Assembly (NCBI GenBank): GCA_002084425.1
Contig: NBLN01000007.1
Coordinates: 1 to 64,000, forward strand
Length of the DNA stretch: 64,000 nt
DNA from: Desulfobacteraceae bacterium 4572_130
Lineage (GTDB): Bacteria > Desulfobacterota > Desulfobacteria > Desulfobacterales > Desulfobacteraceae
Reading direction: 5' to 3'
Positions 1-64,000 of the stretch are shown here, piece by piece. The position numbers were made by a program, and so were the translations under genes. Numbering within the stretch: the first letter of the stretch is position 1; each line of letters begins with the position of its first letter. Below the pieces are notes generated by a model that ran no database searches, was not told the origin of the DNA, and was given only the letters and a program-made list of their open reading frames with translations.

Positions 1-104
1 TTTCTGTTCTCATTTCCATGCTCCAGTTTCTGTTCTCATTTCCATGCTCCAGTTTCTGTTCTCATTTCCATGCTCCAGTTTCTGTTCTCATTTCCATGCT
101 CCAG
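1..104. repeat. Tandem array of a 26-bp repeat
   Basis: Four apparently perfect head-to-tail copies of a 26-bp unit (1-26, 27-52, 53-78, 79-104) that begins TTTCTGTTCTC and ends CATGCTCCAG. The array begins at the window edge and may continue leftwards. The last copy runs into a 26-bp near-palindrome at 89-114 (arms CATTTCCATGCT and AGCGTGGAAATG, one mismatch, CC centre). The unit is therefore an amplified half of the dispersed palindrome also seen at 305-330 and 26163-26482. Confidence 0.9.
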
Positions 105-304
105 CGTGGAAATGTATATAGACGCTCTATCATTGAATTTTAATTTCAATATAATTTCAATATAATTTTTATTAATAAAATAATGTTAATGCTTTGTGCT
201 TTATCCATGTAACCCTAATTTTATCAGATTTTCATGGGTATATCTAATTTTGATGATAGTTAGTTTTATTCATTATTTAACATTGGAGCGTCATGGTATA
301 ATAA

Positions 305-330
305 CATTCCAACGCTGGAGCGTAGGAATG
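305..330. repeat. 26-bp palindromic dispersed repeat
   Basis: Inverted repeat with 12-nt arms CATTCCAACGCT and AGCGTAGGAATG (one mismatch) around a GG centre. It belongs to the same family as the palindromes at 89-114, 26163-26188, 26310-26335 and 26457-26482, all sharing the core CGCTGGAGCG. Confidence 0.75.
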
Positions 331-375
331 AGATTAAAGATACTAGCTTATCAAAGTGTTGATATACTAAAAGAA

Positions 376-684
376 CTAGCACATGAGTTTATCAAACAAA
401 ATATTAATTATTCGTTGAAAATCAACCGAACGAATTATAGTAAAAATTGTATTTATAAATCATGCAAATGCTGCTATCCAAAGTCCCATTATTGTATAGC
501 GGTGGGAGCGTTTAAGCTGATAATTTTCCTGCTCTCTTTTTTGTAGCTCCCTAGCCGCATTAAACATCATACCGCTTTCATTATATGGGAAAAAAAAGCA
601 TTTATTCTTTCTATTAAGTGTATTTAAATAATTAATCCTATTGTTTTTTAAAATAGGATTTACACCTTCATTCCAAATTCCCAT
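376..684 (-). pseudogene. Possible remnant of a small membrane protein gene
   Basis: Reading the minus strand gives a 74-residue frame (684 down to 460) that is rich in charged residues (AARELQKREQEN) and ends in a hydrophobic segment (YTIMGLWIAAFA). A TGA then interrupts the frame. Beyond the TGA the same frame stays hydrophobic and basic (FINTIFTIIRSVDFQ) up to a TAG at 376-378. Upstream of the ATG the frame also stays open through a CxxC-like YCLKCY. This looks like a degenerate small membrane protein, but no family is recognised and it could be chance. Confidence 0.2.
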
Positions 685-748
685 ATAACATTTTAGACAA
701 TATCTTTTATCAACAAAATTAATATCATTCTGTTTAGCTTTGGTGCGT

Positions 749-2629
749 TCATTTTTTGGGATTGTTTAATTCTATCCCGGCTTTTACAATGTCAGATACA
801 TCTATATTATATTCTTTATGTAAAATTTTTGGAGCTCCATGTGTTACAAATTTATCTGAAATACCTATTCTTTTTATTTGATAATTAAATTTTTCATTAT
901 CAGCTAAAAGTTCCAAAACAGCACTTCCAAATCCTGCATCAAGAACATGATCTTCCACAGTAATAATTTTTTTTATTTTTTCTGCTGTTTTAAGAATTAA
1001 ATTTTTATCAAGGGGTTTTACAAATCTTGTATTTATAACAGCAGCTGATATCCCTAAACTTTCTAGTCTTTCTCTGGCTTTTAATGCTTGTTGTACAATT
1101 GTTCCTATTGCAATAATAAGAATATCATGTCCATTTTTAAGAAGTTCTGCTTTTCCAATTTTTATAACTTTAATATTTTCATCAATTTTAACACCTTTGC
1201 CTTTTCCCCTGGGATAACGAAAAGCAATGGGTTTATCATAGCAAATTGCTGTTTTAATCATTCTTGCAAGTTCGTTTTCATCCTTTGGAGCCATAATAGT
1301 CATGTTGGGAATATTTCTTAAATATGCATAATCAAAAAGACCATGATGAGTTGGTCCATCTTCTCCAACAATGCCTCCTCTATCAAGAGCAAATACAACT
1401 GGAAGAGATTCCAAACATACATCATGAAGTATTTGATCATAGGCTCTTTGTAAAAAAGTTGAATATATGGCAACAACAGGTTTTAAATTTTGGGATGCAA
1501 GGCCTGCTGCAAATGTAACTGCATGTTGCTCTGCAATACCAACATCAAAAAATCTTTTAGGATAAAGTTTTTCAAATTCAATAAGTCCTGTACCTTCAGG
1601 CATTGCAGCAGTAATTGCAATAATTTTTTTGTCAGATTTCGCAAGTTTTACCATAATTTCACCAAATACATCAGTATATGATGGAATTGATGATTTGTGT
1701 TTTAGATTTCCTCCTGTATTAATATCAAAGGAATTAATTCCATGAAAATAAACAGGGTTATTTTCAGCAGGTTTATATCCCTTTCCTTTTTTTGTTGTAA
1801 CATGAAGTAACACAGGTTTTTCATGGGTTTTAATATTTTTAAGAATATCAATTAAATGATTTAAATTATGCCCATCTATTGGTCCATAATAATCAAAATT
1901 AAATGCTTCAAAAAGCATTCCTGGAGTTACAAAAGTCTTAAATGAATATTCAGAGCGTTTTGCAAGTTTGTAAATATCATCTCCTATTCTAGGAACAGAT
2001 TTTAAAAAAGAGCCAAATTCTTTTTTTAAATTTTGAAGATGTTTTGCAGAAAAGGTTCTGCTTAAAAATGAAGATAAAGCACCAACATTTGGAGAAATAG
2101 ACATGTCATTATCATTTAAAATTACAATTAAATCTTTTTTGGAAGCTCCTGCTTGATTAAGTCCTTCATAGGCAAGCCCTGCTGTCATGGAGCCATCCCC
2201 TATAACAGAAATTACCTTGGAATTTTCATTATTAAGATGCTTGGCAGATGCTATGCCAAGTCCTGCTGAAATTGATGTGCTGCTATGTCCAACAGTAAAA
2301 CTGTCACAGGGATTTTCATTTATTTTTATAAATCCAGAAATCCCATTAAATGTGCGAAGAGAGTCAAAGGTTTTATTTCTTCCGGTAAGAAGTTTATGTG
2401 CATATGCCTGATGTCCCACATCCCATATTAAGTTATCCTTTGGAAGAGAAAACACATAATGAATAGCAAGTGTAAGTTCTACAACACCAAGACTTGAAGC
2501 AAGATGTCCTCCTTTTTGTGACACAACTGATATTATTCTTTGTCTTATTTCTTTTGCAAGAATAGGAAGTTGTTTTTTTGAAAGTTTTTTTAAATCATTA
2601 TTTGTTTTTATATTTTTAAGCAGACTCAA
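749..2629 (-). CDS. dxs: 1-deoxy-D-xylulose-5-phosphate synthase
   Basis: Cytoplasmic enzyme that condenses pyruvate with glyceraldehyde 3-phosphate using thiamine diphosphate; it is the first step of the methylerythritol-phosphate isoprenoid pathway. The protein is 626 residues, the normal family length. Visible features are the thiamine-diphosphate motif GDGSMTAG near residue 145, YGPIDGHN in the middle domain, and the transketolase-like centre FDVGIAEQHAVTFAAGLA with RGGIVGEDGPTHHG downstream. The start is TTG at 2629-2627, preceded by an AAGGAA Shine-Dalgarno sequence. It follows ispA on the same strand by about 40 bases, so the isoprenoid genes probably share a transcript with xseA and xseB. 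Confidence 0.97.
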   Translation of the reverse strand: MSLLKNIKTNNDLKKLSKKQLPILAKEIRQRIISVVSQKGGHLASSLGVVELTLAIHYVFSLPKDNLIWDVGHQAYAHKLLTGRNKTFDSLRTFNGISGFIKINENPCDSFTVGHSSTSISAGLGIASAKHLNNENSKVISVIGDGSMTAGLAYEGLNQAGASKKDLIVILNDNDMSISPNVGALSSFLSRTFSAKHLQNLKKEFGSFLKSVPRIGDDIYKLAKRSEYSFKTFVTPGMLFEAFNFDYYGPIDGHNLNHLIDILKNIKTHEKPVLLHVTTKKGKGYKPAENNPVYFHGINSFDINTGGNLKHKSSIPSYTDVFGEIMVKLAKSDKKIIAITAAMPEGTGLIEFEKLYPKRFFDVGIAEQHAVTFAAGLASQNLKPVVAIYSTFLQRAYDQILHDVCLESLPVVFALDRGGIVGEDGPTHHGLFDYAYLRNIPNMTIMAPKDENELARMIKTAICYDKPIAFRYPRGKGKGVKIDENIKVIKIGKAELLKNGHDILIIAIGTIVQQALKARERLESLGISAAVINTRFVKPLDKNLILKTAEKIKKIITVEDHVLDAGFGSAVLELLADNEKFNYQIKRIGISDKFVTHGAPKILHKEYNIDVSDIVKAGIELNNPKK

Positions 2630-2672
2630 ATTTTTAAGTTCCTTACAAATTATAATTAGTGTTTAAACACCA

Positions 2673-3581
2673 TTAAGAATTTCTAGTAAGTATATATTTT
2701 GCAATTGCTTGTAAAGGCAGAGTATTTCCATGAAAATTTTTAAGGGAACAAATTGCATCATTAATAAGTTCTTTAGCATATTTTTTTGATTGTTCAAGAC
2801 CCATTAAACCTGGAAAAGTTATTTTATTATTCAATGCATCAGAGCCTGTAGCTTTTCCCATAATAGCAGAGTTACCTTCAACATTTAAAATGTCATCTGT
2901 TATTTGAAATGCAAGCCCAATTTTATCACCATAAATCATTAAATTTTTAATCATTTCCTGTTTTGCATTAACTGAAAGAGCTCCAGCATGCACACTTGCC
3001 ACTAGCATTTTTCCAGTTTTAAGTTTATGCATTTTTTTTAAATAATCTAATTTAGAAGATTTAAGATTTAAATCTATATCCATTATTTGGCCCTGAATCA
3101 TACCATTAACTCCGGCTGCATCTGAAATTAATCTTATAATATCTAAAAGAATGTCTTTTTCAGGATATTTTTTAAAAAAGGGGCTGGGATTTGCAAGAAC
3201 TTGAAAAGCATGAGTAAGAAGTCCATCGCCTGCAAGAATTGCAATAGCTTCTGAAAATGCTTTATGGCATGTTGGAATACCTCTTCGTAAGTCATCATTA
3301 TCCATGGAAGGAAGATCATCATGGATCAAAGAATAGGTATGAATCATTTCAATGGCACATGCGCAAGGCAGGGCATAAATATAATTCTTTGATACTGCTT
3401 CAGCAGAGGCAAGGGCAAGAGTAGGTCGAAGTCTTTTACCTCCTGCCATAACAGAATATTGCATTGCCCTGGTAAGTTTTTGTTTTAAACCACATTGAAT
3501 AAGAATTTTTTCCAGATAATTATTTATAAGATTTTTTTTTTGTTTTAAATAATTGGGAAGGATAAAGGCTTTATTATTCAT
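2673..3581 (-). CDS. ispA: Polyprenyl (farnesyl/geranyl) diphosphate synthase
   Basis: Head-to-tail prenyltransferase that adds isopentenyl diphosphate to allylic diphosphates, giving C15 (or C20) precursors for quinones and undecaprenyl phosphate. The 302-residue protein has both aspartate-rich motifs: DDLPSMDNDD at about residue 88, with two residues inserted between aspartates as in bacterial FPP synthases, and DDILN in the C-terminal half. The basic motif GGKRLRP lies near residue 47. It overlaps the end of xseB by 8 bases and precedes dxs, the common xseA-xseB-ispA-dxs order. Product chain length cannot be read with certainty. Confidence 0.95.
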   Translation of the reverse strand: MNNKAFILPNYLKQKKNLINNYLEKILIQCGLKQKLTRAMQYSVMAGGKRLRPTLALASAEAVSKNYIYALPCACAIEMIHTYSLIHDDLPSMDNDDLRRGIPTCHKAFSEAIAILAGDGLLTHAFQVLANPSPFFKKYPEKDILLDIIRLISDAAGVNGMIQGQIMDIDLNLKSSKLDYLKKMHKLKTGKMLVASVHAGALSVNAKQEMIKNLMIYGDKIGLAFQITDDILNVEGNSAIMGKATGSDALNNKITFPGLMGLEQSKKYAKELINDAICSLKNFHGNTLPLQAIAKYILTRNS

Positions 3582-3798
3582 TATTAAAAACTTTTTCTTT
3601 AAAATTTCCTTTATTATCTTTTATTAAAAGGGAAACTTTTTTTTCCGCTTCATCAAGTTTTTCATTACACAAACTTGCATATTTAATTCCCTTTTCAAAT
3701 TTTTTTAATGCATTTTCAAGGGATAATTCTCCTGATTCAAGTTCTTTTACGATTTCTTCCAATTGGGATATTAGTTCTTTAAAGTTTTTTTTACTCAT
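3574..3798 (-). CDS. xseB: Exodeoxyribonuclease VII small subunit
   Basis: Small partner of XseA in exonuclease VII, which degrades single-stranded DNA into oligonucleotides. The protein is 74 residues, the expected size, and matches the family pattern: an N-terminal FKELISQLEEIVKELESGEL helix, LENALKKFEKGIKY, then a second charged helix. It overlaps xseA by 8 bases at its start and ispA by 8 bases at its end, so translation of the three genes is probably coupled. Small size makes the call depend partly on its position beside xseA, which is unambiguous. Confidence 0.93.
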   Translation of the reverse strand: MSKKNFKELISQLEEIVKELESGELSLENALKKFEKGIKYASLCNEKLDEAEKKVSLLIKDNKGNFKEKVFNNE

Positions 3799-5131
3799 TT
3801 TTCTCTACCTGACACAAAAGTTTTCCTTTTTTAAGAATTACCTCCAGTCTGGCTCCTTTTTTAATCATTTTTGAATCTTTAACAATATTCATTTGAGGAT
3901 ATTTTCTGGTAATACTATAACCTCTATTAAGTACATTAATCGGGCTTAATGTATTAAGTTTTGCTTTTTGTTGATTATTTTCAGCTTTGCATTGTTTAAT
4001 AATTAAATTCATTATAAGCTTTGTTTTATTGGTAAGATTTTGAATGTCTTTTTTTAATTTTAAAATTTTTTTTTCAGGATTATTGGCATATAATGAATTC
4101 TTAATCCAGTTAAGTTCATATTTATGAAAATTTAATTTTTTTTTTAGTTGATTTGTCATTCTATACTCAAGGTCTTCAAGTGTTAAACGCATATCATCAA
4201 TAATTGTTTCAGGATTTTTAAGTCTTATTTTTAAATCTAAAACCCGCTGGAATAGAAACAAAATATTTTTTTTAAAATTATTAATAAGATTTGTCCTAAG
4301 CAAATCTATATTTTTTTTTAAATCTTTTTTTTCAGGAACTGCAAGTTCTGCAGCAGCAGAAGGTGTTGGAGCACGAAGATCAGCTGTAAAATCACAAATT
4401 GTATAATCAGTTTCATGTCCAATACCAGAAATCACAGGTATTTTAGAGGCATACACAGCCATTGCAACTTTTTCTGAATTAAAAGCACTAAGATCTTCCA
4501 GGGAACCCCCGCCCCTTGCAAGTATTATAACATCAGATTTAGAAAACATATTAACATTTTCAAAGGCTTTAACAATTTCATATTCAGCATCTTTGCCCTG
4601 TACTTTTACAGGAACAATTTCAAGAAAAATATTTTCAAATCTTCTTTGGGAAATATTAATAATATCTTTTACAACTGCTCCTGTAGGAGATGTAATAATA
4701 CTGATTTTTGATGGAAGACTTGGAATAGGTTTTTTATTTTTTTCGTCAAAAAATCCTTTGTTAAAAAGATTTTTTTTAAGTTGTTCAAATGCTGTTTGAG
4801 AAGATCCTGCACCTTTTAGTTCAACATATTCAAATATAAGTTGATATGAACCCCTTGGTTCATAAATAGATAATCTTGCCATGCCTGTAATTTGCATTCC
4901 ATTTTCAAAATTAAATTTCAATCTTTTATTTTGAGTACGAAACATAACACAGGAAATAATACAATGACTGTCTTTAAGAGAAAAATAAACATGTCCAGAT
5001 CTAGGTATTATAAGATTTGAAATTTCACCAGTTATCCAAATAAATGAATACATTTCTTCAAAAAGAGTTTTAAGCTCTTTTGTAAAATCAGAAACAGTAT
5101 ATATAATATTTTGTTTTTTTTTTTTATTCAT
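3791..5131 (-). CDS. xseA: Exodeoxyribonuclease VII large subunit
   Basis: Catalytic subunit of exonuclease VII. The 446-residue protein has an N-terminal OB-fold (residues about 9-105, including SGHVYFSLKDSHCIISCVMF), the catalytic-domain motifs GAVVKDIINISQRR and DVIILARGGGSLEDLSAFN, GIGHETDYTICDFTADLRAPTPSAAAE, a long coiled-coil, and the C-terminal NVLNRGYSITRK segment. All are characteristic of the family. It is the first gene of the minus-strand operon xseA-xseB-ispA-dxs and faces the qrc operon across a 650-base intergenic region that must contain its promoter. Confidence 0.96.
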   Translation of the reverse strand: MNKKKKQNIIYTVSDFTKELKTLFEEMYSFIWITGEISNLIIPRSGHVYFSLKDSHCIISCVMFRTQNKRLKFNFENGMQITGMARLSIYEPRGSYQLIFEYVELKGAGSSQTAFEQLKKNLFNKGFFDEKNKKPIPSLPSKISIITSPTGAVVKDIINISQRRFENIFLEIVPVKVQGKDAEYEIVKAFENVNMFSKSDVIILARGGGSLEDLSAFNSEKVAMAVYASKIPVISGIGHETDYTICDFTADLRAPTPSAAAELAVPEKKDLKKNIDLLRTNLINNFKKNILFLFQRVLDLKIRLKNPETIIDDMRLTLEDLEYRMTNQLKKKLNFHKYELNWIKNSLYANNPEKKILKLKKDIQNLTNKTKLIMNLIIKQCKAENNQQKAKLNTLSPINVLNRGYSITRKYPQMNIVKDSKMIKKGARLEVILKKGKLLCQVEKNE

Positions 5132-5585
5132 TAGGTTGATTTAGGAAAAATTTAAATTCCCTTTTATAATTGTATAATTGTAGTAAAAGTAAATTTAATA
5201 CTTTTTTACTATGAAATTTGAACAAAATAGAACATTATTAAAAGGTCTTATTTTTTTATTTAAAGCATAAGCAGATTGAGGAATACCTTGGAGGATACTT
5301 TAAAGTCAAGACTGATTTTGTTTTGATTTATGGTGAGTTTTTTATCAAAATATTCTTTGTTTTGATTTTTAGTATTTTTCTATTTAATCCTTATCTTGAT
5401 TTAAGGATAGATTTATTTTGGGAAAAATAATTTGACAAGTTACTAGTAATCTAGGAAAAAGAACATATTTGGATACAATATATAGATACGGTTTGATTTT
5501 GAGATGCTATATCATGTGTCTGTATTTGTATGGTTTTATATTGCCTATATAATTTGTCATAGTCCATGCAGGTCAATTCTTTTTC

Positions 5586-5614
5586 TTGACAAGAAAATTA
5601 GTTCTTAATATATA
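5586..5614 (+). promoter_or_regulatory. Sigma70-type promoter upstream of qrcA
   Basis: A consensus TTGACA at 5586-5591, a 17-base spacer and TATATA at 5609-5614, on the plus strand. It would give a leader of roughly 160 bases before the qrcA start at 5783. The leader contains an inverted repeat at 5686-5727. Identified by eye only. Confidence 0.6.
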
Positions 5615-5685
5615 TTTTTTGTTTTTTATAAGGAGACCTTTTGTAAAGGTTACATATTTTGATGATAGAATTAGTTGACTTTTAT

Positions 5686-5727
5686 ACCTTTGCATAATGC
5701 TTTTTTTTTATTTAAATGTGCAAAGGT
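5686..5727. repeat. Short inverted repeat with MITE-type ends
   Basis: ACCTTTGCATAA at 5686-5697 and ATGTGCAAAGGT at 5716-5727 form an inverted repeat (one mismatch) around an 18-base T-rich loop. The ends match the terminal inverted repeats of the 89-bp element at 45225-45313, so this looks like an internally deleted copy. It lies in the predicted qrcA leader and could form a hairpin in the mRNA. Confidence 0.6.
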
Positions 5728-5782
5728 CTCAAGGAACAAGAACAACATCATCAATAAAATAATTTTAATTAATGGGGTTTTC

Positions 5783-6454
5783 ATGAGTGAAATAGAAGAG
5801 AAAATTGAAAACAGTTCAGTAAATGATGACAAAGTAGGATTAGCCCAAGAAAATATAAAAGGAGATTCTGGACTTGGTCTTGGAGTTATTTTTTTTATAC
5901 TGGCTTTTGTTGTTTTTTTTCTTTCAGGCTGGTTGCTTTTCCCCAAATTGCTTTATTCTAAAAAACAACAACCTTTTAATTTTAATCATAGACTTCATGT
6001 CCAAGAGATGGGTGATTGTGAATCATGTCATTCCTTTCGTGAAGATGGGAGTTTTACAGGTATTCCCCAAATTGGCATGTGTGTTGAGTGCCATGAAGAG
6101 CAGTTGGGTGATACAAAAGATGAAGAGATTTTTGTTACTCAATATGTTGAAAATGAAAAAGAAGTTCCATGGCTTATTTATTCAAGACAGCCAGATTGTG
6201 TTTTCTTTTCTCATGCTGCCCATGTTATTGGCGCAAATATGGACTGTAAAACATGCCATGGAGATATTGGCGAATCAACAATTTCTAAACCCTATGAAGT
6301 AAATAGAATTACAGGTTATAGTCGTGATATTTGGGGCAAAAATATTTGGGGGATTAAAAAACATTCCTGGGATAGTATGAAGATGGATGATTGTGCAGAA
6401 TGTCATTTAAAAGAAACACAAAGTAAAGGTGCGTGTTTTCAGTGCCATAAATAG
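5783..6454 (+). CDS. qrcA: QrcA, membrane-anchored multiheme cytochrome c
   Basis: Cytochrome subunit of the quinone reductase complex, which takes electrons from periplasmic type I cytochrome c3 (originating from hydrogenases and formate dehydrogenases) and passes them to menaquinone. From the ATG at 5783 the protein has 223 residues. One membrane helix (VIFFILAFVVFFLSGWLLF) is followed by a periplasmic domain with five CxxCH heme-binding motifs: CESCH, CVECH, CKTCH, CAECH and CFQCH. The described Desulfovibrio QrcA is, as I recall, a hexaheme protein; a sixth standard motif is not seen. The start at 5783 (GGGG upstream, MSEIEEK) is chosen over 5675 because the extra N-terminal 36 residues are repeat-derived. 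Confidence 0.9.
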   Translation: MSEIEEKIENSSVNDDKVGLAQENIKGDSGLGLGVIFFILAFVVFFLSGWLLFPKLLYSKKQQPFNFNHRLHVQEMGDCESCHSFREDGSFTGIPQIGMCVECHEEQLGDTKDEEIFVTQYVENEKEVPWLIYSRQPDCVFFSHAAHVIGANMDCKTCHGDIGESTISKPYEVNRITGYSRDIWGKNIWGIKKHSWDSMKMDDCAECHLKETQSKGACFQCHK

Positions 6455-6644
6455 ACTTTCTTTTTATTTTTTGAATATTTTAAAATGGTATCAAACTAAA
6501 CTCCATATACAAGGTTTAATATTTTTTTAAGAATCAACATATATATTGTATTTAGTATTTTGGAGTCTTGAAAAAACGCTAGGGTGCAAAGTAGATGGAG
6601 AGTTTTTTTAGACATCATTAAACTTAAATTGAGGTATATAATCT

Positions 6645-8264
6645 ATGAAAGTAGACAGAAGAAGCTTCTTAGGACTGGGACTTGGTGCAGCAGCAGGAAT
6701 GGCTGTAAGCCCGTCAACCTGGAAACTAATGGATGATTCTTCCATTTGGACTCAGAACTGGCCTTGGACTCCTGTGCCAAAAGATGGTGAGGTGACATTT
6801 GATAATACAGTTTGCAGCCTATGTTCTGGAAATTGTGGAATCAGTATAAGAAAAATAAATGGCAGACCTGTTAAGATTGAAGGAAGACATGGATATCCTG
6901 GAAATGATGGTGGTATCTGTCTTCATGGTATATCAGGGCTTCAGTATGTTTATGATTCTTCAAGAGTTAAATCTCCTTTAATAAAAAAAGGCGATACATG
7001 GGAAAAAATTTCATGGGAAAACGCAGTTAAACTTGTTGCCCAGGAAATTACTAAAATTAGAAATAACAGCAAAGCAGATAAAATCGCCTGTATAACTGAT
7101 AAAAAACAAGGAACTATTTCAGGACTTTTTGAAAGATTATTAAAAACTATTGGTTCTAATAATTTTTTTGCTATGGAATCAATGGAACATACTTGGATGA
7201 CAACCCTGGAAAAAATACATGGAATTAATGCATTACCAGATTTTGACCTTGAAAATTCAGATTTTATTTTAAGTTTTGGATGTGGTTTTATTGAAGGCTG
7301 GGGCTCTCCAGTTAATAATTTTAAAATAAATTCATCACGAAAAGAAAAAGGAACACAACTTGTTCAAATTGAACCACGTCTTTCAAATACAGCAGCAAAT
7401 GCTGATATGTGGATCCCAATAAAACCCGGCACAGAAGCTGATCTTGCCTTTGGTATTGCCAATATTATTATTACTGACAATCTTTATAATAAGACTTATA
7501 TTTCAAAATTTAGTAAAAATTTTAATAATTTTGCTGAAATGGTAAAAGAAAAATACTCAATTGAAAAGGTTGTTGCAATAACAGGTATTAAGGAATTAAC
7601 AATTAGAAAAATAGCAGGTGATTTTGCAAAGGCTTCCTCTCCCATTGCAATTGCAGGAAAGGGCAGGGGAGAAACAGCTGGAAGTTTTAGAGAGATTACA
7701 GCAGTTCATGTACTTAATTGTCTTCTAGGAAATATTAATAAAAATGGTGGAATCTGGACATCAACTCCCATAGTCTATGATAAATGGCAGTCTGTTGAAA
7801 TGGATGACATAGCATTAAAAGGAGTTGAAAAAAGTTTAAATAATCAATCTGTTTCTTCTCTTTTTACAAATATCAATTTATCTTCTAATCCTTTTATAGA
7901 AGCACTTTTTATATATAATGCAAATCCTTGTTTTTCCATGAGAAATACCAAGGCAATACAAAAGGCTATGGAGAAAATTCCCTTTGTTGTAAGTTTTTCC
8001 TCATATATGGATGAAACAACAAAATATGCTGATATTATCCTTCCAAGTCATATTTTTCTTGAAAGATATGAAGATATTACAGGTTCATCAGGAATGGCAA
8101 AATCTATAATTGGACTTTCAAAACCCCTAGTAAAACCAGTTTTTGATACAAAAAATCCAGGGGATTCTATTTTAATGCTGGCAAATGCACTTAAAGGCTC
8201 TATTGCTGTAAGTTTTCCCTGGGAAAACTACAAAGAATGCCTTAAAAACATTTTCTTTTTCTGA
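6645..8264 (+). CDS. qrcB: QrcB, molybdopterin oxidoreductase-like subunit (N-terminal part, frameshifted)
   Basis: Large subunit of the quinone reductase complex, from the molybdopterin oxidoreductase (CISM) family; in studied Qrc complexes this subunit lacks a molybdenum cofactor. The N-terminus carries a twin-arginine signal (DRRSFLGLGLGAAAG). An Fe-S site follows: CSLCSGNCG with the distal Cys in GGICLHG. The frame stops at TGA 8262-8264 after 539 residues, but the plus-one frame continues the same protein (SDFSVVSKDMEKIEAQ) into the next entry. Together they give about 690 residues, the expected length. The shift falls in the T-rich run 8251-8261, so a sequencing or assembly error is as likely as a real mutation. 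Confidence 0.9.
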   Translation: MKVDRRSFLGLGLGAAAGMAVSPSTWKLMDDSSIWTQNWPWTPVPKDGEVTFDNTVCSLCSGNCGISIRKINGRPVKIEGRHGYPGNDGGICLHGISGLQYVYDSSRVKSPLIKKGDTWEKISWENAVKLVAQEITKIRNNSKADKIACITDKKQGTISGLFERLLKTIGSNNFFAMESMEHTWMTTLEKIHGINALPDFDLENSDFILSFGCGFIEGWGSPVNNFKINSSRKEKGTQLVQIEPRLSNTAANADMWIPIKPGTEADLAFGIANIIITDNLYNKTYISKFSKNFNNFAEMVKEKYSIEKVVAITGIKELTIRKIAGDFAKASSPIAIAGKGRGETAGSFREITAVHVLNCLLGNINKNGGIWTSTPIVYDKWQSVEMDDIALKGVEKSLNNQSVSSLFTNINLSSNPFIEALFIYNANPCFSMRNTKAIQKAMEKIPFVVSFSSYMDETTKYADIILPSHIFLERYEDITGSSGMAKSIIGLSKPLVKPVFDTKNPGDSILMLANALKGSIAVSFPWENYKECLKNIFFF

Positions 8265-8286
8265 TTTTTCAGTTGTTTCTAAAGAT

Positions 8287-8721
8287 ATGGAAAAAATAGA
8301 GGCTCAAGGTGATGGCGATTTAATTCTTGTGCCAGTTAATAAAGTAAGACTTATAAATAGTTCCTTTCAATCTTCTCCTTATGCAGTTAAAATAGTATCT
8401 GACAAAGTTTTTAAAAATAATGATACCTTTGTAGAAATTAATCCTTTAACAGCTCATAAAATAGGATTGTCCCAAGGAGATTATGCAATGCTTAAGACTT
8501 TAAATGGTTCATTTAAAGTTAAGGTAAATTTGTTTGAGGGAATAATGCCAGGAGTTATAGGTATGGCACAGGGACTTGGGCATGTTGGAGAGAATAAATA
8601 TAATAATAAGTATATTCATGGTAAAGGTATGAATATTAATGAACTCATGAGTCCAGTACCGGATACAATTTCAGGAATGGATGCTGCATGGGGAATTAGA
8701 GCAAATATTGTCAAAGTTTGA
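8287..8721 (+). CDS. qrcB: QrcB C-terminal part (displaced by frameshift)
   Basis: C-terminal molydopterin-dinucleotide-binding-like domain of QrcB: 144 residues from the first ATG, with the conserved pattern FVEINPLTAHKIGLSQGDYAMLKT followed by PGVIGMAQGLGHVGENKY, typical of CISM-family C-termini. The open frame actually extends upstream of the ATG to about 8257, where it joins the frame of the preceding entry across a one-base shift. No Shine-Dalgarno sequence is evident before the ATG at 8287, which argues against independent translation. Treat the two entries as one gene, 6645-8721. Confidence 0.85.
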   Translation: MEKIEAQGDGDLILVPVNKVRLINSSFQSSPYAVKIVSDKVFKNNDTFVEINPLTAHKIGLSQGDYAMLKTLNGSFKVKVNLFEGIMPGVIGMAQGLGHVGENKYNNKYIHGKGMNINELMSPVPDTISGMDAAWGIRANIVKV

Positions 8722-8851
8722 TGGCATGGTAAAAATAAAAAATATTAGGTCTTGTATATGAAGTTTGGAATCTAGCCATCTTTTTCTTTAAAATTAACTT
8801 TTTATAGGATCATCAAAGTTTTAATAGCTTTAATTTGCAGAAGAGGTTCTG

Positions 8852-9685
8852 ATGATAAAAAAACATAATAAAGCAAAAGCACATAAATTTGGAATGGTTA
8901 TTGATCTGGATAAGTGTACCGGATGTGGTTCCTGCATGGTTGCCTGCATGTCAGAAAATAATGTTCCATTTAAAGAAAATGAAACAAATAAAAAAGACAG
9001 TATTACTTGGATGCATGTTTATAGGCTGACAAATGGAAAATCTTTTCCTGATACTGAAATATGCTATATTCCAAGACCTTGTATGCATTGTGGTGGCAAA
9101 GGAGATCATGGACATTCACCATGTGTATCTGTTTGCCCTGCAACAGCAACAGATTATGATTATACTACAGGTATAGTAAGCCAGATATATACTAGATGTT
9201 TTGGTTGCAGATATTGCATGGCTGCATGTCCCTATCATGCAAGATATTTTAATTGGTGGGATCCAATATGGCCGAGTGGTATGGAAAAAACTTTAAGCCC
9301 TGATGTTTCTCCAAGAATGCGTGGTGTAGTTGAAAAGTGCAGTTTTTGTTTTCATAGATATCAAGCAGCAAAAGATACTGCCTATTTTGAAGAAAGAGAA
9401 GATATAACTGAAGATGAGTATCAGACAGCATGTGCTCAGGCATGTCCTGCAAATGCTATAGTGTTTGGTGATTTAAATAATTCAGAACATGAAGTTTATA
9501 AGCTTGTAAAACCTGATCCATATCATGGTGGACGACCAAAAGAACCTAAGGCTTTTCGTCTTCTTGAAAGGCTTGGAACTAATCCCAAAGTTTATTATAT
9601 TTCTGAGCGTGAATGGGTAAGAAAAGCTGGAGATAATTATGTTAAGGGTAAAGAGAAAGATCATAAAAAACATAATACAGAATAG
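8852..9685 (+). CDS. qrcC: QrcC, iron-sulfur subunit
   Basis: Electron-transfer subunit of the quinone reductase complex, related to the four-cluster iron-sulfur proteins of CISM enzymes. The 277-residue protein has four cysteine groups: CTGCGSCMVAC, CMHCGG...CVSVCP, CFGCRYCMAACPYHARYF and CSFCFHR...CAQACPANAI. No Tat signal is visible here, so export probably depends on QrcB. Start ATG at 8852 follows AAGAGG. It lies 130 bases after qrcB and 150 before qrcD on the same strand. Confidence 0.94.
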   Translation: MIKKHNKAKAHKFGMVIDLDKCTGCGSCMVACMSENNVPFKENETNKKDSITWMHVYRLTNGKSFPDTEICYIPRPCMHCGGKGDHGHSPCVSVCPATATDYDYTTGIVSQIYTRCFGCRYCMAACPYHARYFNWWDPIWPSGMEKTLSPDVSPRMRGVVEKCSFCFHRYQAAKDTAYFEEREDITEDEYQTACAQACPANAIVFGDLNNSEHEVYKLVKPDPYHGGRPKEPKAFRLLERLGTNPKVYYISEREWVRKAGDNYVKGKEKDHKKHNTE

Positions 9686-9835
9686 CTGGCATGGTCAGAC
9701 CAAAATTATTAATACACATGATCATAACAAATAATGAAACATTTATAAAAATTAAAAAAAGAATATAGTGTTTCATATAAAAAATATAAGGTAATAAATA
9801 ACAATATCCAGACTATAAGTTAGGAGTGAATTAAT

Positions 9836-11071
9836 ATGGATTCTGCATTAATACCAAAAGAAGCAAAACGTTGCTCATTTCCAGTGTTTGCTGTGGGAAT
9901 TGCAGTTGCAGGTGTTATAGTTCTTTGGGGCGTTTATGCCATGGGCTTATGCTGGTTAAAGGGACTTAACCAAACTAACATGAATGATTATTATGGATTT
10001 GCTTTGTGGATTTGGGCTGATCTTGCAGTAATTGCTATTGGCGGCGGTGCTTTTTTTACTGGTCTTTTAAAATATGTTTTTGGAATTGATGAATTAAAAA
10101 ATATAATAAATTTGGCGGTTGTTATAGGATTTGTTTGCTATAGTTCTGCTCTTTTAATTCTTGCTATTGATATTGGTCAGCCTTTAAGGGGATGGTTTAT
10201 ATTTTGGCATGCTAATGTTCATTCAATGTTAACAGAGGTTGCTTTTTGTCTTTCACTTTATTTTAGTGTTCTTATAATTGAGTTTATACCTTTAATTCTT
10301 GAAAATCGTAAATTAGATAAAATTCCTTTTTTTCATCATTTAAGTCATAATATGCATGGTGTAATGGCTGTTTTCGCTGCAACCGGGGCATTTCTCTCAT
10401 GCTTCCATCAAGGTTCTCTTGGTGGAGTTGCTGGAGTTCTTTATGGTCGTCCCTTTGCATTTAGAGAAGGACTTCTTGTGTGGCCCTGGACATTTTTTCT
10501 TTTTACATGGTCTGCTGCTGCTTATGGACCTTGTTTTACTTTAACTGTTCTTAAAATAGTTGAAAAGATTACAAAAAAGAAACTAGTTAAGGATAATGTT
10601 GTATATACTCTTGCAAAAATATCAGGTTGGATGATAACAACTTATCTTATTGCTAAAATCATTGATACAGTTTACTGGGCTTTAGTTACTGCACCATCTC
10701 TGGGCTTTAATTTTATGTCTTTTTATTCTAATAATAAATTTTATGGACTTTGGATACTTTTTGCGGAAATAGTTCTAGGGGGCATTATACCAGCTGCTAT
10801 TCTTATTAAAAAAGATTGGAGAGAAAATTCAAAACTTCTTATTCTTGCTATTGTTCTTGGCACATTAGGGGTGTGTATTAATAGATGGGTAATGGTACTT
10901 CAAGTTATGGCACCTCCTGTTATGACATTTGATACTTGGGCACTTTATTATCCAAGTTGGCAGGAAGTTGCAACAACTGTTCTTCCTGTTGCTTATGGAG
11001 TTATTTTAATTTCTTTGGCATATCGGTATTTGCCTGTATTTCCTCAGGAAAAGGAATTAAATGCAGAATAA
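9836..11071 (+). CDS. qrcD: QrcD, NrfD-like integral membrane subunit
   Basis: Membrane subunit of the quinone reductase complex and the likely site of menaquinone reduction. The 411-residue protein is almost entirely hydrophobic, with about ten membrane helices and the NrfD/PsrC-family pattern (FALWIWADLAVIAIGGGAFFTGLLKY, PLRGWFIFWHANVHSMLTEVAF, HNMHGVMAVFAATGAFLSC). It sits immediately after the iron-sulfur subunit gene, as in known qrc operons. A small membrane protein gene follows 92 bases downstream and is probably co-transcribed. Confidence 0.94.
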   Translation: MDSALIPKEAKRCSFPVFAVGIAVAGVIVLWGVYAMGLCWLKGLNQTNMNDYYGFALWIWADLAVIAIGGGAFFTGLLKYVFGIDELKNIINLAVVIGFVCYSSALLILAIDIGQPLRGWFIFWHANVHSMLTEVAFCLSLYFSVLIIEFIPLILENRKLDKIPFFHHLSHNMHGVMAVFAATGAFLSCFHQGSLGGVAGVLYGRPFAFREGLLVWPWTFFLFTWSAAAYGPCFTLTVLKIVEKITKKKLVKDNVVYTLAKISGWMITTYLIAKIIDTVYWALVTAPSLGFNFMSFYSNNKFYGLWILFAEIVLGGIIPAAILIKKDWRENSKLLILAIVLGTLGVCINRWVMVLQVMAPPVMTFDTWALYYPSWQEVATTVLPVAYGVILISLAYRYLPVFPQEKELNAE

Positions 11072-11163
11072 TTTTGATTGCATTATAAATTTAGTATTTA
11101 CTTTATTTATTAGTATTTTTTCATGAACAAGATTATTAATTTTTAAATAAAGGTGGAATAATT

Positions 11164-11298
11164 ATGTTTCCATTTTGTTTTGAATGGGTTTGGGATGCTG
11201 GACATTTACTTTTTTTTGGTGGGATGTGGTACACAATAATAATACTTGGGCTTGGCATGACCTACTGTATTTTTAAATCAATTACTCAACTTTGGTAG
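11164..11298 (+). CDS. 44-residue single-span membrane protein after qrcD
   Basis: A short ORF with a good Shine-Dalgarno sequence (AAAGGTGG about 8 bases before ATG 11164) and a stop TAG at 11296-11298. The product begins MFPFCFEWVWDAGHLLFFGG and continues as one hydrophobic helix (WYTIIILGLGMTY), ending KSITQLW. Tryptophans and aromatics at the membrane border and the operon position suggest a real small subunit or assembly factor of Qrc. Its codon use resembles the neighbours. I have a vague memory of similar short proteins beside NrfD-like genes in related bacteria but cannot verify it. Function unknown. Confidence 0.7.
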   Translation: MFPFCFEWVWDAGHLLFFGGMWYTIIILGLGMTYCIFKSITQLW

Positions 11299-11314
11299 GA
11301 TTTGTTTTTTTGTT

Positions 11315-11405
11315 TTATATGAAAGAATTTATAAATGCTTAATATTCTTTCATTTTTTGTTGTAAGATAAACCAAGATCCAAAAATTAAATCTGCCTTAT
11401 GGCAG
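11315..11405. repeat. Dispersed about 90-bp intergenic element (TCTGCC end)
   Basis: A member of a repeat family with an outer sequence like AAAGAATTTATAA, a middle containing AATATTCTTTCA and a terminal TCTGCCTTATGGCAG, which is itself a small palindrome. Similar copies lie at about 40570-40662, 42425-42513 and 53865-53960; inverted fragments lie at about 47163-47205 and 25253-25360. All are intergenic. Confidence 0.6.
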
Positions 11406-11439
11406 TGTATTATTTAAAATTTTGTTAAGCTTTATATAA

Positions 11440-11484
11440 AAAACCTAGTATTTTTTAGATTTTAATAAAAAAATACTAGGTTTT
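11440..11484. terminator. Bidirectional rho-independent terminator
   Basis: Perfect 17-bp inverted repeat: arm 11440-11456 (AAAACCTAGTATTTTTT) and arm 11468-11484, loop of 11 bases. It is flanked by A- and T-rich runs in both directions and lies between the convergent qrc operon and the minus-strand gene at 11527-11964, so it can end transcription from both sides. Confidence 0.8.
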
Positions 11485-11526
11485 ATTTTATTGGGCTTTA
11501 TTTTTTTGGGTTTGGCGTTTTTGTTA

Positions 11527-11964
11527 TTAATTAGTATTTATCCAATATTGTGTCCAAAGACACCTTTCATTGTAAGGATTTTCTGCAAGTTCAATTAAAA
11601 AGACAGGAGCATTTTCTTTTTTAGCTAGAAAATATAATACTTTTTCATTTTCTAAAATTTTTTTTATTCCAATTGTTACAAAAAGAGTTTGAGATTTTTG
11701 TGATATAATTTCAAAACATTTAGCAGCACCTGTAATAATTTTTATATTACCTTCGTTTCTTATGTCATGCATGTTTATTATATCTATTTTATGGATTTTT
11801 CCTTTAAAGTAATAATTTTCAGCATTTGTACGCGTAAGCTCACATTCAATAAAATTCTTAAAACTCATTTTAGTTTTTTGATATTCCAATTCATTACAAA
11901 ACAAAGTATTAACAGGCATGATAAATAAAATTATTGTAATAATAAATATTTTTTTCCTATTCAT
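11527..11964 (-). CDS. Uncharacterised secreted protein
   Basis: 145 residues with a clear N-terminal signal peptide (basic MNRKK, then hydrophobic IFIITIILFIMPVNTLFC) and probable cleavage near residue 23. The mature part is small, mixed alpha/beta in appearance (KIHKIDIINMHDIRNEGNIKIITGAAKCF, VTIGIKKILENEKVLYFLAKK) and has three scattered cysteines. No family is recognised. The gene lies 85 bases downstream of the secreted receiver-domain protein on the same strand and is probably co-transcribed with it, so both may act together in the periplasm or envelope. Confidence 0.6.
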   Translation of the reverse strand: MNRKKIFIITIILFIMPVNTLFCNELEYQKTKMSFKNFIECELTRTNAENYYFKGKIHKIDIINMHDIRNEGNIKIITGAAKCFEIISQKSQTLFVTIGIKKILENEKVLYFLAKKENAPVFLIELAENPYNERCLWTQYWINTN

Positions 11965-12049
11965 GATTTAATACCCTTTTTTTTAATAAAAATAGTTTAT
12001 TCTAATTTTTTTATTTGTTTAATATTTTTTTTCATTAAAGTTGATTTTT

Positions 12050-12826
12050 TTATGATTGCGTTAATAAAGTTATGATTGTTTTTGGTAATTCTCTCATAAT
12101 AACAGATTTTATTACTATATTATCTAAATTAGCAAAAGTATGTAATATATTATCTTTGATTTTATTATTATATCCTGTTCCAATTATTATGGGTATATTA
12201 ATATTTGCTGCAATAAGATTTTTAACTAATCCTAATGCACTCATTTCTGGAACTATATTATCTGTTATTATCATGGAAAATTTTTCAGGTTCTGTTTTTA
12301 ATATTTTTAATGCTTCAGAGGCTTTTCCTGATAATGTTACACTATAACCCAAATTTTTTACTACCATTGCAATAAGTTCTCTTTTTTCTGGATTATGCTC
12401 CACAATAAGAATATATTTTTTGTTATTAGATGCTGGCATTGTGCCATAATTTGATTTATTATTTTTATTCCATTTTTCTTTATTAGCAGCATGCACTGAA
12501 TTTACATTAATTTTATAGGCTTTTGAATCTTTAAAATAATCATCATCTTTATCAGGTACATTAACAACAATTTTTTTATTGTTTGCAATATGTTCTCTTA
12601 ACCAAGTCCTGTATTCATTGTCATTACCTGTAAGAATTAAAAGTTTTGGCCCAGTTATGGAATTTACTTGAAGACAATGATATATTTTCATTTGTTTGCC
12701 AAAATTTGCACTTCTTTCTTTGTAAACTTCACTAACAAAGTCAAACAGATAGTCTTGTGTATTTCCTTTACCAGGAATTAAAATCAAACAAATAAGAGTG
12801 AAAATTGTAATAAAATTCATTATCAT
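12050..12826 (-). CDS. Receiver-domain protein with N-terminal signal peptide
   Basis: 258 residues in two parts. The N-terminus is a hydrophobic signal or anchor (MNFITIFTLICLILIPG) followed by about 100 residues of unknown fold. The C-terminal 115 residues are a response-regulator receiver domain: KYILIVEHNPEKRELIA, the phospho-acceptor region SMIITDNIVPEMSA, the conserved Thr in IIIGTGY, and the Lys in IVIKSVI. One residue of the usual acidic pair is replaced by His (VEHN). Receiver domains normally work in the cytoplasm, so a secretion signal is odd. The hydrophobic segment might instead be an uncleaved anchor with an unusual topology. No sensor kinase is nearby. Confidence 0.7.
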   Translation of the reverse strand: MIMNFITIFTLICLILIPGKGNTQDYLFDFVSEVYKERSANFGKQMKIYHCLQVNSITGPKLLILTGNDNEYRTWLREHIANNKKIVVNVPDKDDDYFKDSKAYKINVNSVHAANKEKWNKNNKSNYGTMPASNNKKYILIVEHNPEKRELIAMVVKNLGYSVTLSGKASEALKILKTEPEKFSMIITDNIVPEMSALGLVKNLIAANINIPIIIGTGYNNKIKDNILHTFANLDNIVIKSVIMRELPKTIITLLTQS

Positions 12827-13158
12827 TTTTATTTTACCTAGGTTGTGTCAACTTATAATTAAAATAAATACTATAATATAGTGAGACCTTTGCACAATTA
12901 AATTTTTATCAAAAAACAGCTTAGAGTTAATTTTAATATTTTTTTGTACTTAAAACAAAACAATATACTAATATATTTGTATTTTTTTTAATATCGACAA
13001 ATATTTTTAATAACTTAAAGATTTATAGAGTAACTAGCATAAAGCAGATTGGGTCTTTGATTTTCATAGTCATAAAATATAAGGATATTTTTAAAGATTT
13101 TTTTTGCCAGATACCTGATTATTATATAATCAGGTTAATAAATTAATGGAGTAAATTA
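12827..13158. other. Divergent intergenic region with repeat-end fragment
   Basis: About 330 bases without a gene between the receiver-domain gene (minus) and the aconitase-family gene (plus). It contains GACCTTTGCACAATT at 12885-12899, matching the terminal repeat of the 89-bp element at 45225-45313, without an obvious partner end nearby. Promoters for both flanking genes must lie here but none stands out. Confidence 0.45.
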
Positions 13159-14409
13159 ATGGGACAAACACTAGTAGAAAAAATAATAAGTTCTCATGCT
13201 GAGCATGATGTAAAAGCAGGTGAAATTACAATTGCAAAGGTTGATGTATGTATTACTCAAGATGGAACAGGTCCCCTTGCTGTAAGGCAATTGCAAAAAA
13301 TAGGGCTTGAAAAAGCATATAATCCTAAAAAAACTATATTATATCTTGATCATGCAGCTCCCAGTCCAAGAAAAGAATTATCTAATGATCATATGTTATT
13401 AAGAAATTTTGCAAATAAAGTTGGTGCGCATTTAAGTGATATAGGTGAAGGAGTCTGCCATCAAATTACAGTGGAAAAATATTTAAATCCAGGAGAAATT
13501 CATATTGGTGCTGATTCTCATACATGTACTGGTGGAGCTCTTGGCGCCTTTGCTACAGGAATGGGTTCAACTGATGTTGCTATTGGAATTGCTCTTGGTA
13601 AAACATGGTTAAGGGTTCCTGAAACATTTAAAATAAATATAACAGGCAGTTTTCTAAAGGGTGTATATGCAAAAGATCTTATTCTTTATTTAATTGGATT
13701 AATTGGAGCTGATGGAGCAACCTATAAATCTCTTGAATTTTGTGGTCCTACAGTGAATTCTATGGAAATGACAGATAGAATGACTCTTTCTAATATGGCA
13801 GTTGAAGCTGGAGCAAAATGCGGTATATTCCCCTCAGACAAAATCACAAAAAAATATTTAGAATCTGTAAAACGAGGTGATAAATGGATGCCTCTTCAAC
13901 CTGATAATGATGCTTTATATGAAAGAGTTATAAATATTGATGCATCAAAACTTGAACCAATGATTTCTCATCCTCATACAGTTGATAATACAAAAACAGT
14001 ATCTCAAAGCATAGGGATTAAAATTGACCAGGTATTTATTGGTACCTGCACAAATGGACGACTTAAAGATTTACGCATTGCAGCAGAAATACTGAAAAAT
14101 AAAAAAGTTCATGCTAAAACAAGGCTTCTTATAACTCCTGCATCAAGACAGATTTTTCTTGATGCTGTAAAACAAGGTATTATTGAAACACTGCTTAAAG
14201 CAGGAGGCACAATAAATTCTCCGGGCTGTGGTGCTTGTGTTGGTGTTCATCAGGGAATTCTTGGTGATGGAGAAAATTGTCTTGCTACACAAAATAGAAA
14301 TTTTAAGGGACGCCTTGGAAATGTAAATGGAAATATTTATTTAAGCTCTCCAGCAACTGCTGCAATTACTGCCATTAAAGGTAAAATATCAGATCCAAGA
14401 AAATTATAA
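13159..14409 (+). CDS. Aconitase-family hydro-lyase, large subunit
   Basis: Large subunit of a two-subunit [4Fe-4S] hydro-lyase of the isopropylmalate isomerase/homoaconitase/aconitase family. The 416-residue protein keeps the three cluster cysteines (FIGTCTNGR, and both Cys in SPGCGACVGVH), HIGADSHTCTGGALGAFATGMGSTD, and MEMTDRMTLSNMAVEAGA. It resembles the archaeal/deltaproteobacterial LeuC-HacA branch. The matching small subunit and isocitrate dehydrogenase follow directly, so an aconitase role (citrate to isocitrate) in the TCA cycle is plausible. A leucine-pathway role cannot be excluded, but no leuA or leuB homologue is adjacent. Start ATG has GGAG upstream. Confidence 0.85.
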   Translation: MGQTLVEKIISSHAEHDVKAGEITIAKVDVCITQDGTGPLAVRQLQKIGLEKAYNPKKTILYLDHAAPSPRKELSNDHMLLRNFANKVGAHLSDIGEGVCHQITVEKYLNPGEIHIGADSHTCTGGALGAFATGMGSTDVAIGIALGKTWLRVPETFKINITGSFLKGVYAKDLILYLIGLIGADGATYKSLEFCGPTVNSMEMTDRMTLSNMAVEAGAKCGIFPSDKITKKYLESVKRGDKWMPLQPDNDALYERVINIDASKLEPMISHPHTVDNTKTVSQSIGIKIDQVFIGTCTNGRLKDLRIAAEILKNKKVHAKTRLLITPASRQIFLDAVKQGIIETLLKAGGTINSPGCGACVGVHQGILGDGENCLATQNRNFKGRLGNVNGNIYLSSPATAAITAIKGKISDPRKL

Positions 14410-14611
14410 ATTATATGATTATAAAAATCTTTAATAGTGTTTAGTTTTCTTATTTTCATGGCTTTAGCATAGACATGCAGATACACACGCTCCAGTATCA
14501 AATTTTACTATGAATTTTTTTTTAAAATTATTTGTTGTTACAACACACTATTAATTTTTATGATGGTATTAAAATTTAATAAAATAAAAATATTAGAATT
14601 TTAAAATATAT

Positions 14612-15133
14612 ATGAAAGGAAATTTTATAATGATTTTAAAAGGTAAAGCATGGGTTTTTGGAGATAATATTAGTACAGATCATATTGCACCTGGCAGATT
14701 ATTTCATTTAAGATCTAATCTTCCTGAATTAACAAAACATGTGCTGGAAGATGCAGATCCTGATTTTGCATCAAATATGAGTGTAAATGATTTTGTTGTT
14801 GGTGGAAATAATTTTGGTCTTGGATCAAGCAGAGAGCATGCCCCAACTATTATTAAACTTGCAGGAGTTTCTGCTGTTTTAGCTAAAACTTTTGCAAGAA
14901 TATTTTTTAGGAATGCAATTAATGTAGGTCTTCCTGTTCTTATATGTGATACAGATAAAATTTCTCAACATCATGAACTTCAAACAGATCTTTCAACAGG
15001 AATAATTAAAAATTTATCAACAGATCAGGATATAACTTTTACACCCCTTCCAGATATTATGATTCAAATTCTCAATGACAAAGGTCTTGCCTCACATATA
15101 CAAAAATATGGTGATTTTAATTTAGGTATTTAA
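14612..15133 (+). CDS. Aconitase-family hydro-lyase, small (swivel) subunit
   Basis: Swivel-domain partner of the upstream large subunit; it closes over the active site and sets substrate specificity. Family features are DNISTDHIAPGR near the N-terminus, GGNNFGLGSSREHAP and FARIFFRNAINVGLP. The specificity loop reads RLFHLRSNLPE, not the YLRT-type or YLV-type loops remembered for homoaconitase and isopropylmalate isomerase, so the substrate cannot be assigned by analogy. The listed frame begins at an ATG at 14612, but a second ATG at 14630 after GGAAATTT (MILKGKAWVFGDN) matches the family N-terminus better. The large subunit lies 200 bases upstream and icd about 60 bases downstream. Confidence 0.87.
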   Translation: MKGNFIMILKGKAWVFGDNISTDHIAPGRLFHLRSNLPELTKHVLEDADPDFASNMSVNDFVVGGNNFGLGSSREHAPTIIKLAGVSAVLAKTFARIFFRNAINVGLPVLICDTDKISQHHELQTDLSTGIIKNLSTDQDITFTPLPDIMIQILNDKGLASHIQKYGDFNLGI

Positions 15134-15192
15134 AAAAAATATTATAAAAGTTTTCCAGAATATTTGAAATATTACATAAAAAAGGAATAAAA

Positions 15193-16455
15193 ATGGGAAT
15201 ATTTAAATATGAAAAAATAACTTGTCCAGCAATTGGAACAAAAATAACACTAGAAAATGAAAAAATTAATGTGCCCAATAATCCTATTATTCCATTTATA
15301 ACCGGAGATGGAATTGGAATTGACATAACTCCTGCAATGAAAGATGTAATTAATGCCTGTGTTGCCAAGGCATATAATGGTGAGAAAAAAATACAATGGT
15401 TTGAAATTTTTGCAGGAGAAAAAGCAGCAGAAAAATATAATGGAGATTTTTTACCAAAAGATACTCTTAATGCCATTCAAGAATTTGTTGTTTCAATAAA
15501 AGGTCCCCTTGCAACTCCTATTGGCGGGGGTATGAGAAGTCTTAATGTTGCAATAAGGCAGATAATGAATCTTTATGCCTGCATACGACCTGTAAGATAT
15601 TTTGATTTTGTAAATTCACCTTTAAAAAATCCTGAAGCTGTTAATATGGTGATTTTCCGGGAAAATACAGAAGATGTTTATGCAGGACATGAATGGGCTG
15701 GAAATTCCACCCAAGCAAAAAAAATAATTGAATTTTTGGCAAAGGAATTTAATACAAAAATAAGACCAGATTCAGGAATTGGTATTAAACCTATTTCTGA
15801 AAAAGCAAGTAAAAATCTTATAAGAAAAGCAATACAATTTGCTATTGAGCAAAACAGACAAAGCATAACTCTTGTGCATAAAGGCAATATTATGAAATTT
15901 ACAGAAGGTGCTTTTAAAACATGGGGATATGAACTTGCTGAAAATGAATTTAGCAAATATTTAATTACAGAAGATGATGTTTGGGAAAAATATAATGGTG
16001 AGCAACCAAAGGACAAAATTGTAATTAAGGATCGCATTGCAGATAATATGTTACAGCAGATTTTAACTAAACCAGAAGAATATGATGTTATTGCAACCAT
16101 GAATTTAAATGGTGATTATTTAAGTGATGCCTTGGCAGCTCAGGTTGGTGGGCTTGGAATGGCACCTGGTGCAAATATTGGTGATTTTACAGCTGTGTTT
16201 GAGGCAACCCATGGAACAGCTCCAAAATATGCAGGAAAAGACATGGTAAATCCGGGCTCATTAATTTTATCAGGTGTAATGATGCTGGAATATATGAATT
16301 GGGAAAAAGCTTCTAAACTTGTTATAAATGCTTTAGAAAAAACAATTGTCCAAGGTACTGTAACTTATGACCTTGCACGAAACAGAGATAATGCTATAAA
16401 GCTTAGTACTTCTGATTATGCCAAGGCAATAATTAAAAATATGGAAGTAATTTGA
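15193..16455 (+). CDS. icd: NADP-type isocitrate dehydrogenase
   Basis: Oxidative decarboxylation of isocitrate to 2-oxoglutarate in the TCA cycle, cytoplasmic. The 420-residue protein follows Escherichia coli Icd closely: [16 protein letters not shown], the phosphorylatable-serine region [13 protein letters not shown], the substrate arginines in [24 protein letters not shown], the catalytic Lys/Tyr areas [33 protein letters not shown] and [13 protein letters not shown]. Its place directly behind an aconitase-family pair suggests a TCA module of a sulfate reducer that oxidises acetyl-CoA completely or makes glutamate precursors. Start ATG after AAAGGA. Confidence 0.96.
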
Positions 16456-16513
16456 AATATCAAGAATATTTACTGTGAATACTGGATAATGATTTTTAAT
16501 ATGGGAGTTTAGC

Positions 16514-17332
16514 ATGAATCATAAGGATGGTGATATAGATATATTATACAAATACCGAGATTTAGATGAGAAAGATGAGGAAAAAATGCAATATGTTGAA
16601 CGAATTTTTTCACATAATGAACTATATTTTTCAAATATACTAGACTTTAATGATCCTTTTGATTGTAAACCTCATTTTTCATCAGAATCAACTGATAAAG
16701 AATTTAAGGATTATCTATTTTCAAAATATCATTATTTAAAATCGAATATTACTCGTCAACAAAAGCGTGCAGAAATTAGAACATTAATGAAAGATAAACA
16801 GCTAAAGGAAAATATGGCACGCAAGTTGGAAGATGACTATCAAATAAGAATCAGCAAAAAAATTGGAGTTTTATGTTTATCAGCAATATCAGATAATATT
16901 TTAATGTGGTCTCATTATGCTGGATCACATTCTGGAATATGTATAGAATTTGAGGCAACATCCTATACCGAGTTTTTTGGTTTAGCTGATAAAGTTGATT
17001 ATGAAAAAGATTATCCTGTAGTTAATATCATTAAAGATGCTGGATATAATATGGCTAAGAAAGTTTTATTGACAAAATCAAAAGATTGGAAATATGAGAA
17101 AGAATGGAGGATTATTAATAAAGATGCTCCTCCTGGCAGCTATAAATTTCCATCAGGTTTTTTAAAGGGAGTTATTTTGGGTGCTAAAATAGGGAAAAAC
17201 AAGGAAAAAGTTTTGTCTTGGGTAAAAAAATCTAAACATCCTATTAAAGTTTACCAAGCTAAATTAAAAAAGTATGAATACGGTCTTGATATTAAACTAT
17301 ATAATGAATTTAATCATCAAGCTAAAAATTAA
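16514..17332 (+). CDS. DUF2971-family protein
   Basis: 272 residues with the DUF2971 signature: an early LYKYRDLDE, LYFSNILDFNDPFDC and the diagnostic ILMWSHYAGSHSGICIEFE, followed by DKVDYEKDYP and WKYEKEWRII. The molecular function of the family is not established as far as I know; members are frequent in accessory and phage- or defence-rich DNA. It lies just before a HigBA toxin-antitoxin pair on the same strand, so this is a small accessory patch between icd and lepB. Start ATG follows GGGAG. Confidence 0.85.
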   Translation: MNHKDGDIDILYKYRDLDEKDEEKMQYVERIFSHNELYFSNILDFNDPFDCKPHFSSESTDKEFKDYLFSKYHYLKSNITRQQKRAEIRTLMKDKQLKENMARKLEDDYQIRISKKIGVLCLSAISDNILMWSHYAGSHSGICIEFEATSYTEFFGLADKVDYEKDYPVVNIIKDAGYNMAKKVLLTKSKDWKYEKEWRIINKDAPPGSYKFPSGFLKGVILGAKIGKNKEKVLSWVKKSKHPIKVYQAKLKKYEYGLDIKLYNEFNHQAKN

Positions 17333-17368
17333 TTTGAAATAACACGACATCCGTGCTATTGTGTGTTT

Positions 17369-17662
17369 ATGATACATTCATTTAAAAATAAAGCTACAAA
17401 GGATATTTTTAATGGTAAGTCAACCAAAGGAGCAAGGAAAATTTGTCCGGAAAATCTTTGGAAAATTGCATATAGAAAACTTGATCAATTGGATTCTGTT
17501 ATAATGCTTGATGAACTTCAAGTTCCTACTGGAAATAGATTAGAAATGCTGGCAGCAGATAGAAAAGGGCAATACAGCATTAGAATAAATAATCAATATC
17601 GTATTTGTTTTATATGGACAAAAAATGGTTCAATTGATGTTGAAATAACAGATTATCATTAA
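17369..17662 (+). CDS. higB: HigB-like toxin (RelE/ParE superfamily)
   Basis: Plasmid-maintenance killer protein; HigB toxins are ribosome-dependent mRNA interferases. The 97-residue protein has the family pattern MIHSFKNKATKDIF, RKLDQLDSVIMLDELQVPTGNRLEML, QYSIRINNQYRICFIW and VEITDYH at the C-terminus, including the arginines of the RelE-fold active face. The ATG at 17369 is preferred over an upstream GTG at 17363 because MIHSF matches the family start. The antitoxin gene follows 28 bases later, the toxin-first order normal for higBA. Confidence 0.93.
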   Translation: MIHSFKNKATKDIFNGKSTKGARKICPENLWKIAYRKLDQLDSVIMLDELQVPTGNRLEMLAADRKGQYSIRINNQYRICFIWTKNGSIDVEITDYH

Positions 17663-17690
17663 TATTTAAAATTATAAGGGGTTGTATAAA

Positions 17691-18020
17691 ATGATACAGA
17701 TACCCAGCCATAGAATACCGACCCATCCTGGTGAAATGCTGTTACAGGAATTTTTAAAACCAATGGGCATAACCCAGAAAGCCTTGGCTAATGCTATTAA
17801 TGTTCCCTATCAAAGGATAAATGAAATAGTTAATGAAAAGCGTGGTATTACTCCAAGCACGGCATTAAGACTTGCAAAGTTTTTTAAAGTTTCTCCAGAT
17901 TTTTGGATGAATATTCAGTTAAGAAGGGACCTTTATTTTGCAAAAAAATCTGAATCAAATGTATTAAGCAATATTAATTCACTAACTATAGATCATCTTG
18001 TCAAAACTTCTAGCTGTTAA
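17691..18020 (+). CDS. higA: HigA-like antitoxin (XRE family)
   Basis: DNA-binding antitoxin for the adjacent HigB; it neutralises the toxin and represses the shared promoter. About 109 residues from the ATG at 17691 (after AAGGGG), with the HigA N-terminus HPGEMLLQEFLKPMG, the helix-turn-helix TQKALANAINVPYQRINEIVNEKRGITPSTALRLAKFF and the tail SPDFWMNIQLRRDLYFA. A TTG at 17682 is an alternative start. The operator should lie between the DUF2971 gene and higB (17333-17368). Confidence 0.94.
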   Translation: MIQIPSHRIPTHPGEMLLQEFLKPMGITQKALANAINVPYQRINEIVNEKRGITPSTALRLAKFFKVSPDFWMNIQLRRDLYFAKKSESNVLSNINSLTIDHLVKTSSC

Positions 18021-18037
18021 TCACAAAGGAAAAATTA

Positions 18038-18700
18038 ATGTCAAAAAAGAAAGACAAGGATTTAAAAACAAAAAATATGCATAAAAAAAATAAAAAAGGT
18101 GCGTTACGGGAAAATATTGAAGCTATTTTAATTGCTATAGTACTTGCTCTTTTTATTAGAGCTTTTTTTGTTCAAGCCTTTAAAATTCCATCTGGTTCCA
18201 TGAAAGACACTCTTCTTATTGGGGATCATATTCTTGTAAATAAATTTATATATGGGGTAAGAATCCCTTTTACTAATGGTGCAACTCTTTTTAAAGTTTC
18301 TAAGCCTGAAAGAAAAGATATTATTGTTTTTAAATATCCTGAAGATCCTGATAAAGATTTTATTAAAAGAGTTGTGGCAGTTGAGGGTGATATTATTGAA
18401 TTAAAAAATAAAAAAATATATTTAAATGGTAAACTTCAACATAATGAAAACTATACAATTCATACAGATCCCTTTGTAATGCCTGAAAAGTTTAGTAATA
18501 GAGATAATTTTGGACCTGTTACAGTACCTAAAAATTCTTTTTTTGTTATGGGAGATAATCGAGATAACAGCCATGACAGCAGGTTTTGGGGTTTTGTAGA
18601 TTTTCGGGAAGTCAAAGGAAAGGCATTTATTATATACTGGTCATGGAATAAAGAAAAATTTGGAGTAAGATGGAATAGAATAGGAGATTTGCTTCGATAA
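18038..18700 (+). CDS. lepB: Signal peptidase I
   Basis: Membrane-bound protease that removes signal peptides from exported proteins. The 220-residue protein has a basic cytoplasmic start, one membrane helix (IEAILIAIVLALFIRAFFVQAF), the catalytic serine in IPSGSMKDTL, the catalytic lysine in KDFIKRVVAVEGD and the box E motif GDNRDNSHDSRFWG. The single N-terminal helix and length are typical of Gram-negative Desulfobacterota enzymes. Start ATG 18038 after AAAGGA, 17 bases behind higA. Confidence 0.96.
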   Translation: MSKKKDKDLKTKNMHKKNKKGALRENIEAILIAIVLALFIRAFFVQAFKIPSGSMKDTLLIGDHILVNKFIYGVRIPFTNGATLFKVSKPERKDIIVFKYPEDPDKDFIKRVVAVEGDIIELKNKKIYLNGKLQHNENYTIHTDPFVMPEKFSNRDNFGPVTVPKNSFFVMGDNRDNSHDSRFWGFVDFREVKGKAFIIYWSWNKEKFGVRWNRIGDLLR

Positions 18701-18806
18701 AATCGTGTTATCAAGTGTTTAACAATCAGATTATACTGCATTGCTTTAAACTCCATAGAAACTGCTTGATTTTAAGAGTGATTGCATATTTTAGATGCAA
18801 CATATT

Positions 18807-19898
18807 TTAATGGCAGTTAATGGAAAAATAAGCAAAAATTGGAAGATGATCTGAATAGCCTTTGCCTAGATGCCTGCCTTTACCTTTTTTTGTCCTTTGC
18901 CAGCGATAAATACAATTTGCATTTTTCTTTTTATTCTTAAACAAATAGTCTTCCATAAATTTATCAAAGGAATTATCCACATAGGAAATTCCCTTATTAT
19001 CATAAAGCCCTTTAGCTAGAATAATATTATCTAGGGTATTTTTTTTTCTAAAAAAACAAGACCAGCGTTTTGATTTATTGATTTCAAGCCATAAATTATA
19101 CAAATACTCATTTTGTTTTTGTTTCCTTAGGATTTTTTCATTAACCATTTTAGAATTTTTACAGGTTTTAAGAATATGATTAATTCCTGTTATATTATTA
19201 GTATTGTTTAATTTTTTTGAATTTTTAAAAGTTTTATATTCATTATAATTTGAATTAAAATCTCCTAAAAGTATAAAATCACTTGTATTTTCAAGTTTGT
19301 TAATTTCTTTTTTTAAAGCTTTTGCATAATTTATTCTTAAAGATTCAGGACCCTTTTTAGATTTCCAGTGATTAATAAACAAAACAAGATGATTTTCATG
19401 GATATTAAGGGTGATTTTAAGAATATTTCTTGTTAATTTATTATTAACTTGTATTTCCTTTTTACTGATAATTGGAAATTTAGATAATACAGCACATTTA
19501 ACAGATGTTGGTTTAGAATCTGCAATTGCAACATAAGAATAGTTTATATTTAATTTTTTAAGTTTATGACCTAGAAAATCAAGTGCTTTTTTTGATTCAA
19601 TTTCCTGCAACGCAATAACATCAGCATTTAAATTTTTTATTACTTTGGCAATATTTGAAACTTTAATATCAAGCATATTTTTATTCCACCCATATTTTGT
19701 ATTGGGATGATATGCTTTATATTCATTTTTATTATAGTCAATATCAAAAAGATTTTCCACATTATAGGTTGCAATTTTAAAAGTTTTAATTTTTGCTGTT
19801 CTTGCTGTTGCTATGGTTGATGCAACAAAGCAAAGTAAAATAAATAAAATTAATATAAATATTATTTTTATCTTAAATTTAAATTCTATTTTATTCAT
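18807..19898 (-). CDS. Exported endonuclease/exonuclease/phosphatase-family protein
   Basis: Metal-dependent phosphodiesterase-fold protein (DNase I/EEP superfamily); substrate unknown. The 363 residues start with a hydrophobic signal or anchor (IIFILILFILLCFVAST), so the enzyme is probably periplasmic. EEP motifs are in order: KIATYNVENLFD, ALQEIESKKA, FINHWKSKKGPE, LLGDFNSNYNEYK and the C-terminal GYSDHLPIFAYF, so the catalytic Asn, Glu, Asp and His residues are present. It overlaps the upstream NRDE gene by 4 bases (ATGA), indicating co-translation. Confidence 0.87.
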   Translation of the reverse strand: MNKIEFKFKIKIIFILILFILLCFVASTIATARTAKIKTFKIATYNVENLFDIDYNKNEYKAYHPNTKYGWNKNMLDIKVSNIAKVIKNLNADVIALQEIESKKALDFLGHKLKKLNINYSYVAIADSKPTSVKCAVLSKFPIISKKEIQVNNKLTRNILKITLNIHENHLVLFINHWKSKKGPESLRINYAKALKKEINKLENTSDFILLGDFNSNYNEYKTFKNSKKLNNTNNITGINHILKTCKNSKMVNEKILRKQKQNEYLYNLWLEINKSKRWSCFFRKKNTLDNIILAKGLYDNKGISYVDNSFDKFMEDYLFKNKKKNANCIYRWQRTKKGKGRHLGKGYSDHLPIFAYFSINCH

Positions 19899-20653
19899 AT
19901 GAAAAATTTTTCATCTTTATATTTTAAATGATTTTCAGGATTATAGGTTCGTTCTATAATATCAATATTTCCATTTTTATGAATAAGCATAATAGTGGAT
20001 GACCTTGTTCCATAAATATCACTTTTAATAAACAAGGGAGATAAAATTCTTTCCCATTTAAGTCCTATTCCAGTATTAGGAAGTTTGGTATCATGTGCAA
20101 TAGTCCTGTTTCCAAGCATAGAAAAAATAGATTTATATGTAATATTTTCATTAATTATCTGGTGCAATGCTTTTTTGCCAAGTGTTATTTTGGGCCAAGG
20201 CGTGTTTAAAAATTTATTACTTATTCCATGTATTCCTATTTTTATTTTTTCAACTTTGTTTTTAAGATTTGAAAACCAGAATATAGAGTCTTTATCACCT
20301 AAAACAAGATTAAATCCATTGTAAATATCTGCCTTTTTTTTAAATTCATTAATATATAATTCAATTTTTTTAGTGGATTCAAGAAAATCAATAATGATTT
20401 CACCTCTTGAAGGAGCATTTGATTTAATAGAAAAAGGATCACGAAAGTTTGTAATTCCAGCAAATCTTTTATTTTTTTTATTAATTCCAAACCATGTTCC
20501 GCCTTGTTTAATATCTTTTCCAGCAAGAATATATGGTTTATTATGCCAAAAATTCATGGGTGCTGTTGGTCTTTGATAAAATTCATCCCTATTGGCAGCA
20601 AGAATAAAAGGATGTTTTTTTGAAACTTTATATGCAAAAAGAATTAAACACAT
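19895..20653 (-). CDS. NRDE (TANGO2-like) family protein
   Basis: Member of the NRDE/TANGO2 family; the bacterial role is unsettled, and the eukaryotic homologue is linked to heme or lipid handling. From ATG 20653 the product begins MCLILFAYK, with Cys2 in the position expected for an Ntn-hydrolase-like nucleophile, then AANRDEFYQRPT, GGTWFGINKK and GITNFRDP, the family hallmarks. An upstream ATG-like extension of 8 residues (to 20677) is rejected because the family starts with MC. It is followed with a 4-base overlap by the EEP gene. Upstream, at 20655-20715, sequence resembles the MITE interior. Confidence 0.88.
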   Translation of the reverse strand: MCLILFAYKVSKKHPFILAANRDEFYQRPTAPMNFWHNKPYILAGKDIKQGGTWFGINKKNKRFAGITNFRDPFSIKSNAPSRGEIIIDFLESTKKIELYINEFKKKADIYNGFNLVLGDKDSIFWFSNLKNKVEKIKIGIHGISNKFLNTPWPKITLGKKALHQIINENITYKSIFSMLGNRTIAHDTKLPNTGIGLKWERILSPLFIKSDIYGTRSSTIMLIHKNGNIDIIERTYNPENHLKYKDEKFFI

Positions 20654-20795
20654 ATTAAAGCCTTTGCAAAAACGCATTTTTTATAAAATTTTTTAAAAAA
20701 CATAAAATATTTTTTTTGTGTGTTTTAGTGTTCATGAATATAGTTTATAATTGTATATATAGATATTTAAAAAAATAAAAGGAGAAAAATTAAAC

Positions 20796-21179
20796 ATGTT
20801 TCAAAATATTATGCTGGTTGGTTTTGGAGGATTTATTGGAAGCATATCTAGATATTTAGTGGTAACATGGGTTCAAGATGTTTTTAAAACAAATTCTTTT
20901 CCTTTTGGAACTTTAATTGTCAATATAATAGGCTGTTTTGTTATTGGAATAGCAGGGGGTTGGGCTCAAAATTTTCAAGGCATTAGTTCTGATACTCGAT
21001 TGTTTTTATTTTTGGGAATACTTGGAGGGTTTACTACTTTTTCAGCTTTTGGTTATGAAACTATAACTTTAATATATAATAAAAATTTATTTTTTGCGTT
21101 TATTAATGTTTTTATGCATTTAGTTTTTGGTTTTGGAGCAGTTTTACTTGGATTTAATTTTTCAAAAATACTTGGCTAG
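20796..21179 (+). CDS. crcB: Fluoride ion channel CrcB
   Basis: Small four-helix membrane protein (127 residues) that expels fluoride as a dual-topology dimer. Conserved features: GFGGFIGSISRYLV, the NIIGCFVIGIAGGW helix with its key Asn, and GFLGGFTTFSAFGYET with the Phe-box and sodium-site residues. Start ATG 20796 after AAAGGAG. No fluoride riboswitch was recognised in the 140-base leader. Confidence 0.95.
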   Translation: MFQNIMLVGFGGFIGSISRYLVVTWVQDVFKTNSFPFGTLIVNIIGCFVIGIAGGWAQNFQGISSDTRLFLFLGILGGFTTFSAFGYETITLIYNKNLFFAFINVFMHLVFGFGAVLLGFNFSKILG

Positions 21180-21264
21180 TAAATTTATTGTCTGATCTGG
21201 TTGTAACTATTTATGGTTATATTTATTTTTTTTTCTGGATGTTTGTGTTGTTTGCATCTTTGTC

Positions 21265-21290
21265 CCTTGAGCTTGTCGAAAGGCAGCTAA
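21265..21290. repeat. GAGCTTGTCGAA dispersed repeat
   Basis: The intergenic sequence contains CCTTGAGCTTGTCGAAAGG, the complement of the motif CTTTCGACAAGCTCAAGG. Related copies occur at about 25424-25450 and several times within 26579-26712. Such motifs are widespread in intergenic DNA of many bacteria; function unknown. Confidence 0.55.
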
Positions 21291-21428
21291 AATAATTTTA
21301 ATATCCCCCTTTCTTTTTTACATATTTTTACAATCGCAAAAAACATTTGGCTTTATATTTTTACATATGTAAAAGTTTGTAAAAAAATAAATTTTATAAT
21401 GGCACTAAAATTATGGGAGGAAAAATAT

Positions 21429-21794
21429 ATGACTGGCTTAAATTACATTCACAAAGCTTTTCAGGTTTTACAAAATTATAAAGAACTTGGTGCAACTGAT
21501 TTTAGAAACTTAAATATTATTATTCCCTTGCTTGATTTTAATGGGTTTATAAATAAAAAAGATTTAATTAATAATTTATTTAAAAACAGTAAAAATCCTG
21601 ATGGAGCTTATAGAAATTTTTTATTTAGACTTCAATCAGGGATAGAAAATGCAATAGAGGTAGCAAACAAACAAAATAAAGAAAATGATGCTGAATTATT
21701 AATGTCCATTAAAATTATTAAAATCAGTAAAACAAAAGCATCTCATGCTTGTGTACAATTTATAGCTGATAATATGATCCTGAAAATTTTATAG
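21429..21794 (+). CDS. Small protein, probable displaced N-terminal domain of the TIR-NACHT protein
   Basis: 121 residues from ATG 21429, preceded by a strong GGGAGG. The product is helical in appearance (YIHKAFQVLQNYKELG, FINKKDLINNLFKNS, GIENAIEVANKQNKEND) with no recognised family. After FIADN the frame ends MILKIL-stop, but the plus-two frame reads YDPENFIESKVVDFTK straight into the methionine of the TIR protein at 21821 without a stop, and that methionine has no Shine-Dalgarno sequence. This suggests one original protein with an N-terminal adaptor-like domain of about 135 residues, split by a one-base deletion near 21770. It may alternatively be a true small partner translated by coupling. 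Confidence 0.6.
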   Translation: MTGLNYIHKAFQVLQNYKELGATDFRNLNIIIPLLDFNGFINKKDLINNLFKNSKNPDGAYRNFLFRLQSGIENAIEVANKQNKENDAELLMSIKIIKISKTKASHACVQFIADNMILKIL

Positions 21795-21820
21795 AAAGTA
21801 AAGTTGTTGATTTCACTAAA

Positions 21821-24800
21821 ATGCCTAAAGATAATGCAATTAAATTATTTATTAGTTATGCTTCAAATGACAAATTTATTGTTCAGGCATTTAAAAATCG
21901 TTTTAATAAATATTGTGAAAAAAATAAAAACAAAAAAATTTCTATAATTCACTGGTCAATGGATGATTTAATTGTTGGAGATAATTTTGATTATAAAATA
22001 AAAGAATCTTTAAAAAGTTCAAATTATGGACTTGCTTTAATTTCTGAGGCTTTTTTTGATAGTCCCTATATCACTGATGTTGAACTTAAATATTTATTAA
22101 AACAAAAAAAACTTTTACCAATTGGACTTGAAAGTAAAATTAAAGGTAAAAATGTTGATATTAAAAAATTTCGCAAATCCATTATAAAAAAATATCCCAA
22201 CAAATCAAAAATTAAAAAACTTTTTGAAACACAAATTTTTTATCTTAAAGATAGAAAAGGTGATTTTTATTCAGATTGTGATGAAAACGCTCAGGATTTA
22301 TTTATAAGAAATTTATATATAGATATTCAAAAAGCTGTTTTACAAATAAAAATCAAACAAGAGAACCAGATAAAAAAGCAAAAAGAGAAACAATGTCGCA
22401 TAAAAGGCATACACGCTACTAGCAGAGCATCAGACTATGATAAAAATGAATTTATCAAAACTAAAGGCGAACTTGATTTAGTTAATTCTGAATTACATAA
22501 AAATATAATAAAACGTGCTAACCTTGAGGAATTAGGAAGAATTACTCAGTATGATGCTTTGGACGATATGTTTAACTGGCTTAAATATAAAAAATCAGGT
22601 TTATATGCTCTTTTAGGTGATTATGGCATGGGAAAAACCTTTACTTGTCGTATGTTTGCTCTTGAATTGGAAAAAAAATGTAAAAAAGATTTAAGTTTAC
22701 CAAAACCTGTTTATATGGATTTAAGAGATATTTCAACTTTTGTAAAACATAAAGATATAACAAGACAGCCTAATTTAGAAGAAATGATTGAAGATATAAT
22801 CAGATTTGTTTCAAATGCTGAGGATTATTCTGCAAAAGATATAATTTCTGCATCACAAAAAGGCAAACAAGTTATTATTTTTGATGGGCTTGATGAAAAA
22901 TTGGTTTATTATACAAAAGATATGCGAAGTCAGTTTTTAAGACAATTGTTAAAAATATTTCCTCAAGAAGAAACCTCAAATATCGTTAAAATTATAATTT
23001 CCTGCCGTACCCATCATTTTGAAAGCATAATAGAACTAAATAGTTTTTTATTGGGATTTCAAAGAAGCGGCATAAAAGGTATAAATTATAGAGCATTAAA
23101 TCTTTTGCCTTTTTCTTTAACTCAAGTTTTATCTTTGCTTACTAAATTATTTGGAAAAAATGATGCAAATAATATTTTTTCCTTTATTAAAAATGAAAAA
23201 TATCTAAAAGACCTTGCAAAACGGCCTCTTATGCTAAAACAATTATCAAGTACTTTACCTGAATTAAAAAAACAAAAAGATAAAGATATTTCAATAAATT
23301 CTGCAAGTTTTTATAAGGCTTTAATAAATGATAATATTAATCGTGATCAAGAAAAACATATTTTAAAGCCCCGTCATAAAAAAAAGCTTTTAATGGAATT
23401 ATCTGCAAGTTTATGGAAGGATTCTTCTCAAATATGGAAAATAGATGATTTAAATGACTGGTTTCAAAATTGGTTAAACAGTGATGATACATTATATAAA
23501 CAATATAGTAATCAAGAAAGCGATGTACTAGAACGGGATTTACGAAATTCCACTTTACTTGTGCGTTTTGGAGATAATGATTTTGGTTTTTCTCACAGTT
23601 CTATACAAGAGTATTTTTTAAGTAAATGGCTTTTACAAAAATGGCAAAAACATTCTAATTTTAAATTAAACAATTCAATTTCTAATTTAACTAAGCAATT
23701 TGTCATAGATAATATTGAATTTTTAAGTCAAAAAGAGCTTATAAAACTAAATAAAGGAATAGAAAATATCTTTGCAAAAAAATATTCGAGTGAATCAGAA
23801 TTAGCTATTGATATAATAACACAAATGGCAAAATTAAATATTAAAACTCCAATGTTTGAAAAAATTGATTTAACTAATGCAAAATTGCAAAATATAAAAA
23901 TACAAGGACTTAATTGTAAAAATCTTATTTTAAATAATACAAATTTATTTAACAGCAAATGGAAGAATTGCATATTTAATGAATTAGAAATTAATAATGC
24001 TGATTTAAGTGAAAGTTTATGGGAAAAATGCTTTTGGCATCAAGTTAATATAAATAAAATTCCCTTAAAGCTTTTAAATAATTTAACTTTTGTTCAATGC
24101 AATATTCCAGATGATATTAATAAATCATATTTAAAAACCTGGCATTATATACCTTTTAACTCTAAATTTAATCGTAAAATTACAAATGAATTTTTTACTT
24201 GTAATGATTTTCAAGTTAGCAGTTTCAACTTTGTTGATGCTTGTGCTTTTAGTCCAGATGGAAAATATATTATTTCAGGCTCAGGTGATAAAATTTTAAA
24301 ACTTTGGGATTTAAAAGGAAATTATATTAAGAATTTTAAGGGACAGTCAGATATTGTTTTCAGTTGCAATTTCAGCTCTAACGGAAAACATATTATTTCA
24401 GGATCAGATGATGGAACTTTAAAGCTCTGGGATTTAAATGGAAACATCCTTAAAACTTTTAAGGGACATTCAGATTTAGTTAGCACTTGCGGTTTCAGCC
24501 CTAATGGAAAATATATTATTTCAGGCTCAGATGATCAAACTTTAAAACTCTGGGATTTAAATGGAAATATTCTTAAAATTTTTAAAGGACATTCAGGTTG
24601 GGTTAGAACTTGCGGATTCAGCCCAAATGGAAAATATATTATATCAGGATCATCTGATCAAACTTTAAAATTTTGGGATTTAAATGGAAACATCCTTAAA
24701 ACTTTTAAAGGGCATTTAGGTTTTGTTTATTGTTGCGATTTCAGCCCTGATGGAAAACATATTATTTCAGGATCAGATGATGGAACTTTAAAGCTCTGGG

Positions 24801-25252
24801 ATTTAAATGGAAACATCCTTAAAACTTTTAAAGGGCATTCAGGTTTTGTTTTAAGTTGTAGGTTCAGCCCAGATGGAAAACATATTATTTCAGGCTCATT
24901 AGATCAAATTTTAAAGCTCTGGGATTTAAAGGGAAATATCCTTAAAACTTTTAAGGGACATTCAAGGTTTGTTGGGACTTGTTCGTTTAGCCTAGATGGA
25001 AAATATATTATTTCAGGATCAGATGATTCAACCATAAGAATCTGGGAAGTAAATACAACAGACACAAAGTTTATATATAGCAGTTTTCAAGAACAATGGT
25101 ATTCCATTGAGTTTGAAAAAAATAAATTAAAAAAAATTAAAGGTACAGAACTTTCATGGAAAATGGCAAGGTTTAAACAGAATAGAAAATCATATTTTTT
25201 TGATGATTTTAAATGCTTTGAATATCATCCAAGTAAACAAATTTCAAAATAA
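21821..25252 (+). CDS. TIR-NACHT-pentapeptide-WD40 STAND protein (NLR-like)
   Basis: 1143-residue signalling NTPase of the kind used in bacterial anti-phage immunity and programmed death. Order: TIR domain (about 1-130; LFISYASNDKF, SPYITDVELKYLL with candidate catalytic E88); NACHT/STAND NTPase (Walker A GDYGMGKT at about 266, Walker B VIIFDGLDE at about 351, then PLMLKQLSSTL); a short pentapeptide-like stretch (about 683-730, LTNAKLQ, ADLSES); and seven WD40 blades (about 805-1079), enough for one beta-propeller. The known logic of such proteins is propeller sensing, NTPase oligomerisation and TIR cleavage of NAD; that is inferred here. Base use matches the host. The upstream small ORF is probably its N-terminus. 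Confidence 0.9.
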   Translation: MPKDNAIKLFISYASNDKFIVQAFKNRFNKYCEKNKNKKISIIHWSMDDLIVGDNFDYKIKESLKSSNYGLALISEAFFDSPYITDVELKYLLKQKKLLPIGLESKIKGKNVDIKKFRKSIIKKYPNKSKIKKLFETQIFYLKDRKGDFYSDCDENAQDLFIRNLYIDIQKAVLQIKIKQENQIKKQKEKQCRIKGIHATSRASDYDKNEFIKTKGELDLVNSELHKNIIKRANLEELGRITQYDALDDMFNWLKYKKSGLYALLGDYGMGKTFTCRMFALELEKKCKKDLSLPKPVYMDLRDISTFVKHKDITRQPNLEEMIEDIIRFVSNAEDYSAKDIISASQKGKQVIIFDGLDEKLVYYTKDMRSQFLRQLLKIFPQEETSNIVKIIISCRTHHFESIIELNSFLLGFQRSGIKGINYRALNLLPFSLTQVLSLLTKLFGKNDANNIFSFIKNEKYLKDLAKRPLMLKQLSSTLPELKKQKDKDISINSASFYKALINDNINRDQEKHILKPRHKKKLLMELSASLWKDSSQIWKIDDLNDWFQNWLNSDDTLYKQYSNQESDVLERDLRNSTLLVRFGDNDFGFSHSSIQEYFLSKWLLQKWQKHSNFKLNNSISNLTKQFVIDNIEFLSQKELIKLNKGIENIFAKKYSSESELAIDIITQMAKLNIKTPMFEKIDLTNAKLQNIKIQGLNCKNLILNNTNLFNSKWKNCIFNELEINNADLSESLWEKCFWHQVNINKIPLKLLNNLTFVQCNIPDDINKSYLKTWHYIPFNSKFNRKITNEFFTCNDFQVSSFNFVDACAFSPDGKYIISGSGDKILKLWDLKGNYIKNFKGQSDIVFSCNFSSNGKHIISGSDDGTLKLWDLNGNILKTFKGHSDLVSTCGFSPNGKYIISGSDDQTLKLWDLNGNILKIFKGHSGWVRTCGFSPNGKYIISGSSDQTLKFWDLNGNILKTFKGHLGFVYCCDFSPDGKHIISGSDDGTLKLWDLNGNILKTFKGHSGFVLSCRFSPDGKHIISGSLDQILKLWDLKGNILKTFKGHSRFVGTCSFSLDGKYIISGSDDSTIRIWEVNTTDTKFIYSSFQEQWYSIEFEKNKLKKIKGTELSWKMARFKQNRKSYFFDDFKCFEYHPSKQISK
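24233..25057 (+). repeat. Seven in-frame 123-bp WD40 repeats
   Basis: The WD40 part is built from seven units with an exact 123-base (41-codon) period where measured (GGAAAA at 24260, 24383 and 24506). Units 2 and 5 are nearly identical in nucleotides over long stretches (for example GATCAGATGATGGAACTTTA). Differences concentrate in the few codons after GHS and at the residue before FSP. This indicates recent amplification or gene conversion of blades. Confidence 0.85.
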
Positions 25253-25511
25253 CTGGTATAAGGCAGACCTCAATTATTAGTCTAATCTTAACAAAAAATG
25301 AAATACTTATAAAATTTAATAATATATGAATTTTTATTTTATTATGTATTAAATCAAGAAGTTATAAAAAATTTTTTTTTATATTTTAACCACGAAAATC
25401 ATGAAATTTCACGAAAAAAAACAACATTTCGATAAGCTCAATGACCGTGTTTTTTTTATGGTTTTTAATTTTTTCCTTAAATTTTAAGTTTATAACTTAC
25501 AAGGATTAACA
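25253..25511. repeat. Intergenic repeat fragments after the TIR-NACHT gene
   Basis: Three repeat types are stacked here: an inverted, degraded copy of the TCTGCCTTA element (TAAGGCAGACC near 25260), an ACCACGAAAATCATGAAATTTCACG stretch near 25390 of the CACGAAAAACACGAA type (also near 26730, 39340 and 44625), and TTTCGATAAGCTCAATGA near 25428. No gene is seen. Confidence 0.45.
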
Positions 25512-26117
25512 ATGGAAAAAAATGCTGAATTTTTCAATGAAAGATATAAATCAAAAAATATCCCTTGGGATCTTGGAAAAGTTGATTCCAGTCTTATTAA
25601 AATTGTTACTCAAAATAAAATAAAACCTTGTAAAGCTCTGGAAATTGGCTGTGGAACAGGAGATAATGCTATCTGGCTTGGATCCCAGGGATTTAAAGTA
25701 ATAGCAACAGATTTTTCTGATCTTGCTGTTAAAAAAGCAAAGGAAAAATCTAAAACAAAAAATGTAAAAATTGAATTTGTTGTTAATGATTTTTTAAAAA
25801 CAAGTTTTAAAAAAGATTTTTTTGAATTTGTCTTTGACAGGGGCTGTTTTCATTCATTTGATTCTTATGATGACAGAAAAAAAATTGCTGAAAATATAAG
25901 TTCTCATATGAAAAAAAATGGATTTTGGCTTAGCTTTATGGGAAATAAAGATGAAAAGCGAAAAAAAGGTGAAATGGGTCCTCCACAGCGAAGTGCAGAA
26001 GACATTATTACAGCAGTTGAACCTTTTTTTAAAATTATATTTCTTGTTTCAGATTATTTTGATTCAAAAAGGGAAAAACCTCCAAAGGCATGGATTTGTC
26101 TTATGCAGAAAAGATAG
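25512..26117 (+). CDS. SAM-dependent methyltransferase
   Basis: 201-residue class I methyltransferase. S-adenosylmethionine-binding motif I is ALEIGCGTGDNAIWLG (about residue 41), followed by the acidic end of beta-2 (VIATDFSDLAVKKAK) and motif EFVFDRGCFHSF. The N-terminal FFNERYKSKNIPWDLGKVD and the FDRG motif resemble the thiopurine/TehB-like methyltransferase group, which often acts on small thiols, tellurite or halides. The substrate cannot be read. Start ATG 25512 follows AAGGATTAAC. It stands alone between repeat blocks. Confidence 0.88.
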   Translation: MEKNAEFFNERYKSKNIPWDLGKVDSSLIKIVTQNKIKPCKALEIGCGTGDNAIWLGSQGFKVIATDFSDLAVKKAKEKSKTKNVKIEFVVNDFLKTSFKKDFFEFVFDRGCFHSFDSYDDRKKIAENISSHMKKNGFWLSFMGNKDEKRKKGEMGPPQRSAEDIITAVEPFFKIIFLVSDYFDSKREKPPKAWICLMQKR

Positions 26118-26128
26118 AGTGGGAGAAA

Positions 26129-26540
26129 TTTCAAGTTATGACGCTGGAGCGTCTATATATGGCATTGCTACGCTGGAGCGTAGCAATGAGAGAAGGTGCT
26201 GGAGGGTAGTAATGAGAATTCTTTTATATTTTATTTTATTAGTGTTTTTTTATAGAAAATGCGTTTGTTCTAAAAGTTTCAAGTTATAATGCTGGAGTGT
26301 TTATATATACATTGCCACGCTGGAGCGTAGCAATGAGAGAAGGTGCTGGAGCGTAGCAATAAGAATTCTTGTTTATTTTATTTTCTTAGTGTTTTTTATA
26401 AAAAGATGTGTTGGTTGTAAAAGTTTCAAGTTATAACGCTGGAGTGTCTGTATATACATTGCCACGCTGGAGCGTAGCAATGAGAGAAGATGCTAGTGTC
26501 TAGCAATGAGAGAAGATGCTGGAGCCTAGCAATGAGAGTT
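26129..26540. repeat. Tandem 148-bp unit (about three copies) with nested 26-bp palindromes
   Basis: Copies begin with TTTCAAGTTAT at 26129, 26277 and 26424, giving spacings of 148 and 147. Each contains the palindrome at 26163-26188, 26310-26335 and 26457-26482; the first has perfect 12-nt arms (CATTGCTACGCT and AGCGTAGCAATG) around GG. Each palindrome is followed by one or more half-units GAGAGAAGGTGCTGGAG, and further decayed half-units continue to about 26540. Copy 2 and 3 arms have one mismatch (CATTGCCACGCT). Confidence 0.88.
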
Positions 26541-26578
26541 TTTTGTCTGTTTTATATTTATATTTTTTGGTTTGCCTT

Positions 26579-26712
26579 TCGCCCTTTGACAAGCTCAGGG
26601 AACTTGGAACACCTTTTAACAAGATCAGGGGACATGGGACGCGCCCTTCGACAAGATCAGGGGACAGTACTTCAACAAGATTAGGGAATAACACGGTCAT
26701 TGAGCTTGTCGA
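26579..26712. repeat. Cluster of TTCGACAAGCTCAGGG repeats
   Basis: At least five related units occur in one orientation or inverted: TTTGACAAGCTCAGGGAAC, TTTTAACAAGATCAGGGGAC, CTTCGACAAGATCAGGGGAC, CTTCAACAAGATTAGGG and TGAGCTTGTCGAAATG. The last is inverted relative to the rest, so the cluster ends in a potential long hairpin. Confidence 0.7.
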
Positions 26713-26781
26713 AATGTTATTTTTTTTGTGTGTTTTCGTGTGTTTTCGTGTTTTTCGTGGTTATAGTTTTTTTTTTATAGT

Positions 26782-27894
26782 TCATGATTTACAAATATTT
26801 TTAATTTCTTCCTTAAAAAGTCTTCTATTAAGAATCGCACTTTTAGATTTTATTTGATTTGTAATATTTTCAAGGTTATCTTTTTTATACGGAATATCAA
26901 AGGATTCAAGATATTTTTTAACTAGTTTTTTTCCACATAATAAATTAAGAAAAATTTTTGCTTGTTTTGTAATTCCAAAGGAAAAATCATTATGGGTTCC
27001 TGCAACATGAGTTTTTACACCATTACCAAAAAATGGAGTATTATAATTAAAAAGCTCATCATTTGTTTGGTTTTTATAAATTTTATTTATATATTCATAA
27101 TATTCTTTGAATTTTTCAGTATTTTTGATTTTTAAATTTATTTTAAATCCATGATTTTCAAGTATATTTCCCATTGTAAATATATCTGCTATTCCATTTC
27201 TTTCACCAATTCCAAAAACTGATGCTTCAACAATATCTGCTCCTGCAAATATTCCCATAAAAGTATTTGCACATGCCATTCCCATATCATTATGACAATG
27301 AATACTTATCTTTGTTTTATTATTTTTTTTTACTGCAAATTTAATTTTATCATACATCAAATTTGGAGTTAAAAAACCTGAAGTATCTGGCAGAGAAAGA
27401 ATTTCAATATTAAGTTTATTAATAAAAAAATCAGTAATTTTTTCAAGCAAGTTAAAATCTGTTTTTCCAATATCAAGCATTGCAATTGATATTTTTGGTT
27501 TAACTACTTTTTCTCTTATATATTTTATAGATTCTTTAATATCTGAAAAAATTTTATTTTGTTTTTCTTTTTTTGCATTAAAAGGAATATGACCATGAAG
27601 ATGAAAATTTTTTATTCCTGTTTTAATTAGTACTTTAACATCATTTATATAAGCTCTTCCCATACCTTCGATTTTAATTTTATAATTTTTGGATCTAACA
27701 AAATCATTTAATTTTTTAACACTTTGTGCTTCATTTTTATGGGCACAGGGATATCCTGCCTGGCAGATATCTATTCCAAGGGCTTCTTGAAATTCAAGTA
27801 TTTTTTTTCTTTGTAAATAAGAAAATACCAATCCTCTATGCTGCATTCCTTCTCTAATAGTTTCATCAATAAAAATAATATTTTTATTTTCCAT
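26782..27894 (-). CDS. HMGL-like (DRE-TIM metallolyase) family protein
   Basis: 370-residue aldolase-like enzyme of the group containing homocitrate synthase, 2-isopropylmalate synthase and HMG-CoA lyase; these form or cleave C-C bonds with acetyl-CoA-type substrates. Motifs: an N-terminal FIDETIREGMQHRG in place of the usual DxTxRDG start, LSLPDTSGFLTP, and the metal-binding ISIHCHNDMGMACANTF with EASVFGIGERNG. The catalytic start departs from canonical DTTLRDGEQ, so the substrate is uncertain; an isopropylmalate/homocitrate-like synthase is the best guess. It is transcribed towards the repeat block and away from yitT. Confidence 0.8.
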   Translation of the reverse strand: MENKNIIFIDETIREGMQHRGLVFSYLQRKKILEFQEALGIDICQAGYPCAHKNEAQSVKKLNDFVRSKNYKIKIEGMGRAYINDVKVLIKTGIKNFHLHGHIPFNAKKEKQNKIFSDIKESIKYIREKVVKPKISIAMLDIGKTDFNLLEKITDFFINKLNIEILSLPDTSGFLTPNLMYDKIKFAVKKNNKTKISIHCHNDMGMACANTFMGIFAGADIVEASVFGIGERNGIADIFTMGNILENHGFKINLKIKNTEKFKEYYEYINKIYKNQTNDELFNYNTPFFGNGVKTHVAGTHNDFSFGITKQAKIFLNLLCGKKLVKKYLESFDIPYKKDNLENITNQIKSKSAILNRRLFKEEIKNICKS

Positions 27895-28020
27895 TTAAAT
27901 TGTTCCCTTTTTAAAAAACTGTCTTAATATAACTTTTAAAAGTTATTATAGTATTTTTAAAAAAGTTTTAACATCTTAATATTTTTCATATTTTTCATAT
28001 TTTTTTTAAGGAACAAATTA

Positions 28021-28947
28021 ATGAAAATAAACATAAAAGTTTTACAAGATTATATTGCCATTACAATGGGAAGTTTTATTTTTGCTATGGGAATTTCAAT
28101 TTTTTTAATTAATGCCAATATTATTCCAGGAGGCGTAACAGGACTTTCCATTGGAATAAATTATTTAACTGATGGAAAAATAAGTGTTGGAACTGCATAT
28201 TTAATAATGAATATCCCCTTGTCATTATGGGGATTAAAAGTTCTTGGAAAACAGTTTTTAATTCGTACATTTTATGGAGTTATAATAAATTCTTTTTTTA
28301 TTGATTTATTACAAGGAAAAATACCATATTTTGAGTTTATTAGGTTTCATAACATGGAAGCTATTCAAATCATGGTTAAAAATGATTTTTTTCTTTTTAT
28401 TATAGCAGGAGGGATCTTTATGGGACTTGGAATTGGCATTGTTTTAAAATTTCAAGGCTCAACAGGAGGTTTTGATATTATAGCTGCTATTGCTAAAAAA
28501 AAATTAAATTTAAAACCAGGACATGTTTTTAGAGCAATGGATTTTTTTGTAATAATAATTGGAGGATTTATACTGCATTTCAAAGAAATTTCTTCTGATC
28601 GACCAGCATTTACTCTTGCTCTTTATGCCTTTGTTCTGCTTTTTTGTTCCACCAGATTAATTGATACAATAATTGATGGATTTGACTATGCAAACTCTGC
28701 AATTATTATTTCAACAAAATATAATGAAATTGGAAAAAGTATAATGGACAAATTAAGCAGGGGAGCAACAGCTTTTTATGGAAAAGGATTATATATGAAT
28801 ATTGACCGCAAGATAATTTTTACTGTTATAGCAAGAAGAGAAATTACTCTTTTAACTGAAACTGTAAAAAAAATAGATCCAAAGGCATTTATGATTATAA
28901 ATAATGTTCATGAAGTGCTTGGGGAAGGCTTTAGATTAAGAAGATAA
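28021..28947 (+). CDS. YitT-family membrane protein
   Basis: 308-residue protein of the YitT family: an N-terminal membrane part with about five or six helices (YIAITMGSFIFAMGISIFLINANIIPGGVTGLSIG, FLFIIAGGIFMGLGIGIVLKFQGSTGGFDIIA) and a C-terminal DUF2179 domain of about 80 residues (SRGATAFYGKGLYMNIDRKIIFTVIARREI). Family function is unproven; transport or secretion of small ions or metabolites has been suggested. Start ATG 28021 follows AAGGAAC. Confidence 0.88.
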   Translation: MKINIKVLQDYIAITMGSFIFAMGISIFLINANIIPGGVTGLSIGINYLTDGKISVGTAYLIMNIPLSLWGLKVLGKQFLIRTFYGVIINSFFIDLLQGKIPYFEFIRFHNMEAIQIMVKNDFFLFIIAGGIFMGLGIGIVLKFQGSTGGFDIIAAIAKKKLNLKPGHVFRAMDFFVIIIGGFILHFKEISSDRPAFTLALYAFVLLFCSTRLIDTIIDGFDYANSAIIISTKYNEIGKSIMDKLSRGATAFYGKGLYMNIDRKIIFTVIARREITLLTETVKKIDPKAFMIINNVHEVLGEGFRLRR

Positions 28948-28963
28948 AGATAGCAAAGCAAAA

Positions 28964-28987
28964 ACTTTGCACAATTAAATTTTTATA
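28964..28987. repeat. MITE-end fragment before comF
   Basis: ACTTTGCACAATTAAATTTTTA matches the terminal sequence seen at 12887-12908 and the ends of the 89-bp element at 45225-45313. Only one end is evident. Confidence 0.4.
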
Positions 28988-29029
28988 AATTCATTATTTT
29001 TTTGTTAATTTTCTAAGGGACTATTAAAT

Positions 29030-29812
29030 TTGTTTTTAAATAAATTCATAAAAAAAATTATAAATATATTTTTTCCTCCAAAATGTTTAAAATGCAAGTG
29101 TTTTATTAAATCTTATGAAAACAAAACAAATGATTGTTATATTTCACTAGATAATTTTTTTTGCACACAATGTTTAAAAACTGGTTTTACTGTGCTTGAA
29201 TCTCCTTTTTGCATAAAATGTGCTAAAAAATTTAAAACTTATAAAGGAGATGAGCATCTTTGTGAAGAATGTATAAAAGATAACAATAAAATTGAAAAGA
29301 TAAGGGCTTTTGCAATGTATGAGGGTATTTTAAGAGATAGTATTCACCTTTTAAAATATAATGGAAAAGTGCAGCTTGCTCATCCCCTTGGAATTTTTTT
29401 ATTTAAGACCTTTGAAAAATATTTTTCTTTTAACCATATTGATATAATTGTGCCCATACCTTTACATAAAAAAAGACTTTTAAAAAGAGGTTTTAATCAA
29501 TCTTTTCTTTTAATAAAAGAGTTTACCAGGTTTTGGAAAAATACTAGAAATTGTCTGCCTTTATGGAAAATAGATTACAAAGTTCTTATAAGAATTAAAA
29601 ACACAAAATCCCAGACAAAGTTTAATAAAAAACAAAGAAAAAAAAATATAAAAAAAGCTTTTAAAGTTAGAAATTTTAATAAAATTAAAAATAAACATAT
29701 TTTACTGGTAGATGATATTTATACTACAGGAGCTACGGTAAAGGAGGCAGCATTAACTTTATCTGCTGCTGGTGCTTTGTCTGTTAATGTGCTTGTTTTA
29801 GCACGAGCATAA
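29030..29812 (+). CDS. ComF-family amidophosphoribosyltransferase-like protein
   Basis: 260 residues. The N-terminal half has a double zinc-ribbon (KCLKCKCF, FCTQCLKTG, FCIKCAKKF, LCEECIKD). The C-terminal half is a phosphoribosyltransferase fold with the PRPP-binding loop HILLVDDIYTTGATVKEAA and IIVPIPLHKKRLLKRGFNQS. ComF proteins are needed for DNA uptake in competent bacteria but are widely conserved elsewhere. The start is TTG at 29030, with AAGGGA upstream (MFLNKFIKK). It converges with gpsA. Confidence 0.9.
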   Translation: MFLNKFIKKIINIFFPPKCLKCKCFIKSYENKTNDCYISLDNFFCTQCLKTGFTVLESPFCIKCAKKFKTYKGDEHLCEECIKDNNKIEKIRAFAMYEGILRDSIHLLKYNGKVQLAHPLGIFLFKTFEKYFSFNHIDIIVPIPLHKKRLLKRGFNQSFLLIKEFTRFWKNTRNCLPLWKIDYKVLIRIKNTKSQTKFNKKQRKKNIKKAFKVRNFNKIKNKHILLVDDIYTTGATVKEAALTLSAAGALSVNVLVLARA

Positions 29813-29823
29813 TTTTTATATTT

Positions 29824-30849
29824 TTATATCAGCTCACTTGTTTCATTGCCAAGTTCTCTTGTCATAAGTCTTTTAATGCTGTCTTTAGGGCAGGTTTTTT
29901 CATATAAAGCTTTATAAACTTCATTAATTATTGGAAGCTCAATATCTAGTTTTTTTGCTAGATTATAAACAGATTTTGTGTTTATTACACCTTCTGCAAC
30001 AGTTTTTCTTGATTTTTGTATTTCATCTAAGGTCATTCCCTTGCCTAAAAGTTTTCCAACAGTATAGTTACGACTTAAATTTCCAGTACAGGTAAGAATT
30101 AAATCTCCTACACATGAAAGCCCTGAGAATGTATGAGGATTTGCTCCAAGCTTTATTCCAATTCTTCTTATTTCAGCAAGTCCCCTTGTGATTACAGCAG
30201 CTCTAGTATTAAATCCTAATTCCATTCCATCTACAAAACCAGCTGCAATGGCAATAATATTTTTTATAGCTCCACCTAATTCCAAACCAATGGGATCATT
30301 ATTTACATATACTCTAAAATAATCTGTAGCAAAAATATGTTGGATATAGATTGCAATATCAATATTTTTTGATGCTACACTGATAACTGTTGGAACCTTA
30401 TTTGCAACTTCATTGGCAAAACTTGGACCTGAAAGTACAACAATATTATCTTCATTAAGTTGTGGAATAGAATCTTTTATAACACCAAACATAGTTAAAT
30501 GTGTTTTTTCCTCTATGCCCTTTGATGCTGTTATAATAATAGAATTTTTATTGATATATTTAGAAATTTTCTGGGTTATATTTCGCATTATATGAGATGG
30601 AACAACAATAATAAGTATTTTATTTTTTGTTGCTACTTTTTTAAGGTCATTAAAGGGAGTAATTTTTTTAGAAAGTTTTATATTTGGAAGAAATAGTGTG
30701 TTTTCATGTTTGTCTAGAATATTATTTTTTACTTCTTTTTCATAAGCCCAGAGATCTATTAAATATCCTTTATCTGCTAGAAGATTTGCAATGGCAGTTC
30801 CCCAGCTTCCAGCACCAATAACTCCAATATTTTTTATGTTTTTATTCAT
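29824..30849 (-). CDS. gpsA: Glycerol-3-phosphate dehydrogenase [NAD(P)+]
   Basis: Makes sn-glycerol 3-phosphate from dihydroxyacetone phosphate for phospholipid synthesis; cytoplasmic. The 341-residue protein has the Rossmann motif GVIGAGSWGTAIANLLADKG, LSGPSFANEVANKVPT, the catalytic lysine in GLELGGAIKNIIAIAAG and TFSGLSCVGDLILTCTGNLSRNYTVG. Length is normal. Confidence 0.96.
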   Translation of the reverse strand: MNKNIKNIGVIGAGSWGTAIANLLADKGYLIDLWAYEKEVKNNILDKHENTLFLPNIKLSKKITPFNDLKKVATKNKILIIVVPSHIMRNITQKISKYINKNSIIITASKGIEEKTHLTMFGVIKDSIPQLNEDNIVVLSGPSFANEVANKVPTVISVASKNIDIAIYIQHIFATDYFRVYVNNDPIGLELGGAIKNIIAIAAGFVDGMELGFNTRAAVITRGLAEIRRIGIKLGANPHTFSGLSCVGDLILTCTGNLSRNYTVGKLLGKGMTLDEIQKSRKTVAEGVINTKSVYNLAKKLDIELPIINEVYKALYEKTCPKDSIKRLMTRELGNETSELI

Positions 30850-31272
30850 TATAGAACCTTTTTTTAATTAAAAATTAGAAAAAGATATTTTATGTTTTTA
30901 AAAGTGTTTTTATAAGAAATGCGTTTATGAAAAGGTATAAAGGTTGCATATTTATTAGTTAAGAACAAAACTAAATGACTCCATTTTCTTTTATTTAAAA
31001 GAATAGAATAATAACAATATAATTATTTGAAATGTTTAATAAAATACTAGATAAGGATAATATTAAAAAATTAAGAAAAGATAAAAAGAAAGGGATGTAT
31101 ATATAGTAAAGAAGAGTTATAATTTGTTTTTCAAATGATTTAAAAAAGGTGTTGAAATCAAAAAATGTTTTTTTTAAATAGCATTATATGCTTATGAACA
31201 ACTTACTTAAATACCAATAAAATATTTTCAACACCAATTTTTAAATTAATCTTTAATTATAATATTATTAAG
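30850..31272. other. Intergenic region with inverted MITE copy
   Basis: About 420 bases without a gene, upstream of gpsA and downstream of hup. 30869-30925 is close to the reverse complement of the interior of the 89-bp element at 45225-45313 (ATTAAAAATTAGAAAAAG, then TTTTATGTTTTTAAAAGTG). A 10-bp inverted repeat GGTGTTGAAA (31149-31158) / TTTCAACACC (31226-31235) encloses 67 bases close to the hup stop and could shape the hup transcript end. Confidence 0.5.
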
Positions 31273-31560
31273 TTAACCTTTTTCTACAGCTTCCTTTAAA
31301 TTTTTGCCGGGAATAAATTTAGGAACTGTTTTAGCATTAACATTAATTATCTCACCAGTTTTTGGATTTCTACATTTTCTAGACTGTCTTTCAACAGTTT
31401 TAAAAGTTCCAAAACCTACTAGAGTTAAAGATTTTTTGTTAACAAGAAGATCAGTAATTCTTGACAAAATAAAATTAACAGCAACTTTAGCATTTTGTTT
31501 ATTGTTTATTTGCTCTCTAACTTCTTGAATTAACTGACTCTTAGTCATTGATTTTGACAT
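31273..31560 (-). CDS. hup: HU-family DNA-binding protein
   Basis: 95-residue histone-like nucleoid protein. Pattern matches HU: MTKSQLIQEVREQIN, LSRITDLLVNKKSLTLVGFGTFKTVERQSRKCRNPKTGE with the DNA-intercalating RNPKTGE arm, then VPKFIPGKNLKEAV. It binds and bends DNA without strong sequence preference. A consensus promoter lies about 200 bases upstream (31762-31791). Confidence 0.96.
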   Translation of the reverse strand: MSKSMTKSQLIQEVREQINNKQNAKVAVNFILSRITDLLVNKKSLTLVGFGTFKTVERQSRKCRNPKTGEIINVNAKTVPKFIPGKNLKEAVEKG

Positions 31561-31869
31561 TAGTATAATCCTCTTTAATAATTCTATTAATATAAAAAAA
31601 TTTTATCCTTAAATTTTAAAATTGCACAAATTATTAATAATTTCAATTAGTTATTTTACTGATTATCTATTAAAAGTTATTTTTTAAACTTATTATACTT
31701 AGTGTTTTTGCTATATAACTTATTGAATTTATTGAATTTAAAGCAACCTCAAAAGTTGTAAATTATAATCATAAAAAGTTTTGTCTGTCAATAATATATT
31801 TATAGCTCAAGTTTATCATTAAAACTGTGAAATCTTTTATATTATAATCAAGTGAAAGCTAAGTTGTTT
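31561..31869. other. Leader region of hup
   Basis: About 310 bases between hup and elbB. It contains a strong minus-strand promoter (separate entry) and otherwise A+T-rich sequence with no gene. If that promoter drives hup, the 5-prime leader is close to 200 bases. Confidence 0.5.
31762..31791 (-). promoter_or_regulatory. Consensus sigma70 promoter, minus strand, for hup
   Basis: On the minus strand TTGACA (31791-31786), an 18-base spacer and TATAAT (31767-31762), both hexamers perfect. It points towards hup, whose start codon is at 31560. Confidence 0.65.
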
Positions 31870-32526
31870 TTATGCAAGCTCAAGAACTTTTTTTACAAGT
31901 TTTTCAATACCTTGCGCAACATCTTTTATTCCTGGGCCACACATATATGCCGGTGTAGTTATGATTTTATTTTTTTTATCTATATGGATTTCATTAACAT
32001 TACATTTAATATGTTTTCCACCCATGTTTTCAATTGCTGCTGCAGTTTCTTTGTCAGTTCCAATTGTTACTTCAGGGTTTATTTTAGATAATGCAGAGGT
32101 AATAAGTGCCGGGGCAATACAAATAGCACCAATAGGTTTTTTTGCTGTAAGCATTTCATTAAGGATTCTTTTAACTTCAGAATTTACTGTTGCATCACTT
32201 CCTTTTATAGCAAAGTTACATAAGTTTTTTGCAGCTCCAAATCCTCCAGGAAGAATAAGAGCATCTAGGTCAGAAGTCTTAATATCTTTTAAATTTTTAA
32301 TTTCACCTCTTGCAATTCTTGCAGATTCAACAAGAACATTTCTTTTTTCATTTGTTTTTTCAGTGGTTGCATGATTAATCACATGGAGTTGATCAATATC
32401 AGGAGCCATACAAATTATTTCAGCCCCTGCTTGATCAAGAAAAAGCAATGTAAGAACAGCTTCATGAATTTCTGAACCATCAAATACCCCGCATCCTGAA
32501 AGTAAAACACCTGTTTTTATTGTCAT
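31870..32526 (-). CDS. elbB: ElbB-like glyoxalase (DJ-1/PfpI superfamily)
   Basis: 218-residue DJ-1/PfpI-like protein of the ElbB family, a glyoxalase type once linked to isoprenoid synthesis. Features: GVLLSGCGVFDGSEIHEAVLTL at the N-terminus, ALILPGGFGAAKNLCNFA, the nucleophile elbow GAICIAPALITSAL with its Cys, and TPAYMCGPGIKDVAQGI near the end. Start ATG 32526 follows AAAAGGAG on the minus strand. Confidence 0.92.
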   Translation of the reverse strand: MTIKTGVLLSGCGVFDGSEIHEAVLTLLFLDQAGAEIICMAPDIDQLHVINHATTEKTNEKRNVLVESARIARGEIKNLKDIKTSDLDALILPGGFGAAKNLCNFAIKGSDATVNSEVKRILNEMLTAKKPIGAICIAPALITSALSKINPEVTIGTDKETAAAIENMGGKHIKCNVNEIHIDKKNKIITTPAYMCGPGIKDVAQGIEKLVKKVLELA

Positions 32527-32717
32527 AATTTCTCCTTTTTTTAAAGTGTGTTAAAGAATAACCACTATATTTATACATCGAAGAAAATCTTTGGCTTATT
32601 GTCAATGGCTTAAGACCTTTTTATAAAAGTCAAATAATTCAATCTGCACAATCCTTGATTTTGTTCAAATTGTATTATGGTTTAATAAATCCTGGATTTT
32701 TATTTTTTACGAGTTTA

Positions 32718-33764
32718 TTAAGGTTTATATGAGCATAAAGGCTCTTCACTAAGATAATTTCCTGTTTTTTCATAGGCTCTTGCTCTGCATCCACCACAGA
32801 TATTTTTATATTGACAAAATCCACATCTGCCCTCAAGATTTTTAAAATCCCTTAGTTTTTTGAAAACATTTGAATTTTCCCAAACATTTTTAAAACTTTG
32901 TTTGGTGATATCTCCACATTCTATATTTAAAAATCCGCATGTTTGAACTTTTCCTGTATGAGAAATAAAACAAAATCCTGTTCCTGCAAGACACCCTCTT
33001 GTTACAGCATCAAGTCCATGGGTTTTAAAAGTAACTTTTTTACCCTCTTTTTTTGCCCTTTGTCTCAAGATTCTGTAGTAATGGGGAGCACATGTTGCTT
33101 TAAGCTGTAATGAAGTTTTTTCTTTTTGGTCATAGAACCAGTTAAGAGTTTCTTCATATTCATTTGTATTGATCTCCTGATCTATTATATATTTGCCCCT
33201 TCCAGTAGGCACAAGAAGAAAAATATGAAGGGCAACAGCTCCAAGTTCCTGGGCAAGTTTTAAAATTTTTGGTATTTCTTTAAGATTAGTTTTTGTAATT
33301 GTTGTATTAATTTGAAATTCTATATTAGCATTTTTTGCAATATGAATTCCTCTAAGGGCACCATCAAATGCACCATTAACCCCTCGAAAATTATCATGGT
33401 TTTTTTTTGTTGAACCATCTAAACTAATACTGATTCTTTTTATGCCGGATTCTTTTATTTTTATGGCATTTTCTCTTGTTATTAAAGTTCCATTTGGTGC
33501 CATAACCATTCTTAACCCTGATTTTGTACCATAAGAGGCAATCTCAAAAATATCTTTCCTAAGCAAAGGCTCACCACCTGTAAGAATGACAATTGGTTCT
33601 CCAACTTCTTTTATTTGATCAAGAAGTTTAAATGCCGCCTTTGTATTAAGCTCATCTTTGTAAATATGATCTTGGGCAGCAGCCCTGCAATGAACACATG
33701 AAAGATTGCATGTTCTTGTTGTTTCCCAAGCTATTAATCTGGGGATATTTTTTTTAGAATGCAT
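32718..33764 (-). CDS. ahbD: Radical SAM heme synthase AhbD (Fe-coproporphyrin III decarboxylase)
   Basis: Last enzyme of the siroheme-dependent heme pathway; converts two propionates of Fe-coproporphyrin III to vinyl groups. The 348-residue protein has the radical-SAM motif TRTCNLSCVHCRAAAQD (CxxxCxxC), GGEPLLRKDIF and a C-terminal SPASM-like cluster region (CGFLNIECG, GRCGFCQYKNICGGCRARAYE). It sits 70 bases behind hemB and in the same direction as hemB and ahbC, which secures the pathway. The distinction from AhbC rests on length, N-terminus and CRAAAQ. Confidence 0.9.
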   Translation of the reverse strand: MHSKKNIPRLIAWETTRTCNLSCVHCRAAAQDHIYKDELNTKAAFKLLDQIKEVGEPIVILTGGEPLLRKDIFEIASYGTKSGLRMVMAPNGTLITRENAIKIKESGIKRISISLDGSTKKNHDNFRGVNGAFDGALRGIHIAKNANIEFQINTTITKTNLKEIPKILKLAQELGAVALHIFLLVPTGRGKYIIDQEINTNEYEETLNWFYDQKEKTSLQLKATCAPHYYRILRQRAKKEGKKVTFKTHGLDAVTRGCLAGTGFCFISHTGKVQTCGFLNIECGDITKQSFKNVWENSNVFKKLRDFKNLEGRCGFCQYKNICGGCRARAYEKTGNYLSEEPLCSYKP

Positions 33765-33834
33765 AATTAATCTTTTAAATATTAGTATGATTATAAAATG
33801 TTACTAATGCTAGACTCTGTAAATTTTTACAGAA

Positions 33835-34818
33835 TTATAATGATTGATTTTCTAGTTCTTTTGCAGCTTCAATGGCAGAGTAGGTAAGTATCATATCAGC
33901 TCCTGCTCTTTTTATTGACAGCAGGATTTCCATAATAATTTGTTTTGCATCAATCCAACCCATTAGTTCACCTGCTTTTATCATGGCGTATTCACCACTT
34001 ACATTATAGGCAGCAATGGGCAGATCAATTTCATTTTTTAAGCGGTAAATAACATCAAGATAGGAAAGAGCTGGTTTTACCATAATAATATCAGCACCTT
34101 CTGCAATATCCAAAGTTGCTTCTCTAACAGCTTCAAGCTGGTTTGAAGGATCCATTTGATATGTTTTTCTGTCTCCAAATTTTGGCGTTGAATTAGCAGC
34201 TTCCCTAAATGGTCCATAAAAAGCTGAACAATATTTTACTGAATAAGACATTATTGGAACATTTGAAAAACCATCTTTATCAAGAACTTCTCGAATTTCT
34301 CCTACACGCCCGTCCATCATATCTGAAGGAGCTATCATATCAGCCCCAGTTTTTGCATAGGAAAGAGCTATTTTGGAAATAAGTTCAATAGAAGTATCAT
34401 TATCAATTTTTCCATTATATACAATTCCACAATGTCCATTAACAGTATATTGACAAAGACAGACATCTGTTAGAACTGCTATTTCAGGAACACTGTCTTT
34501 TATGGCTTTTATTGCATTTTGTATGATTCCATTAGGATCATAAGCACTTGTAGCAAGGGAATCTTTTTTATCAGAAATTCCAAACAGCATTACTCCAGGA
34601 ATATTAAGGGAATAAGCTTGTTTAACTATTTTTACTAGATTATCACAGGAAAGATGATAATGGCCGGGCATGGATTCAATAGGTTTTTTTATATTTTTAC
34701 CTTTTACTACAAATAAAGGAAGAATTAAATCATCACAAGAAAGTTTTGTTTCTCTAATCATTCTTCTAAATACACTTGTTTCTCTCATTCTTCTTGCTCT
34801 AAAATCAGGAAATAACAT
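33835..34818 (-). CDS. hemB: Delta-aminolevulinic acid dehydratase (porphobilinogen synthase)
   Basis: Condenses two 5-aminolevulinate molecules to porphobilinogen, an early step shared by siroheme, heme and cobamide synthesis. The 327-residue protein has both Schiff-base lysines (MSYSVKYCSAFYGPFREA and IMVKPALSYLDV) and metal-binding cysteines in VCLCQYTVNGHCG, indicating a zinc-type enzyme. Start ATG 34818 lies 3 bases after the ahbC stop, so the two are translated together. Confidence 0.97.
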   Translation of the reverse strand: MLFPDFRARRMRETSVFRRMIRETKLSCDDLILPLFVVKGKNIKKPIESMPGHYHLSCDNLVKIVKQAYSLNIPGVMLFGISDKKDSLATSAYDPNGIIQNAIKAIKDSVPEIAVLTDVCLCQYTVNGHCGIVYNGKIDNDTSIELISKIALSYAKTGADMIAPSDMMDGRVGEIREVLDKDGFSNVPIMSYSVKYCSAFYGPFREAANSTPKFGDRKTYQMDPSNQLEAVREATLDIAEGADIIMVKPALSYLDVIYRLKNEIDLPIAAYNVSGEYAMIKAGELMGWIDAKQIIMEILLSIKRAGADMILTYSAIEAAKELENQSL

Positions 34819-34821
34819 AGT

Positions 34822-36009
34822 TTATAAATCCTTTTTTATTTCATTATCAGTAAGAAAACATGCAGGATCACTATCCCATGGATCTCCTGCAATTGATTCT
34901 GCCCTTGCCCTAAAATTTCCTCCGCATATATCAAGCCATTTGCAGCTGGCACATCTTCCTTTCACATAATTTTTTTTATTTTTAAGTTTCATTAAAAAAT
35001 CATTAGAGGAATTATTCCAAATCTCTGAAAATTTTTTATTTTTTATATTTCCAAGGGATTTGTCTCTCCAGAACTGATCAGGATAAACTTCACCATCCCA
35101 ACTTATACATCCAATACCCCGACCTGAATTATTTCCTTCATTCATTTTAAGAAGTTCCAGAATTTCCTTTGCTCTTTTAGGATTTTTTTTAAGCATTTTA
35201 AGATACAGATATGGTCCATCAGCATGATTATCAACAGTTAGAATTTCCTTTGGCTTGTTTCTGTCATGAAGATCCTTTGTTCTTTTTATTATAAAGTCTA
35301 AAATTTTTCTAGTTTCATCATGGGTTAAGTCTTGTTTGGCGATTTCAGAACCTCTACCTGAATATACAAGATGATAAAAGCATGCTCTTGGTATATTCAT
35401 GTGTTCCAGAAGATCAAATATACCTGGAATATCAGATATGTTTTTTTTGTTTATGGTAAATCTTAATCCAACTTTTATTCCTGCTTTTTGACAATTTTTA
35501 ATGCCTTTTAATGCTTTTTGAAATGATCCTTTAAATCCTCTGAATTTATCATGGGTATTTTCCAATCCATCTAAACTTATACCAACATAGGAAAGACCAA
35601 TTTGTTTTAAATTTTCTGCTTTTTCTCTTGTGATAAGAGTTCCATTAGTGGATATTACAGCTCGCATTCCCTTTTCAATAGCATATTTTGCATATTCAAC
35701 AAGTTGGGGGTGAATAAGTGGCTCACCTCCAGAAAATAAAAGAACAGGCACTCCAAATTCTGCTAGATTATCAATCATTTTAATGCTTTGGTCATAGGAA
35801 AGTTCATTGTCATAAGCTATATTTTCTGATCTTGCATAACAATGGACACATTTAAGATTACATCTTTGTGTCATATTCCATACAACCACAGGTTTTTTAT
35901 CTTTGGAAAATTGCAAAAGATGAGATGGAAGTTTATTTGAATTGCGAGAATATCTAAGTGCATCAGAGGGTTCAACAGTTGAGCAATAAAGTTTTGAAAT
36001 TCCAATCAT
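34822..36009 (-). CDS. ahbC: Radical SAM 12,18-didecarboxysiroheme deacetylase AhbC
   Basis: Removes two acetate side chains from didecarboxysiroheme to give Fe-coproporphyrin III in the alternative heme pathway. The 395-residue protein begins MIGISKLYCSTVEPSDALRY, the start remembered for AhbC proteins, then NMTQRCNLKCVHCYAR (CxxxCxxC), FSGGEPLIHPQLVEYAKYA and the C-terminal CASCKWLDICGGNFRARAE. It overlaps the ClpX-like gene upstream by 4 bases and is followed by hemB and ahbD, so all four are probably one operon. Confidence 0.93.
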   Translation of the reverse strand: MIGISKLYCSTVEPSDALRYSRNSNKLPSHLLQFSKDKKPVVVWNMTQRCNLKCVHCYARSENIAYDNELSYDQSIKMIDNLAEFGVPVLLFSGGEPLIHPQLVEYAKYAIEKGMRAVISTNGTLITREKAENLKQIGLSYVGISLDGLENTHDKFRGFKGSFQKALKGIKNCQKAGIKVGLRFTINKKNISDIPGIFDLLEHMNIPRACFYHLVYSGRGSEIAKQDLTHDETRKILDFIIKRTKDLHDRNKPKEILTVDNHADGPYLYLKMLKKNPKRAKEILELLKMNEGNNSGRGIGCISWDGEVYPDQFWRDKSLGNIKNKKFSEIWNNSSNDFLMKLKNKKNYVKGRCASCKWLDICGGNFRARAESIAGDPWDSDPACFLTDNEIKKDL

Positions 36010-37745
36010 GGTAATTCCTTTTTAATTAGATCTTCTAGAAATGTTTTATGATCTTTAAGTCCTTTTCTAGATATAAAAAATCGGTTTTTTTCTGTTTTTT
36101 CCTGTATAAGATGAAGTCCATCATAAAAATCATTATGGATTTTTTCTTTTATATCTTTAAAAGTAATATCATTTTTAATAAGTTCTTTAATAAGAAAATT
36201 TACACCATCTTCCTCAAAAAAAATATTAATACCGTGTGTATTAAAAAAATCAACTTCGATTTTTTTAACAATTTCATAATAAGATTCAATTTTTTTGATT
36301 GCATTTTCAAGTTCTGTAATATGACTATTATAGTATTCAGAAATAAGATTTGTTTTTTCTCTTGAAAGAGTTGATTTGTTTTTAATGGGTAAATTTTCAA
36401 GGTTACAAGTGATATATTCAGTAATATAATCTTTTACAGCTTTTTTTTCTTTTTTATGGAGTAAATTTGTTTTTTCCAGATTTTTTGCAAGTACAATATT
36501 AGTAAATTCAAGTTCAGGATTATTTATTATATCCTTTGTAACTGTTAATTTTGATGTTGACATAGATGGAAGTTTTTCTTCAAAAATAATCATGGCATCT
36601 TCAATAACACTTACAAGACCTCTTGCTCCAGTGTTTTCCTTAAATGCTTTTTCAGCAAGCAGCTTTAAAGCATCTTTGGTAAAAACAACATCAATTTCAT
36701 AAGCTGCAAAATCAAGTCTTTTCCCAAGTATTAAAGGATTATTTGGTATTTTTAAAATAGAATAAAGGTCTTTAGAGGAAAGTTCATTAAACATACATCT
36801 AATGGGAAGTCGTCCTATAAATTCAGATTCAAAACCAAATTTTATAAGATCTTCTGTTTTAACATTATTTAAAAGCTCAGTTTTATTTTTAGGTTTAACA
36901 ATAGTTGAACCAAAACCAATGGATTGTTTTGTAATTCGTTTGGAAATAATATCTTCAAGCCCTGAAAATGCTCCACTTACAATAAAAAGAATATTTCCTG
37001 TATTTACAGTTTTTTTATTTCGTTTTCCTGTTTTTTGGAAACTATCAAGTTCTTGCATCATAGAAACAGGATCATGAGGAACTTTAAGGTCAATTTGAGT
37101 TTCTTCCATAGGTTTTAAAAGAGCTCTTTGAACCCCGGTTCGAGAAACATCAGCACCTTTAAAATTCTGGCTTGATGCTATTTTATCAATTTCATCAATA
37201 TAAACAATGCCATATTCAGCAAGTTTTATGTCATCATCAGCATTTTTTACAAGATCACGAATAATGTCTTCAATATCACCACCAACATATCCTGTTTCAG
37301 AAAATTTTGTGGCATCTGCTTTAACAAATGGAACTCCAATTTTTTTTGCAATAAGTTTAATAAGATATGTTTTTCCAACACCAGTTGGTCCCATCATTAA
37401 AATATTTGATTTTATGCTTCCTGTTATAGTTGCTGGATTATCTTTATTTTTTTCAGTATATTTTATTTTATTAAAATGAGTGCAGATTTTAGTTGCAAGA
37501 ATAGATTTAGCTTTTTGCTGCTGTACAATATATTGGTCAAGATAAGATATAAGGTCTTTTGGTTTAAGATTAAAATCAATAATTTTTTTAATTTTAATTT
37601 TATTTTTTTTTGTTCCAGGAGCTTTTTTAGGAAGTTGGTCTTGAGATAATATTTTAACATTTCCCTTGAATTTTTTCTTAAGAAATTCATTAAGTTCATG
37701 TTCTATTTTTTTGGGATCAGGTAAGTTGCTGGTTTTTTCATTCAT
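36006..37745 (-). CDS. ClpX/HslU-like AAA+ ATPase with C-terminal extension
   Basis: 579-residue AAA+ protein related to ClpX but divergent. It lacks the N-terminal zinc-binding domain of ClpX and instead starts with a short charged region, then LDQYIVQQQKAKSILATKI, Walker A GPTGVGKTYLIKLIA, GYVGGDIEDIIRDLV, Walker B IVYIDEIDKIAS, and ARGLVSVIEDAMI (sensor II). A long C-terminal region of about 160 charged residues (YYNSHITELENAIKKIESYYEIV onwards) has no equivalent in ClpX. It leads the ahbC-hemB-ahbD operon with a 4-base overlap. An unfoldase role in cofactor or metalloprotein assembly is a guess. Confidence 0.8.
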   Translation of the reverse strand: MNEKTSNLPDPKKIEHELNEFLKKKFKGNVKILSQDQLPKKAPGTKKNKIKIKKIIDFNLKPKDLISYLDQYIVQQQKAKSILATKICTHFNKIKYTEKNKDNPATITGSIKSNILMMGPTGVGKTYLIKLIAKKIGVPFVKADATKFSETGYVGGDIEDIIRDLVKNADDDIKLAEYGIVYIDEIDKIASSQNFKGADVSRTGVQRALLKPMEETQIDLKVPHDPVSMMQELDSFQKTGKRNKKTVNTGNILFIVSGAFSGLEDIISKRITKQSIGFGSTIVKPKNKTELLNNVKTEDLIKFGFESEFIGRLPIRCMFNELSSKDLYSILKIPNNPLILGKRLDFAAYEIDVVFTKDALKLLAEKAFKENTGARGLVSVIEDAMIIFEEKLPSMSTSKLTVTKDIINNPELEFTNIVLAKNLEKTNLLHKKEKKAVKDYITEYITCNLENLPIKNKSTLSREKTNLISEYYNSHITELENAIKKIESYYEIVKKIEVDFFNTHGINIFFEEDGVNFLIKELIKNDITFKDIKEKIHNDFYDGLHLIQEKTEKNRFFISRKGLKDHKTFLEDLIKKELP

Positions 37746-37944
37746 TTTAAAGTTCCATTAATATCAAATTGTTATAAAATTATGTAAATAAGATACAATA
37801 TATTGTATATATTATCTTGTTCTTATGCTCTATTGTTTGCAATTTCAGGGTATAATATATATTCCAATGCTGAAAGCCTATAAATAAGGTAAATATTACA
37901 AATAAAAGTATAATCAAATAAAAATAATCATATATTAAAAACAT

Positions 37945-38148
37945 TCAAGTTTGATGCGGGTTTTTTAAAACTTTTTTTTTAAAAAGCAGGCATGGTTTTC
38001 CTGTAGATTCGCGTACACTTGAAGATGGTAATCTTTTGCTTTTAAAGCCCATTGCTCGACATCCACATGGAAATTTAGGATCCCAAGTAACATAATAATG
38101 ATAACATTTGTAACAATTAATAGGTTTTTGTTTGTTTTTTTTATTCAT
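37945..38148 (-). CDS. Small cysteine-rich protein (CxxCxHYY type)
   Basis: 67 residues with a cysteine pattern suggesting a metal site: CYKCYHYYVTWDP, then FPCGCRAMGFKSK and a later GKPCLLF. I remember similar small proteins (CxxCxHYxVTWDP...GCRAFGFKS) in other Deltaproteobacteria, so this looks like a conserved uncharacterised family. No function is known to me. Start ATG 38148. It is monocistronic, about 200 bases ahead of the ClpX-like gene and divergent from the PfkB kinase gene. Confidence 0.75.
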   Translation of the reverse strand: MNKKNKQKPINCYKCYHYYVTWDPKFPCGCRAMGFKSKRLPSSSVRESTGKPCLLFKKKVLKNPHQT

Positions 38149-38274
38149 TTTATTCTATTAGTTTATAGAATGGAAAGTAAATTTTAATATCATAAATTCC
38201 TGAATAGTAAAAATTTAAACTATATTTTAGAAAAACATAAATATTACAAATTGTTATTAATTTAAAGGATAAAA

Positions 38275-39258
38275 ATGTTAAAAAAAAACCAAAATACAAG
38301 AGTTACAGGAATAGGTGCTGCTTTAATTGATCTTTTAATTAATGAAACAGATGAATTTCTTAAAAAATTCAATAAAATAAAAGGCGGGATGACACATCAT
38401 CAAAATCATGAAATAGAAAATATTTTAAAGCAAACATCACAAAAACCTGTTGTTGTTGCAGGCGGTGCAGCATGTAATACAATAATTGGAATTGGAAAAC
38501 TTGGAGGAAAAGCAAGGTTTATTGGAAAAAGAGGTAATGATAAATATGGTACTTTATTTGAAAACCAGTTGATTAAATCCAATGTTGAGCCTTTATTTGA
38601 TATTTCAAAAACTTGTACTGGAAAAGTGCTTTCAGTAATAACACCTGATTTTGAGCGTTCCATGTTTACACATCTTGGTGCAGCATCAAAATTTAATTCT
38701 GATCAAATAACTTCTAATATGTTTAAAAATACAGCAATTGCTGTTATTGAAGGATATCTTGTTATTAATTATGAATTTATAATTTCTGTATTAAAAAAAG
38801 CAAAAAAAGCTAATTCCCTTATATGTCTTGATCTTTCAAGTTTTGAGGTTGTTGAATCTTCAAAAGATATTTTTAAAACTATTGTAAAAGATTATGTTGA
38901 TATTCTTATTGCAAATGAAGATGAAGCAAAAGCATTTACAGGTTTTTCAAATAAAGAAAAAGCAATTAAAGCTTTATCAGAAAATGTATATATTGCAGTT
39001 TTAAAAGTTGGAGAAAAAGGAAGTTATATTTGTTCAAATAATAAAATTTTAAAAATTAAACCAAAAACAAATGGAAAAATTATTGATACAACAGGTGCTG
39101 GAGATCTTTGGGCATCAGGTTTTTTGTTTGGCATTGCAAATGGATATTCTCTTGAAAAAAGTGGTGAAATAGCAAGTTTGTGCGGACTTGAAGTGTGCAA
39201 GGTTATAGGGGCAGATATTCCTGAACAAGGAATTAAAAGAATTAAAAAAATATGTTAA
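38275..39258 (+). CDS. PfkB-family carbohydrate/nucleoside kinase (adenosine kinase-like)
   Basis: 327-residue ribokinase-family enzyme. Signatures are VVVAGGAACNTIIGIGKLGGKARFIGKRGNDKYG in the N-terminal half and the catalytic IIDTTGAGDLWASGFLFG with its general-base Asp. The long N-terminal segment with DEFLKKFNKIKGGMT is typical of bacterial adenosine-kinase-like members; adenosine or another nucleoside or sugar is the probable substrate. Start ATG 38275 follows AAAGGAT. Confidence 0.9.
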   Translation: MLKKNQNTRVTGIGAALIDLLINETDEFLKKFNKIKGGMTHHQNHEIENILKQTSQKPVVVAGGAACNTIIGIGKLGGKARFIGKRGNDKYGTLFENQLIKSNVEPLFDISKTCTGKVLSVITPDFERSMFTHLGAASKFNSDQITSNMFKNTAIAVIEGYLVINYEFIISVLKKAKKANSLICLDLSSFEVVESSKDIFKTIVKDYVDILIANEDEAKAFTGFSNKEKAIKALSENVYIAVLKVGEKGSYICSNNKILKIKPKTNGKIIDTTGAGDLWASGFLFGIANGYSLEKSGEIASLCGLEVCKVIGADIPEQGIKRIKKIC

Positions 39259-39421
39259 TAATATAATTTCTTAGTATAAGAATTTTCATTTTTACATTTT
39301 AATTATAAAATATACCAAAATACACAAAAAGGATTTTGTCTTTTTTCGTGTTTTTCCTGAGTTATAAGTTAATAATTTATTTGGTTTTAAAATCATAATA
39401 TTAATATCAATTGGAGGAAAT

Positions 39422-40504
39422 ATGGATTTTAAACTTTCAACAGAACTTAAAATGCTGCAAAAAGCAGTAAGGGAATTTGCAGTAAAAAAAATCAAACCTA
39501 ATGCAGACCAATGGGATCAAGATCATTATCTGCCATATAAAGAAGTTATAAAACCAATGGGTGAGCTTGGTTTTTTTGGCACTGTAATTCCTGAAGAATA
39601 TGGTGGAGAAGACATGGGATGGCTTGCTGCTATGATTGTTACAGAAGAGATTGCAAAGGCTTCATCTTCATTAAGAGTTCAAGTTAATATGCAGGTTTTG
39701 GGTTGTGCATTTACAATTTTTAAATATGGTACACAACAAGCAAAAGATAAATATATTGCAAAGCTTTGTAATGGTCAATATCACTGGCTTTTAAATGGAT
39801 CAAAAACTTGGATATCAAATGCTGATGCAGCAGATGCTTTAATTTATTATGCTTATACAGATAAAAAAGCAGGGTCCAAGGGATTATCTGCTTTTGTAAT
39901 TGAACCAAAAAATTTTAAAGGAATAAAAACTTCAGGCCTTGATAAAATGGGTTCCCATTCTTCACCTACTGGAGAGCTTTTTTTAGATAATGTAAAGGTT
40001 CCCAAAGAAAATATTCTTGGAAAACCGGGAGATGGTGCAAAAATAGTTTTTTCTTCGCTTAATCATACTCGTTTATCAGCAGCAGCAGGAGCTGTAGGTG
40101 TTTCTCAAGCATGTTTAGATGTTGCAGTTAAATATTGTAATGACAGAAAACAATTTGGCAAACCAATAGGTCATTTTCAAATGAATCAAGATATGATTGC
40201 CCAAATGTCAACAGATATAGAAGCTTCACGACTTCTTGTATATAAAGCAGCATGGGTAAAGGATCAGGGAAAACTTAATAATGGTCTTGATGTTGCACAA
40301 GCAAAATATTTTGCAGGAGAAACTGTAACAAAATGTGCAAACTATGCAATGAGAATTTTAGGTGCTTATGGTTATTCTACTGAATATCCAGTTGCAAGAT
40401 TTTATAGAGATGCTCCAACATATACAATGGTTGAAGGATCAGCAAATATCTGTAAATGGATTATTGCTTTAGATCAGCTGGGAATGAGAAAAGCAAATAG
40501 ATAA
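39422..40504 (+). CDS. Acyl-CoA dehydrogenase, cyclohexane(ene)carboxyl-CoA dehydrogenase-like, with internal deletion
   Basis: 360 residues, about 25-30 shorter than relatives. It closely resembles my memory of Syntrophus-type cyclohex(en)e-1-carboxyl-CoA dehydrogenases (MDFKLSTELKMLQKAVREFA, GELGFFGTVIPEEYGGE, LFLDNVKVPKENILGKPGDGA, AMRILGAYGYSTEYPVARF, TMVEGSANICKWII). The segment that should follow YIAKLCNGQ, the FxITEPxAGSD flavin-binding loop, is missing in frame: the protein jumps to YHWLLNGSKTWISNA near residue 121. This probably removes FAD contacts and activity. Membership of the following acyl-CoA gene group suggests alicyclic or aromatic acid or fatty acid breakdown. Start ATG after TTGGAGG. 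Confidence 0.85.
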   Translation: MDFKLSTELKMLQKAVREFAVKKIKPNADQWDQDHYLPYKEVIKPMGELGFFGTVIPEEYGGEDMGWLAAMIVTEEIAKASSSLRVQVNMQVLGCAFTIFKYGTQQAKDKYIAKLCNGQYHWLLNGSKTWISNADAADALIYYAYTDKKAGSKGLSAFVIEPKNFKGIKTSGLDKMGSHSSPTGELFLDNVKVPKENILGKPGDGAKIVFSSLNHTRLSAAAGAVGVSQACLDVAVKYCNDRKQFGKPIGHFQMNQDMIAQMSTDIEASRLLVYKAAWVKDQGKLNNGLDVAQAKYFAGETVTKCANYAMRILGAYGYSTEYPVARFYRDAPTYTMVEGSANICKWIIALDQLGMRKANR

Positions 40505-40569
40505 TTAATAATGATTAATTGTGAATTTAAGGCAGTTATAGCAGGTGTCTGCTTATCTGCTTTATGGTA

Positions 40570-40662
40570 TTTTATATAAAAGAACTTATAACTACTTAGT
40601 ATTCTTTTATGTTTTGTTATAAGGTAAACTAAAAATTAAAAATCAAATCTGCCTTATGGCAG
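40570..40662. repeat. Dispersed about 90-bp intergenic element
   Basis: Same family as 11315-11405: outer AAAAGAACTTATAACTACTTAG, middle TTAGTATTCTTTTATG, terminal TCTGCCTTATGGCAG at 40649-40663. A possible opposite end TTAAGGCAG lies at 40528. It separates the acyl-CoA dehydrogenase gene from the CMD gene. Confidence 0.6.
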
Positions 40663-40683
40663 AAATTAAAATAGGAAATTTTT

Positions 40684-41082
40684 ATGAGTGATAAAAAAAC
40701 ATATAAAGAAATAATAAAGCAAACAAGTAAAACAGCAAAATTATATTTCAGCACTGTAAAAGATGAAGAAAAACCCTATGAATTATGGAAGGAATTTGAC
40801 AAGGACCTTGCAAAGGATTTTTCTCTTTTTATAACAGGCAAAATGTATTCAAGAGAAAAAATTCCCCATTCATTAAGACAATTAATTACTATTGCATCAC
40901 TTACTGTTTTGGTAAGACCTGATGAACTTAAACTTCATATTCATGCAGGTTTTAATGTTGGCTGTACAAAACAAGAAATTGCAGAAGTAATATTTCAGAC
41001 AAGTATCTATGGTGGAGTTCCTGCAGCAAACACAGCATTAAAAGTGCTTAAACAGGTTCTTAAAGAAAGAAAAGAGCAATAA
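40684..41082 (+). CDS. Carboxymuconolactone decarboxylase (CMD) family protein
   Basis: 132-residue all-helical protein of the CMD/AhpD fold. The core reads IPHSLRQLITIASLTVLVRPDELKLHIHAGFNVGCTKQEIAEVIFQTSIYGGVPAANTALK, typical of gamma-carboxymuconolactone decarboxylase-like members. The CxxC peroxidase motif of AhpD is absent. In anaerobes such proteins accompany aromatic and acyl-CoA pathway genes with no proven role. Start ATG 40684; rdgB follows 29 bases later with a TTG start. Confidence 0.88.
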   Translation: MSDKKTYKEIIKQTSKTAKLYFSTVKDEEKPYELWKEFDKDLAKDFSLFITGKMYSREKIPHSLRQLITIASLTVLVRPDELKLHIHAGFNVGCTKQEIAEVIFQTSIYGGVPAANTALKVLKQVLKERKEQ

Positions 41083-41111
41083 GAATTTAAAAATTAAAAG
41101 AGAGGATTAAT

Positions 41112-41753
41112 TTGAGTATTTTAGTTCTTGCAACACAAAATAAGGGAAAGACAAAAGAGATTAAACATATTTTAAAAAATTTTCCAATTACAATAAAAAA
41201 TTTAAATGATTTTGGACCTATACCTGAAGTTGAAGAAGATGGTGAAACTTTTGATGATAATGCATATAAAAAAGCAAGTTTTACTGCAAGAGTTTTAGGA
41301 TATCCTGCTATGGCAGATGATTCAGGGCTTGTTGTTGAAGCTCTTAATGGAAAACCCGGTGTAAAATCTGCAAGATATGCCGGGGATAATGCAAAAACAT
41401 CTGATAATTGTGAAAAATTAATTAAAGACATGAAAGATAAAAAAAATCGTAAAGCTTTTTTTGAATGCGTTATATCTATTGCTGTTCCAACAGGTCAGGC
41501 ACTTACCTATCAAGGCAAATGCAATGGTTTGATTACTTACAAAGCAAAGGGCAATAATGGATTTGGATATGATCCTTTTTTCTTTTATCCTGATTTTAAT
41601 AAAACTTTTGCTGAAATTTCAATGGAAGAAAAAAATAAAGTCAGTCACAGGGGAAAAGCTTTAAACCAAGTTGGACAGGAATTTGATAAGATTTTAAAAT
41701 GGATTGATATGCATAAAATACAATTATCAAGTTGTGAAAAACCTGTTACATAA
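41112..41753 (+). CDS. rdgB: XTP/dITP diphosphatase (RdgB/HAM1 family)
   Basis: House-cleaning enzyme that hydrolyses non-canonical purine nucleoside triphosphates to keep them out of DNA and RNA. The 213-residue protein has VLATQNKGKTKEIKHIL at the N-terminus, ADDSGLVVEALNGKPGVKSARYAG and GNNGFGYDPFFFYPD, plus SHRGKAL near the C-terminus. A short C-terminal tail of about 12 residues exceeds the usual end. The start is TTG at 41112 after AGAGGATTAA. It is a housekeeping gene inside the acyl-CoA gene run. Confidence 0.95.
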   Translation: MSILVLATQNKGKTKEIKHILKNFPITIKNLNDFGPIPEVEEDGETFDDNAYKKASFTARVLGYPAMADDSGLVVEALNGKPGVKSARYAGDNAKTSDNCEKLIKDMKDKKNRKAFFECVISIAVPTGQALTYQGKCNGLITYKAKGNNGFGYDPFFFYPDFNKTFAEISMEEKNKVSHRGKALNQVGQEFDKILKWIDMHKIQLSSCEKPVT

Positions 41754-41818
41754 TGCTATTTTCCCTTTATTAAAATAAATAGTAAGTTTCGAGTGCCATT
41801 AAAATTGGAAAAATAAAA

Positions 41819-42400
41819 ATGGAAAATATTTCTTTATATGATTTAATAAAAAAAAACAGAAGCTGCAGGCGTTTTAATGAATCTTTTAAAATAAAAGAAG
41901 AAATTTTAAAATCTTTGATTAATCTTGCAAGACTTTCTGCATCTGCAAGTAATTTACAGCCATTAAAATATATAGTTTCAATAAATCAAAAAAAAAATGA
42001 AAATATATTTTCGTGTCTTAAATGGGCAGCTCATCTTAAAGATTGGAAGGGACCAGAAAATGGTGAAAAACCAAGTGCTTATATTGTAATACTTGGAGAT
42101 AAAACAATCACAAAAAATTTTATGTGTGACCATGGAATTGCAGCTCAATCAATTCTTTTGGGTGCAAGAGAAATAGGACTTGCAGGGTGTATGCTGGCTG
42201 CTATAAATCATAAAAAATTAAGAGATTTTCTAAATATTGATAATACTTTTGATATATTGCTTGTTATTGCCCTTGGAAAACCTGTTGAGCAAGTGAAAAT
42301 TACTAAACTAGATAAAGATACAAAATACTGGAGAGATGAAAATAATGTTCATTATGTTCCTAAAAGAGATTTAAATGATATCATTATATCTTGCTCATAA
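41819..42400 (+). CDS. Nitroreductase-family flavoprotein
   Basis: 193-residue FMN-binding protein. Motifs: NRSCRRFNESFKIKEEILKSLINLARLSASASNLQP, with the FMN-binding Arg and Ser/Asn residues, FMCDHGIAAQSILLGAREIGLAGCMLA and VIALGKPVEQ. The family reduces nitro groups, quinones or cofactor intermediates with NAD(P)H. The substrate is unknown. Start ATG 41819. It lies between rdgB and the SDR gene on the same strand. Confidence 0.9.
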   Translation: MENISLYDLIKKNRSCRRFNESFKIKEEILKSLINLARLSASASNLQPLKYIVSINQKKNENIFSCLKWAAHLKDWKGPENGEKPSAYIVILGDKTITKNFMCDHGIAAQSILLGAREIGLAGCMLAAINHKKLRDFLNIDNTFDILLVIALGKPVEQVKITKLDKDTKYWRDENNVHYVPKRDLNDIIISCS

Positions 42401-42424
42401 GTTTAAAATACCATCAAGATTGCT

Positions 42425-42513
42425 TATAAAAAAACTTATAACTATTTGATATTGTTTCATGTTTAGTTCTAATGTAAGTTAGAAATTAAAAATTAGCTCT
42501 GCCATATGGCAGT
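42425..42513. repeat. Dispersed about 90-bp intergenic element
   Basis: Another copy of the family at 11315-11405 and 40570-40662: AAAAAAACTTATAACTATTTG at the left, ATTGTTTCATG in the middle and TCTGCCATATGGCAG at 42498-42512, a palindrome with changed inner bases. Confidence 0.6.
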
Positions 42514-42542
42514 TATTGCTTTTTAAAAAGGAGTAAATAAAC

Positions 42543-43304
42543 ATGGAGATTAAAGAATGTACTGCTGTTGTTACTGGGGGTTCTTCTGGATTAGGCAAGG
42601 CTTGTGTTTCTAAACTTGTAGATTTAGGAGCTAAAGTTGCAGTTCTAGATATTGTTAAAGAAAAAGACCAGAAAATAGAATCTGAATTTAAGGATTCAAT
42701 TATTTTTTGTAAAACTAATGTAGCAGATGAAAATAGTGTTCAAAAAGCAGTTGAAAAAACTATTAATACTTTTGGTAAAATAAATATAGTAATTAACTGT
42801 GCAGGAATAGGATTCCCAGGTAAAGTTGTTGGAAAAGATAGCTCTAGATTTTTTAAGGAATTTAACAAAACAATACAGGTTAATCTGGTAGGAACTATAA
42901 ATGTAATAAGGCATAGCTGTGAAAAAATGGTAAATAATATGCCAAATAATGATGGTGAAAAAGGAGTTGTTATTAATACATCATCCATTGCAGCATTTGA
43001 AGGTCAAATAGGGCAGGCAGCATATAGTGCTTCCAAGGCTGGAATAGTTGGAATGACTCTTCCTATTGCTAGAGAATTTGCTTATTATGGAATACGAGTT
43101 TTAACTATAGCTCCTGGTTTGTTTGATACTCCAATACTTTCAAGGTTTTCTGAAAAAATAAAAAATTCTTTGGCTCAAAATATTCCATTTCCAAAACGAT
43201 TTGGTAAACCTTTGGAATTTGCAGAGCTTGCAATGCATATAATTAAAAATCCAATATTAAATGGAGAAACAATACGCCTTGACAGTGGGTTGAGGATGTC
43301 ATGA
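42543..43304 (+). CDS. Short-chain dehydrogenase, 3-hydroxyacyl-CoA dehydrogenase-like
   Basis: 253-residue SDR of the HSD10 (type II 3-hydroxyacyl-CoA dehydrogenase) kind. NAD-binding TGGSSGLGKACV, NCAGIGFPGKVVG (NNAG equivalent), the catalytic Ser in VVINTSSIAAFEGQIGQ and YSASKAG with the catalytic Tyr and Lys, then IAPGLFDTP. Directly followed by thiolase and a DUF35 protein, so oxidation of a 3-hydroxyacyl-CoA before thiolytic cleavage is the likely role, similar in layout to bbs-type modules of anaerobic aromatic degradation. Start ATG 42543 after AAAAGGAG. Confidence 0.9.
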   Translation: MEIKECTAVVTGGSSGLGKACVSKLVDLGAKVAVLDIVKEKDQKIESEFKDSIIFCKTNVADENSVQKAVEKTINTFGKINIVINCAGIGFPGKVVGKDSSRFFKEFNKTIQVNLVGTINVIRHSCEKMVNNMPNNDGEKGVVINTSSIAAFEGQIGQAAYSASKAGIVGMTLPIAREFAYYGIRVLTIAPGLFDTPILSRFSEKIKNSLAQNIPFPKRFGKPLEFAELAMHIIKNPILNGETIRLDSGLRMS

Positions 43305-43391
43305 AAATAGTTGTGCCTTTTAGTGTTTTTACTTGTTCTAATTTTTAATTTAATTTTCAAACTTTGATATTGGGGAAAAGGGAAAAATAAA

Positions 43392-44558
43392 ATGAGAAAA
43401 GTAGCCATTGCAGAAGCATGTATGACAAGATTTGGAAAGCATGAAAAAACAAGTTTGGAACTTTTTACAGAAATAGGGCTTACAACAATTAATAGAGCAG
43501 GATTATATCCCAGAGATATACAGGCACTTTTTTTGGGGAATTGTCTGGGTGGTTTTGGAGAGGGTCAGGCTCATATGGCACCTTTTGTACACTCAGCAAT
43601 GGGGCTTCCTATGTCTAGTCCTGCAATGCGTTTTGAATGTGCTTGTGCAACAGCAACAGTGGCAATTAGGAATGCTGCACTCCTTGTTGGAGCAGGGGTT
43701 TATGATATAGTTTTGGCAGGAGGTGTTGAAAAAACAACGAATTTGTCAACTTCCCTTGCAACGCGTACCTTTGCAATGGCTTCTCATGCTCAATATGAAA
43801 CACCAGTTGGAATTACTTTTCCCGGGGTATTTGCAATGGCAGCTCATATGTATGCTGATAAATATAATATTCCATTAATAGAACTTAAAAAACATATGGC
43901 AGAAGTAGCTGTAAAAAATCATTATTATGGATCAAAAAATTTAAAAGCTCATTTTCAAAAAGAAATTACTGTAAATGATGTTTTAAGTGGTATAATGGTA
44001 GCAGATCCTTTACAACTTCTAGATTGCTGCCCTTTTTCAGATGGAGCATCAGCAGTATTAATTACTACAGAGGAAAAAGCAAAAAAAATAACAAAAAAAC
44101 CAATTTATATTGCAGGCATGGGACAGGCATCAGCAGGTGGTTTATATGTTCAACAGGATATAACAAAGGCAATGGCAAGAAAAACAGCATCAAAACAAGC
44201 TTATTTGGAAGCAGGAATTAAACCCAGTGATATTGATGTTTGTGAATTGCATGATTGTTTTACAATTGCTGAAATAATAGCTATTGAAGCTCTTGGATTT
44301 TTTAAAGCTGGAAAAGGTTATGATGCAGCAACAAAACGCCATACATATATAGGTGGTAAAGTTGCAATTAATACATCTGGAGGGCTTAAGGCAAAGGGAC
44401 ATCCTATTGGTGCAACTGGGGCAGCACAAGTTACAGAAATTGTGGAACAACTTAGGGATGAGGCTGGCAAAAGACAAGTAGAGGGTGCAAAAATAGGATT
44501 TGTGGATACAATGGGAGGAGATTTTGGAACTGTATGTAATATTATTTTAACAGCATAG
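43392..44558 (+). CDS. Thiolase-family acyl-CoA acetyltransferase
   Basis: 388-residue thiolase of the SCP2/archaeal-like branch. The nucleophilic cysteine lies in MRFECACATATVAIRNA (about residue 84), the catalytic histidines in CELHDCFTIAE and AKGHPIGATGAAQ. The canonical C-terminal CGG motif is changed to DTMGGDFGTVCN. Such thiolases usually need a DUF35 zinc-ribbon/OB-fold partner, and one is encoded 150 bases downstream. With the preceding SDR it forms the last two steps of a beta-oxidation-like sequence. Confidence 0.92.
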   Translation: MRKVAIAEACMTRFGKHEKTSLELFTEIGLTTINRAGLYPRDIQALFLGNCLGGFGEGQAHMAPFVHSAMGLPMSSPAMRFECACATATVAIRNAALLVGAGVYDIVLAGGVEKTTNLSTSLATRTFAMASHAQYETPVGITFPGVFAMAAHMYADKYNIPLIELKKHMAEVAVKNHYYGSKNLKAHFQKEITVNDVLSGIMVADPLQLLDCCPFSDGASAVLITTEEKAKKITKKPIYIAGMGQASAGGLYVQQDITKAMARKTASKQAYLEAGIKPSDIDVCELHDCFTIAEIIAIEALGFFKAGKGYDAATKRHTYIGGKVAINTSGGLKAKGHPIGATGAAQVTEIVEQLRDEAGKRQVEGAKIGFVDTMGGDFGTVCNIILTA

Positions 44559-44711
44559 GAATTTTCATTTTATTATGTATTAAATAACTACCATGATGCA
44601 GATTTAGATTTTAACCATGAAAAACACGAAATTGCATCACAAAAAAGACTTTATATTTTTTTTTGTGTTTTAGTGCTTTTCTTAGGTTATAGCTTTTAAT
44701 TTAAGGAGCTT

Positions 44712-45122
44712 ATGAATATGGAATCAAAACTTACATTTAAACAATATCAAAATTCTTTGCAGGAAAATAGATTTCTAGGACTTGAATGCAAAAATTGCAG
44801 AGTTTATACAATACCTCCTCAGGCTGTGTGCAGAAGTTGTGGAAGCCAGGAATTTATTCAAAGGCAAGTAAGTAATAAAGGAATTATTAAAACCTTTACA
44901 GTTATTCGTATTGCAGCAGATGGTTTTAAACCGCCATTTATAGTTGCAATGGTTGAGATGGGGCAGGGTGCATATTTAATGGGAAATATAGTTGGAATAG
45001 AACCAGATAGTGCAAATATGGAACTAATAGGCAAAAAAGTTGAAATCAAGGCAAAATTAGTTAAAGGTGATTTGTATTCCAAAGATATATGGACTCCAGT
45101 TTTTGAGATGATTTCAGTTTAA
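44712..45122 (+). CDS. DUF35 zinc-ribbon/OB-fold acyl-CoA-associated protein
   Basis: 136 residues: an N-terminal rubredoxin-like zinc ribbon (LECKNCRVYTIPPQAVCRSCGSQEFI, two CxxC pairs) and an OB fold (GIIKTFTVIRIAADGFKPPFIVAMVEMGQGAYLMGNIVG). These proteins form complexes with SCP2-type thiolases and hydratases and may channel acyl-CoA. Its place directly behind a thiolase fits. Start ATG 44712 after AAGGAGC. Confidence 0.92.
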   Translation: MNMESKLTFKQYQNSLQENRFLGLECKNCRVYTIPPQAVCRSCGSQEFIQRQVSNKGIIKTFTVIRIAADGFKPPFIVAMVEMGQGAYLMGNIVGIEPDSANMELIGKKVEIKAKLVKGDLYSKDIWTPVFEMISV

Positions 45123-45224
45123 ATTTTGGTTTTAACTTTTTGCTTTTTCAATAGTTTTTAGTTATTCTTATAAAGTTACTGATATCAACTATAACTTATC
45201 AAAATATTATATCTCTCTCTTGAA

Positions 45225-45313
45225 ACCTTTGCACAAACTTATTTTTTATAAAAATACTTTTAAAAACATAAAATATCTTTTTCTAATTTTTAATATAAAA
45301 ATTGTGCAAAGGT
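45225..45313. mobile_element. 89-bp MITE-like element with 12-bp perfect terminal inverted repeats
   Basis: Left end ACCTTTGCACAA (45225-45236) and right end TTGTGCAAAGGT (45302-45313) are perfect inverted repeats around a 65-base A+T-rich interior. Related sequences are at 5686-5727 (short form), 12885 and 28964 (single ends) and, inverted, 30869-30925 (interior). No transposase is present in the window, so movement would depend on one elsewhere. Confidence 0.7.
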
Positions 45314-45362
45314 CTTATATTAGAAAGTTAAGTTTAATACTCTAAGGAATTTCTATTTTAAA

Positions 45363-47162
45363 ATGAACAAATCTAATAATTATAATTTAAAGAATATTGC
45401 AAAAAAAGAAAAAAAAATTGAAATAGTAAAAAGAAAAATTTTAAGTCTTGATTTTAAAAAAGATTCAGTTTCAGCTTTGGATTTAATTTTTGAATATAAT
45501 GGACCTGCAACTCTTATACAGTCTTTTTCTGATCAGGATTTATATTTTTTAATGCAAACTATTGGTAAAGATGATTTTATTCCTGTTCTGGCTTTAGCAT
45601 CTTCAGAACAATGGGAATATATTCTTGATATGGATGTATGGGAAAAAGATAGAATTAATTTACCTGAACTTGCAAAAAATTTAGATATTCTTTTTAAGGC
45701 AGATAGAAAAAGGCTTATAAGATGGCTTGTTAAGGAAAAACCTGATTTTTTAGAATATTTTTTTTCAAAAATTATTACAATTAAAATAAGGGAACATGAT
45801 CAAGATCCATCGGATTTTGGAGATGGTTATACAACTATTGATGATGTTTTTTATATAAAATTTCCTGAATTTTCCCAACCAAGTATAGAAGATAATCAAT
45901 CCAATTTAACCAGCCAAAGCAAAGAACTTGAAGAAATTTATTCTCTTTCACAAACTCTTATAACAAAAATATTTAATACTGTTGCAGATATGGATCTTAA
46001 AGTATATCAGAGTATTTTGCTGGAAACTTGTTCTATATTACCTTTAGAAGTTGAAGAAGAACAGTTTAGGCTTAAAAATGTAAGACTTGCAGAAAAAGGT
46101 TTTTTACCATTTTATGAAGCTGTTGGCATTTATCAGCCTATAAAATTTAAAGATGTAACTCCAAAAATTTCAGTAAAATTCCCTAAAAAATTCTTTGATG
46201 ATGATTTGCCTGTTGCTCCTGAATATTATTCTTCCATGTTTTTGGAAAAAAAGTTTTTAAATAAAAGTTTTTTTGTAAAATCCCTTAGTCTTTTAAATGA
46301 TAATCTAATTTCAGATATAGAGCTTGAATTTACTTTTTTAGTAAATTTAATAATCTCAGCTGATAAAAAAAAAATACATAAAAAAAAAGATTTTAAAAAT
46401 ATTATAGAAAAAGCATGTGGATATTTAAGTATTGGCATGGAAGTAATTTGTGGGCTTAGTAATTCTACTCTAGTAAATTATGAAAATGGAAAAAAAATTA
46501 TAGAAAAATATAAGTTAAAAGATATTTTTAGAATTGGATATGGAAAATCCTTAAAATTAAAATTAAAAACAAAAAATTGGTATTTTACAAGCTGGGTTTA
46601 TAATAAAGAATTGCCTTTAAGTTTTTTAGGCGAAAAAAAAATGGGTGTTGCAGGTGGTTTGCTTCTTGATAAACCTCTTTATTTTGATGATTATAAAACA
46701 GGTGTTTTTTATAGAGATTTTCAATGCTTATATGACATAAAAAAAACATTACAAAAATTGGAACAAATAATTGAAATTGATGAATTATTAAAAATAATTA
46801 ATCCTAATATTGAACTTATTAAAGTTGAATTTCTTAATTATAAAAATTTAATTCTTACTATGTGGGCACAACATCGTATTACATTAAAATCCCTTGCTGA
46901 ACCCATTGCAATTGATATTTTCAAACCATTTTTTGAAGAGCTTTTTAATACAAATAAAGATAAAAACAAAAAAATTGATGATATAAAAAGAAATGATATT
47001 TTTCTATGGCTTGTAAAAGAATTTAATATAAATGAAAAAAAGATAACTCAAAATATTAAACTTATTTTTAAAAATCTTTTTAATGAACTTGAAAATGAAT
47101 ATTCAATGGTTAAACTTGAAAATCTTGATTCTAAACTTGTAACACATTTTTTTCTTAAATAA
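45363..47162 (+). CDS. Uncharacterised large protein, DUF6178-like
   Basis: 599 residues, no membrane helices, lysine-rich. The N-terminal third has a repeated pattern of the form SALDLIFEYNGPATLIQSFSDQDLYFLMQTIG, ALASSEQWEYILDMDVWEKDRINLPE, which I associate with the deltaproteobacterial DUF6178 family; that assignment is from memory. No catalytic motif is recognised. Codon use matches its surroundings. It follows a MITE and stands alone; promoter not identified. Confidence 0.65.
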   Translation: MNKSNNYNLKNIAKKEKKIEIVKRKILSLDFKKDSVSALDLIFEYNGPATLIQSFSDQDLYFLMQTIGKDDFIPVLALASSEQWEYILDMDVWEKDRINLPELAKNLDILFKADRKRLIRWLVKEKPDFLEYFFSKIITIKIREHDQDPSDFGDGYTTIDDVFYIKFPEFSQPSIEDNQSNLTSQSKELEEIYSLSQTLITKIFNTVADMDLKVYQSILLETCSILPLEVEEEQFRLKNVRLAEKGFLPFYEAVGIYQPIKFKDVTPKISVKFPKKFFDDDLPVAPEYYSSMFLEKKFLNKSFFVKSLSLLNDNLISDIELEFTFLVNLIISADKKKIHKKKDFKNIIEKACGYLSIGMEVICGLSNSTLVNYENGKKIIEKYKLKDIFRIGYGKSLKLKLKTKNWYFTSWVYNKELPLSFLGEKKMGVAGGLLLDKPLYFDDYKTGVFYRDFQCLYDIKKTLQKLEQIIEIDELLKIINPNIELIKVEFLNYKNLILTMWAQHRITLKSLAEPIAIDIFKPFFEELFNTNKDKNKKIDDIKRNDIFLWLVKEFNINEKKITQNIKLIFKNLFNELENEYSMVKLENLDSKLVTHFFLK

Positions 47163-47199
47163 CTGCCACTGCCATAAGGCAGATTTGATTTTTTGATTC

Positions 47200-47781
47200 T
47201 TAGTTTGTTGCCTTACCAATATTTATTTTGTTATATTTTGCATGTGTAATAATGTAATTCTTACCTTTATATTCTGTGCTTTTAGTATCTAACCAACCAT
47301 TTTTTCCTCTTTGTTTTTTGAGTTTACTACTAGGATATGAAAATTTTATAAAATATTGGTGAAAGCATTCACTTTTTTTTTTATGTATCTTTAATAAAGA
47401 TAACAGGTAATCAATAAATGGTATAGAACAAATAAGTTGTTCATCAGCACCTTTAATATTTTTTGATTTTAATTCACAAAAAATAATTGTGTTTCTATCT
47501 ATTATAACATAATCACATCCCTTATGAATGCCTTTAAGCCCAGGGTTTAAAAAAGCTGATTTTATTTTAAAATCCTTTTTATTTTTATCTAATTTAAACA
47601 CAATTGCATTTTTATCTAGTCCCCTTAAAAGCACAGATTTTAATTTTGCTTTTTTGTCAGTTTCTTTTAGCGTTACTTCTCCTTTTTCTTGATCAATATC
47701 TTGAATAATTTCAGGATTAAGAAGAGATTTTATATCATTATATAAGGTCTTATTCATATTATGCTTAAATATCTTGCTCAT
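47200..47781 (-). CDS. Candidate PD-(D/E)XK-type nuclease, partner of the AAA ATPase
   Basis: 193 residues, rich in lysine. The central part HKGCDYVIIDRNTIIFCELKSKN has the spacing of a PD-(D/E)XK nuclease core: an Asp (GCDY) before a beta strand, then ELK (ExK) on the next strand, followed by a helix with EQL. Similar small proteins occur behind AAA ATPases of this type in my memory. Its start overlaps the end of the ATPase gene by 17 bases, so they form one translational unit. The nuclease call is inference from a short motif; the product could instead be an inactive fold. Confidence 0.55.
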   Translation of the reverse strand: MSKIFKHNMNKTLYNDIKSLLNPEIIQDIDQEKGEVTLKETDKKAKLKSVLLRGLDKNAIVFKLDKNKKDFKIKSAFLNPGLKGIHKGCDYVIIDRNTIIFCELKSKNIKGADEQLICSIPFIDYLLSLLKIHKKKSECFHQYFIKFSYPSSKLKKQRGKNGWLDTKSTEYKGKNYIITHAKYNKINIGKATN

Positions 47782-49168
47782 CTATTAAAAAATCAAGTTC
47801 ATTAGACACTTCATTTATTTTATCAATAGTATCATCAAAAAATTTAATATCCATTCCTTTATTATCAATATTACAACTAGTTAATTGTCCATTTTCACAA
47901 ACATATGTCCCTACAGATTCAGGCTTTAAATAGTCATTTTTAGTATATTGTTTATTGGAGTTTAAAAAATTTTCTTTATCTTTAAAATCATTTGATAACA
48001 TTATTAAATTATTAAATTCTTTAATTAAATAATCACTATGTGTTGTAATTAACACTTTTAATCCATTATTTACACATAGTGCCAATAGCTGTGCCATTTT
48101 AATTTGATTGCTTGTATCTAGATGGCTTTCTGGTTCATCAATAATCAGCAATTGATTTTTTTTAGCTTTATGTTTAAGAAAAAAATAAAGATCAGATAAG
48201 CCTCTTGCAGAAGAAGATGCTAAATTAAGAGGTATATCAAATTTGCCATTTTTACGAGCCTTTGAAATAAAGCGAATTCCATTTTGATATTTAAAATATC
48301 CTCCTAATATTTCTTTAATATTATCAAATAGTTTGTTTTTTAAAAAATAGGATTGTTGTTTTTGAATAAACTCAATATCACGAGTATAATCAATATTATC
48401 TTTTATTGGTTTTGCATATTTTGCACTTGTTTGTTCCATAAGTAAAAAAAAAGGATCTATTTTTTTTCTACTGTCATTTCCCTCTAATTTTTGAAGGATT
48501 TCAACCAAACGATTTTTAGTAAAATCCAATTCCTTAGAAAAAAGTGAAATTCCAAATCTTTCAGCAGAAAGGATAAAAGGTTCAGGAATTTTTTGTATAA
48601 ATATTCTGATAAAAGAGCCTAGTATTAGACCTTCTATTATTTGAGGGGGTATAGATAATGACACATAGTTTTGCAAATTAAAACATAATTTATTTTTTTC
48701 AAAAAAAGCATTTATATTCCATTTGTTTTTGCCTAGTTTAATTTTACCAACACCAACAGTTTTTTGCTTTTTATTAAACAAATATTTAGGATCTAAAAAA
48801 CATTTTGCTTCTTTAGAATCATCAGTAGATGAACTTAAAATATCTGATATAATGTTATCTGATATTTGCAAAATATTTTTCATATTCTTTATACTTTTTT
48901 TAATAGTATTATTAAAATCTTCAATAATACATTCAGATTTTCCAGTATCTAATATTTCTTTAACAACTAAATTCAAATCAAATGGCAAATCTTTATTTTT
49001 AACTTTATCTACTAAAAAAAGAGGTTGTTTTACTAATTTTAATAATCCATACAAGGTATATGCCAGATATGTTTTTCCAGTATTATTAGCTCCTGCAATA
49101 ATTGTTAAATCTTTTAATTTTAATTCAGCTTTATTTATTGGACCAATATTTTTAAATATTGCCTTCAT
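47765..49168 (-). CDS. AAA family ATPase (ABC/RecF-like), possible defence component
   Basis: 467-residue ATPase with ABC/SMC-like head motifs: N-terminal IFKNIGPINKAELKLKDLTIIAGANNTGKT (Walker A), a mid-protein LNLASSSARGLSDLYFFLKHK signature-like segment, Walker B LLIIDEPESHLDTSNQIK and the switch His in VLITTHSDYLIKEF. This AAA_15/AAA_21-like head is shared by many defence ATPases (OLD, PARIS, Septu, retron partners) and has no TOPRIM domain here. The downstream overlapping gene encodes a candidate nuclease. Defence is a hypothesis based on architecture. Confidence 0.82.
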   Translation of the reverse strand: MKAIFKNIGPINKAELKLKDLTIIAGANNTGKTYLAYTLYGLLKLVKQPLFLVDKVKNKDLPFDLNLVVKEILDTGKSECIIEDFNNTIKKSIKNMKNILQISDNIISDILSSSTDDSKEAKCFLDPKYLFNKKQKTVGVGKIKLGKNKWNINAFFEKNKLCFNLQNYVSLSIPPQIIEGLILGSFIRIFIQKIPEPFILSAERFGISLFSKELDFTKNRLVEILQKLEGNDSRKKIDPFFLLMEQTSAKYAKPIKDNIDYTRDIEFIQKQQSYFLKNKLFDNIKEILGGYFKYQNGIRFISKARKNGKFDIPLNLASSSARGLSDLYFFLKHKAKKNQLLIIDEPESHLDTSNQIKMAQLLALCVNNGLKVLITTHSDYLIKEFNNLIMLSNDFKDKENFLNSNKQYTKNDYLKPESVGTYVCENGQLTSCNIDNKGMDIKFFDDTIDKINEVSNELDFLIDEQDI

Positions 49169-49270
49169 AATAAAATTATCCTTAAATTTTAGGTCTTAAG
49201 TCATTTATTCTTTTTTATATAATTTTTTAATTTTAAACTTTTTCTAAGTTTATTTTATATGATGCCTAAT

Positions 49271-50551
49271 TCATAATTCATAATCAAGGTCTTTATTTGA
49301 TGCGTTCCAAGGAGCAATTTTAAATAAAAGCAGTAATCCCGGAACAGCAAAAAATGCACAAGCATAATAAAACCATGCCCATCCAAGATGCTTTGCCATC
49401 AAACCTGTAAAAGATGCTGCAACAGCTCCTGGGACTGCCATAAGACTTGTTAAAATTGCATATTGAGTTGCAGTAAATTTTTTATTTGTTTGTATTGCCA
49501 TATAAGTTGCATAAGCTGCTTGTCCCATTCCTGTTGCAAGAAATTCAAATCCAACAATTGCAGTAAGTAAAAAATTGCTGTAATTTGCCCAAAACATAGA
49601 ACTATGATCAAATTTAACAATAAAAGCAAAACATGCAGTGGATATTCCTTGTAATATTCCAAATATCCATAAAGATTTTGCAATTCCCAGACGCACCATT
49701 AAGGCACCACCTAGAAGCACTCCTCCAAAAAGCCCCAGCATTCCAATACTTTTTACAATTATAAAATATTGAGTTTTAGTAAATCCTTGATTTAAAATAA
49801 AAGGTATATTCATTGCTCCTGCCATGTTATCGCCAATTTTATAAAGCAAAATAAACCCAAGAATAAGTAAAATTCCATTTCTCTTAAAAAAATCAATCAA
49901 AGGTTCAATAATGGCATTTTTTATGGAACTTGGAGGAGAGGCATTAACAACTGGTTCAGAAACCAGTAAAGTTGTTAATATTCCAATTGCCATCATAGAG
50001 CAAAGCAGAATATGAATGTTTTTCCATCCAATATTTGAATCTGCTGCCAAAAATGAAAACCCAACAGAAACATACATGCCAAGACGCCAGGCATTCATCC
50101 ATACTCCAGTGCCAAACCCAAGTTCTTTATCTGTTAAATATTCTCTTCTAAAGGCATCTAAAGCAATATCTTGACTTGCTCCAAAAAAAGCAACACTTAA
50201 GGCAACAATAAAAATCCATTGCAAAGATTTATGGGGATTAAATTGTCCAAGTAATCCAATTGTTATTATTAAAAATATTTGCGTAATAAGTATCCAGCCC
50301 CGCCTTCGTCCAAGAAAAGGAGGAACAAATCTATCCATTGCAGGAGACCAGATAAATTTAAGTGTATAAGGCATTGTTACAGCAGAAAAAAGTCCAATTG
50401 TTGTAAGATCAACATTTACATCAGTCATCCATGCTTTTAATACATCTTTAATAACATAATAAGGAAATCCAGATATAAAACCCAAAAAAAACATTGCAAT
50501 CATTTTCCATGACAGCATAATTTGAATTGTTTTTGGCATTTTTTTAAACAT
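49271..50551 (-). CDS. ampG: AmpG-like MFS transporter (muropeptide permease)
   Basis: 426-residue twelve-helix major facilitator. N-terminal MIAMFFLGFISGFPYYVIKDVLKAWMTD, FIWSPAMDRFVPPFLGRRRGWILITQ and FFGASQDIALDAFRREYL fit the AmpG family, which imports anhydromuropeptides for cell-wall recycling. Substrate not proven. The gene stands alone on the minus strand. An alternative call is a generic PAT/MFS nutrient transporter. Confidence 0.85.
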   Translation of the reverse strand: MFKKMPKTIQIMLSWKMIAMFFLGFISGFPYYVIKDVLKAWMTDVNVDLTTIGLFSAVTMPYTLKFIWSPAMDRFVPPFLGRRRGWILITQIFLIITIGLLGQFNPHKSLQWIFIVALSVAFFGASQDIALDAFRREYLTDKELGFGTGVWMNAWRLGMYVSVGFSFLAADSNIGWKNIHILLCSMMAIGILTTLLVSEPVVNASPPSSIKNAIIEPLIDFFKRNGILLILGFILLYKIGDNMAGAMNIPFILNQGFTKTQYFIIVKSIGMLGLFGGVLLGGALMVRLGIAKSLWIFGILQGISTACFAFIVKFDHSSMFWANYSNFLLTAIVGFEFLATGMGQAAYATYMAIQTNKKFTATQYAILTSLMAVPGAVAASFTGLMAKHLGWAWFYYACAFFAVPGLLLLFKIAPWNASNKDLDYEL

Positions 50552-50663
50552 ATGTATGTGATTTTCCTTTGTTTATATTTAAGGCATATGATTTTATTGA
50601 TATTTCTTTATAAGAAAATAAAACAAAGCATGGCATGGTTTAGCAGAATAACTAAATAATTTT

Positions 50664-51119
50664 TTATACTTTAAATTGAGCACTGATTTTAAAGATGTCT
50701 GTGGCAGGAAGATTTAAGATATTAGCAACACCTGTTTTTTCAGATATTTCTTTTAAATTTTTTTTAATTTCATCAGGAGAAGAAGCTATAAATGTAAACC
50801 AGATATTATATTTATGTTCACGCATATAATTATGAGTAACACCTGAATAGGAATTAACAATTTTTACAAATTTATCAATTTTTTCATTACTTACTTTTGC
50901 TGCACATAATGTACTGTAAAATCCAAGTTTTTTAGGGACAAAATTTGCTCCAATTCTTCTAATAATTCCATTTTTTTTAAGATTTTTAATTCTTGAGATT
51001 ATTTGTTTCTCAGAAAGATTAAGTTCTAAACCAATTATTTTGTAAGGTCTTGAATCTATTGGAAAAGAATTTTGAATTCTATTAATAATTTTTTTGTCAA
51101 TATCATCAATATAAGTCAT
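50664..51119 (-). CDS. Siroheme decarboxylase subunit (AhbA/AhbB, Lrp/AsnC type)
   Basis: 151-residue protein with an AsnC-like helix-turn-helix (DIDKKIINRIQNSFPIDSRPY) but the AhbA/AhbB/NirD-L hallmarks NGIIRRIGANFVPKKLGFYSTLCAAKV and GVTHNYMREHKYNIWFTF. It decarboxylates siroheme to didecarboxysiroheme, the substrate of AhbC encoded at 34.8-36.0 kb. Normally AhbA and AhbB act as a pair; only one is in this window. Which of the two it is cannot be settled. It lies just downstream of dsrC on the same strand, beyond a terminator. Confidence 0.9.
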   Translation of the reverse strand: MTYIDDIDKKIINRIQNSFPIDSRPYKIIGLELNLSEKQIISRIKNLKKNGIIRRIGANFVPKKLGFYSTLCAAKVSNEKIDKFVKIVNSYSGVTHNYMREHKYNIWFTFIASSPDEIKKNLKEISEKTGVANILNLPATDIFKISAQFKV

Positions 51120-51193
51120 TTTATTTTTTTCATATTTTTATTAGGTTATAGTTTATTATTTTATTTTAAATAAAATAATATATCAAAAAATAA

Positions 51194-51232
51194 AAAAAGG
51201 CTTTGCAAATTTAAAAAATGCAAAGCCTTTTT
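51194..51232 (-). terminator. Rho-independent terminator of dsrC
   Basis: Perfect 14-bp inverted repeat: AAAAAGGCTTTGCA at 51194-51207 and its complement at 51219-51232, loop of 11 bases. Read on the minus strand it is a GC-containing stem followed by a U-rich tail, 29 bases after the dsrC stop codon. Confidence 0.88.
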
Positions 51233-51260
51233 GAGTAAAATTATAAAATTTTAGTTAATA

Positions 51261-51578
51261 TTATACACATCCTGTAGGTTTAGGAAGACCTGCCATTTTA
51301 CATGCTCCTTTACCAGGGCCTGAGGGGAAAAGTTCATAAATGTGTTTAAGTTTAAATTTTGTAAGTTTAGAAAGAACACGAACCATTGGTGCAATACCGT
51401 TTTTTTCATAATAGTCCTGAAGAATTGTAACAACTTTTGTATGCTCATCAGTTAATTCATCAATACCTTCCTGTTGTCTTACATACTCAACCCATTCATC
51501 TGAAAAATTATTATAATCAAGTAAGAAACCATCCTCATCTATTTCAAATTCTTTTCCATTTATTTCTACTGTTGCCAT
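51261..51578 (-). CDS. dsrC: DsrC, sulfur-carrier partner of dissimilatory sulfite reductase
   Basis: 105-residue TusE/DsrC protein that carries sulfur as a trisulfide from dissimilatory sulfite reductase to membrane or Hdr-like reductases. The flexible C-terminal arm GACKMAGLPKPTGCV holds both redox cysteines, ten residues apart, ending one residue after the last Cys, so this is a true DsrC rather than a TusE-like paralogue. Other family features: DGFLLDYNNFSDEWVEYVRQQEGI and YYEKNGIAPMVRVLSKLT. It has its own strong promoter and terminator. It follows the bifurcating cluster on the same strand. Confidence 0.97.
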   Translation of the reverse strand: MATVEINGKEFEIDEDGFLLDYNNFSDEWVEYVRQQEGIDELTDEHTKVVTILQDYYEKNGIAPMVRVLSKLTKFKLKHIYELFPSGPGKGACKMAGLPKPTGCV

Positions 51579-51657
51579 TACTTCCTCCTGTAAAAAAAAA
51601 GTTTTTTTTTTATAAAAATATAATTACTGTATAATCTTAAAAATTGTTAATTTTATA

Positions 51658-51686
51658 ATATTAAATTAGCAATCTTTTCTTGTCAA
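51658..51686 (-). promoter_or_regulatory. Sigma70 promoter for dsrC, minus strand
   Basis: TTGACA (51686-51681), a 17-base spacer and TAATAT (51663-51658) on the minus strand, about 80 bases before the dsrC start codon at 51578. It fits the high, separate expression known for dsrC. Confidence 0.65.
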
Positions 51687-51830
51687 TAAGAAATTAATTG
51701 GGGATAAAAACTCTTTATATAGTTTACTTAAATTTTTTTAAGATTTTATCAACATACTACATATATGCCCATGTTTTTTTTTATATACTACAATTTGTAC
51801 ATAAGGCTATTTTATTTTTTTATAATGCCA

Positions 51831-52691
51831 TCAATATTCCTTTGGAGTTTTATTAATTTCCTCTAAGGTAAATACAGGGCCATCTTTACAAACTAATTCC
51901 TTGCCAATATTACATCTTCCACACATGCCTATTCCACATTTCATTCTATTTTCAAGAGACATTATAATTTGTTTTTCATTGTATCCAAGTTTTTTTAAAG
52001 CAGGTTCTGTAAATTTAATCATAATAGGAGGTCCACATACAATAGCATATGTATTTAAATCAGCTTTTGGAGCTTTTTTTTCAACTATTGCAGGCACAAA
52101 TCCAACATTATATTTCCAATCAGAATCATTAGTTCCATCAACTGTTATATGCATATTAATATCATCTCTTGTTTCCCATTCATAAAGTTCATCTCTATAA
52201 AGAAGCATACCAGGAGTTCTTGCACCATAAACAACATCAATATTACCAAATTGTGATCTATTAGCAGGATCAAGCATATATATTATTGAGGATCTTAATG
52301 TTGTAAAGGCAAAACCACCACCAATAATAACAACATTTTTACCTTTAAGCATATCCCATGGATACCAGTTGCCTAAAGGACCTCTAATACCCATAATATC
52401 ACCAACTTTCATATTATGAAGATGTGATGTTACAACTCCTGTTTTAAATACTGTAAATTTTACAAATCCTTTTTCAACTGGAGAAGATGCTATTCCAATG
52501 GGAATTTCTCCTATGCCGGGAATTGAAAGTTCAGCAAACTGACCAGCTTTATACAAGGAAAATTTTTTTTCATCTTGTTTATTTAAAAAAACAAATTTAA
52601 ATGTTTTAAGGGATTTATCCTCAGTTGCAATTTTAATGTCATCAATTACAACAGGATATGGTATATAGGGATTTTCCATTTGTTTCTCCAT
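51831..52691 (-). CDS. flxA: FlxA-like FAD/NAD(P)-binding oxidoreductase
   Basis: 286-residue ferredoxin-reductase-like protein of the sulfhydrogenase-gamma/PyrK/AsrB group: an FAD domain (FAELSIPGIGEIPIGIASSPVE, HNMKVGDIMGIRGPLGNWYP), an NAD-binding domain (NVVIIGGGFAFTTLRSSI, IVCGPPIMIKFT) and a C-terminal [2Fe-2S]-type cysteine cluster ENRMKCGIGMCGRCNIG with a later VCKDGP. In flxABCD-hdr operons FlxA exchanges electrons with NAD(P)H. It is the last gene of the cluster that starts at 61581. Start ATG 52691; MENPYIPYP five residues later is an alternative. Confidence 0.9.
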   Translation of the reverse strand: MEKQMENPYIPYPVVIDDIKIATEDKSLKTFKFVFLNKQDEKKFSLYKAGQFAELSIPGIGEIPIGIASSPVEKGFVKFTVFKTGVVTSHLHNMKVGDIMGIRGPLGNWYPWDMLKGKNVVIIGGGFAFTTLRSSIIYMLDPANRSQFGNIDVVYGARTPGMLLYRDELYEWETRDDINMHITVDGTNDSDWKYNVGFVPAIVEKKAPKADLNTYAIVCGPPIMIKFTEPALKKLGYNEKQIIMSLENRMKCGIGMCGRCNIGKELVCKDGPVFTLEEINKTPKEY

Positions 52692-52764
52692 CTATATTTC
52701 AAATTTTTTGCTGAGATTGCACTATCAGCAGATTTTTACATTTTATATTTTTAAAATTGCTCTT

Positions 52765-53823
52765 TTAATTGTCTGTGTCTGGTTCATGAGAATTCATTAA
52801 ATTGCATACTTTTCGAATATCAATATTAACAGGACATAGTTTAACACATCTGCCACATCCTACACACATTATGCCATTGTCATATTTATCTAGAAAATAT
52901 TTTAGTTTATGCATAAATCGTTGTCTTACCCTCATAGTTTTTTCACCCCTTGGATTATGTCCAGAAGCATGAAGGGTAAAAAGTGGTGACATACATGTAT
53001 CCCAGTTACGAATTCTATATGATAAATTTCCCTTTGTTTCATCTTGTATATCAAAACACCAGCATGTTGGACATACAAAGCTGCATGTGCCGCAGTTTAT
53101 GCAGGAAAATGCTATATCATCCCAAAATGGTGCTTCATATAAATCAAGGGTATTTTTATCTTTAAGATTTTGTGTTGAGATTTGTGAAGATATGGCATTT
53201 TCTGCCTTTTTTTTCATATTATTTATGATTTCAATAGCTTTTTTATTATCTGTTTCTTGATTAAATCCTGCAACATCAAGAAATGCCTGACCTTTATCTG
53301 TTAGAACTTTTGCCAAATATTCTTTGCTGCAATCAATTAATAAAACATCAAGCCCTTGTTCTGCAAAGGGACCTGTGTTTGTTGAACTAGAAAAATCAAA
53401 TACAGATGGATTATTTACAGCAAGTCCTATAAATGTTGTTGCTTTATATGCCTCACACCAGTAGGGGTCTTTATATTCATCAGTATCAAAATTTAAGTTT
53501 AAAATTTGAATTGCCTTTGCATCATAGGGTTTTATACTAATTACAGCTCTTTTAGAATAATCTTTTTTAACTTGTTTCATTATATGGTGGTCATCAATTG
53601 ATTCATCAAGATTGGTTTGAAGTATTTTTTCTGTTTGGGGAAAAAGAATAGACTTGGGAGAAACAAGAGTATCTTTGTGTTCCATATCTGGATATTCATC
53701 TAATTGAAGTTTTTTAAATATATAATTATCTTTTTCTTTTACAGGTCCAAAAAGCTGATATTCTTTTTTTGACTGGTTAATTCCATTTTCCCAGTCTTTT
53801 TTATTGATTTTTATGACTTTCAT
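52765..53823 (-). CDS. flxB: FlxB-like 4Fe-4S protein (AsrA/sulfhydrogenase-beta type)
   Basis: 352 residues. The first two thirds resemble the sulfhydrogenase-beta/anaerobic sulfite reductase A domain (KRAVISIKPYDAKAIQIL, DEYKDPYWCEAYK, TFIGLAVNNPS). The C-terminal third has two 4Fe-4S binding sites (CINCGTCSFVCPTCWCFD and CVGCGRCVKLCPVNIDIRKV) and WDTCMSPLF. It passes electrons between FlxA and FlxC or HdrA. It lies 74 bases upstream of flxA and 138 downstream of flxC on the same strand. Confidence 0.88.
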   Translation of the reverse strand: MKVIKINKKDWENGINQSKKEYQLFGPVKEKDNYIFKKLQLDEYPDMEHKDTLVSPKSILFPQTEKILQTNLDESIDDHHIMKQVKKDYSKRAVISIKPYDAKAIQILNLNFDTDEYKDPYWCEAYKATTFIGLAVNNPSVFDFSSSTNTGPFAEQGLDVLLIDCSKEYLAKVLTDKGQAFLDVAGFNQETDNKKAIEIINNMKKKAENAISSQISTQNLKDKNTLDLYEAPFWDDIAFSCINCGTCSFVCPTCWCFDIQDETKGNLSYRIRNWDTCMSPLFTLHASGHNPRGEKTMRVRQRFMHKLKYFLDKYDNGIMCVGCGRCVKLCPVNIDIRKVCNLMNSHEPDTDN

Positions 53824-53864
53824 ATTTGAACGCCTTTTTTAAAAATTTAGTGGCTTTATACTAT

Positions 53865-53960
53865 TATAAAAGAATTTATAATTACTTTGATATTCTTTCA
53901 TGTTTTTTTGTGAGGCAAATTAAGAAATAAAAGTCGGATCTGCCTTTCTGCCTTATAGGA
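53865..53960. repeat. Dispersed about 95-bp element between flxC and flxB
   Basis: AAAAGAATTTATAATTACTTTG, TATTCTTTCATG and a degraded end GGATCTGCCTTTCTGCCTTATA match the family at 11315-11405 and 40570-40662. It is inserted inside the flx gene run, so it is probably transcribed with it. Confidence 0.55.
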
Positions 53961-53961
53961 G

Positions 53962-54918
53962 TTATTTAATAAAGCTGTCATCATCCTTAAGACTGAATGT
54001 ATCCAGTAAAGGTCTTTTAGTTATATCAAGACCTGCTTCCCATCCATATATTTCATAGGAGTCTTTTATAAGTTTTCTTGTAAAATCTCTTACATTAATA
54101 TTCATTGGACAGGCTTGAACACATGCTCCGCAATCTGTGCATCTTCCAGCACAGTGATATGCTCTCAGAAAATGAAATGTTTTAATATCTGTTTTGTCTT
54201 GACCCTTGCCTACCCACTGGGGATTTGATTCATTAACAAAACAACTGGGGCAGTAACATAATGGACAGGCATTTTTGCAGGCATAACATCTAATACAATC
54301 TTTTAAAAGATTATCAAAATAATTCCATTTATCTTCTATGCTTAAACTTTCAATTTTTTTAACATCTGCAAATTGATCCTCAATTTTTTGTTCTTGAACA
54401 AGTTCTGCTGCAAGTTCGTCATAGATCACAGGATTTCTATGCATACAGGTTTTACAATTTGATTTAAGATAATCACTTTTTTTAAGATTTTTTTCTATTA
54501 AACCTGATTTTACAATAATGTCTTCTCCATTCTCAGAATAATCTGTAATATCATCATTAAAATTGGACTGAAGTTTTATTTTGTCTATCATTCCAGTACA
54601 TGGAACACCAATTATATGAAGCTTGTCCCTTGAAATTTTATTTTCAGTTATATGGGTAACAATATTTCTTGAATCACATCCCTTGGCAATTATACCAATT
54701 TTTTCTTTTTTATCAGAAATAAAATTGGCAAGGTTGATTCCACAATTACTGTCCCAGATAAATTCTTTTGTTTGTTCAATATTATGTGCTGCCATAGGAC
54801 TTACTGCCATGGGTATGGTTCCTTTTTTAAAACCAATAACCATATCAACTTTATTATTTTTTAAAAGATTAGAGGAAAGTTCTCTTATATTTTGTGTTAA
54901 TTTATTCATATAGCCCAA
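53962..54918 (-). CDS. flxC: FlxC-like 4Fe-4S protein
   Basis: 318-residue iron-sulfur protein. The N-terminal two thirds resemble F420-hydrogenase/formate dehydrogenase beta-type domains (IGIIAKGCDSRNIVTHI, HIIGVPCTGMIDK, NCKTCMHRNP). The C-terminal third binds two 4Fe-4S clusters (CIRCYACKNACPLCYCPSC and CTDCGACVQACPMNINVRDF). Its gene lies 4 bases after flxD, so the two are co-translated. Its role in an Flx-Hdr complex is electron wiring between flavin subunits. Confidence 0.87.
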   Translation of the reverse strand: MGYMNKLTQNIRELSSNLLKNNKVDMVIGFKKGTIPMAVSPMAAHNIEQTKEFIWDSNCGINLANFISDKKEKIGIIAKGCDSRNIVTHITENKISRDKLHIIGVPCTGMIDKIKLQSNFNDDITDYSENGEDIIVKSGLIEKNLKKSDYLKSNCKTCMHRNPVIYDELAAELVQEQKIEDQFADVKKIESLSIEDKWNYFDNLLKDCIRCYACKNACPLCYCPSCFVNESNPQWVGKGQDKTDIKTFHFLRAYHCAGRCTDCGACVQACPMNINVRDFTRKLIKDSYEIYGWEAGLDITKRPLLDTFSLKDDDSFIK

Positions 54919-54922
54919 CCCC

Positions 54923-55345
54923 TTAATCTAATGTTTTTACAAATTTATTATTAGGTTCCAAAGCTCTTACAGCATTTGTTACCTCTTTTGCCACATTTAC
55001 AAATTTTGTTGCTTCAGCAGAAGAAATCCATGAAAAGTGAAGTCTTTGTTTTTCAATTCCCATGTGTTCAAGAAGATTGCCCATTAAAGCAAATTTTCTT
55101 CTAGCATAATAATTACCTTCCAGGTAATGACATTCACCAGGATGTCAGCCTGAAACCCATACTCCATCTGCACCCTGTCTAAATGCAGAAAGAATAAATT
55201 TAGGACTTACTCTTCCAGTACATGGTACTCTTATTACTCTAATATCAGCAGGATACTGCATTCTGCTGACTCCTGCTAGATCTGCTGCACCATAGCTGCA
55301 CCAGTTACATAAAAAAGCAACAATTTTTCTTTTTTCTTTGGTCAT
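54923..55345 (-). CDS. flxD: FlxD/MvhD-family protein with in-frame UGA, probable selenoprotein
   Basis: MvhD-type [2Fe-2S] protein that links hydrogenases or Flx subunits to HdrA. The frame runs from ATG 55345 (SD AAAGGAG) through an in-frame TGA at 55147-55145 to TAA at 54925-54923, giving 140 residues, the usual MvhD length. The TGA replaces the conserved Cys in the MvhD motif (VSG[12 protein letters not shown]), Sec67 by my count. Downstream residues remain family-like ([19 protein letters not shown]). A hairpin with a UGGAA loop lies 17-33 bases after the UGA. Selenocysteine MvhD proteins are known in some methanogens and sulfate reducers. Confidence 0.88.
55112..55128 (-). other. Candidate bacterial SECIS hairpin of flxD
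   Basis: On the coding strand ATTACC and GGTAAT form a 6-bp stem around the loop TGGAA, starting 17 bases after the UGA; the loop begins at base 23. Position and a guanine-containing apical loop fit SelB-recognised bacterial SECIS elements. It lies inside the coding sequence (HYLEGNY). Confidence 0.65.
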
Positions 55346-55415
55346 TTGTAATATCTCCTTTGGTACACTTTGAGAGCTTTGAATTGTGAAAAACTAATTA
55401 TTCCAATGCCTCACT

Positions 55416-58400
55416 TTATACTGCTTTATCCAATGCATATATTTGTGCAAATATTTGATTTGTATCAAAACCTTTAAGATGAATAGCACCTGATCTGCAT
55501 GATGATACACACAAACCACATCCCTTGCATAAAATTGGATTAATTTCTGCTTTATCTTTAAATCTTCCCTCAGTTGTAAATAAAGGTGCAGAATATGGAC
55601 AAATAGATACACATATACCGCAGGAGCTGCAATACATGGGATTAATATCTGCAACATTACCACTAGTATATAAATTGTCTTTTTTAGACAAAAGAGTAAG
55701 TGCTCTTGATGCAGAAGCTTTTGCCTGAGTTACAGCTTCATCCAAGGATTTTGGATAATGGCATGAGCCACAAAGAAAAACTCCATCTGTAGCAAATTCA
55801 GCAGGTCCAAGTTTTGCGTGTTTTTCCACAAAAAAGTTATCTTCATTAATGGGAACTTTAAAGAAATTTGCAAGTTTTTCATCTTTATTAGGAACAATTG
55901 CCGTTGCAAGAGTAACAATATCAGGTTTAATTTCCAGTAACATATCAAGGATATGATCCTTTACTTTTACTGATATCTCATTTCCCTTTGTTGTAACTTC
56001 AGGTTTAGCATTAACATCATATCTTATAAAAATAACACCTATATCCCTTGCTTTTTTATAAAGTAATTCTTTTTCACCATAAGTTCTAATGTCTCTGTAT
56101 AAAATATAAATATCCATTTCAGGTTTTTTAGTTTTTAAAATAATGGCATTCTCTATGGAGTGTGTACAGCAAACCCTTGAACAATATGGTCGTTTAGTTT
56201 CCCTTGAACCAACGCATTGAATAAAGACAGCAGAATTTATATTATTAATTTCAGGATCATTTTTAATAAGCATTTTATCTAAATCAAGACTTGTAATTAT
56301 TTTAGGGTTTTCTCCAAAACAATATTCACTGGTTTCACAACCCTTTGCACCTGTTGCAATAATTGCAATTCCATGCTCTATTTCAAAATCTTTTTCCTGT
56401 TTTAAAAGTTTTGATTTAAAATTACCCACAAAGCCATCAACACTTTTTAATGTTGTATTAAGATGTATTTTTATTTTGTCCATTGAACTAACATCATTAA
56501 TAAGCTGTTTTAGTTTTAATTGGACATCTTCTCCCTTTGCTGTTCTATAAAGTTTTAAAGCCTGTCCCCCAAGAAAGTTTTGCTGTTCAATAATATGAGT
56601 TTCATAGCCTTGACTTGCAAGACTTTTAGCAGCAGCCATTCCTGCAATTCCACCACCAATAATTACAACTTTTTCATTTAAATTTATTTTTTCTTCTGTA
56701 AGAGGCTCTGCAAGACCAGATTTTGCAACTGCCATTCTAACAAGGTCCTTTGCTTTTTCCGTGGCAAGGTCAGGATTGTTTTTGTGAACCCAGGAGTTTT
56801 GATTTCTTATATTAGTCATTTCAAAGAGATATTTATTAAGACCTGAATTTGTTAAAGTCTCTTGAAATAAAGGCTCATGTGTTTTTGGAGTACATGCTGC
56901 AACAACAACTCTATTAAGATTTTTTTCTTTAATATATTCAACCATTTTATCTTGAGTATCTTGGCTGCATGTATAAAGACTTTCCTGTGCAAATTCAACA
57001 AAGGGAAGTGTTCTTGCATATTCAGTAATTTCAGCACAATTTACAACACCATTAATATTTGAACCACAATCACATACAAATACACCAATTCTTGGTCTTT
57101 CTCCTGTTACATTTATTTCAGGAACAGATTCAGGAATTTTTGTAAGAGTATTTCTTGCCTTACTCAAACTATCTCCTGCAGCAGAAGCAGCAGCACTTGC
57201 ATCAAGAACAGATTCAGGAATATCTTTTGGTCCATTAAAAGCACCGGCAACATATATTCCATCTCTTGATGTTTTTACAGGTTCAAAGGAATCTGTTTTA
57301 CAAAAGCCATTTTCTGTAATTTCAATTCCTATTTTTTCAGCAAATTTTCTTGTTTCATCAGGAATTTCAATACCAACAGAAAGAACAATTATATCAAATA
57401 TTTCAGTTTGTATAACCCCTTTTTCATTTACATATCTTACTTCAAGGTCATTAGTATCTGGAACTTCTGTAATTGAATGAGCTCTTGATCTAATAAAATT
57501 AATGCCATGTTTTTCCTTTGCATTTTGATAATATCTTTCAAATTCCTTGCCCGGAGTTCTCATGTCCATGAAAAAAATTGAACAATCAAGGTCATCACCT
57601 TGATGCTCCTTTGCAATCATTGCTTCTTTTATAGCATACATGCAACATACTGAACTGCAATAGGAATTATCGCATTTATTAGTGTCCCTTGAGCCTATAC
57701 ATTGAAACCATGCAATTTTTTTTGGTTCTTTATTATCTGATAATCTTGTAAGATGTCCCTGTGTAGGGCCTGATGCTGATAAAATACGCTCAAACTCCAT
57801 AGTTGTCATTACATTGGGGTAATTTGAGTACATATAATTATCAAATTTAGATGGATCAAAAGGTTTAAAACCAGGGGATAAAATTACTGAACCCACATCA
57901 ATTTCAATGATCTCATCTTCCATGGAGTGATCAATGGCATCCATTTGACATACTTCAGTACAAATTTGACATCCACCTGTTTTAAAATGCATACATACAT
58001 CTCTATCAATGGCAGGATTATTAGGCACTGCCTGGGCATATGGCACATAAATTGGTTTTCTGCCTTTAAGACCCATTTCATATTCTGAGGGAATAATAAA
58101 AGGATTTTTCTTTGTAATTTCATTCTTAATTTTTTCAAGAGTGATATGACCCGTAGGACATACTGATGCACATGCACCGCATGCTAAACATGTATCTGAT
58201 TGAATCCCGAAAGGGGTATCAATTTTCATGTCCACACCGCGACCGGTTAGACTGATGGCACTGTTTCCCATTTTTTCACACATGCGGACACAAAGACCGC
58301 AAAGGATACAATCGTCATCCTGTTTTGGAAATCGTACGGTTTCGATTTCATACTCTTTTGCCAGTTTCTTTAAAAGCGGTACTTCAGGGCATCTGGCATA

Positions 58401-58676
58401 GAGCATTTCAACAATGAGTTTACGCCCCTGGTGAACCGCCTCGGTATCGGTATTGATTTCCATGCCTTCCCATATGGGATAGTTGCATGCCGTAACAAAT
58501 TTAGTGTTTCTGCCGTTAAAGAGTTCAACTGTGCACATACGGCACATACCTGCTGGTTCCAGAGCTTTATGGTGGCAGAGAGTGGGGATTGTTATTCCAT
58601 ATTTTTCAGCGACCTGAATAACATACTGGCCTTCTTCTCCCTGAACTTTTTTACCGTTAATTTTAAATTTAATCAT
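55416..58676 (-). CDS. NuoG-like/HdrA fusion protein
   Basis: 1086-residue flavin-iron-sulfur protein. Order: NuoG-like [2Fe-2S] domain (CHHKALEPAGMCRMCTVEL), His-Cys and 4Fe-4S sites (CILCGLCVRMCEK, CLACGACASVCP); an HdrA-like region lacking its own FAD-binding start (VILSPGFKPFD, CIGSRDTNKCDNSYCSSVCCMYA, RDGIYVAGAFNGPKD); then a second, complete HdrA module (VVIIGGGIAGMAAAKSLASQGYE, CVGSRETKRPYCSRVCCTHS); and two C-terminal 4Fe-4S sites (CSSCGICVSICP, CKGCGLCVSSCR). It is probably the bifurcating core receiving electrons from NuoE/F. The first about 155 codons lie in GC-rich DNA, the rest in A+T-rich DNA. Confidence 0.9.
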   Translation of the reverse strand: MIKFKINGKKVQGEEGQYVIQVAEKYGITIPTLCHHKALEPAGMCRMCTVELFNGRNTKFVTACNYPIWEGMEINTDTEAVHQGRKLIVEMLYARCPEVPLLKKLAKEYEIETVRFPKQDDDCILCGLCVRMCEKMGNSAISLTGRGVDMKIDTPFGIQSDTCLACGACASVCPTGHITLEKIKNEITKKNPFIIPSEYEMGLKGRKPIYVPYAQAVPNNPAIDRDVCMHFKTGGCQICTEVCQMDAIDHSMEDEIIEIDVGSVILSPGFKPFDPSKFDNYMYSNYPNVMTTMEFERILSASGPTQGHLTRLSDNKEPKKIAWFQCIGSRDTNKCDNSYCSSVCCMYAIKEAMIAKEHQGDDLDCSIFFMDMRTPGKEFERYYQNAKEKHGINFIRSRAHSITEVPDTNDLEVRYVNEKGVIQTEIFDIIVLSVGIEIPDETRKFAEKIGIEITENGFCKTDSFEPVKTSRDGIYVAGAFNGPKDIPESVLDASAAASAAGDSLSKARNTLTKIPESVPEINVTGERPRIGVFVCDCGSNINGVVNCAEITEYARTLPFVEFAQESLYTCSQDTQDKMVEYIKEKNLNRVVVAACTPKTHEPLFQETLTNSGLNKYLFEMTNIRNQNSWVHKNNPDLATEKAKDLVRMAVAKSGLAEPLTEEKINLNEKVVIIGGGIAGMAAAKSLASQGYETHIIEQQNFLGGQALKLYRTAKGEDVQLKLKQLINDVSSMDKIKIHLNTTLKSVDGFVGNFKSKLLKQEKDFEIEHGIAIIATGAKGCETSEYCFGENPKIITSLDLDKMLIKNDPEINNINSAVFIQCVGSRETKRPYCSRVCCTHSIENAIILKTKKPEMDIYILYRDIRTYGEKELLYKKARDIGVIFIRYDVNAKPEVTTKGNEISVKVKDHILDMLLEIKPDIVTLATAIVPNKDEKLANFFKVPINEDNFFVEKHAKLGPAEFATDGVFLCGSCHYPKSLDEAVTQAKASASRALTLLSKKDNLYTSGNVADINPMYCSSCGICVSICPYSAPLFTTEGRFKDKAEINPILCKGCGLCVSSCRSGAIHLKGFDTNQIFAQIYALDKAV

Positions 58677-60960
58677 AGATATTATACCTCGTAATTATTT
58701 GATAACGATGGCGTTGAACTTACAGGCATCGTAGCAAATTCCACATTTAATGCATTTATCCTGATCCAAGATGTGGGGTTCTTTTTTATCCCCTGTTATG
58801 GCATCCTGGGGGCATTTCCTTGCACATAGAGTACAACCGGTACAGGCGTCTTCATCAATCTCATAAACGAACAGGTTCTTGCAGACACCTGCTTTGCATT
58901 TCTTATCGTGAATATGAGATTCATATTCTTCCCTGAAGTAATGGATTGTTGTCAATACAGGGTTCGGGGCGGAAGTGCCCAGGCCGCAGAGTGAAAATTT
59001 TTGAATCATTGATCCCAGTTCTTCAAGAAGTTCAATGTCACCTTCTTTTCCGCTGCCGTTACAGATACCTGTTAAAATATCCAGAGACTGTTTGATTCCC
59101 TCCCTGCATGGGTTGCATTGGCCGCAGGATTCTTCTTTAAGGAAATCAAGAAAATATCTGGCCACATCCACCATACAGGTGTTTTCATCCATAACAATCA
59201 TGCCGCCGGATCCCATAATGGAACCGACCTTGGCAAGCTGCTGGTAATCCACCGGTGTATTCATAAGACCTTCAGGGATGCACCCGCCGGACGGTCCGCC
59301 GGTCTGGACAGCCTTGAATTTCTTTTTGCCGGGAACGCCTTCACCCAGGTTGAAAACAATGTCCCGTAAAGAGACACCCATGGGAACTTCAAGCAAACCC
59401 GTGTTTCTTACTTTGCCGACGAGTGAAAACGCCTTGGTTCCTTTACTGTTATCCGTACCGAATCCGGCATACCAGGGTGCTCCTTTGAGAAGAATAGCCG
59501 GCACATTGGCATAGGTTTCAACATTGTTAAGATTTGAAGGTTGATCCCTGAATCCTTTTTCAACGGTATGGACATATTTTGCCTTGGGTCGGCCGACTTT
59601 TCCTTCAAGAGACGCCATGAGTGCTGTCGATTCACCGCAAACAAAAGCCCCGGCCCCTGTTGATATCTTGATATTAAATGAGAATTTGCTTCCGGCAATA
59701 TTTTCGCCAAGAAGACCGTAGGCGGTGGCCTGTTTGATTGCCTTGACCAGACGTTTTACGGCCAGAGGGTATTCATTTCTGACATACATGAACCCTATGG
59801 AAGATCCAATGGCCAAACCCGCAATGAGCATACCTTCAATAACGGAATGGGGATCGCCTTCCAGGATACTCCGATCCATGTAAGCGCCTGGATCACCTTC
59901 ATCTGCATTGCAGATAATGGATCTCTTTCCGGCATGCTTTGCACAGGTGGCCCATTTAATGCCGGTGGGAAATCCACCGCCGCCCCGACCCCTTAGACCT
60001 GATTCTTTGATGGTGGTTATTATCTTCTGGGGTTTGGTGTTTTTCAAGGCCGTCAGAAAGGCAGCGTATCCTTGCTTTCCAAAATATTCTTCAATGCTGT
60101 CCGGATCCACATATCCGCAGTTCCTCAAGGCGATTTTGACCTGGCCTTTAAAAAAAGGCGTTTCCTCAAGAAATGGAATATTTTCTGCCGGTTCAATTTT
60201 TTCCTGGGGATTGGCCATATCGTTCTCGAGAAGAGATCTCGGGTCTTTTACCTGTCCCAGGATGTGTTTTTTGATTTTCTTATTGTCAAAATCATCATTG
60301 ATATAGTTGTTAATGATATCAACGATTTTGTCTTTTGTTACATTTTTAAACATCATACGGGGTTTGCCTTTGGAAATGATTTCAACCAATGGTTCAACCT
60401 CGCAATAGCCAATACATCCTGTCTGGCAGATGTCAATGGTTTCATTTTGAGAAAATTCTTGTTTTGCAGTATCAAATGAATCTCTTGCCCCGGCCGCAAT
60501 GCCGCACGATGCCATCCCAATATTAACCTTTATGGTTTCAGGAAGGTTTAGTTTTAGCCGGTATTCCTCTTTTATTTTTTCCAGGTCTCTTACAGATTGA
60601 ATAGTCATGATTCATACCTCTTGTGATTTATTCGTATTGATTTAACACTGTTTCAATTTCATCAGACTTGATACGGCCATGCATATCTTCGTTGATTTTA
60701 ATGACCGGTCCAAGACTGCAACAGCCGATACAACGAACAGATTCAAGAGTAAATTTCTTGTCTTTGGTTGTTTCACCGTCCTTAATATCAAGAGTGTTTT
60801 CAATCTGTTCCCGGACTCGCTCTCCACCCCTGACGTGACAGGCCGTTCCAAGGCAAATGGAAACAATGTTTTTTCCCCTTGGTTCAAGGCTGAATGTGCT
60901 GTAAAAGGTGCCAACCTCATAGATGTTGCTGTAAGGTATGTCCAGTTTTTCAGACACATA
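58200..60960. other. GC-rich mosaic patch inside the Hdr/Nuo cluster
   Basis: Between about 58200 and 60960 the DNA is visibly richer in G and C than everything else in the window (for example CCGCCGGACGGTCCGCCGG near 59284), including third codon positions. It covers the 5-prime part of the NuoG-HdrA gene, all of the NuoF gene and most of nuoE. Both edges fall inside reading frames that stay intact. Limits are approximate, by eye. Confidence 0.7.
58695..60608 (-). CDS. nuoF: NuoF-like NADH-binding flavoprotein with extra ferredoxin domains
   Basis: 637 residues: an N-terminal thioredoxin-like [2Fe-2S] domain (MASCGIAAGARDSF, CQTGCIGYCEVEP), the NuoF core with NADH/FMN sites (SGLRGRGGGGFPTGIKWA, NADEGDPGAYMDRSILEGDPH, GAGAFVCGESTALMASLEG), the 4Fe-4S site ESCGQCNPCREG, and a C-terminal two-cluster ferredoxin (CTGCTLCARKCP, CIKCGICYDACK). 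This layout matches HydB/HndC-type subunits of electron-bifurcating hydrogenases and NADH-linked Hdr complexes. It oxidises or reduces NADH in the cytoplasm. The whole gene is in the GC-rich patch. Confidence 0.93.
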   Translation of the reverse strand: MTIQSVRDLEKIKEEYRLKLNLPETIKVNIGMASCGIAAGARDSFDTAKQEFSQNETIDICQTGCIGYCEVEPLVEIISKGKPRMMFKNVTKDKIVDIINNYINDDFDNKKIKKHILGQVKDPRSLLENDMANPQEKIEPAENIPFLEETPFFKGQVKIALRNCGYVDPDSIEEYFGKQGYAAFLTALKNTKPQKIITTIKESGLRGRGGGGFPTGIKWATCAKHAGKRSIICNADEGDPGAYMDRSILEGDPHSVIEGMLIAGLAIGSSIGFMYVRNEYPLAVKRLVKAIKQATAYGLLGENIAGSKFSFNIKISTGAGAFVCGESTALMASLEGKVGRPKAKYVHTVEKGFRDQPSNLNNVETYANVPAILLKGAPWYAGFGTDNSKGTKAFSLVGKVRNTGLLEVPMGVSLRDIVFNLGEGVPGKKKFKAVQTGGPSGGCIPEGLMNTPVDYQQLAKVGSIMGSGGMIVMDENTCMVDVARYFLDFLKEESCGQCNPCREGIKQSLDILTGICNGSGKEGDIELLEELGSMIQKFSLCGLGTSAPNPVLTTIHYFREEYESHIHDKKCKAGVCKNLFVYEIDEDACTGCTLCARKCPQDAITGDKKEPHILDQDKCIKCGICYDACKFNAIVIK

Positions 60961-61125
60961 TAATAGTGTTGCTTTTGGAAGATAATTATAGCGACGTTGA
61001 ATTGCCTGTAGAATCATAATTAGATTCTCTTGCTCACCGTCAAATTCATTTTCAATTATCTGATCTAACTTCAGATAATCAATTTCTTCATTATCATTGC
61101 TAGGTTGAGTAGACGCTGTACTCAT
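60628..61125 (-). CDS. nuoE: NuoE-like [2Fe-2S] subunit
   Basis: 165 residues from ATG 61125. Thioredoxin-like [2Fe-2S] protein with the four ligands in CLGTACHVRGG and CIGCCSLGP; N-terminal part AIQRRYNYLPKATLLYVSEKLDIPYSNIYEVGTFYSTF is standard NuoE. It works with the following NuoF-like gene as an NADH module. A longer frame to 61170 exists, but ATG 61125 has AGAGGAG 9 bases before it. That Shine-Dalgarno segment is present twice in tandem (61129-61158). Confidence 0.92.
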   Translation of the reverse strand: MSTASTQPSNDNEEIDYLKLDQIIENEFDGEQENLIMILQAIQRRYNYLPKATLLYVSEKLDIPYSNIYEVGTFYSTFSLEPRGKNIVSICLGTACHVRGGERVREQIENTLDIKDGETTKDKKFTLESVRCIGCCSLGPVIKINEDMHGRIKSDEIETVLNQYE

Positions 61126-61176
61126 TTGTAATTCTCCTCTGTAGTTCTCCTCTGTAATGAACATTTTCAAACCGTA

Positions 61177-61581
61177 TTATGCTGCCAGTACCTGCTGTGT
61201 AACTGGACAGGCTTCCACACAAGCTCCGCATCCTGTACAGCGGTCTAATTTTATACTTCTTGCCCGTTTTTTTATCTTAATCTTGAAGTTTCCAGCAGAG
61301 CCTTCAATAGCTTCAACATCAGCATAAGTTATGAGTTCAATGTTTAAATGCCGGCCGACCTCGACCAGTGTAGGTGAAATAATTCACATTGCACAATCAT
61401 TTGTTGGAAAGGTCTTGTCAAGTTGTGCCATAACACCACCAATTGACGGACCTTTTTCCACTAGATAAACATAATATCCTGAATTTGCCAGATCAAGGGC
61501 TGAAAGCATCCCAGAGATACCTCCACCTATTACCAGCACAGAACCTGTTACATTATTAGTCATACTTTTATCTTCTAACAT
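61177..61581 (-). CDS. HdrA N-terminal domain protein with in-frame UGA, probable selenoprotein
   Basis: 134 residues read through TGA at 61386-61384: ATG 61581 (SD AAGAGG) to TAA 61179-61177. The FAD-binding motif [21 protein letters not shown] and [21 protein letters not shown] precede the TGA (Sec66 by my count); [20 protein letters not shown] follows, exactly the HdrA order where Cys or Sec is expected. One 4Fe-4S motif [12 protein letters not shown] ends the protein, which stops at VTQQVLAA. Full HdrA is about 650 residues, so this is a stand-alone N-terminal module complementing the headless HdrA region of the NuoG fusion. First gene of the cluster; a TTGACA lies upstream on the minus strand (61699-61694) with only a weak -10. 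Confidence 0.87.
61351..61368 (-). other. Candidate bacterial SECIS hairpin of the HdrA N-terminal gene
   Basis: On the coding strand CTGGTC pairs with GGCCGG (two G-U and four G-C/U-G type pairs, six in total) around the loop GAGGTC, beginning 16 bases after the UGA. The loop contains AGGUC, as in the apical loop I recall for Escherichia coli fdhF. Distance is the same as in flxD. Confidence 0.65.
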
Positions 61582-61779
61582 TAGGATAGCCTCTTAAATT
61601 TACCATTTAACTATAAACAATATAAATATTGAAGTATAATATTAGGTATTTTGTTTAATAAATTTTATTGTAAATAGGCATTAAACATTATAATGTCAAT
61701 AAATTTTTTGTGAATTTTTATTCATTAAATTTAGGTTTAAAATACAGGTTAAATATAAAATATTATATAAAAGTTAAAA

Positions 61780-62730
61780 TTGAAATCTCAAGAAAAAATA
61801 ATAGTAATATGTGGACCTACTGGTATAGGAAAAACAGGTTTTGCTATAAAACTTGCAAAAAAGTTTAATGGTGAAATTATAAGTGCTGATTCCATGCAGA
61901 TATTTAAATATATGGATATTGGAACTGCAAAACCAAGTAAAGAAGAACAAAAAAAAGCAAAGCACTATCTTATTGATATTGCTTTGCCAGATGAAAAATT
62001 TAATGCTGCAAAATTTGCACAAATGGCTGATGATGCAATTATAGAAATAATAAAAAAAGATAAACTTCCAATTGTTGCAGGTGGTACAGGACTTTATATA
62101 AAGGCTCTTATTTTTGGTCTTTTTAAAGAAAAAAGTATTAATGATAACACTGTTAATAAAGTGAAATATAAAACACAAAATAGTAGTATAAATAATCTTT
62201 ATGAAAAACTTAAAAAATATGATCCTGACTCAGCAGAAAAAATACATGCAAATGATCTAATTAGAATTAAAAGAGCTCTTGAAATATTAGAAACAACAGG
62301 CACAAAAATTTCTATGTTTCAAAAAAAACATAATTTTTCCATACCTAGATATCAAACTTTAAAAATTGGTCTTTATATGGATAGAAAAATTTTATATCAG
62401 AAAATAGAAAAAAGAGTAGATTTAATGATGACTCAGGGATTTGTTGAAGAAGTGAAAATGCTTTGCTCTAGAGGTTATTTATGTAATCTAAAATCCATGC
62501 AATCCATTGGCTATAGGCATATATGTAATTTTTTAAACAAAGAATTTACCTGGGAAAAGACTTTGGAACTTTTAAAAAGAGATACAAGAAGATATGCAAA
62601 AAGACAATTAACATGGTTTAAAAAAGAAAAAAATATTATCTGGCTTAGGCCCCATGAAATTGAAAAAGCAGAAGTATTAATTCTAAATTTTATTAAAAAT
62701 CAAAATACACAGGATATATTTAAAAAATGA
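61780..62730 (+). CDS. miaA: tRNA dimethylallyltransferase
   Basis: Adds a dimethylallyl group to A37 of tRNAs reading UNN codons. The 316-residue protein has the P-loop VICGPTGIGKTGFAIKLA, the dimethylallyl-binding ISADSMQIFKYMDIGTAKP, the Q-S-x-GYRH motif (SMQSIGYRHICNF) and the C-terminal RDTRRYAKRQLTWFKK. The start appears to be TTG at 61780; no strong Shine-Dalgarno sequence is visible. The stop overlaps the ATG of the next gene (ATGA). Confidence 0.96.
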   Translation: MKSQEKIIVICGPTGIGKTGFAIKLAKKFNGEIISADSMQIFKYMDIGTAKPSKEEQKKAKHYLIDIALPDEKFNAAKFAQMADDAIIEIIKKDKLPIVAGGTGLYIKALIFGLFKEKSINDNTVNKVKYKTQNSSINNLYEKLKKYDPDSAEKIHANDLIRIKRALEILETTGTKISMFQKKHNFSIPRYQTLKIGLYMDRKILYQKIEKRVDLMMTQGFVEEVKMLCSRGYLCNLKSMQSIGYRHICNFLNKEFTWEKTLELLKRDTRRYAKRQLTWFKKEKNIIWLRPHEIEKAEVLILNFIKNQNTQDIFKK

Positions 62731-64000
62731 TTATTTTAAACAAATATCAAAAAAATACAAAAATACTTTCTATTTTGGGGTTATTTATAGTTATTATTTT
62801 ATGTTCTATGATTTTGGGGTGTATGTCAAAAAAAGTTATAGGAACTAATGGAAAATCATTGAAAAAAAATGTTGGTAAAATATCATCAGATAAAATGAAA
62901 TTAAAAACTCTTAAAAGCAAATATAATAAAAAAAAGATGCTTAAAAATAAGTCAGATAAAAATATAGTATCAGAGGAATATTCTTTTAAAAAAAATGTTA
63001 TTGGCTGTCTGCTTCCACTTTCTGGTCAATTCAGTATTTTTGGGGAAAAAGCATTAAAAGGTGTTGAAATGGCTGTGCAGGATTTATCAAAACAATATAA
63101 CCAAAATATTACTGTTTTGATTAAAGACACACAATCTAATGATGAAAAAGCTGTTAAATGTGTAAAAGAGCTTGCAGAAAAAAATGTTGGCGCAATTATA
63201 GGGCCTATGGTTACAGCAGAGTTTGCAGGAAAACAGGCTGATGAACTTGAAATACCAATTATTGTCATGACTCAGAAAAATAATATTGCTGAAAATGGCA
63301 AGTATATTTTTAATAATTTTCTAACGCCTCAAATGCAGACAGATTCTCTTGTTTCTCATGCATTTGTAAGTCTTGGCATAACAAAGTTTGCTATACTTTA
63401 TCCTGAAGATCGCTATGGCAAAACCTATATGAATTTATTTTCTGCCAGGGTTAATAAACTTGGTGGCAAAGTTGTTGGTGCTGCATCCTACTCTCATGAC
63501 CAAACAGATTTTTCAGATGCAGTTAATAAAATTTTAAGTTCATCCTATGCTATTTCTGATTCTATTAAAGAAACAATAAACCATGATGAAAATAATAGAC
63601 CTAAGCATAAAGATGAACAAAAAAAGCTTATATTAGATTTTGAGGCAATATTTATTCCAGAGGCTCCATTAAAACTAAGTCTTATTTTACCACACCTTGT
63701 TTATAATGATATTATAGATGTTTATCTTTTGGGTACAAACATTTGGCACCATAATGATCTTATTAAAAATTCATCAGAATATATTAATAACTCTGTAATT
63801 ACCCAGGGATATTTTGCAAAAAGTAAAAATACCAGGACATTTAAATTCGCAGAAAATTTTAAACTTTTATATAATAAATACCCTGGATTTATTGAAGCTT
63901 GTGCCTATGATACTTTAAAAATACTTGTAAAAACAGCAATGGAGCCTGGTATTTATTCCCAGGAGACTTTAATAGATGCCCTTGCTGGTAAAAGAGTTTT
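62727..64000 (+). CDS. Lipoprotein, penicillin-binding protein activator/amino-acid-binding type (partial)
   Basis: Open from ATG 62727 to the window end (about 424 codons). The N-terminus is a lipoprotein signal: basic MIILNKYQKNTK, hydrophobic ILSILGLFIVIILCSMILG, then lipobox Cys. A charged linker of about 60 residues leads to a periplasmic-binding-protein type 1 domain (IGCLLPLSGQFSIFGEKALKGVEMAV, AIIGPMVTAEFAGKQADELEIPIIVM, AILYPEDRYGKTYM, GAASYSHDQTDFSDAV, LKLSLILPHLVYND). Gram-negative LpoA-like activators and ABC-type Leu/Ile/Val-binding proteins share this fold; a lipoprotein behind miaA fits the LpoA-like group. The C-terminus is outside the window. Confidence 0.85.
   Translation, partial: MIILNKYQKNTKILSILGLFIVIILCSMILGCMSKKVIGTNGKSLKKNVGKISSDKMKLKTLKSKYNKKKMLKNKSDKNIVSEEYSFKKNVIGCLLPLSGQFSIFGEKALKGVEMAVQDLSKQYNQNITVLIKDTQSNDEKAVKCVKELAEKNVGAIIGPMVTAEFAGKQADELEIPIIVMTQKNNIAENGKYIFNNFLTPQMQTDSLVSHAFVSLGITKFAILYPEDRYGKTYMNLFSARVNKLGGKVVGAASYSHDQTDFSDAVNKILSSSYAISDSIKETINHDENNRPKHKDEQKKLILDFEAIFIPEAPLKLSLILPHLVYNDIIDVYLLGTNIWHHNDLIKNSSEYINNSVITQGYFAKSKNTRTFKFAENFKLLYNKYPGFIEACAYDTLKILVKTAMEPGIYSQETLIDALAGKRV

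Follow-up and report, generated by a model that had tools for sequence, protein, structure and literature searches.

Layout of the locus

We analysed a window of 64,000 nucleotides (29.5% GC) from Desulfobacteraceae bacterium 4572_130, a member of the same order as Desulfosarcina. The genome of 4572_130 (1.94 Mb, 80% complete) is spread over 24 contigs. On its forward strand we observed two adjacent ORFs. ORF1 (21429-21794) encodes 121 residues, has an alternative longer start at 21399, and is preceded by a Shine-Dalgarno-like GGGAGG (21414-21419) a few bases ahead of its ATG at 21429. The main ORF (21821-25252, 1143 residues) begins after a gap of 26 bases and in a different frame, with no Shine-Dalgarno-like motif in the sequence ahead of 21821. 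Its frame is open back to 21773, with a TAA directly before, and over 21773-21820 reads YDPENFIESKVVDFTK into the methionine of the TIR domain, with no start codon of its own. Both frames are open over the 22 bases from 21773 to 21794. An earlier sequence-only reading of this DNA had described the two ORFs, the 26-base gap and the open second frame, and had noted a ribosome-binding motif ahead of ORF1 and none ahead of the main ORF. Re-reading the sequence confirmed all of these points.

The main ORF encodes a TIR-NACHT-WD40 protein. Its TIR domain, with the linker that leads to NACHT, occupies 21821-22360 and matches Pfam TIR_2 above the cut-off (E=4e-9; 37.4 bits, cut-off 28). Within it, the glutamate of SPYITDVEL aligns with a glutamate conserved in most TIR-type relatives, which we take, from general knowledge of TIR domains, to be the putative catalytic residue. 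The NACHT NTPase module (22550-23640) scores slightly under the Pfam NACHT cut-off (E=8.7e-5; 22.8 bits, cut-off 26.7) and exceeds that of NPHP3_N; it contains a Walker A motif (GDYGMGKT) and a NACHT-type Walker B motif (VIIFDGLDE), both conserved among relatives. A pentapeptide-like stretch follows (23855-24030; Pentapeptide_4, E=2.6e-5, under the cut-off), and seven WD40 repeats (24230-25050; E=6.4e-81) form a predicted beta-propeller, presumably the sensor. The Pfam matches and motifs bear out the earlier reading's account of these four elements. PADLOC made no confident defence system call on the locus.

About 4 kb upstream of ORF1, at 16514-17332, lies a gene for a DUF2971 protein with a strong match (E=5e-61) to PDC-S31, which PADLOC lists as a candidate defence family. 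It adjoins a HigB-like toxin and HTH antitoxin pair (17363-18020).

ORF1 and the NNH6 domain

We found that ORF1 matches the Pfam family NNH6 (PF22737, "NACHT N-terminal Helical domain 6") with E=3.7e-4 and 21.1 bits, under the cut-off of 27. The same family scores above its cut-off in relatives in which the domain is fused to NACHT, at 40.7 bits in a Bathymodiolus endosymbiont (L036) and 27.3 bits in a Desulfosarcina sp. (L050, genome G111). To guard against circularity, we rebuilt a family HMM without the window protein, L036 and a Campylobacterota relative (L025). ORF1 scored 18.2 bits on this held-out HMM, and the best of 500 shuffled versions of ORF1 scored 7.0. ORF1 is 33% identical to the fused N terminus of L025 and 28% identical to that of L036, and Pfam called NNH6 in all 58 aligned domain sequences, the window's included (best E=6.7e-35). 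A direct BLAST comparison of ORF1 with the L050 N terminus was not significant, and the connection between these two required intermediate relatives. Sequence searches with ORF1 alone against viral contigs, plasmids and 58 related genomes returned nothing usable, and a first scan of genome contigs with the whole main protein gave no match. Taken together, these matches indicate that ORF1 is the start of a protein of known type, whose N-terminal domain is already catalogued as NNH6.

The predicted structure of NNH6 (pLDDT 92) consists of helices and a small beta pair, with a loosely winged-helix-like arrangement, and the model had no significant fold match in the PDB or among viral models. A search of solved structures by sequence returned MTW1 as its best hit (E=7e-4), which we attribute to chance helical similarity. 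A model of the NNH6 and TIR portions of L025 (pTM 0.46) has two domains with a disordered stretch between them (residues 112-141, pLDDT below 50) and is uninformative on how the domains pack.

Fused relatives

We searched for related loci with the NACHT regions of the window protein and of the L050 protein, and scored domain presence by reading each ORF that held a NACHT match. The resulting set comprised 75 loci: 71 from many phyla, one of which is L050 itself, and four from the source genome and its relatives. The N-terminal domain is in frame with NACHT in 59 of the 75 (in L077 only in part) and absent from 13. At the remaining three (L038, L040 and L044) it is out of frame or past a stop, and all three are broken copies by inspection. 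In none of the 75 is NNH6 an intact separate gene. Between NNH6 and NACHT, Pfam assigns PNP_UDP_1 to 32 and TIR_2 to 18 of 57 fused relatives, and three changes of effector label suffice on the NACHT tree, one TIR label (L068) being unsure.

Two of the fused proteins, L025 and L036, are the nearest relatives of the window protein, and a third comes from the same order. The Desulfosarcina protein (L013/L050) is a single ORF of 1537 residues with the order NNH6, TIR, NACHT, pentapeptide-like stretch and WD40, and has 27% identity with the window protein along its length. A Plasticicumulans relative (L030) is likewise intact and full-length. The Campylobacterota MAG HM1-3a (L025) encodes NNH6-TIR-NACHT in one ORF that is 45% identical in NACHT and is the sister of the window protein in the tree, with support of 100/99. 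The endosymbiont protein (L036) has the same order in a single ORF and is 46% identical in NACHT over the part covered. The contigs of both L025 and L036 stop before any WD40 region could show; many contigs end early, and WD40 counts in relatives are crude.

The sequence-only reading had proposed searching for such fused homologues, and the search found the expected order of N-terminal domain, TIR and NACHT in single ORFs. The case that it had named as refuting a split, a small protein encoded separately in relatives, did not appear. Its description of ORF1 as a novel N-terminal adaptor domain gives way to a Pfam family found in frame in most NACHT-bearing relatives, and its view that an added domain ahead of TIR is unusual was a false lead, now removed: across a broad family, NNH6, effector and NACHT normally share one ORF in this order.

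Several further loci stood out. In an Actinomyces locus (L038, 3756-4143), a stop codon interrupts the NNH6-effector linker, where the window's copy is also broken. That species has a related copy (L083) that is intact. The source genome also carries an intact paralogue of about 1680 residues (L021; G000:C7, about 50660-55710), in which an ATPase-like N-terminal region (PRRFGKTSL) replaces NNH6 ahead of TIR, NACHT and WD40. L037, L053 and about 30 others are NNH6-PNP_UDP_1-NACHT proteins, whose NACHT modules are related but bear a phosphorylase where the window protein has TIR.

A probable frame break between NNH6 and TIR

The 16 residues that precede the TIR methionine out of frame with ORF1, YDPENFIESKVVDFTK, align without gaps to the in-frame linker of L036, YEDENFEPNIAKDTHK, with a score of 24. 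This is one comparison with one relative, in a register fixed by the TIR start. A score of 24 was reached by 187 of 200,000 shuffles and by one of 26,621 open 16-mers of the window, presumably YDPENFIESKVVDFTK itself; a free local alignment was weaker, with its score reached in 910 of 20,000 shuffles. Codon preference, trained on 22 ORFs of the window, gives the ORF1 frame +44 bits up to about 21770-21771, where the remaining frames score -103 and -181. From 21773 on it favours the TIR frame, at +5.9 compared with -11 and -47. ORF1 is thus coding. Its last six residues, MILKIL, do not look coding-like, scoring -0.5 in their own frame and +3.9 in the TIR frame. Because the linker homology and the codon preference agree, we place the switch of coding frame at or just before 21773-21794.

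We conclude that the locus is very probably a gene of the known NNH6-TIR-NACHT-WD40 kind in which a frame break in the NNH6-TIR linker, within or next to 21773-21794, has severed NNH6. Counted against this is that the match of ORF1 to NNH6, by itself, lies under the Pfam cut-off. The earlier reading had suggested that a one-base deletion split a larger protein, or that ORF1 is a coupled partner of the main protein. The split holds, and the coupled partner finds no support among relatives. A one-base deletion would be only one of the possible lesions: the distance from NNH6 to the matched linker is about 13 residues longer in L025 and L036 than in the window, so that any insertion or deletion of matching phase would fit. 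As sequenced, the locus would yield NNH6 as an isolated fragment and at most a poorly initiated TIR-NACHT-WD40 protein; the gene has therefore either been damaged recently or carries an error of the one available assembly. A further point against the frame break is the 1143-codon remainder, undamaged in a genome of 29.5% GC, so that the break would have to be recent or the remainder still useful alone.

We weighed three other readings against a severed NNH6. A small NNH6 protein might act in trans, its translation coupled to that of the main ORF. This would agree with the good Shine-Dalgarno sequence of ORF1, the short gap, the undamaged downstream ORF and the linker stop of the Actinomyces locus. 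A bacterial NLR that is normally one chain would then exist as two subunits, with free NNH6 regulating TIR-NACHT-WD40. We nevertheless consider it improbable, given that intact separate genes are missing from all 75 relatives, that the coding signal lies in the out-of-frame linker and not in the MILKIL tail, and that 21821 has no Shine-Dalgarno sequence.

Programmed frameshifting could instead fuse the two ORFs into one protein, as the 22-base overlap of the frames and the homology that runs across it would allow. We found no -1 slippery heptamer (X XXY YYZ) in the phase required for a shift from ORF1 to TIR, however, and relatives read through in a single frame without any shift, which makes this very unlikely. 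That ORF1 is an unrelated small gene lying by chance before the TIR-NACHT gene is hardly credible: the non-significant pairwise comparison with L050 would fit, but the NNH6 match, the held-out HMM and the identity to the fused N termini of L025 and L036 all speak against it.

Proposed working and comparison with known systems

The locus belongs to a widespread family of NLR-like STAND proteins of bacteria, in which NNH6 is followed by an effector (TIR or nucleoside phosphorylase), NACHT and often WD40. It is an ordinary bacterial NLR-like gene with a presumed anti-phage role. By analogy with NLRs known from bacteria and eukaryotes, the WD40 propeller at the C terminus would sense an infection cue and the NACHT module would bind ATP and oligomerise. 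The clustered TIR domains, as putative NADases, would then consume NAD+ and thereby halt phage production in the infected cell. NNH6, a small helical domain, is retained across swaps between TIR and phosphorylase effectors, so a part in assembly or regulation is more likely than one in catalysis. A domain that stays constant while the effector varies on related NACHT modules may interest specialists, and its proposed assembly or regulatory role is testable.

Among known systems, bNACHT and Avs STAND defence proteins consist of an N-terminal effector, a central STAND NTPase and a C-terminal sensor (PMC12169576, PMC10907252), a tripartite layout that the window protein shares. The bNACHT clades described in PMC12169576 carry either a nuclease or no obvious effector and, compared by description only, are unlike the window protein, which has TIR. 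The TIR-NLR system of E. coli P4-like satellites, which blocks phages (PMC9122126), would by its name likewise join a TIR effector to a protein of NLR type. The NACHT proteins of Pfam NNH6 (PF22737) have the same N-terminal domain and the same order of NNH6, effector and NACHT. In contrast to these, NNH6 in the window is divergent, scores under the curated cut-off and lies in another frame, in an ORF separate from that of NACHT. The NNH6-phosphorylase-NACHT proteins (for example, L037 and L053) share both the NNH6 and the NACHT family with the window locus, with PNP_UDP_1 replacing TIR.
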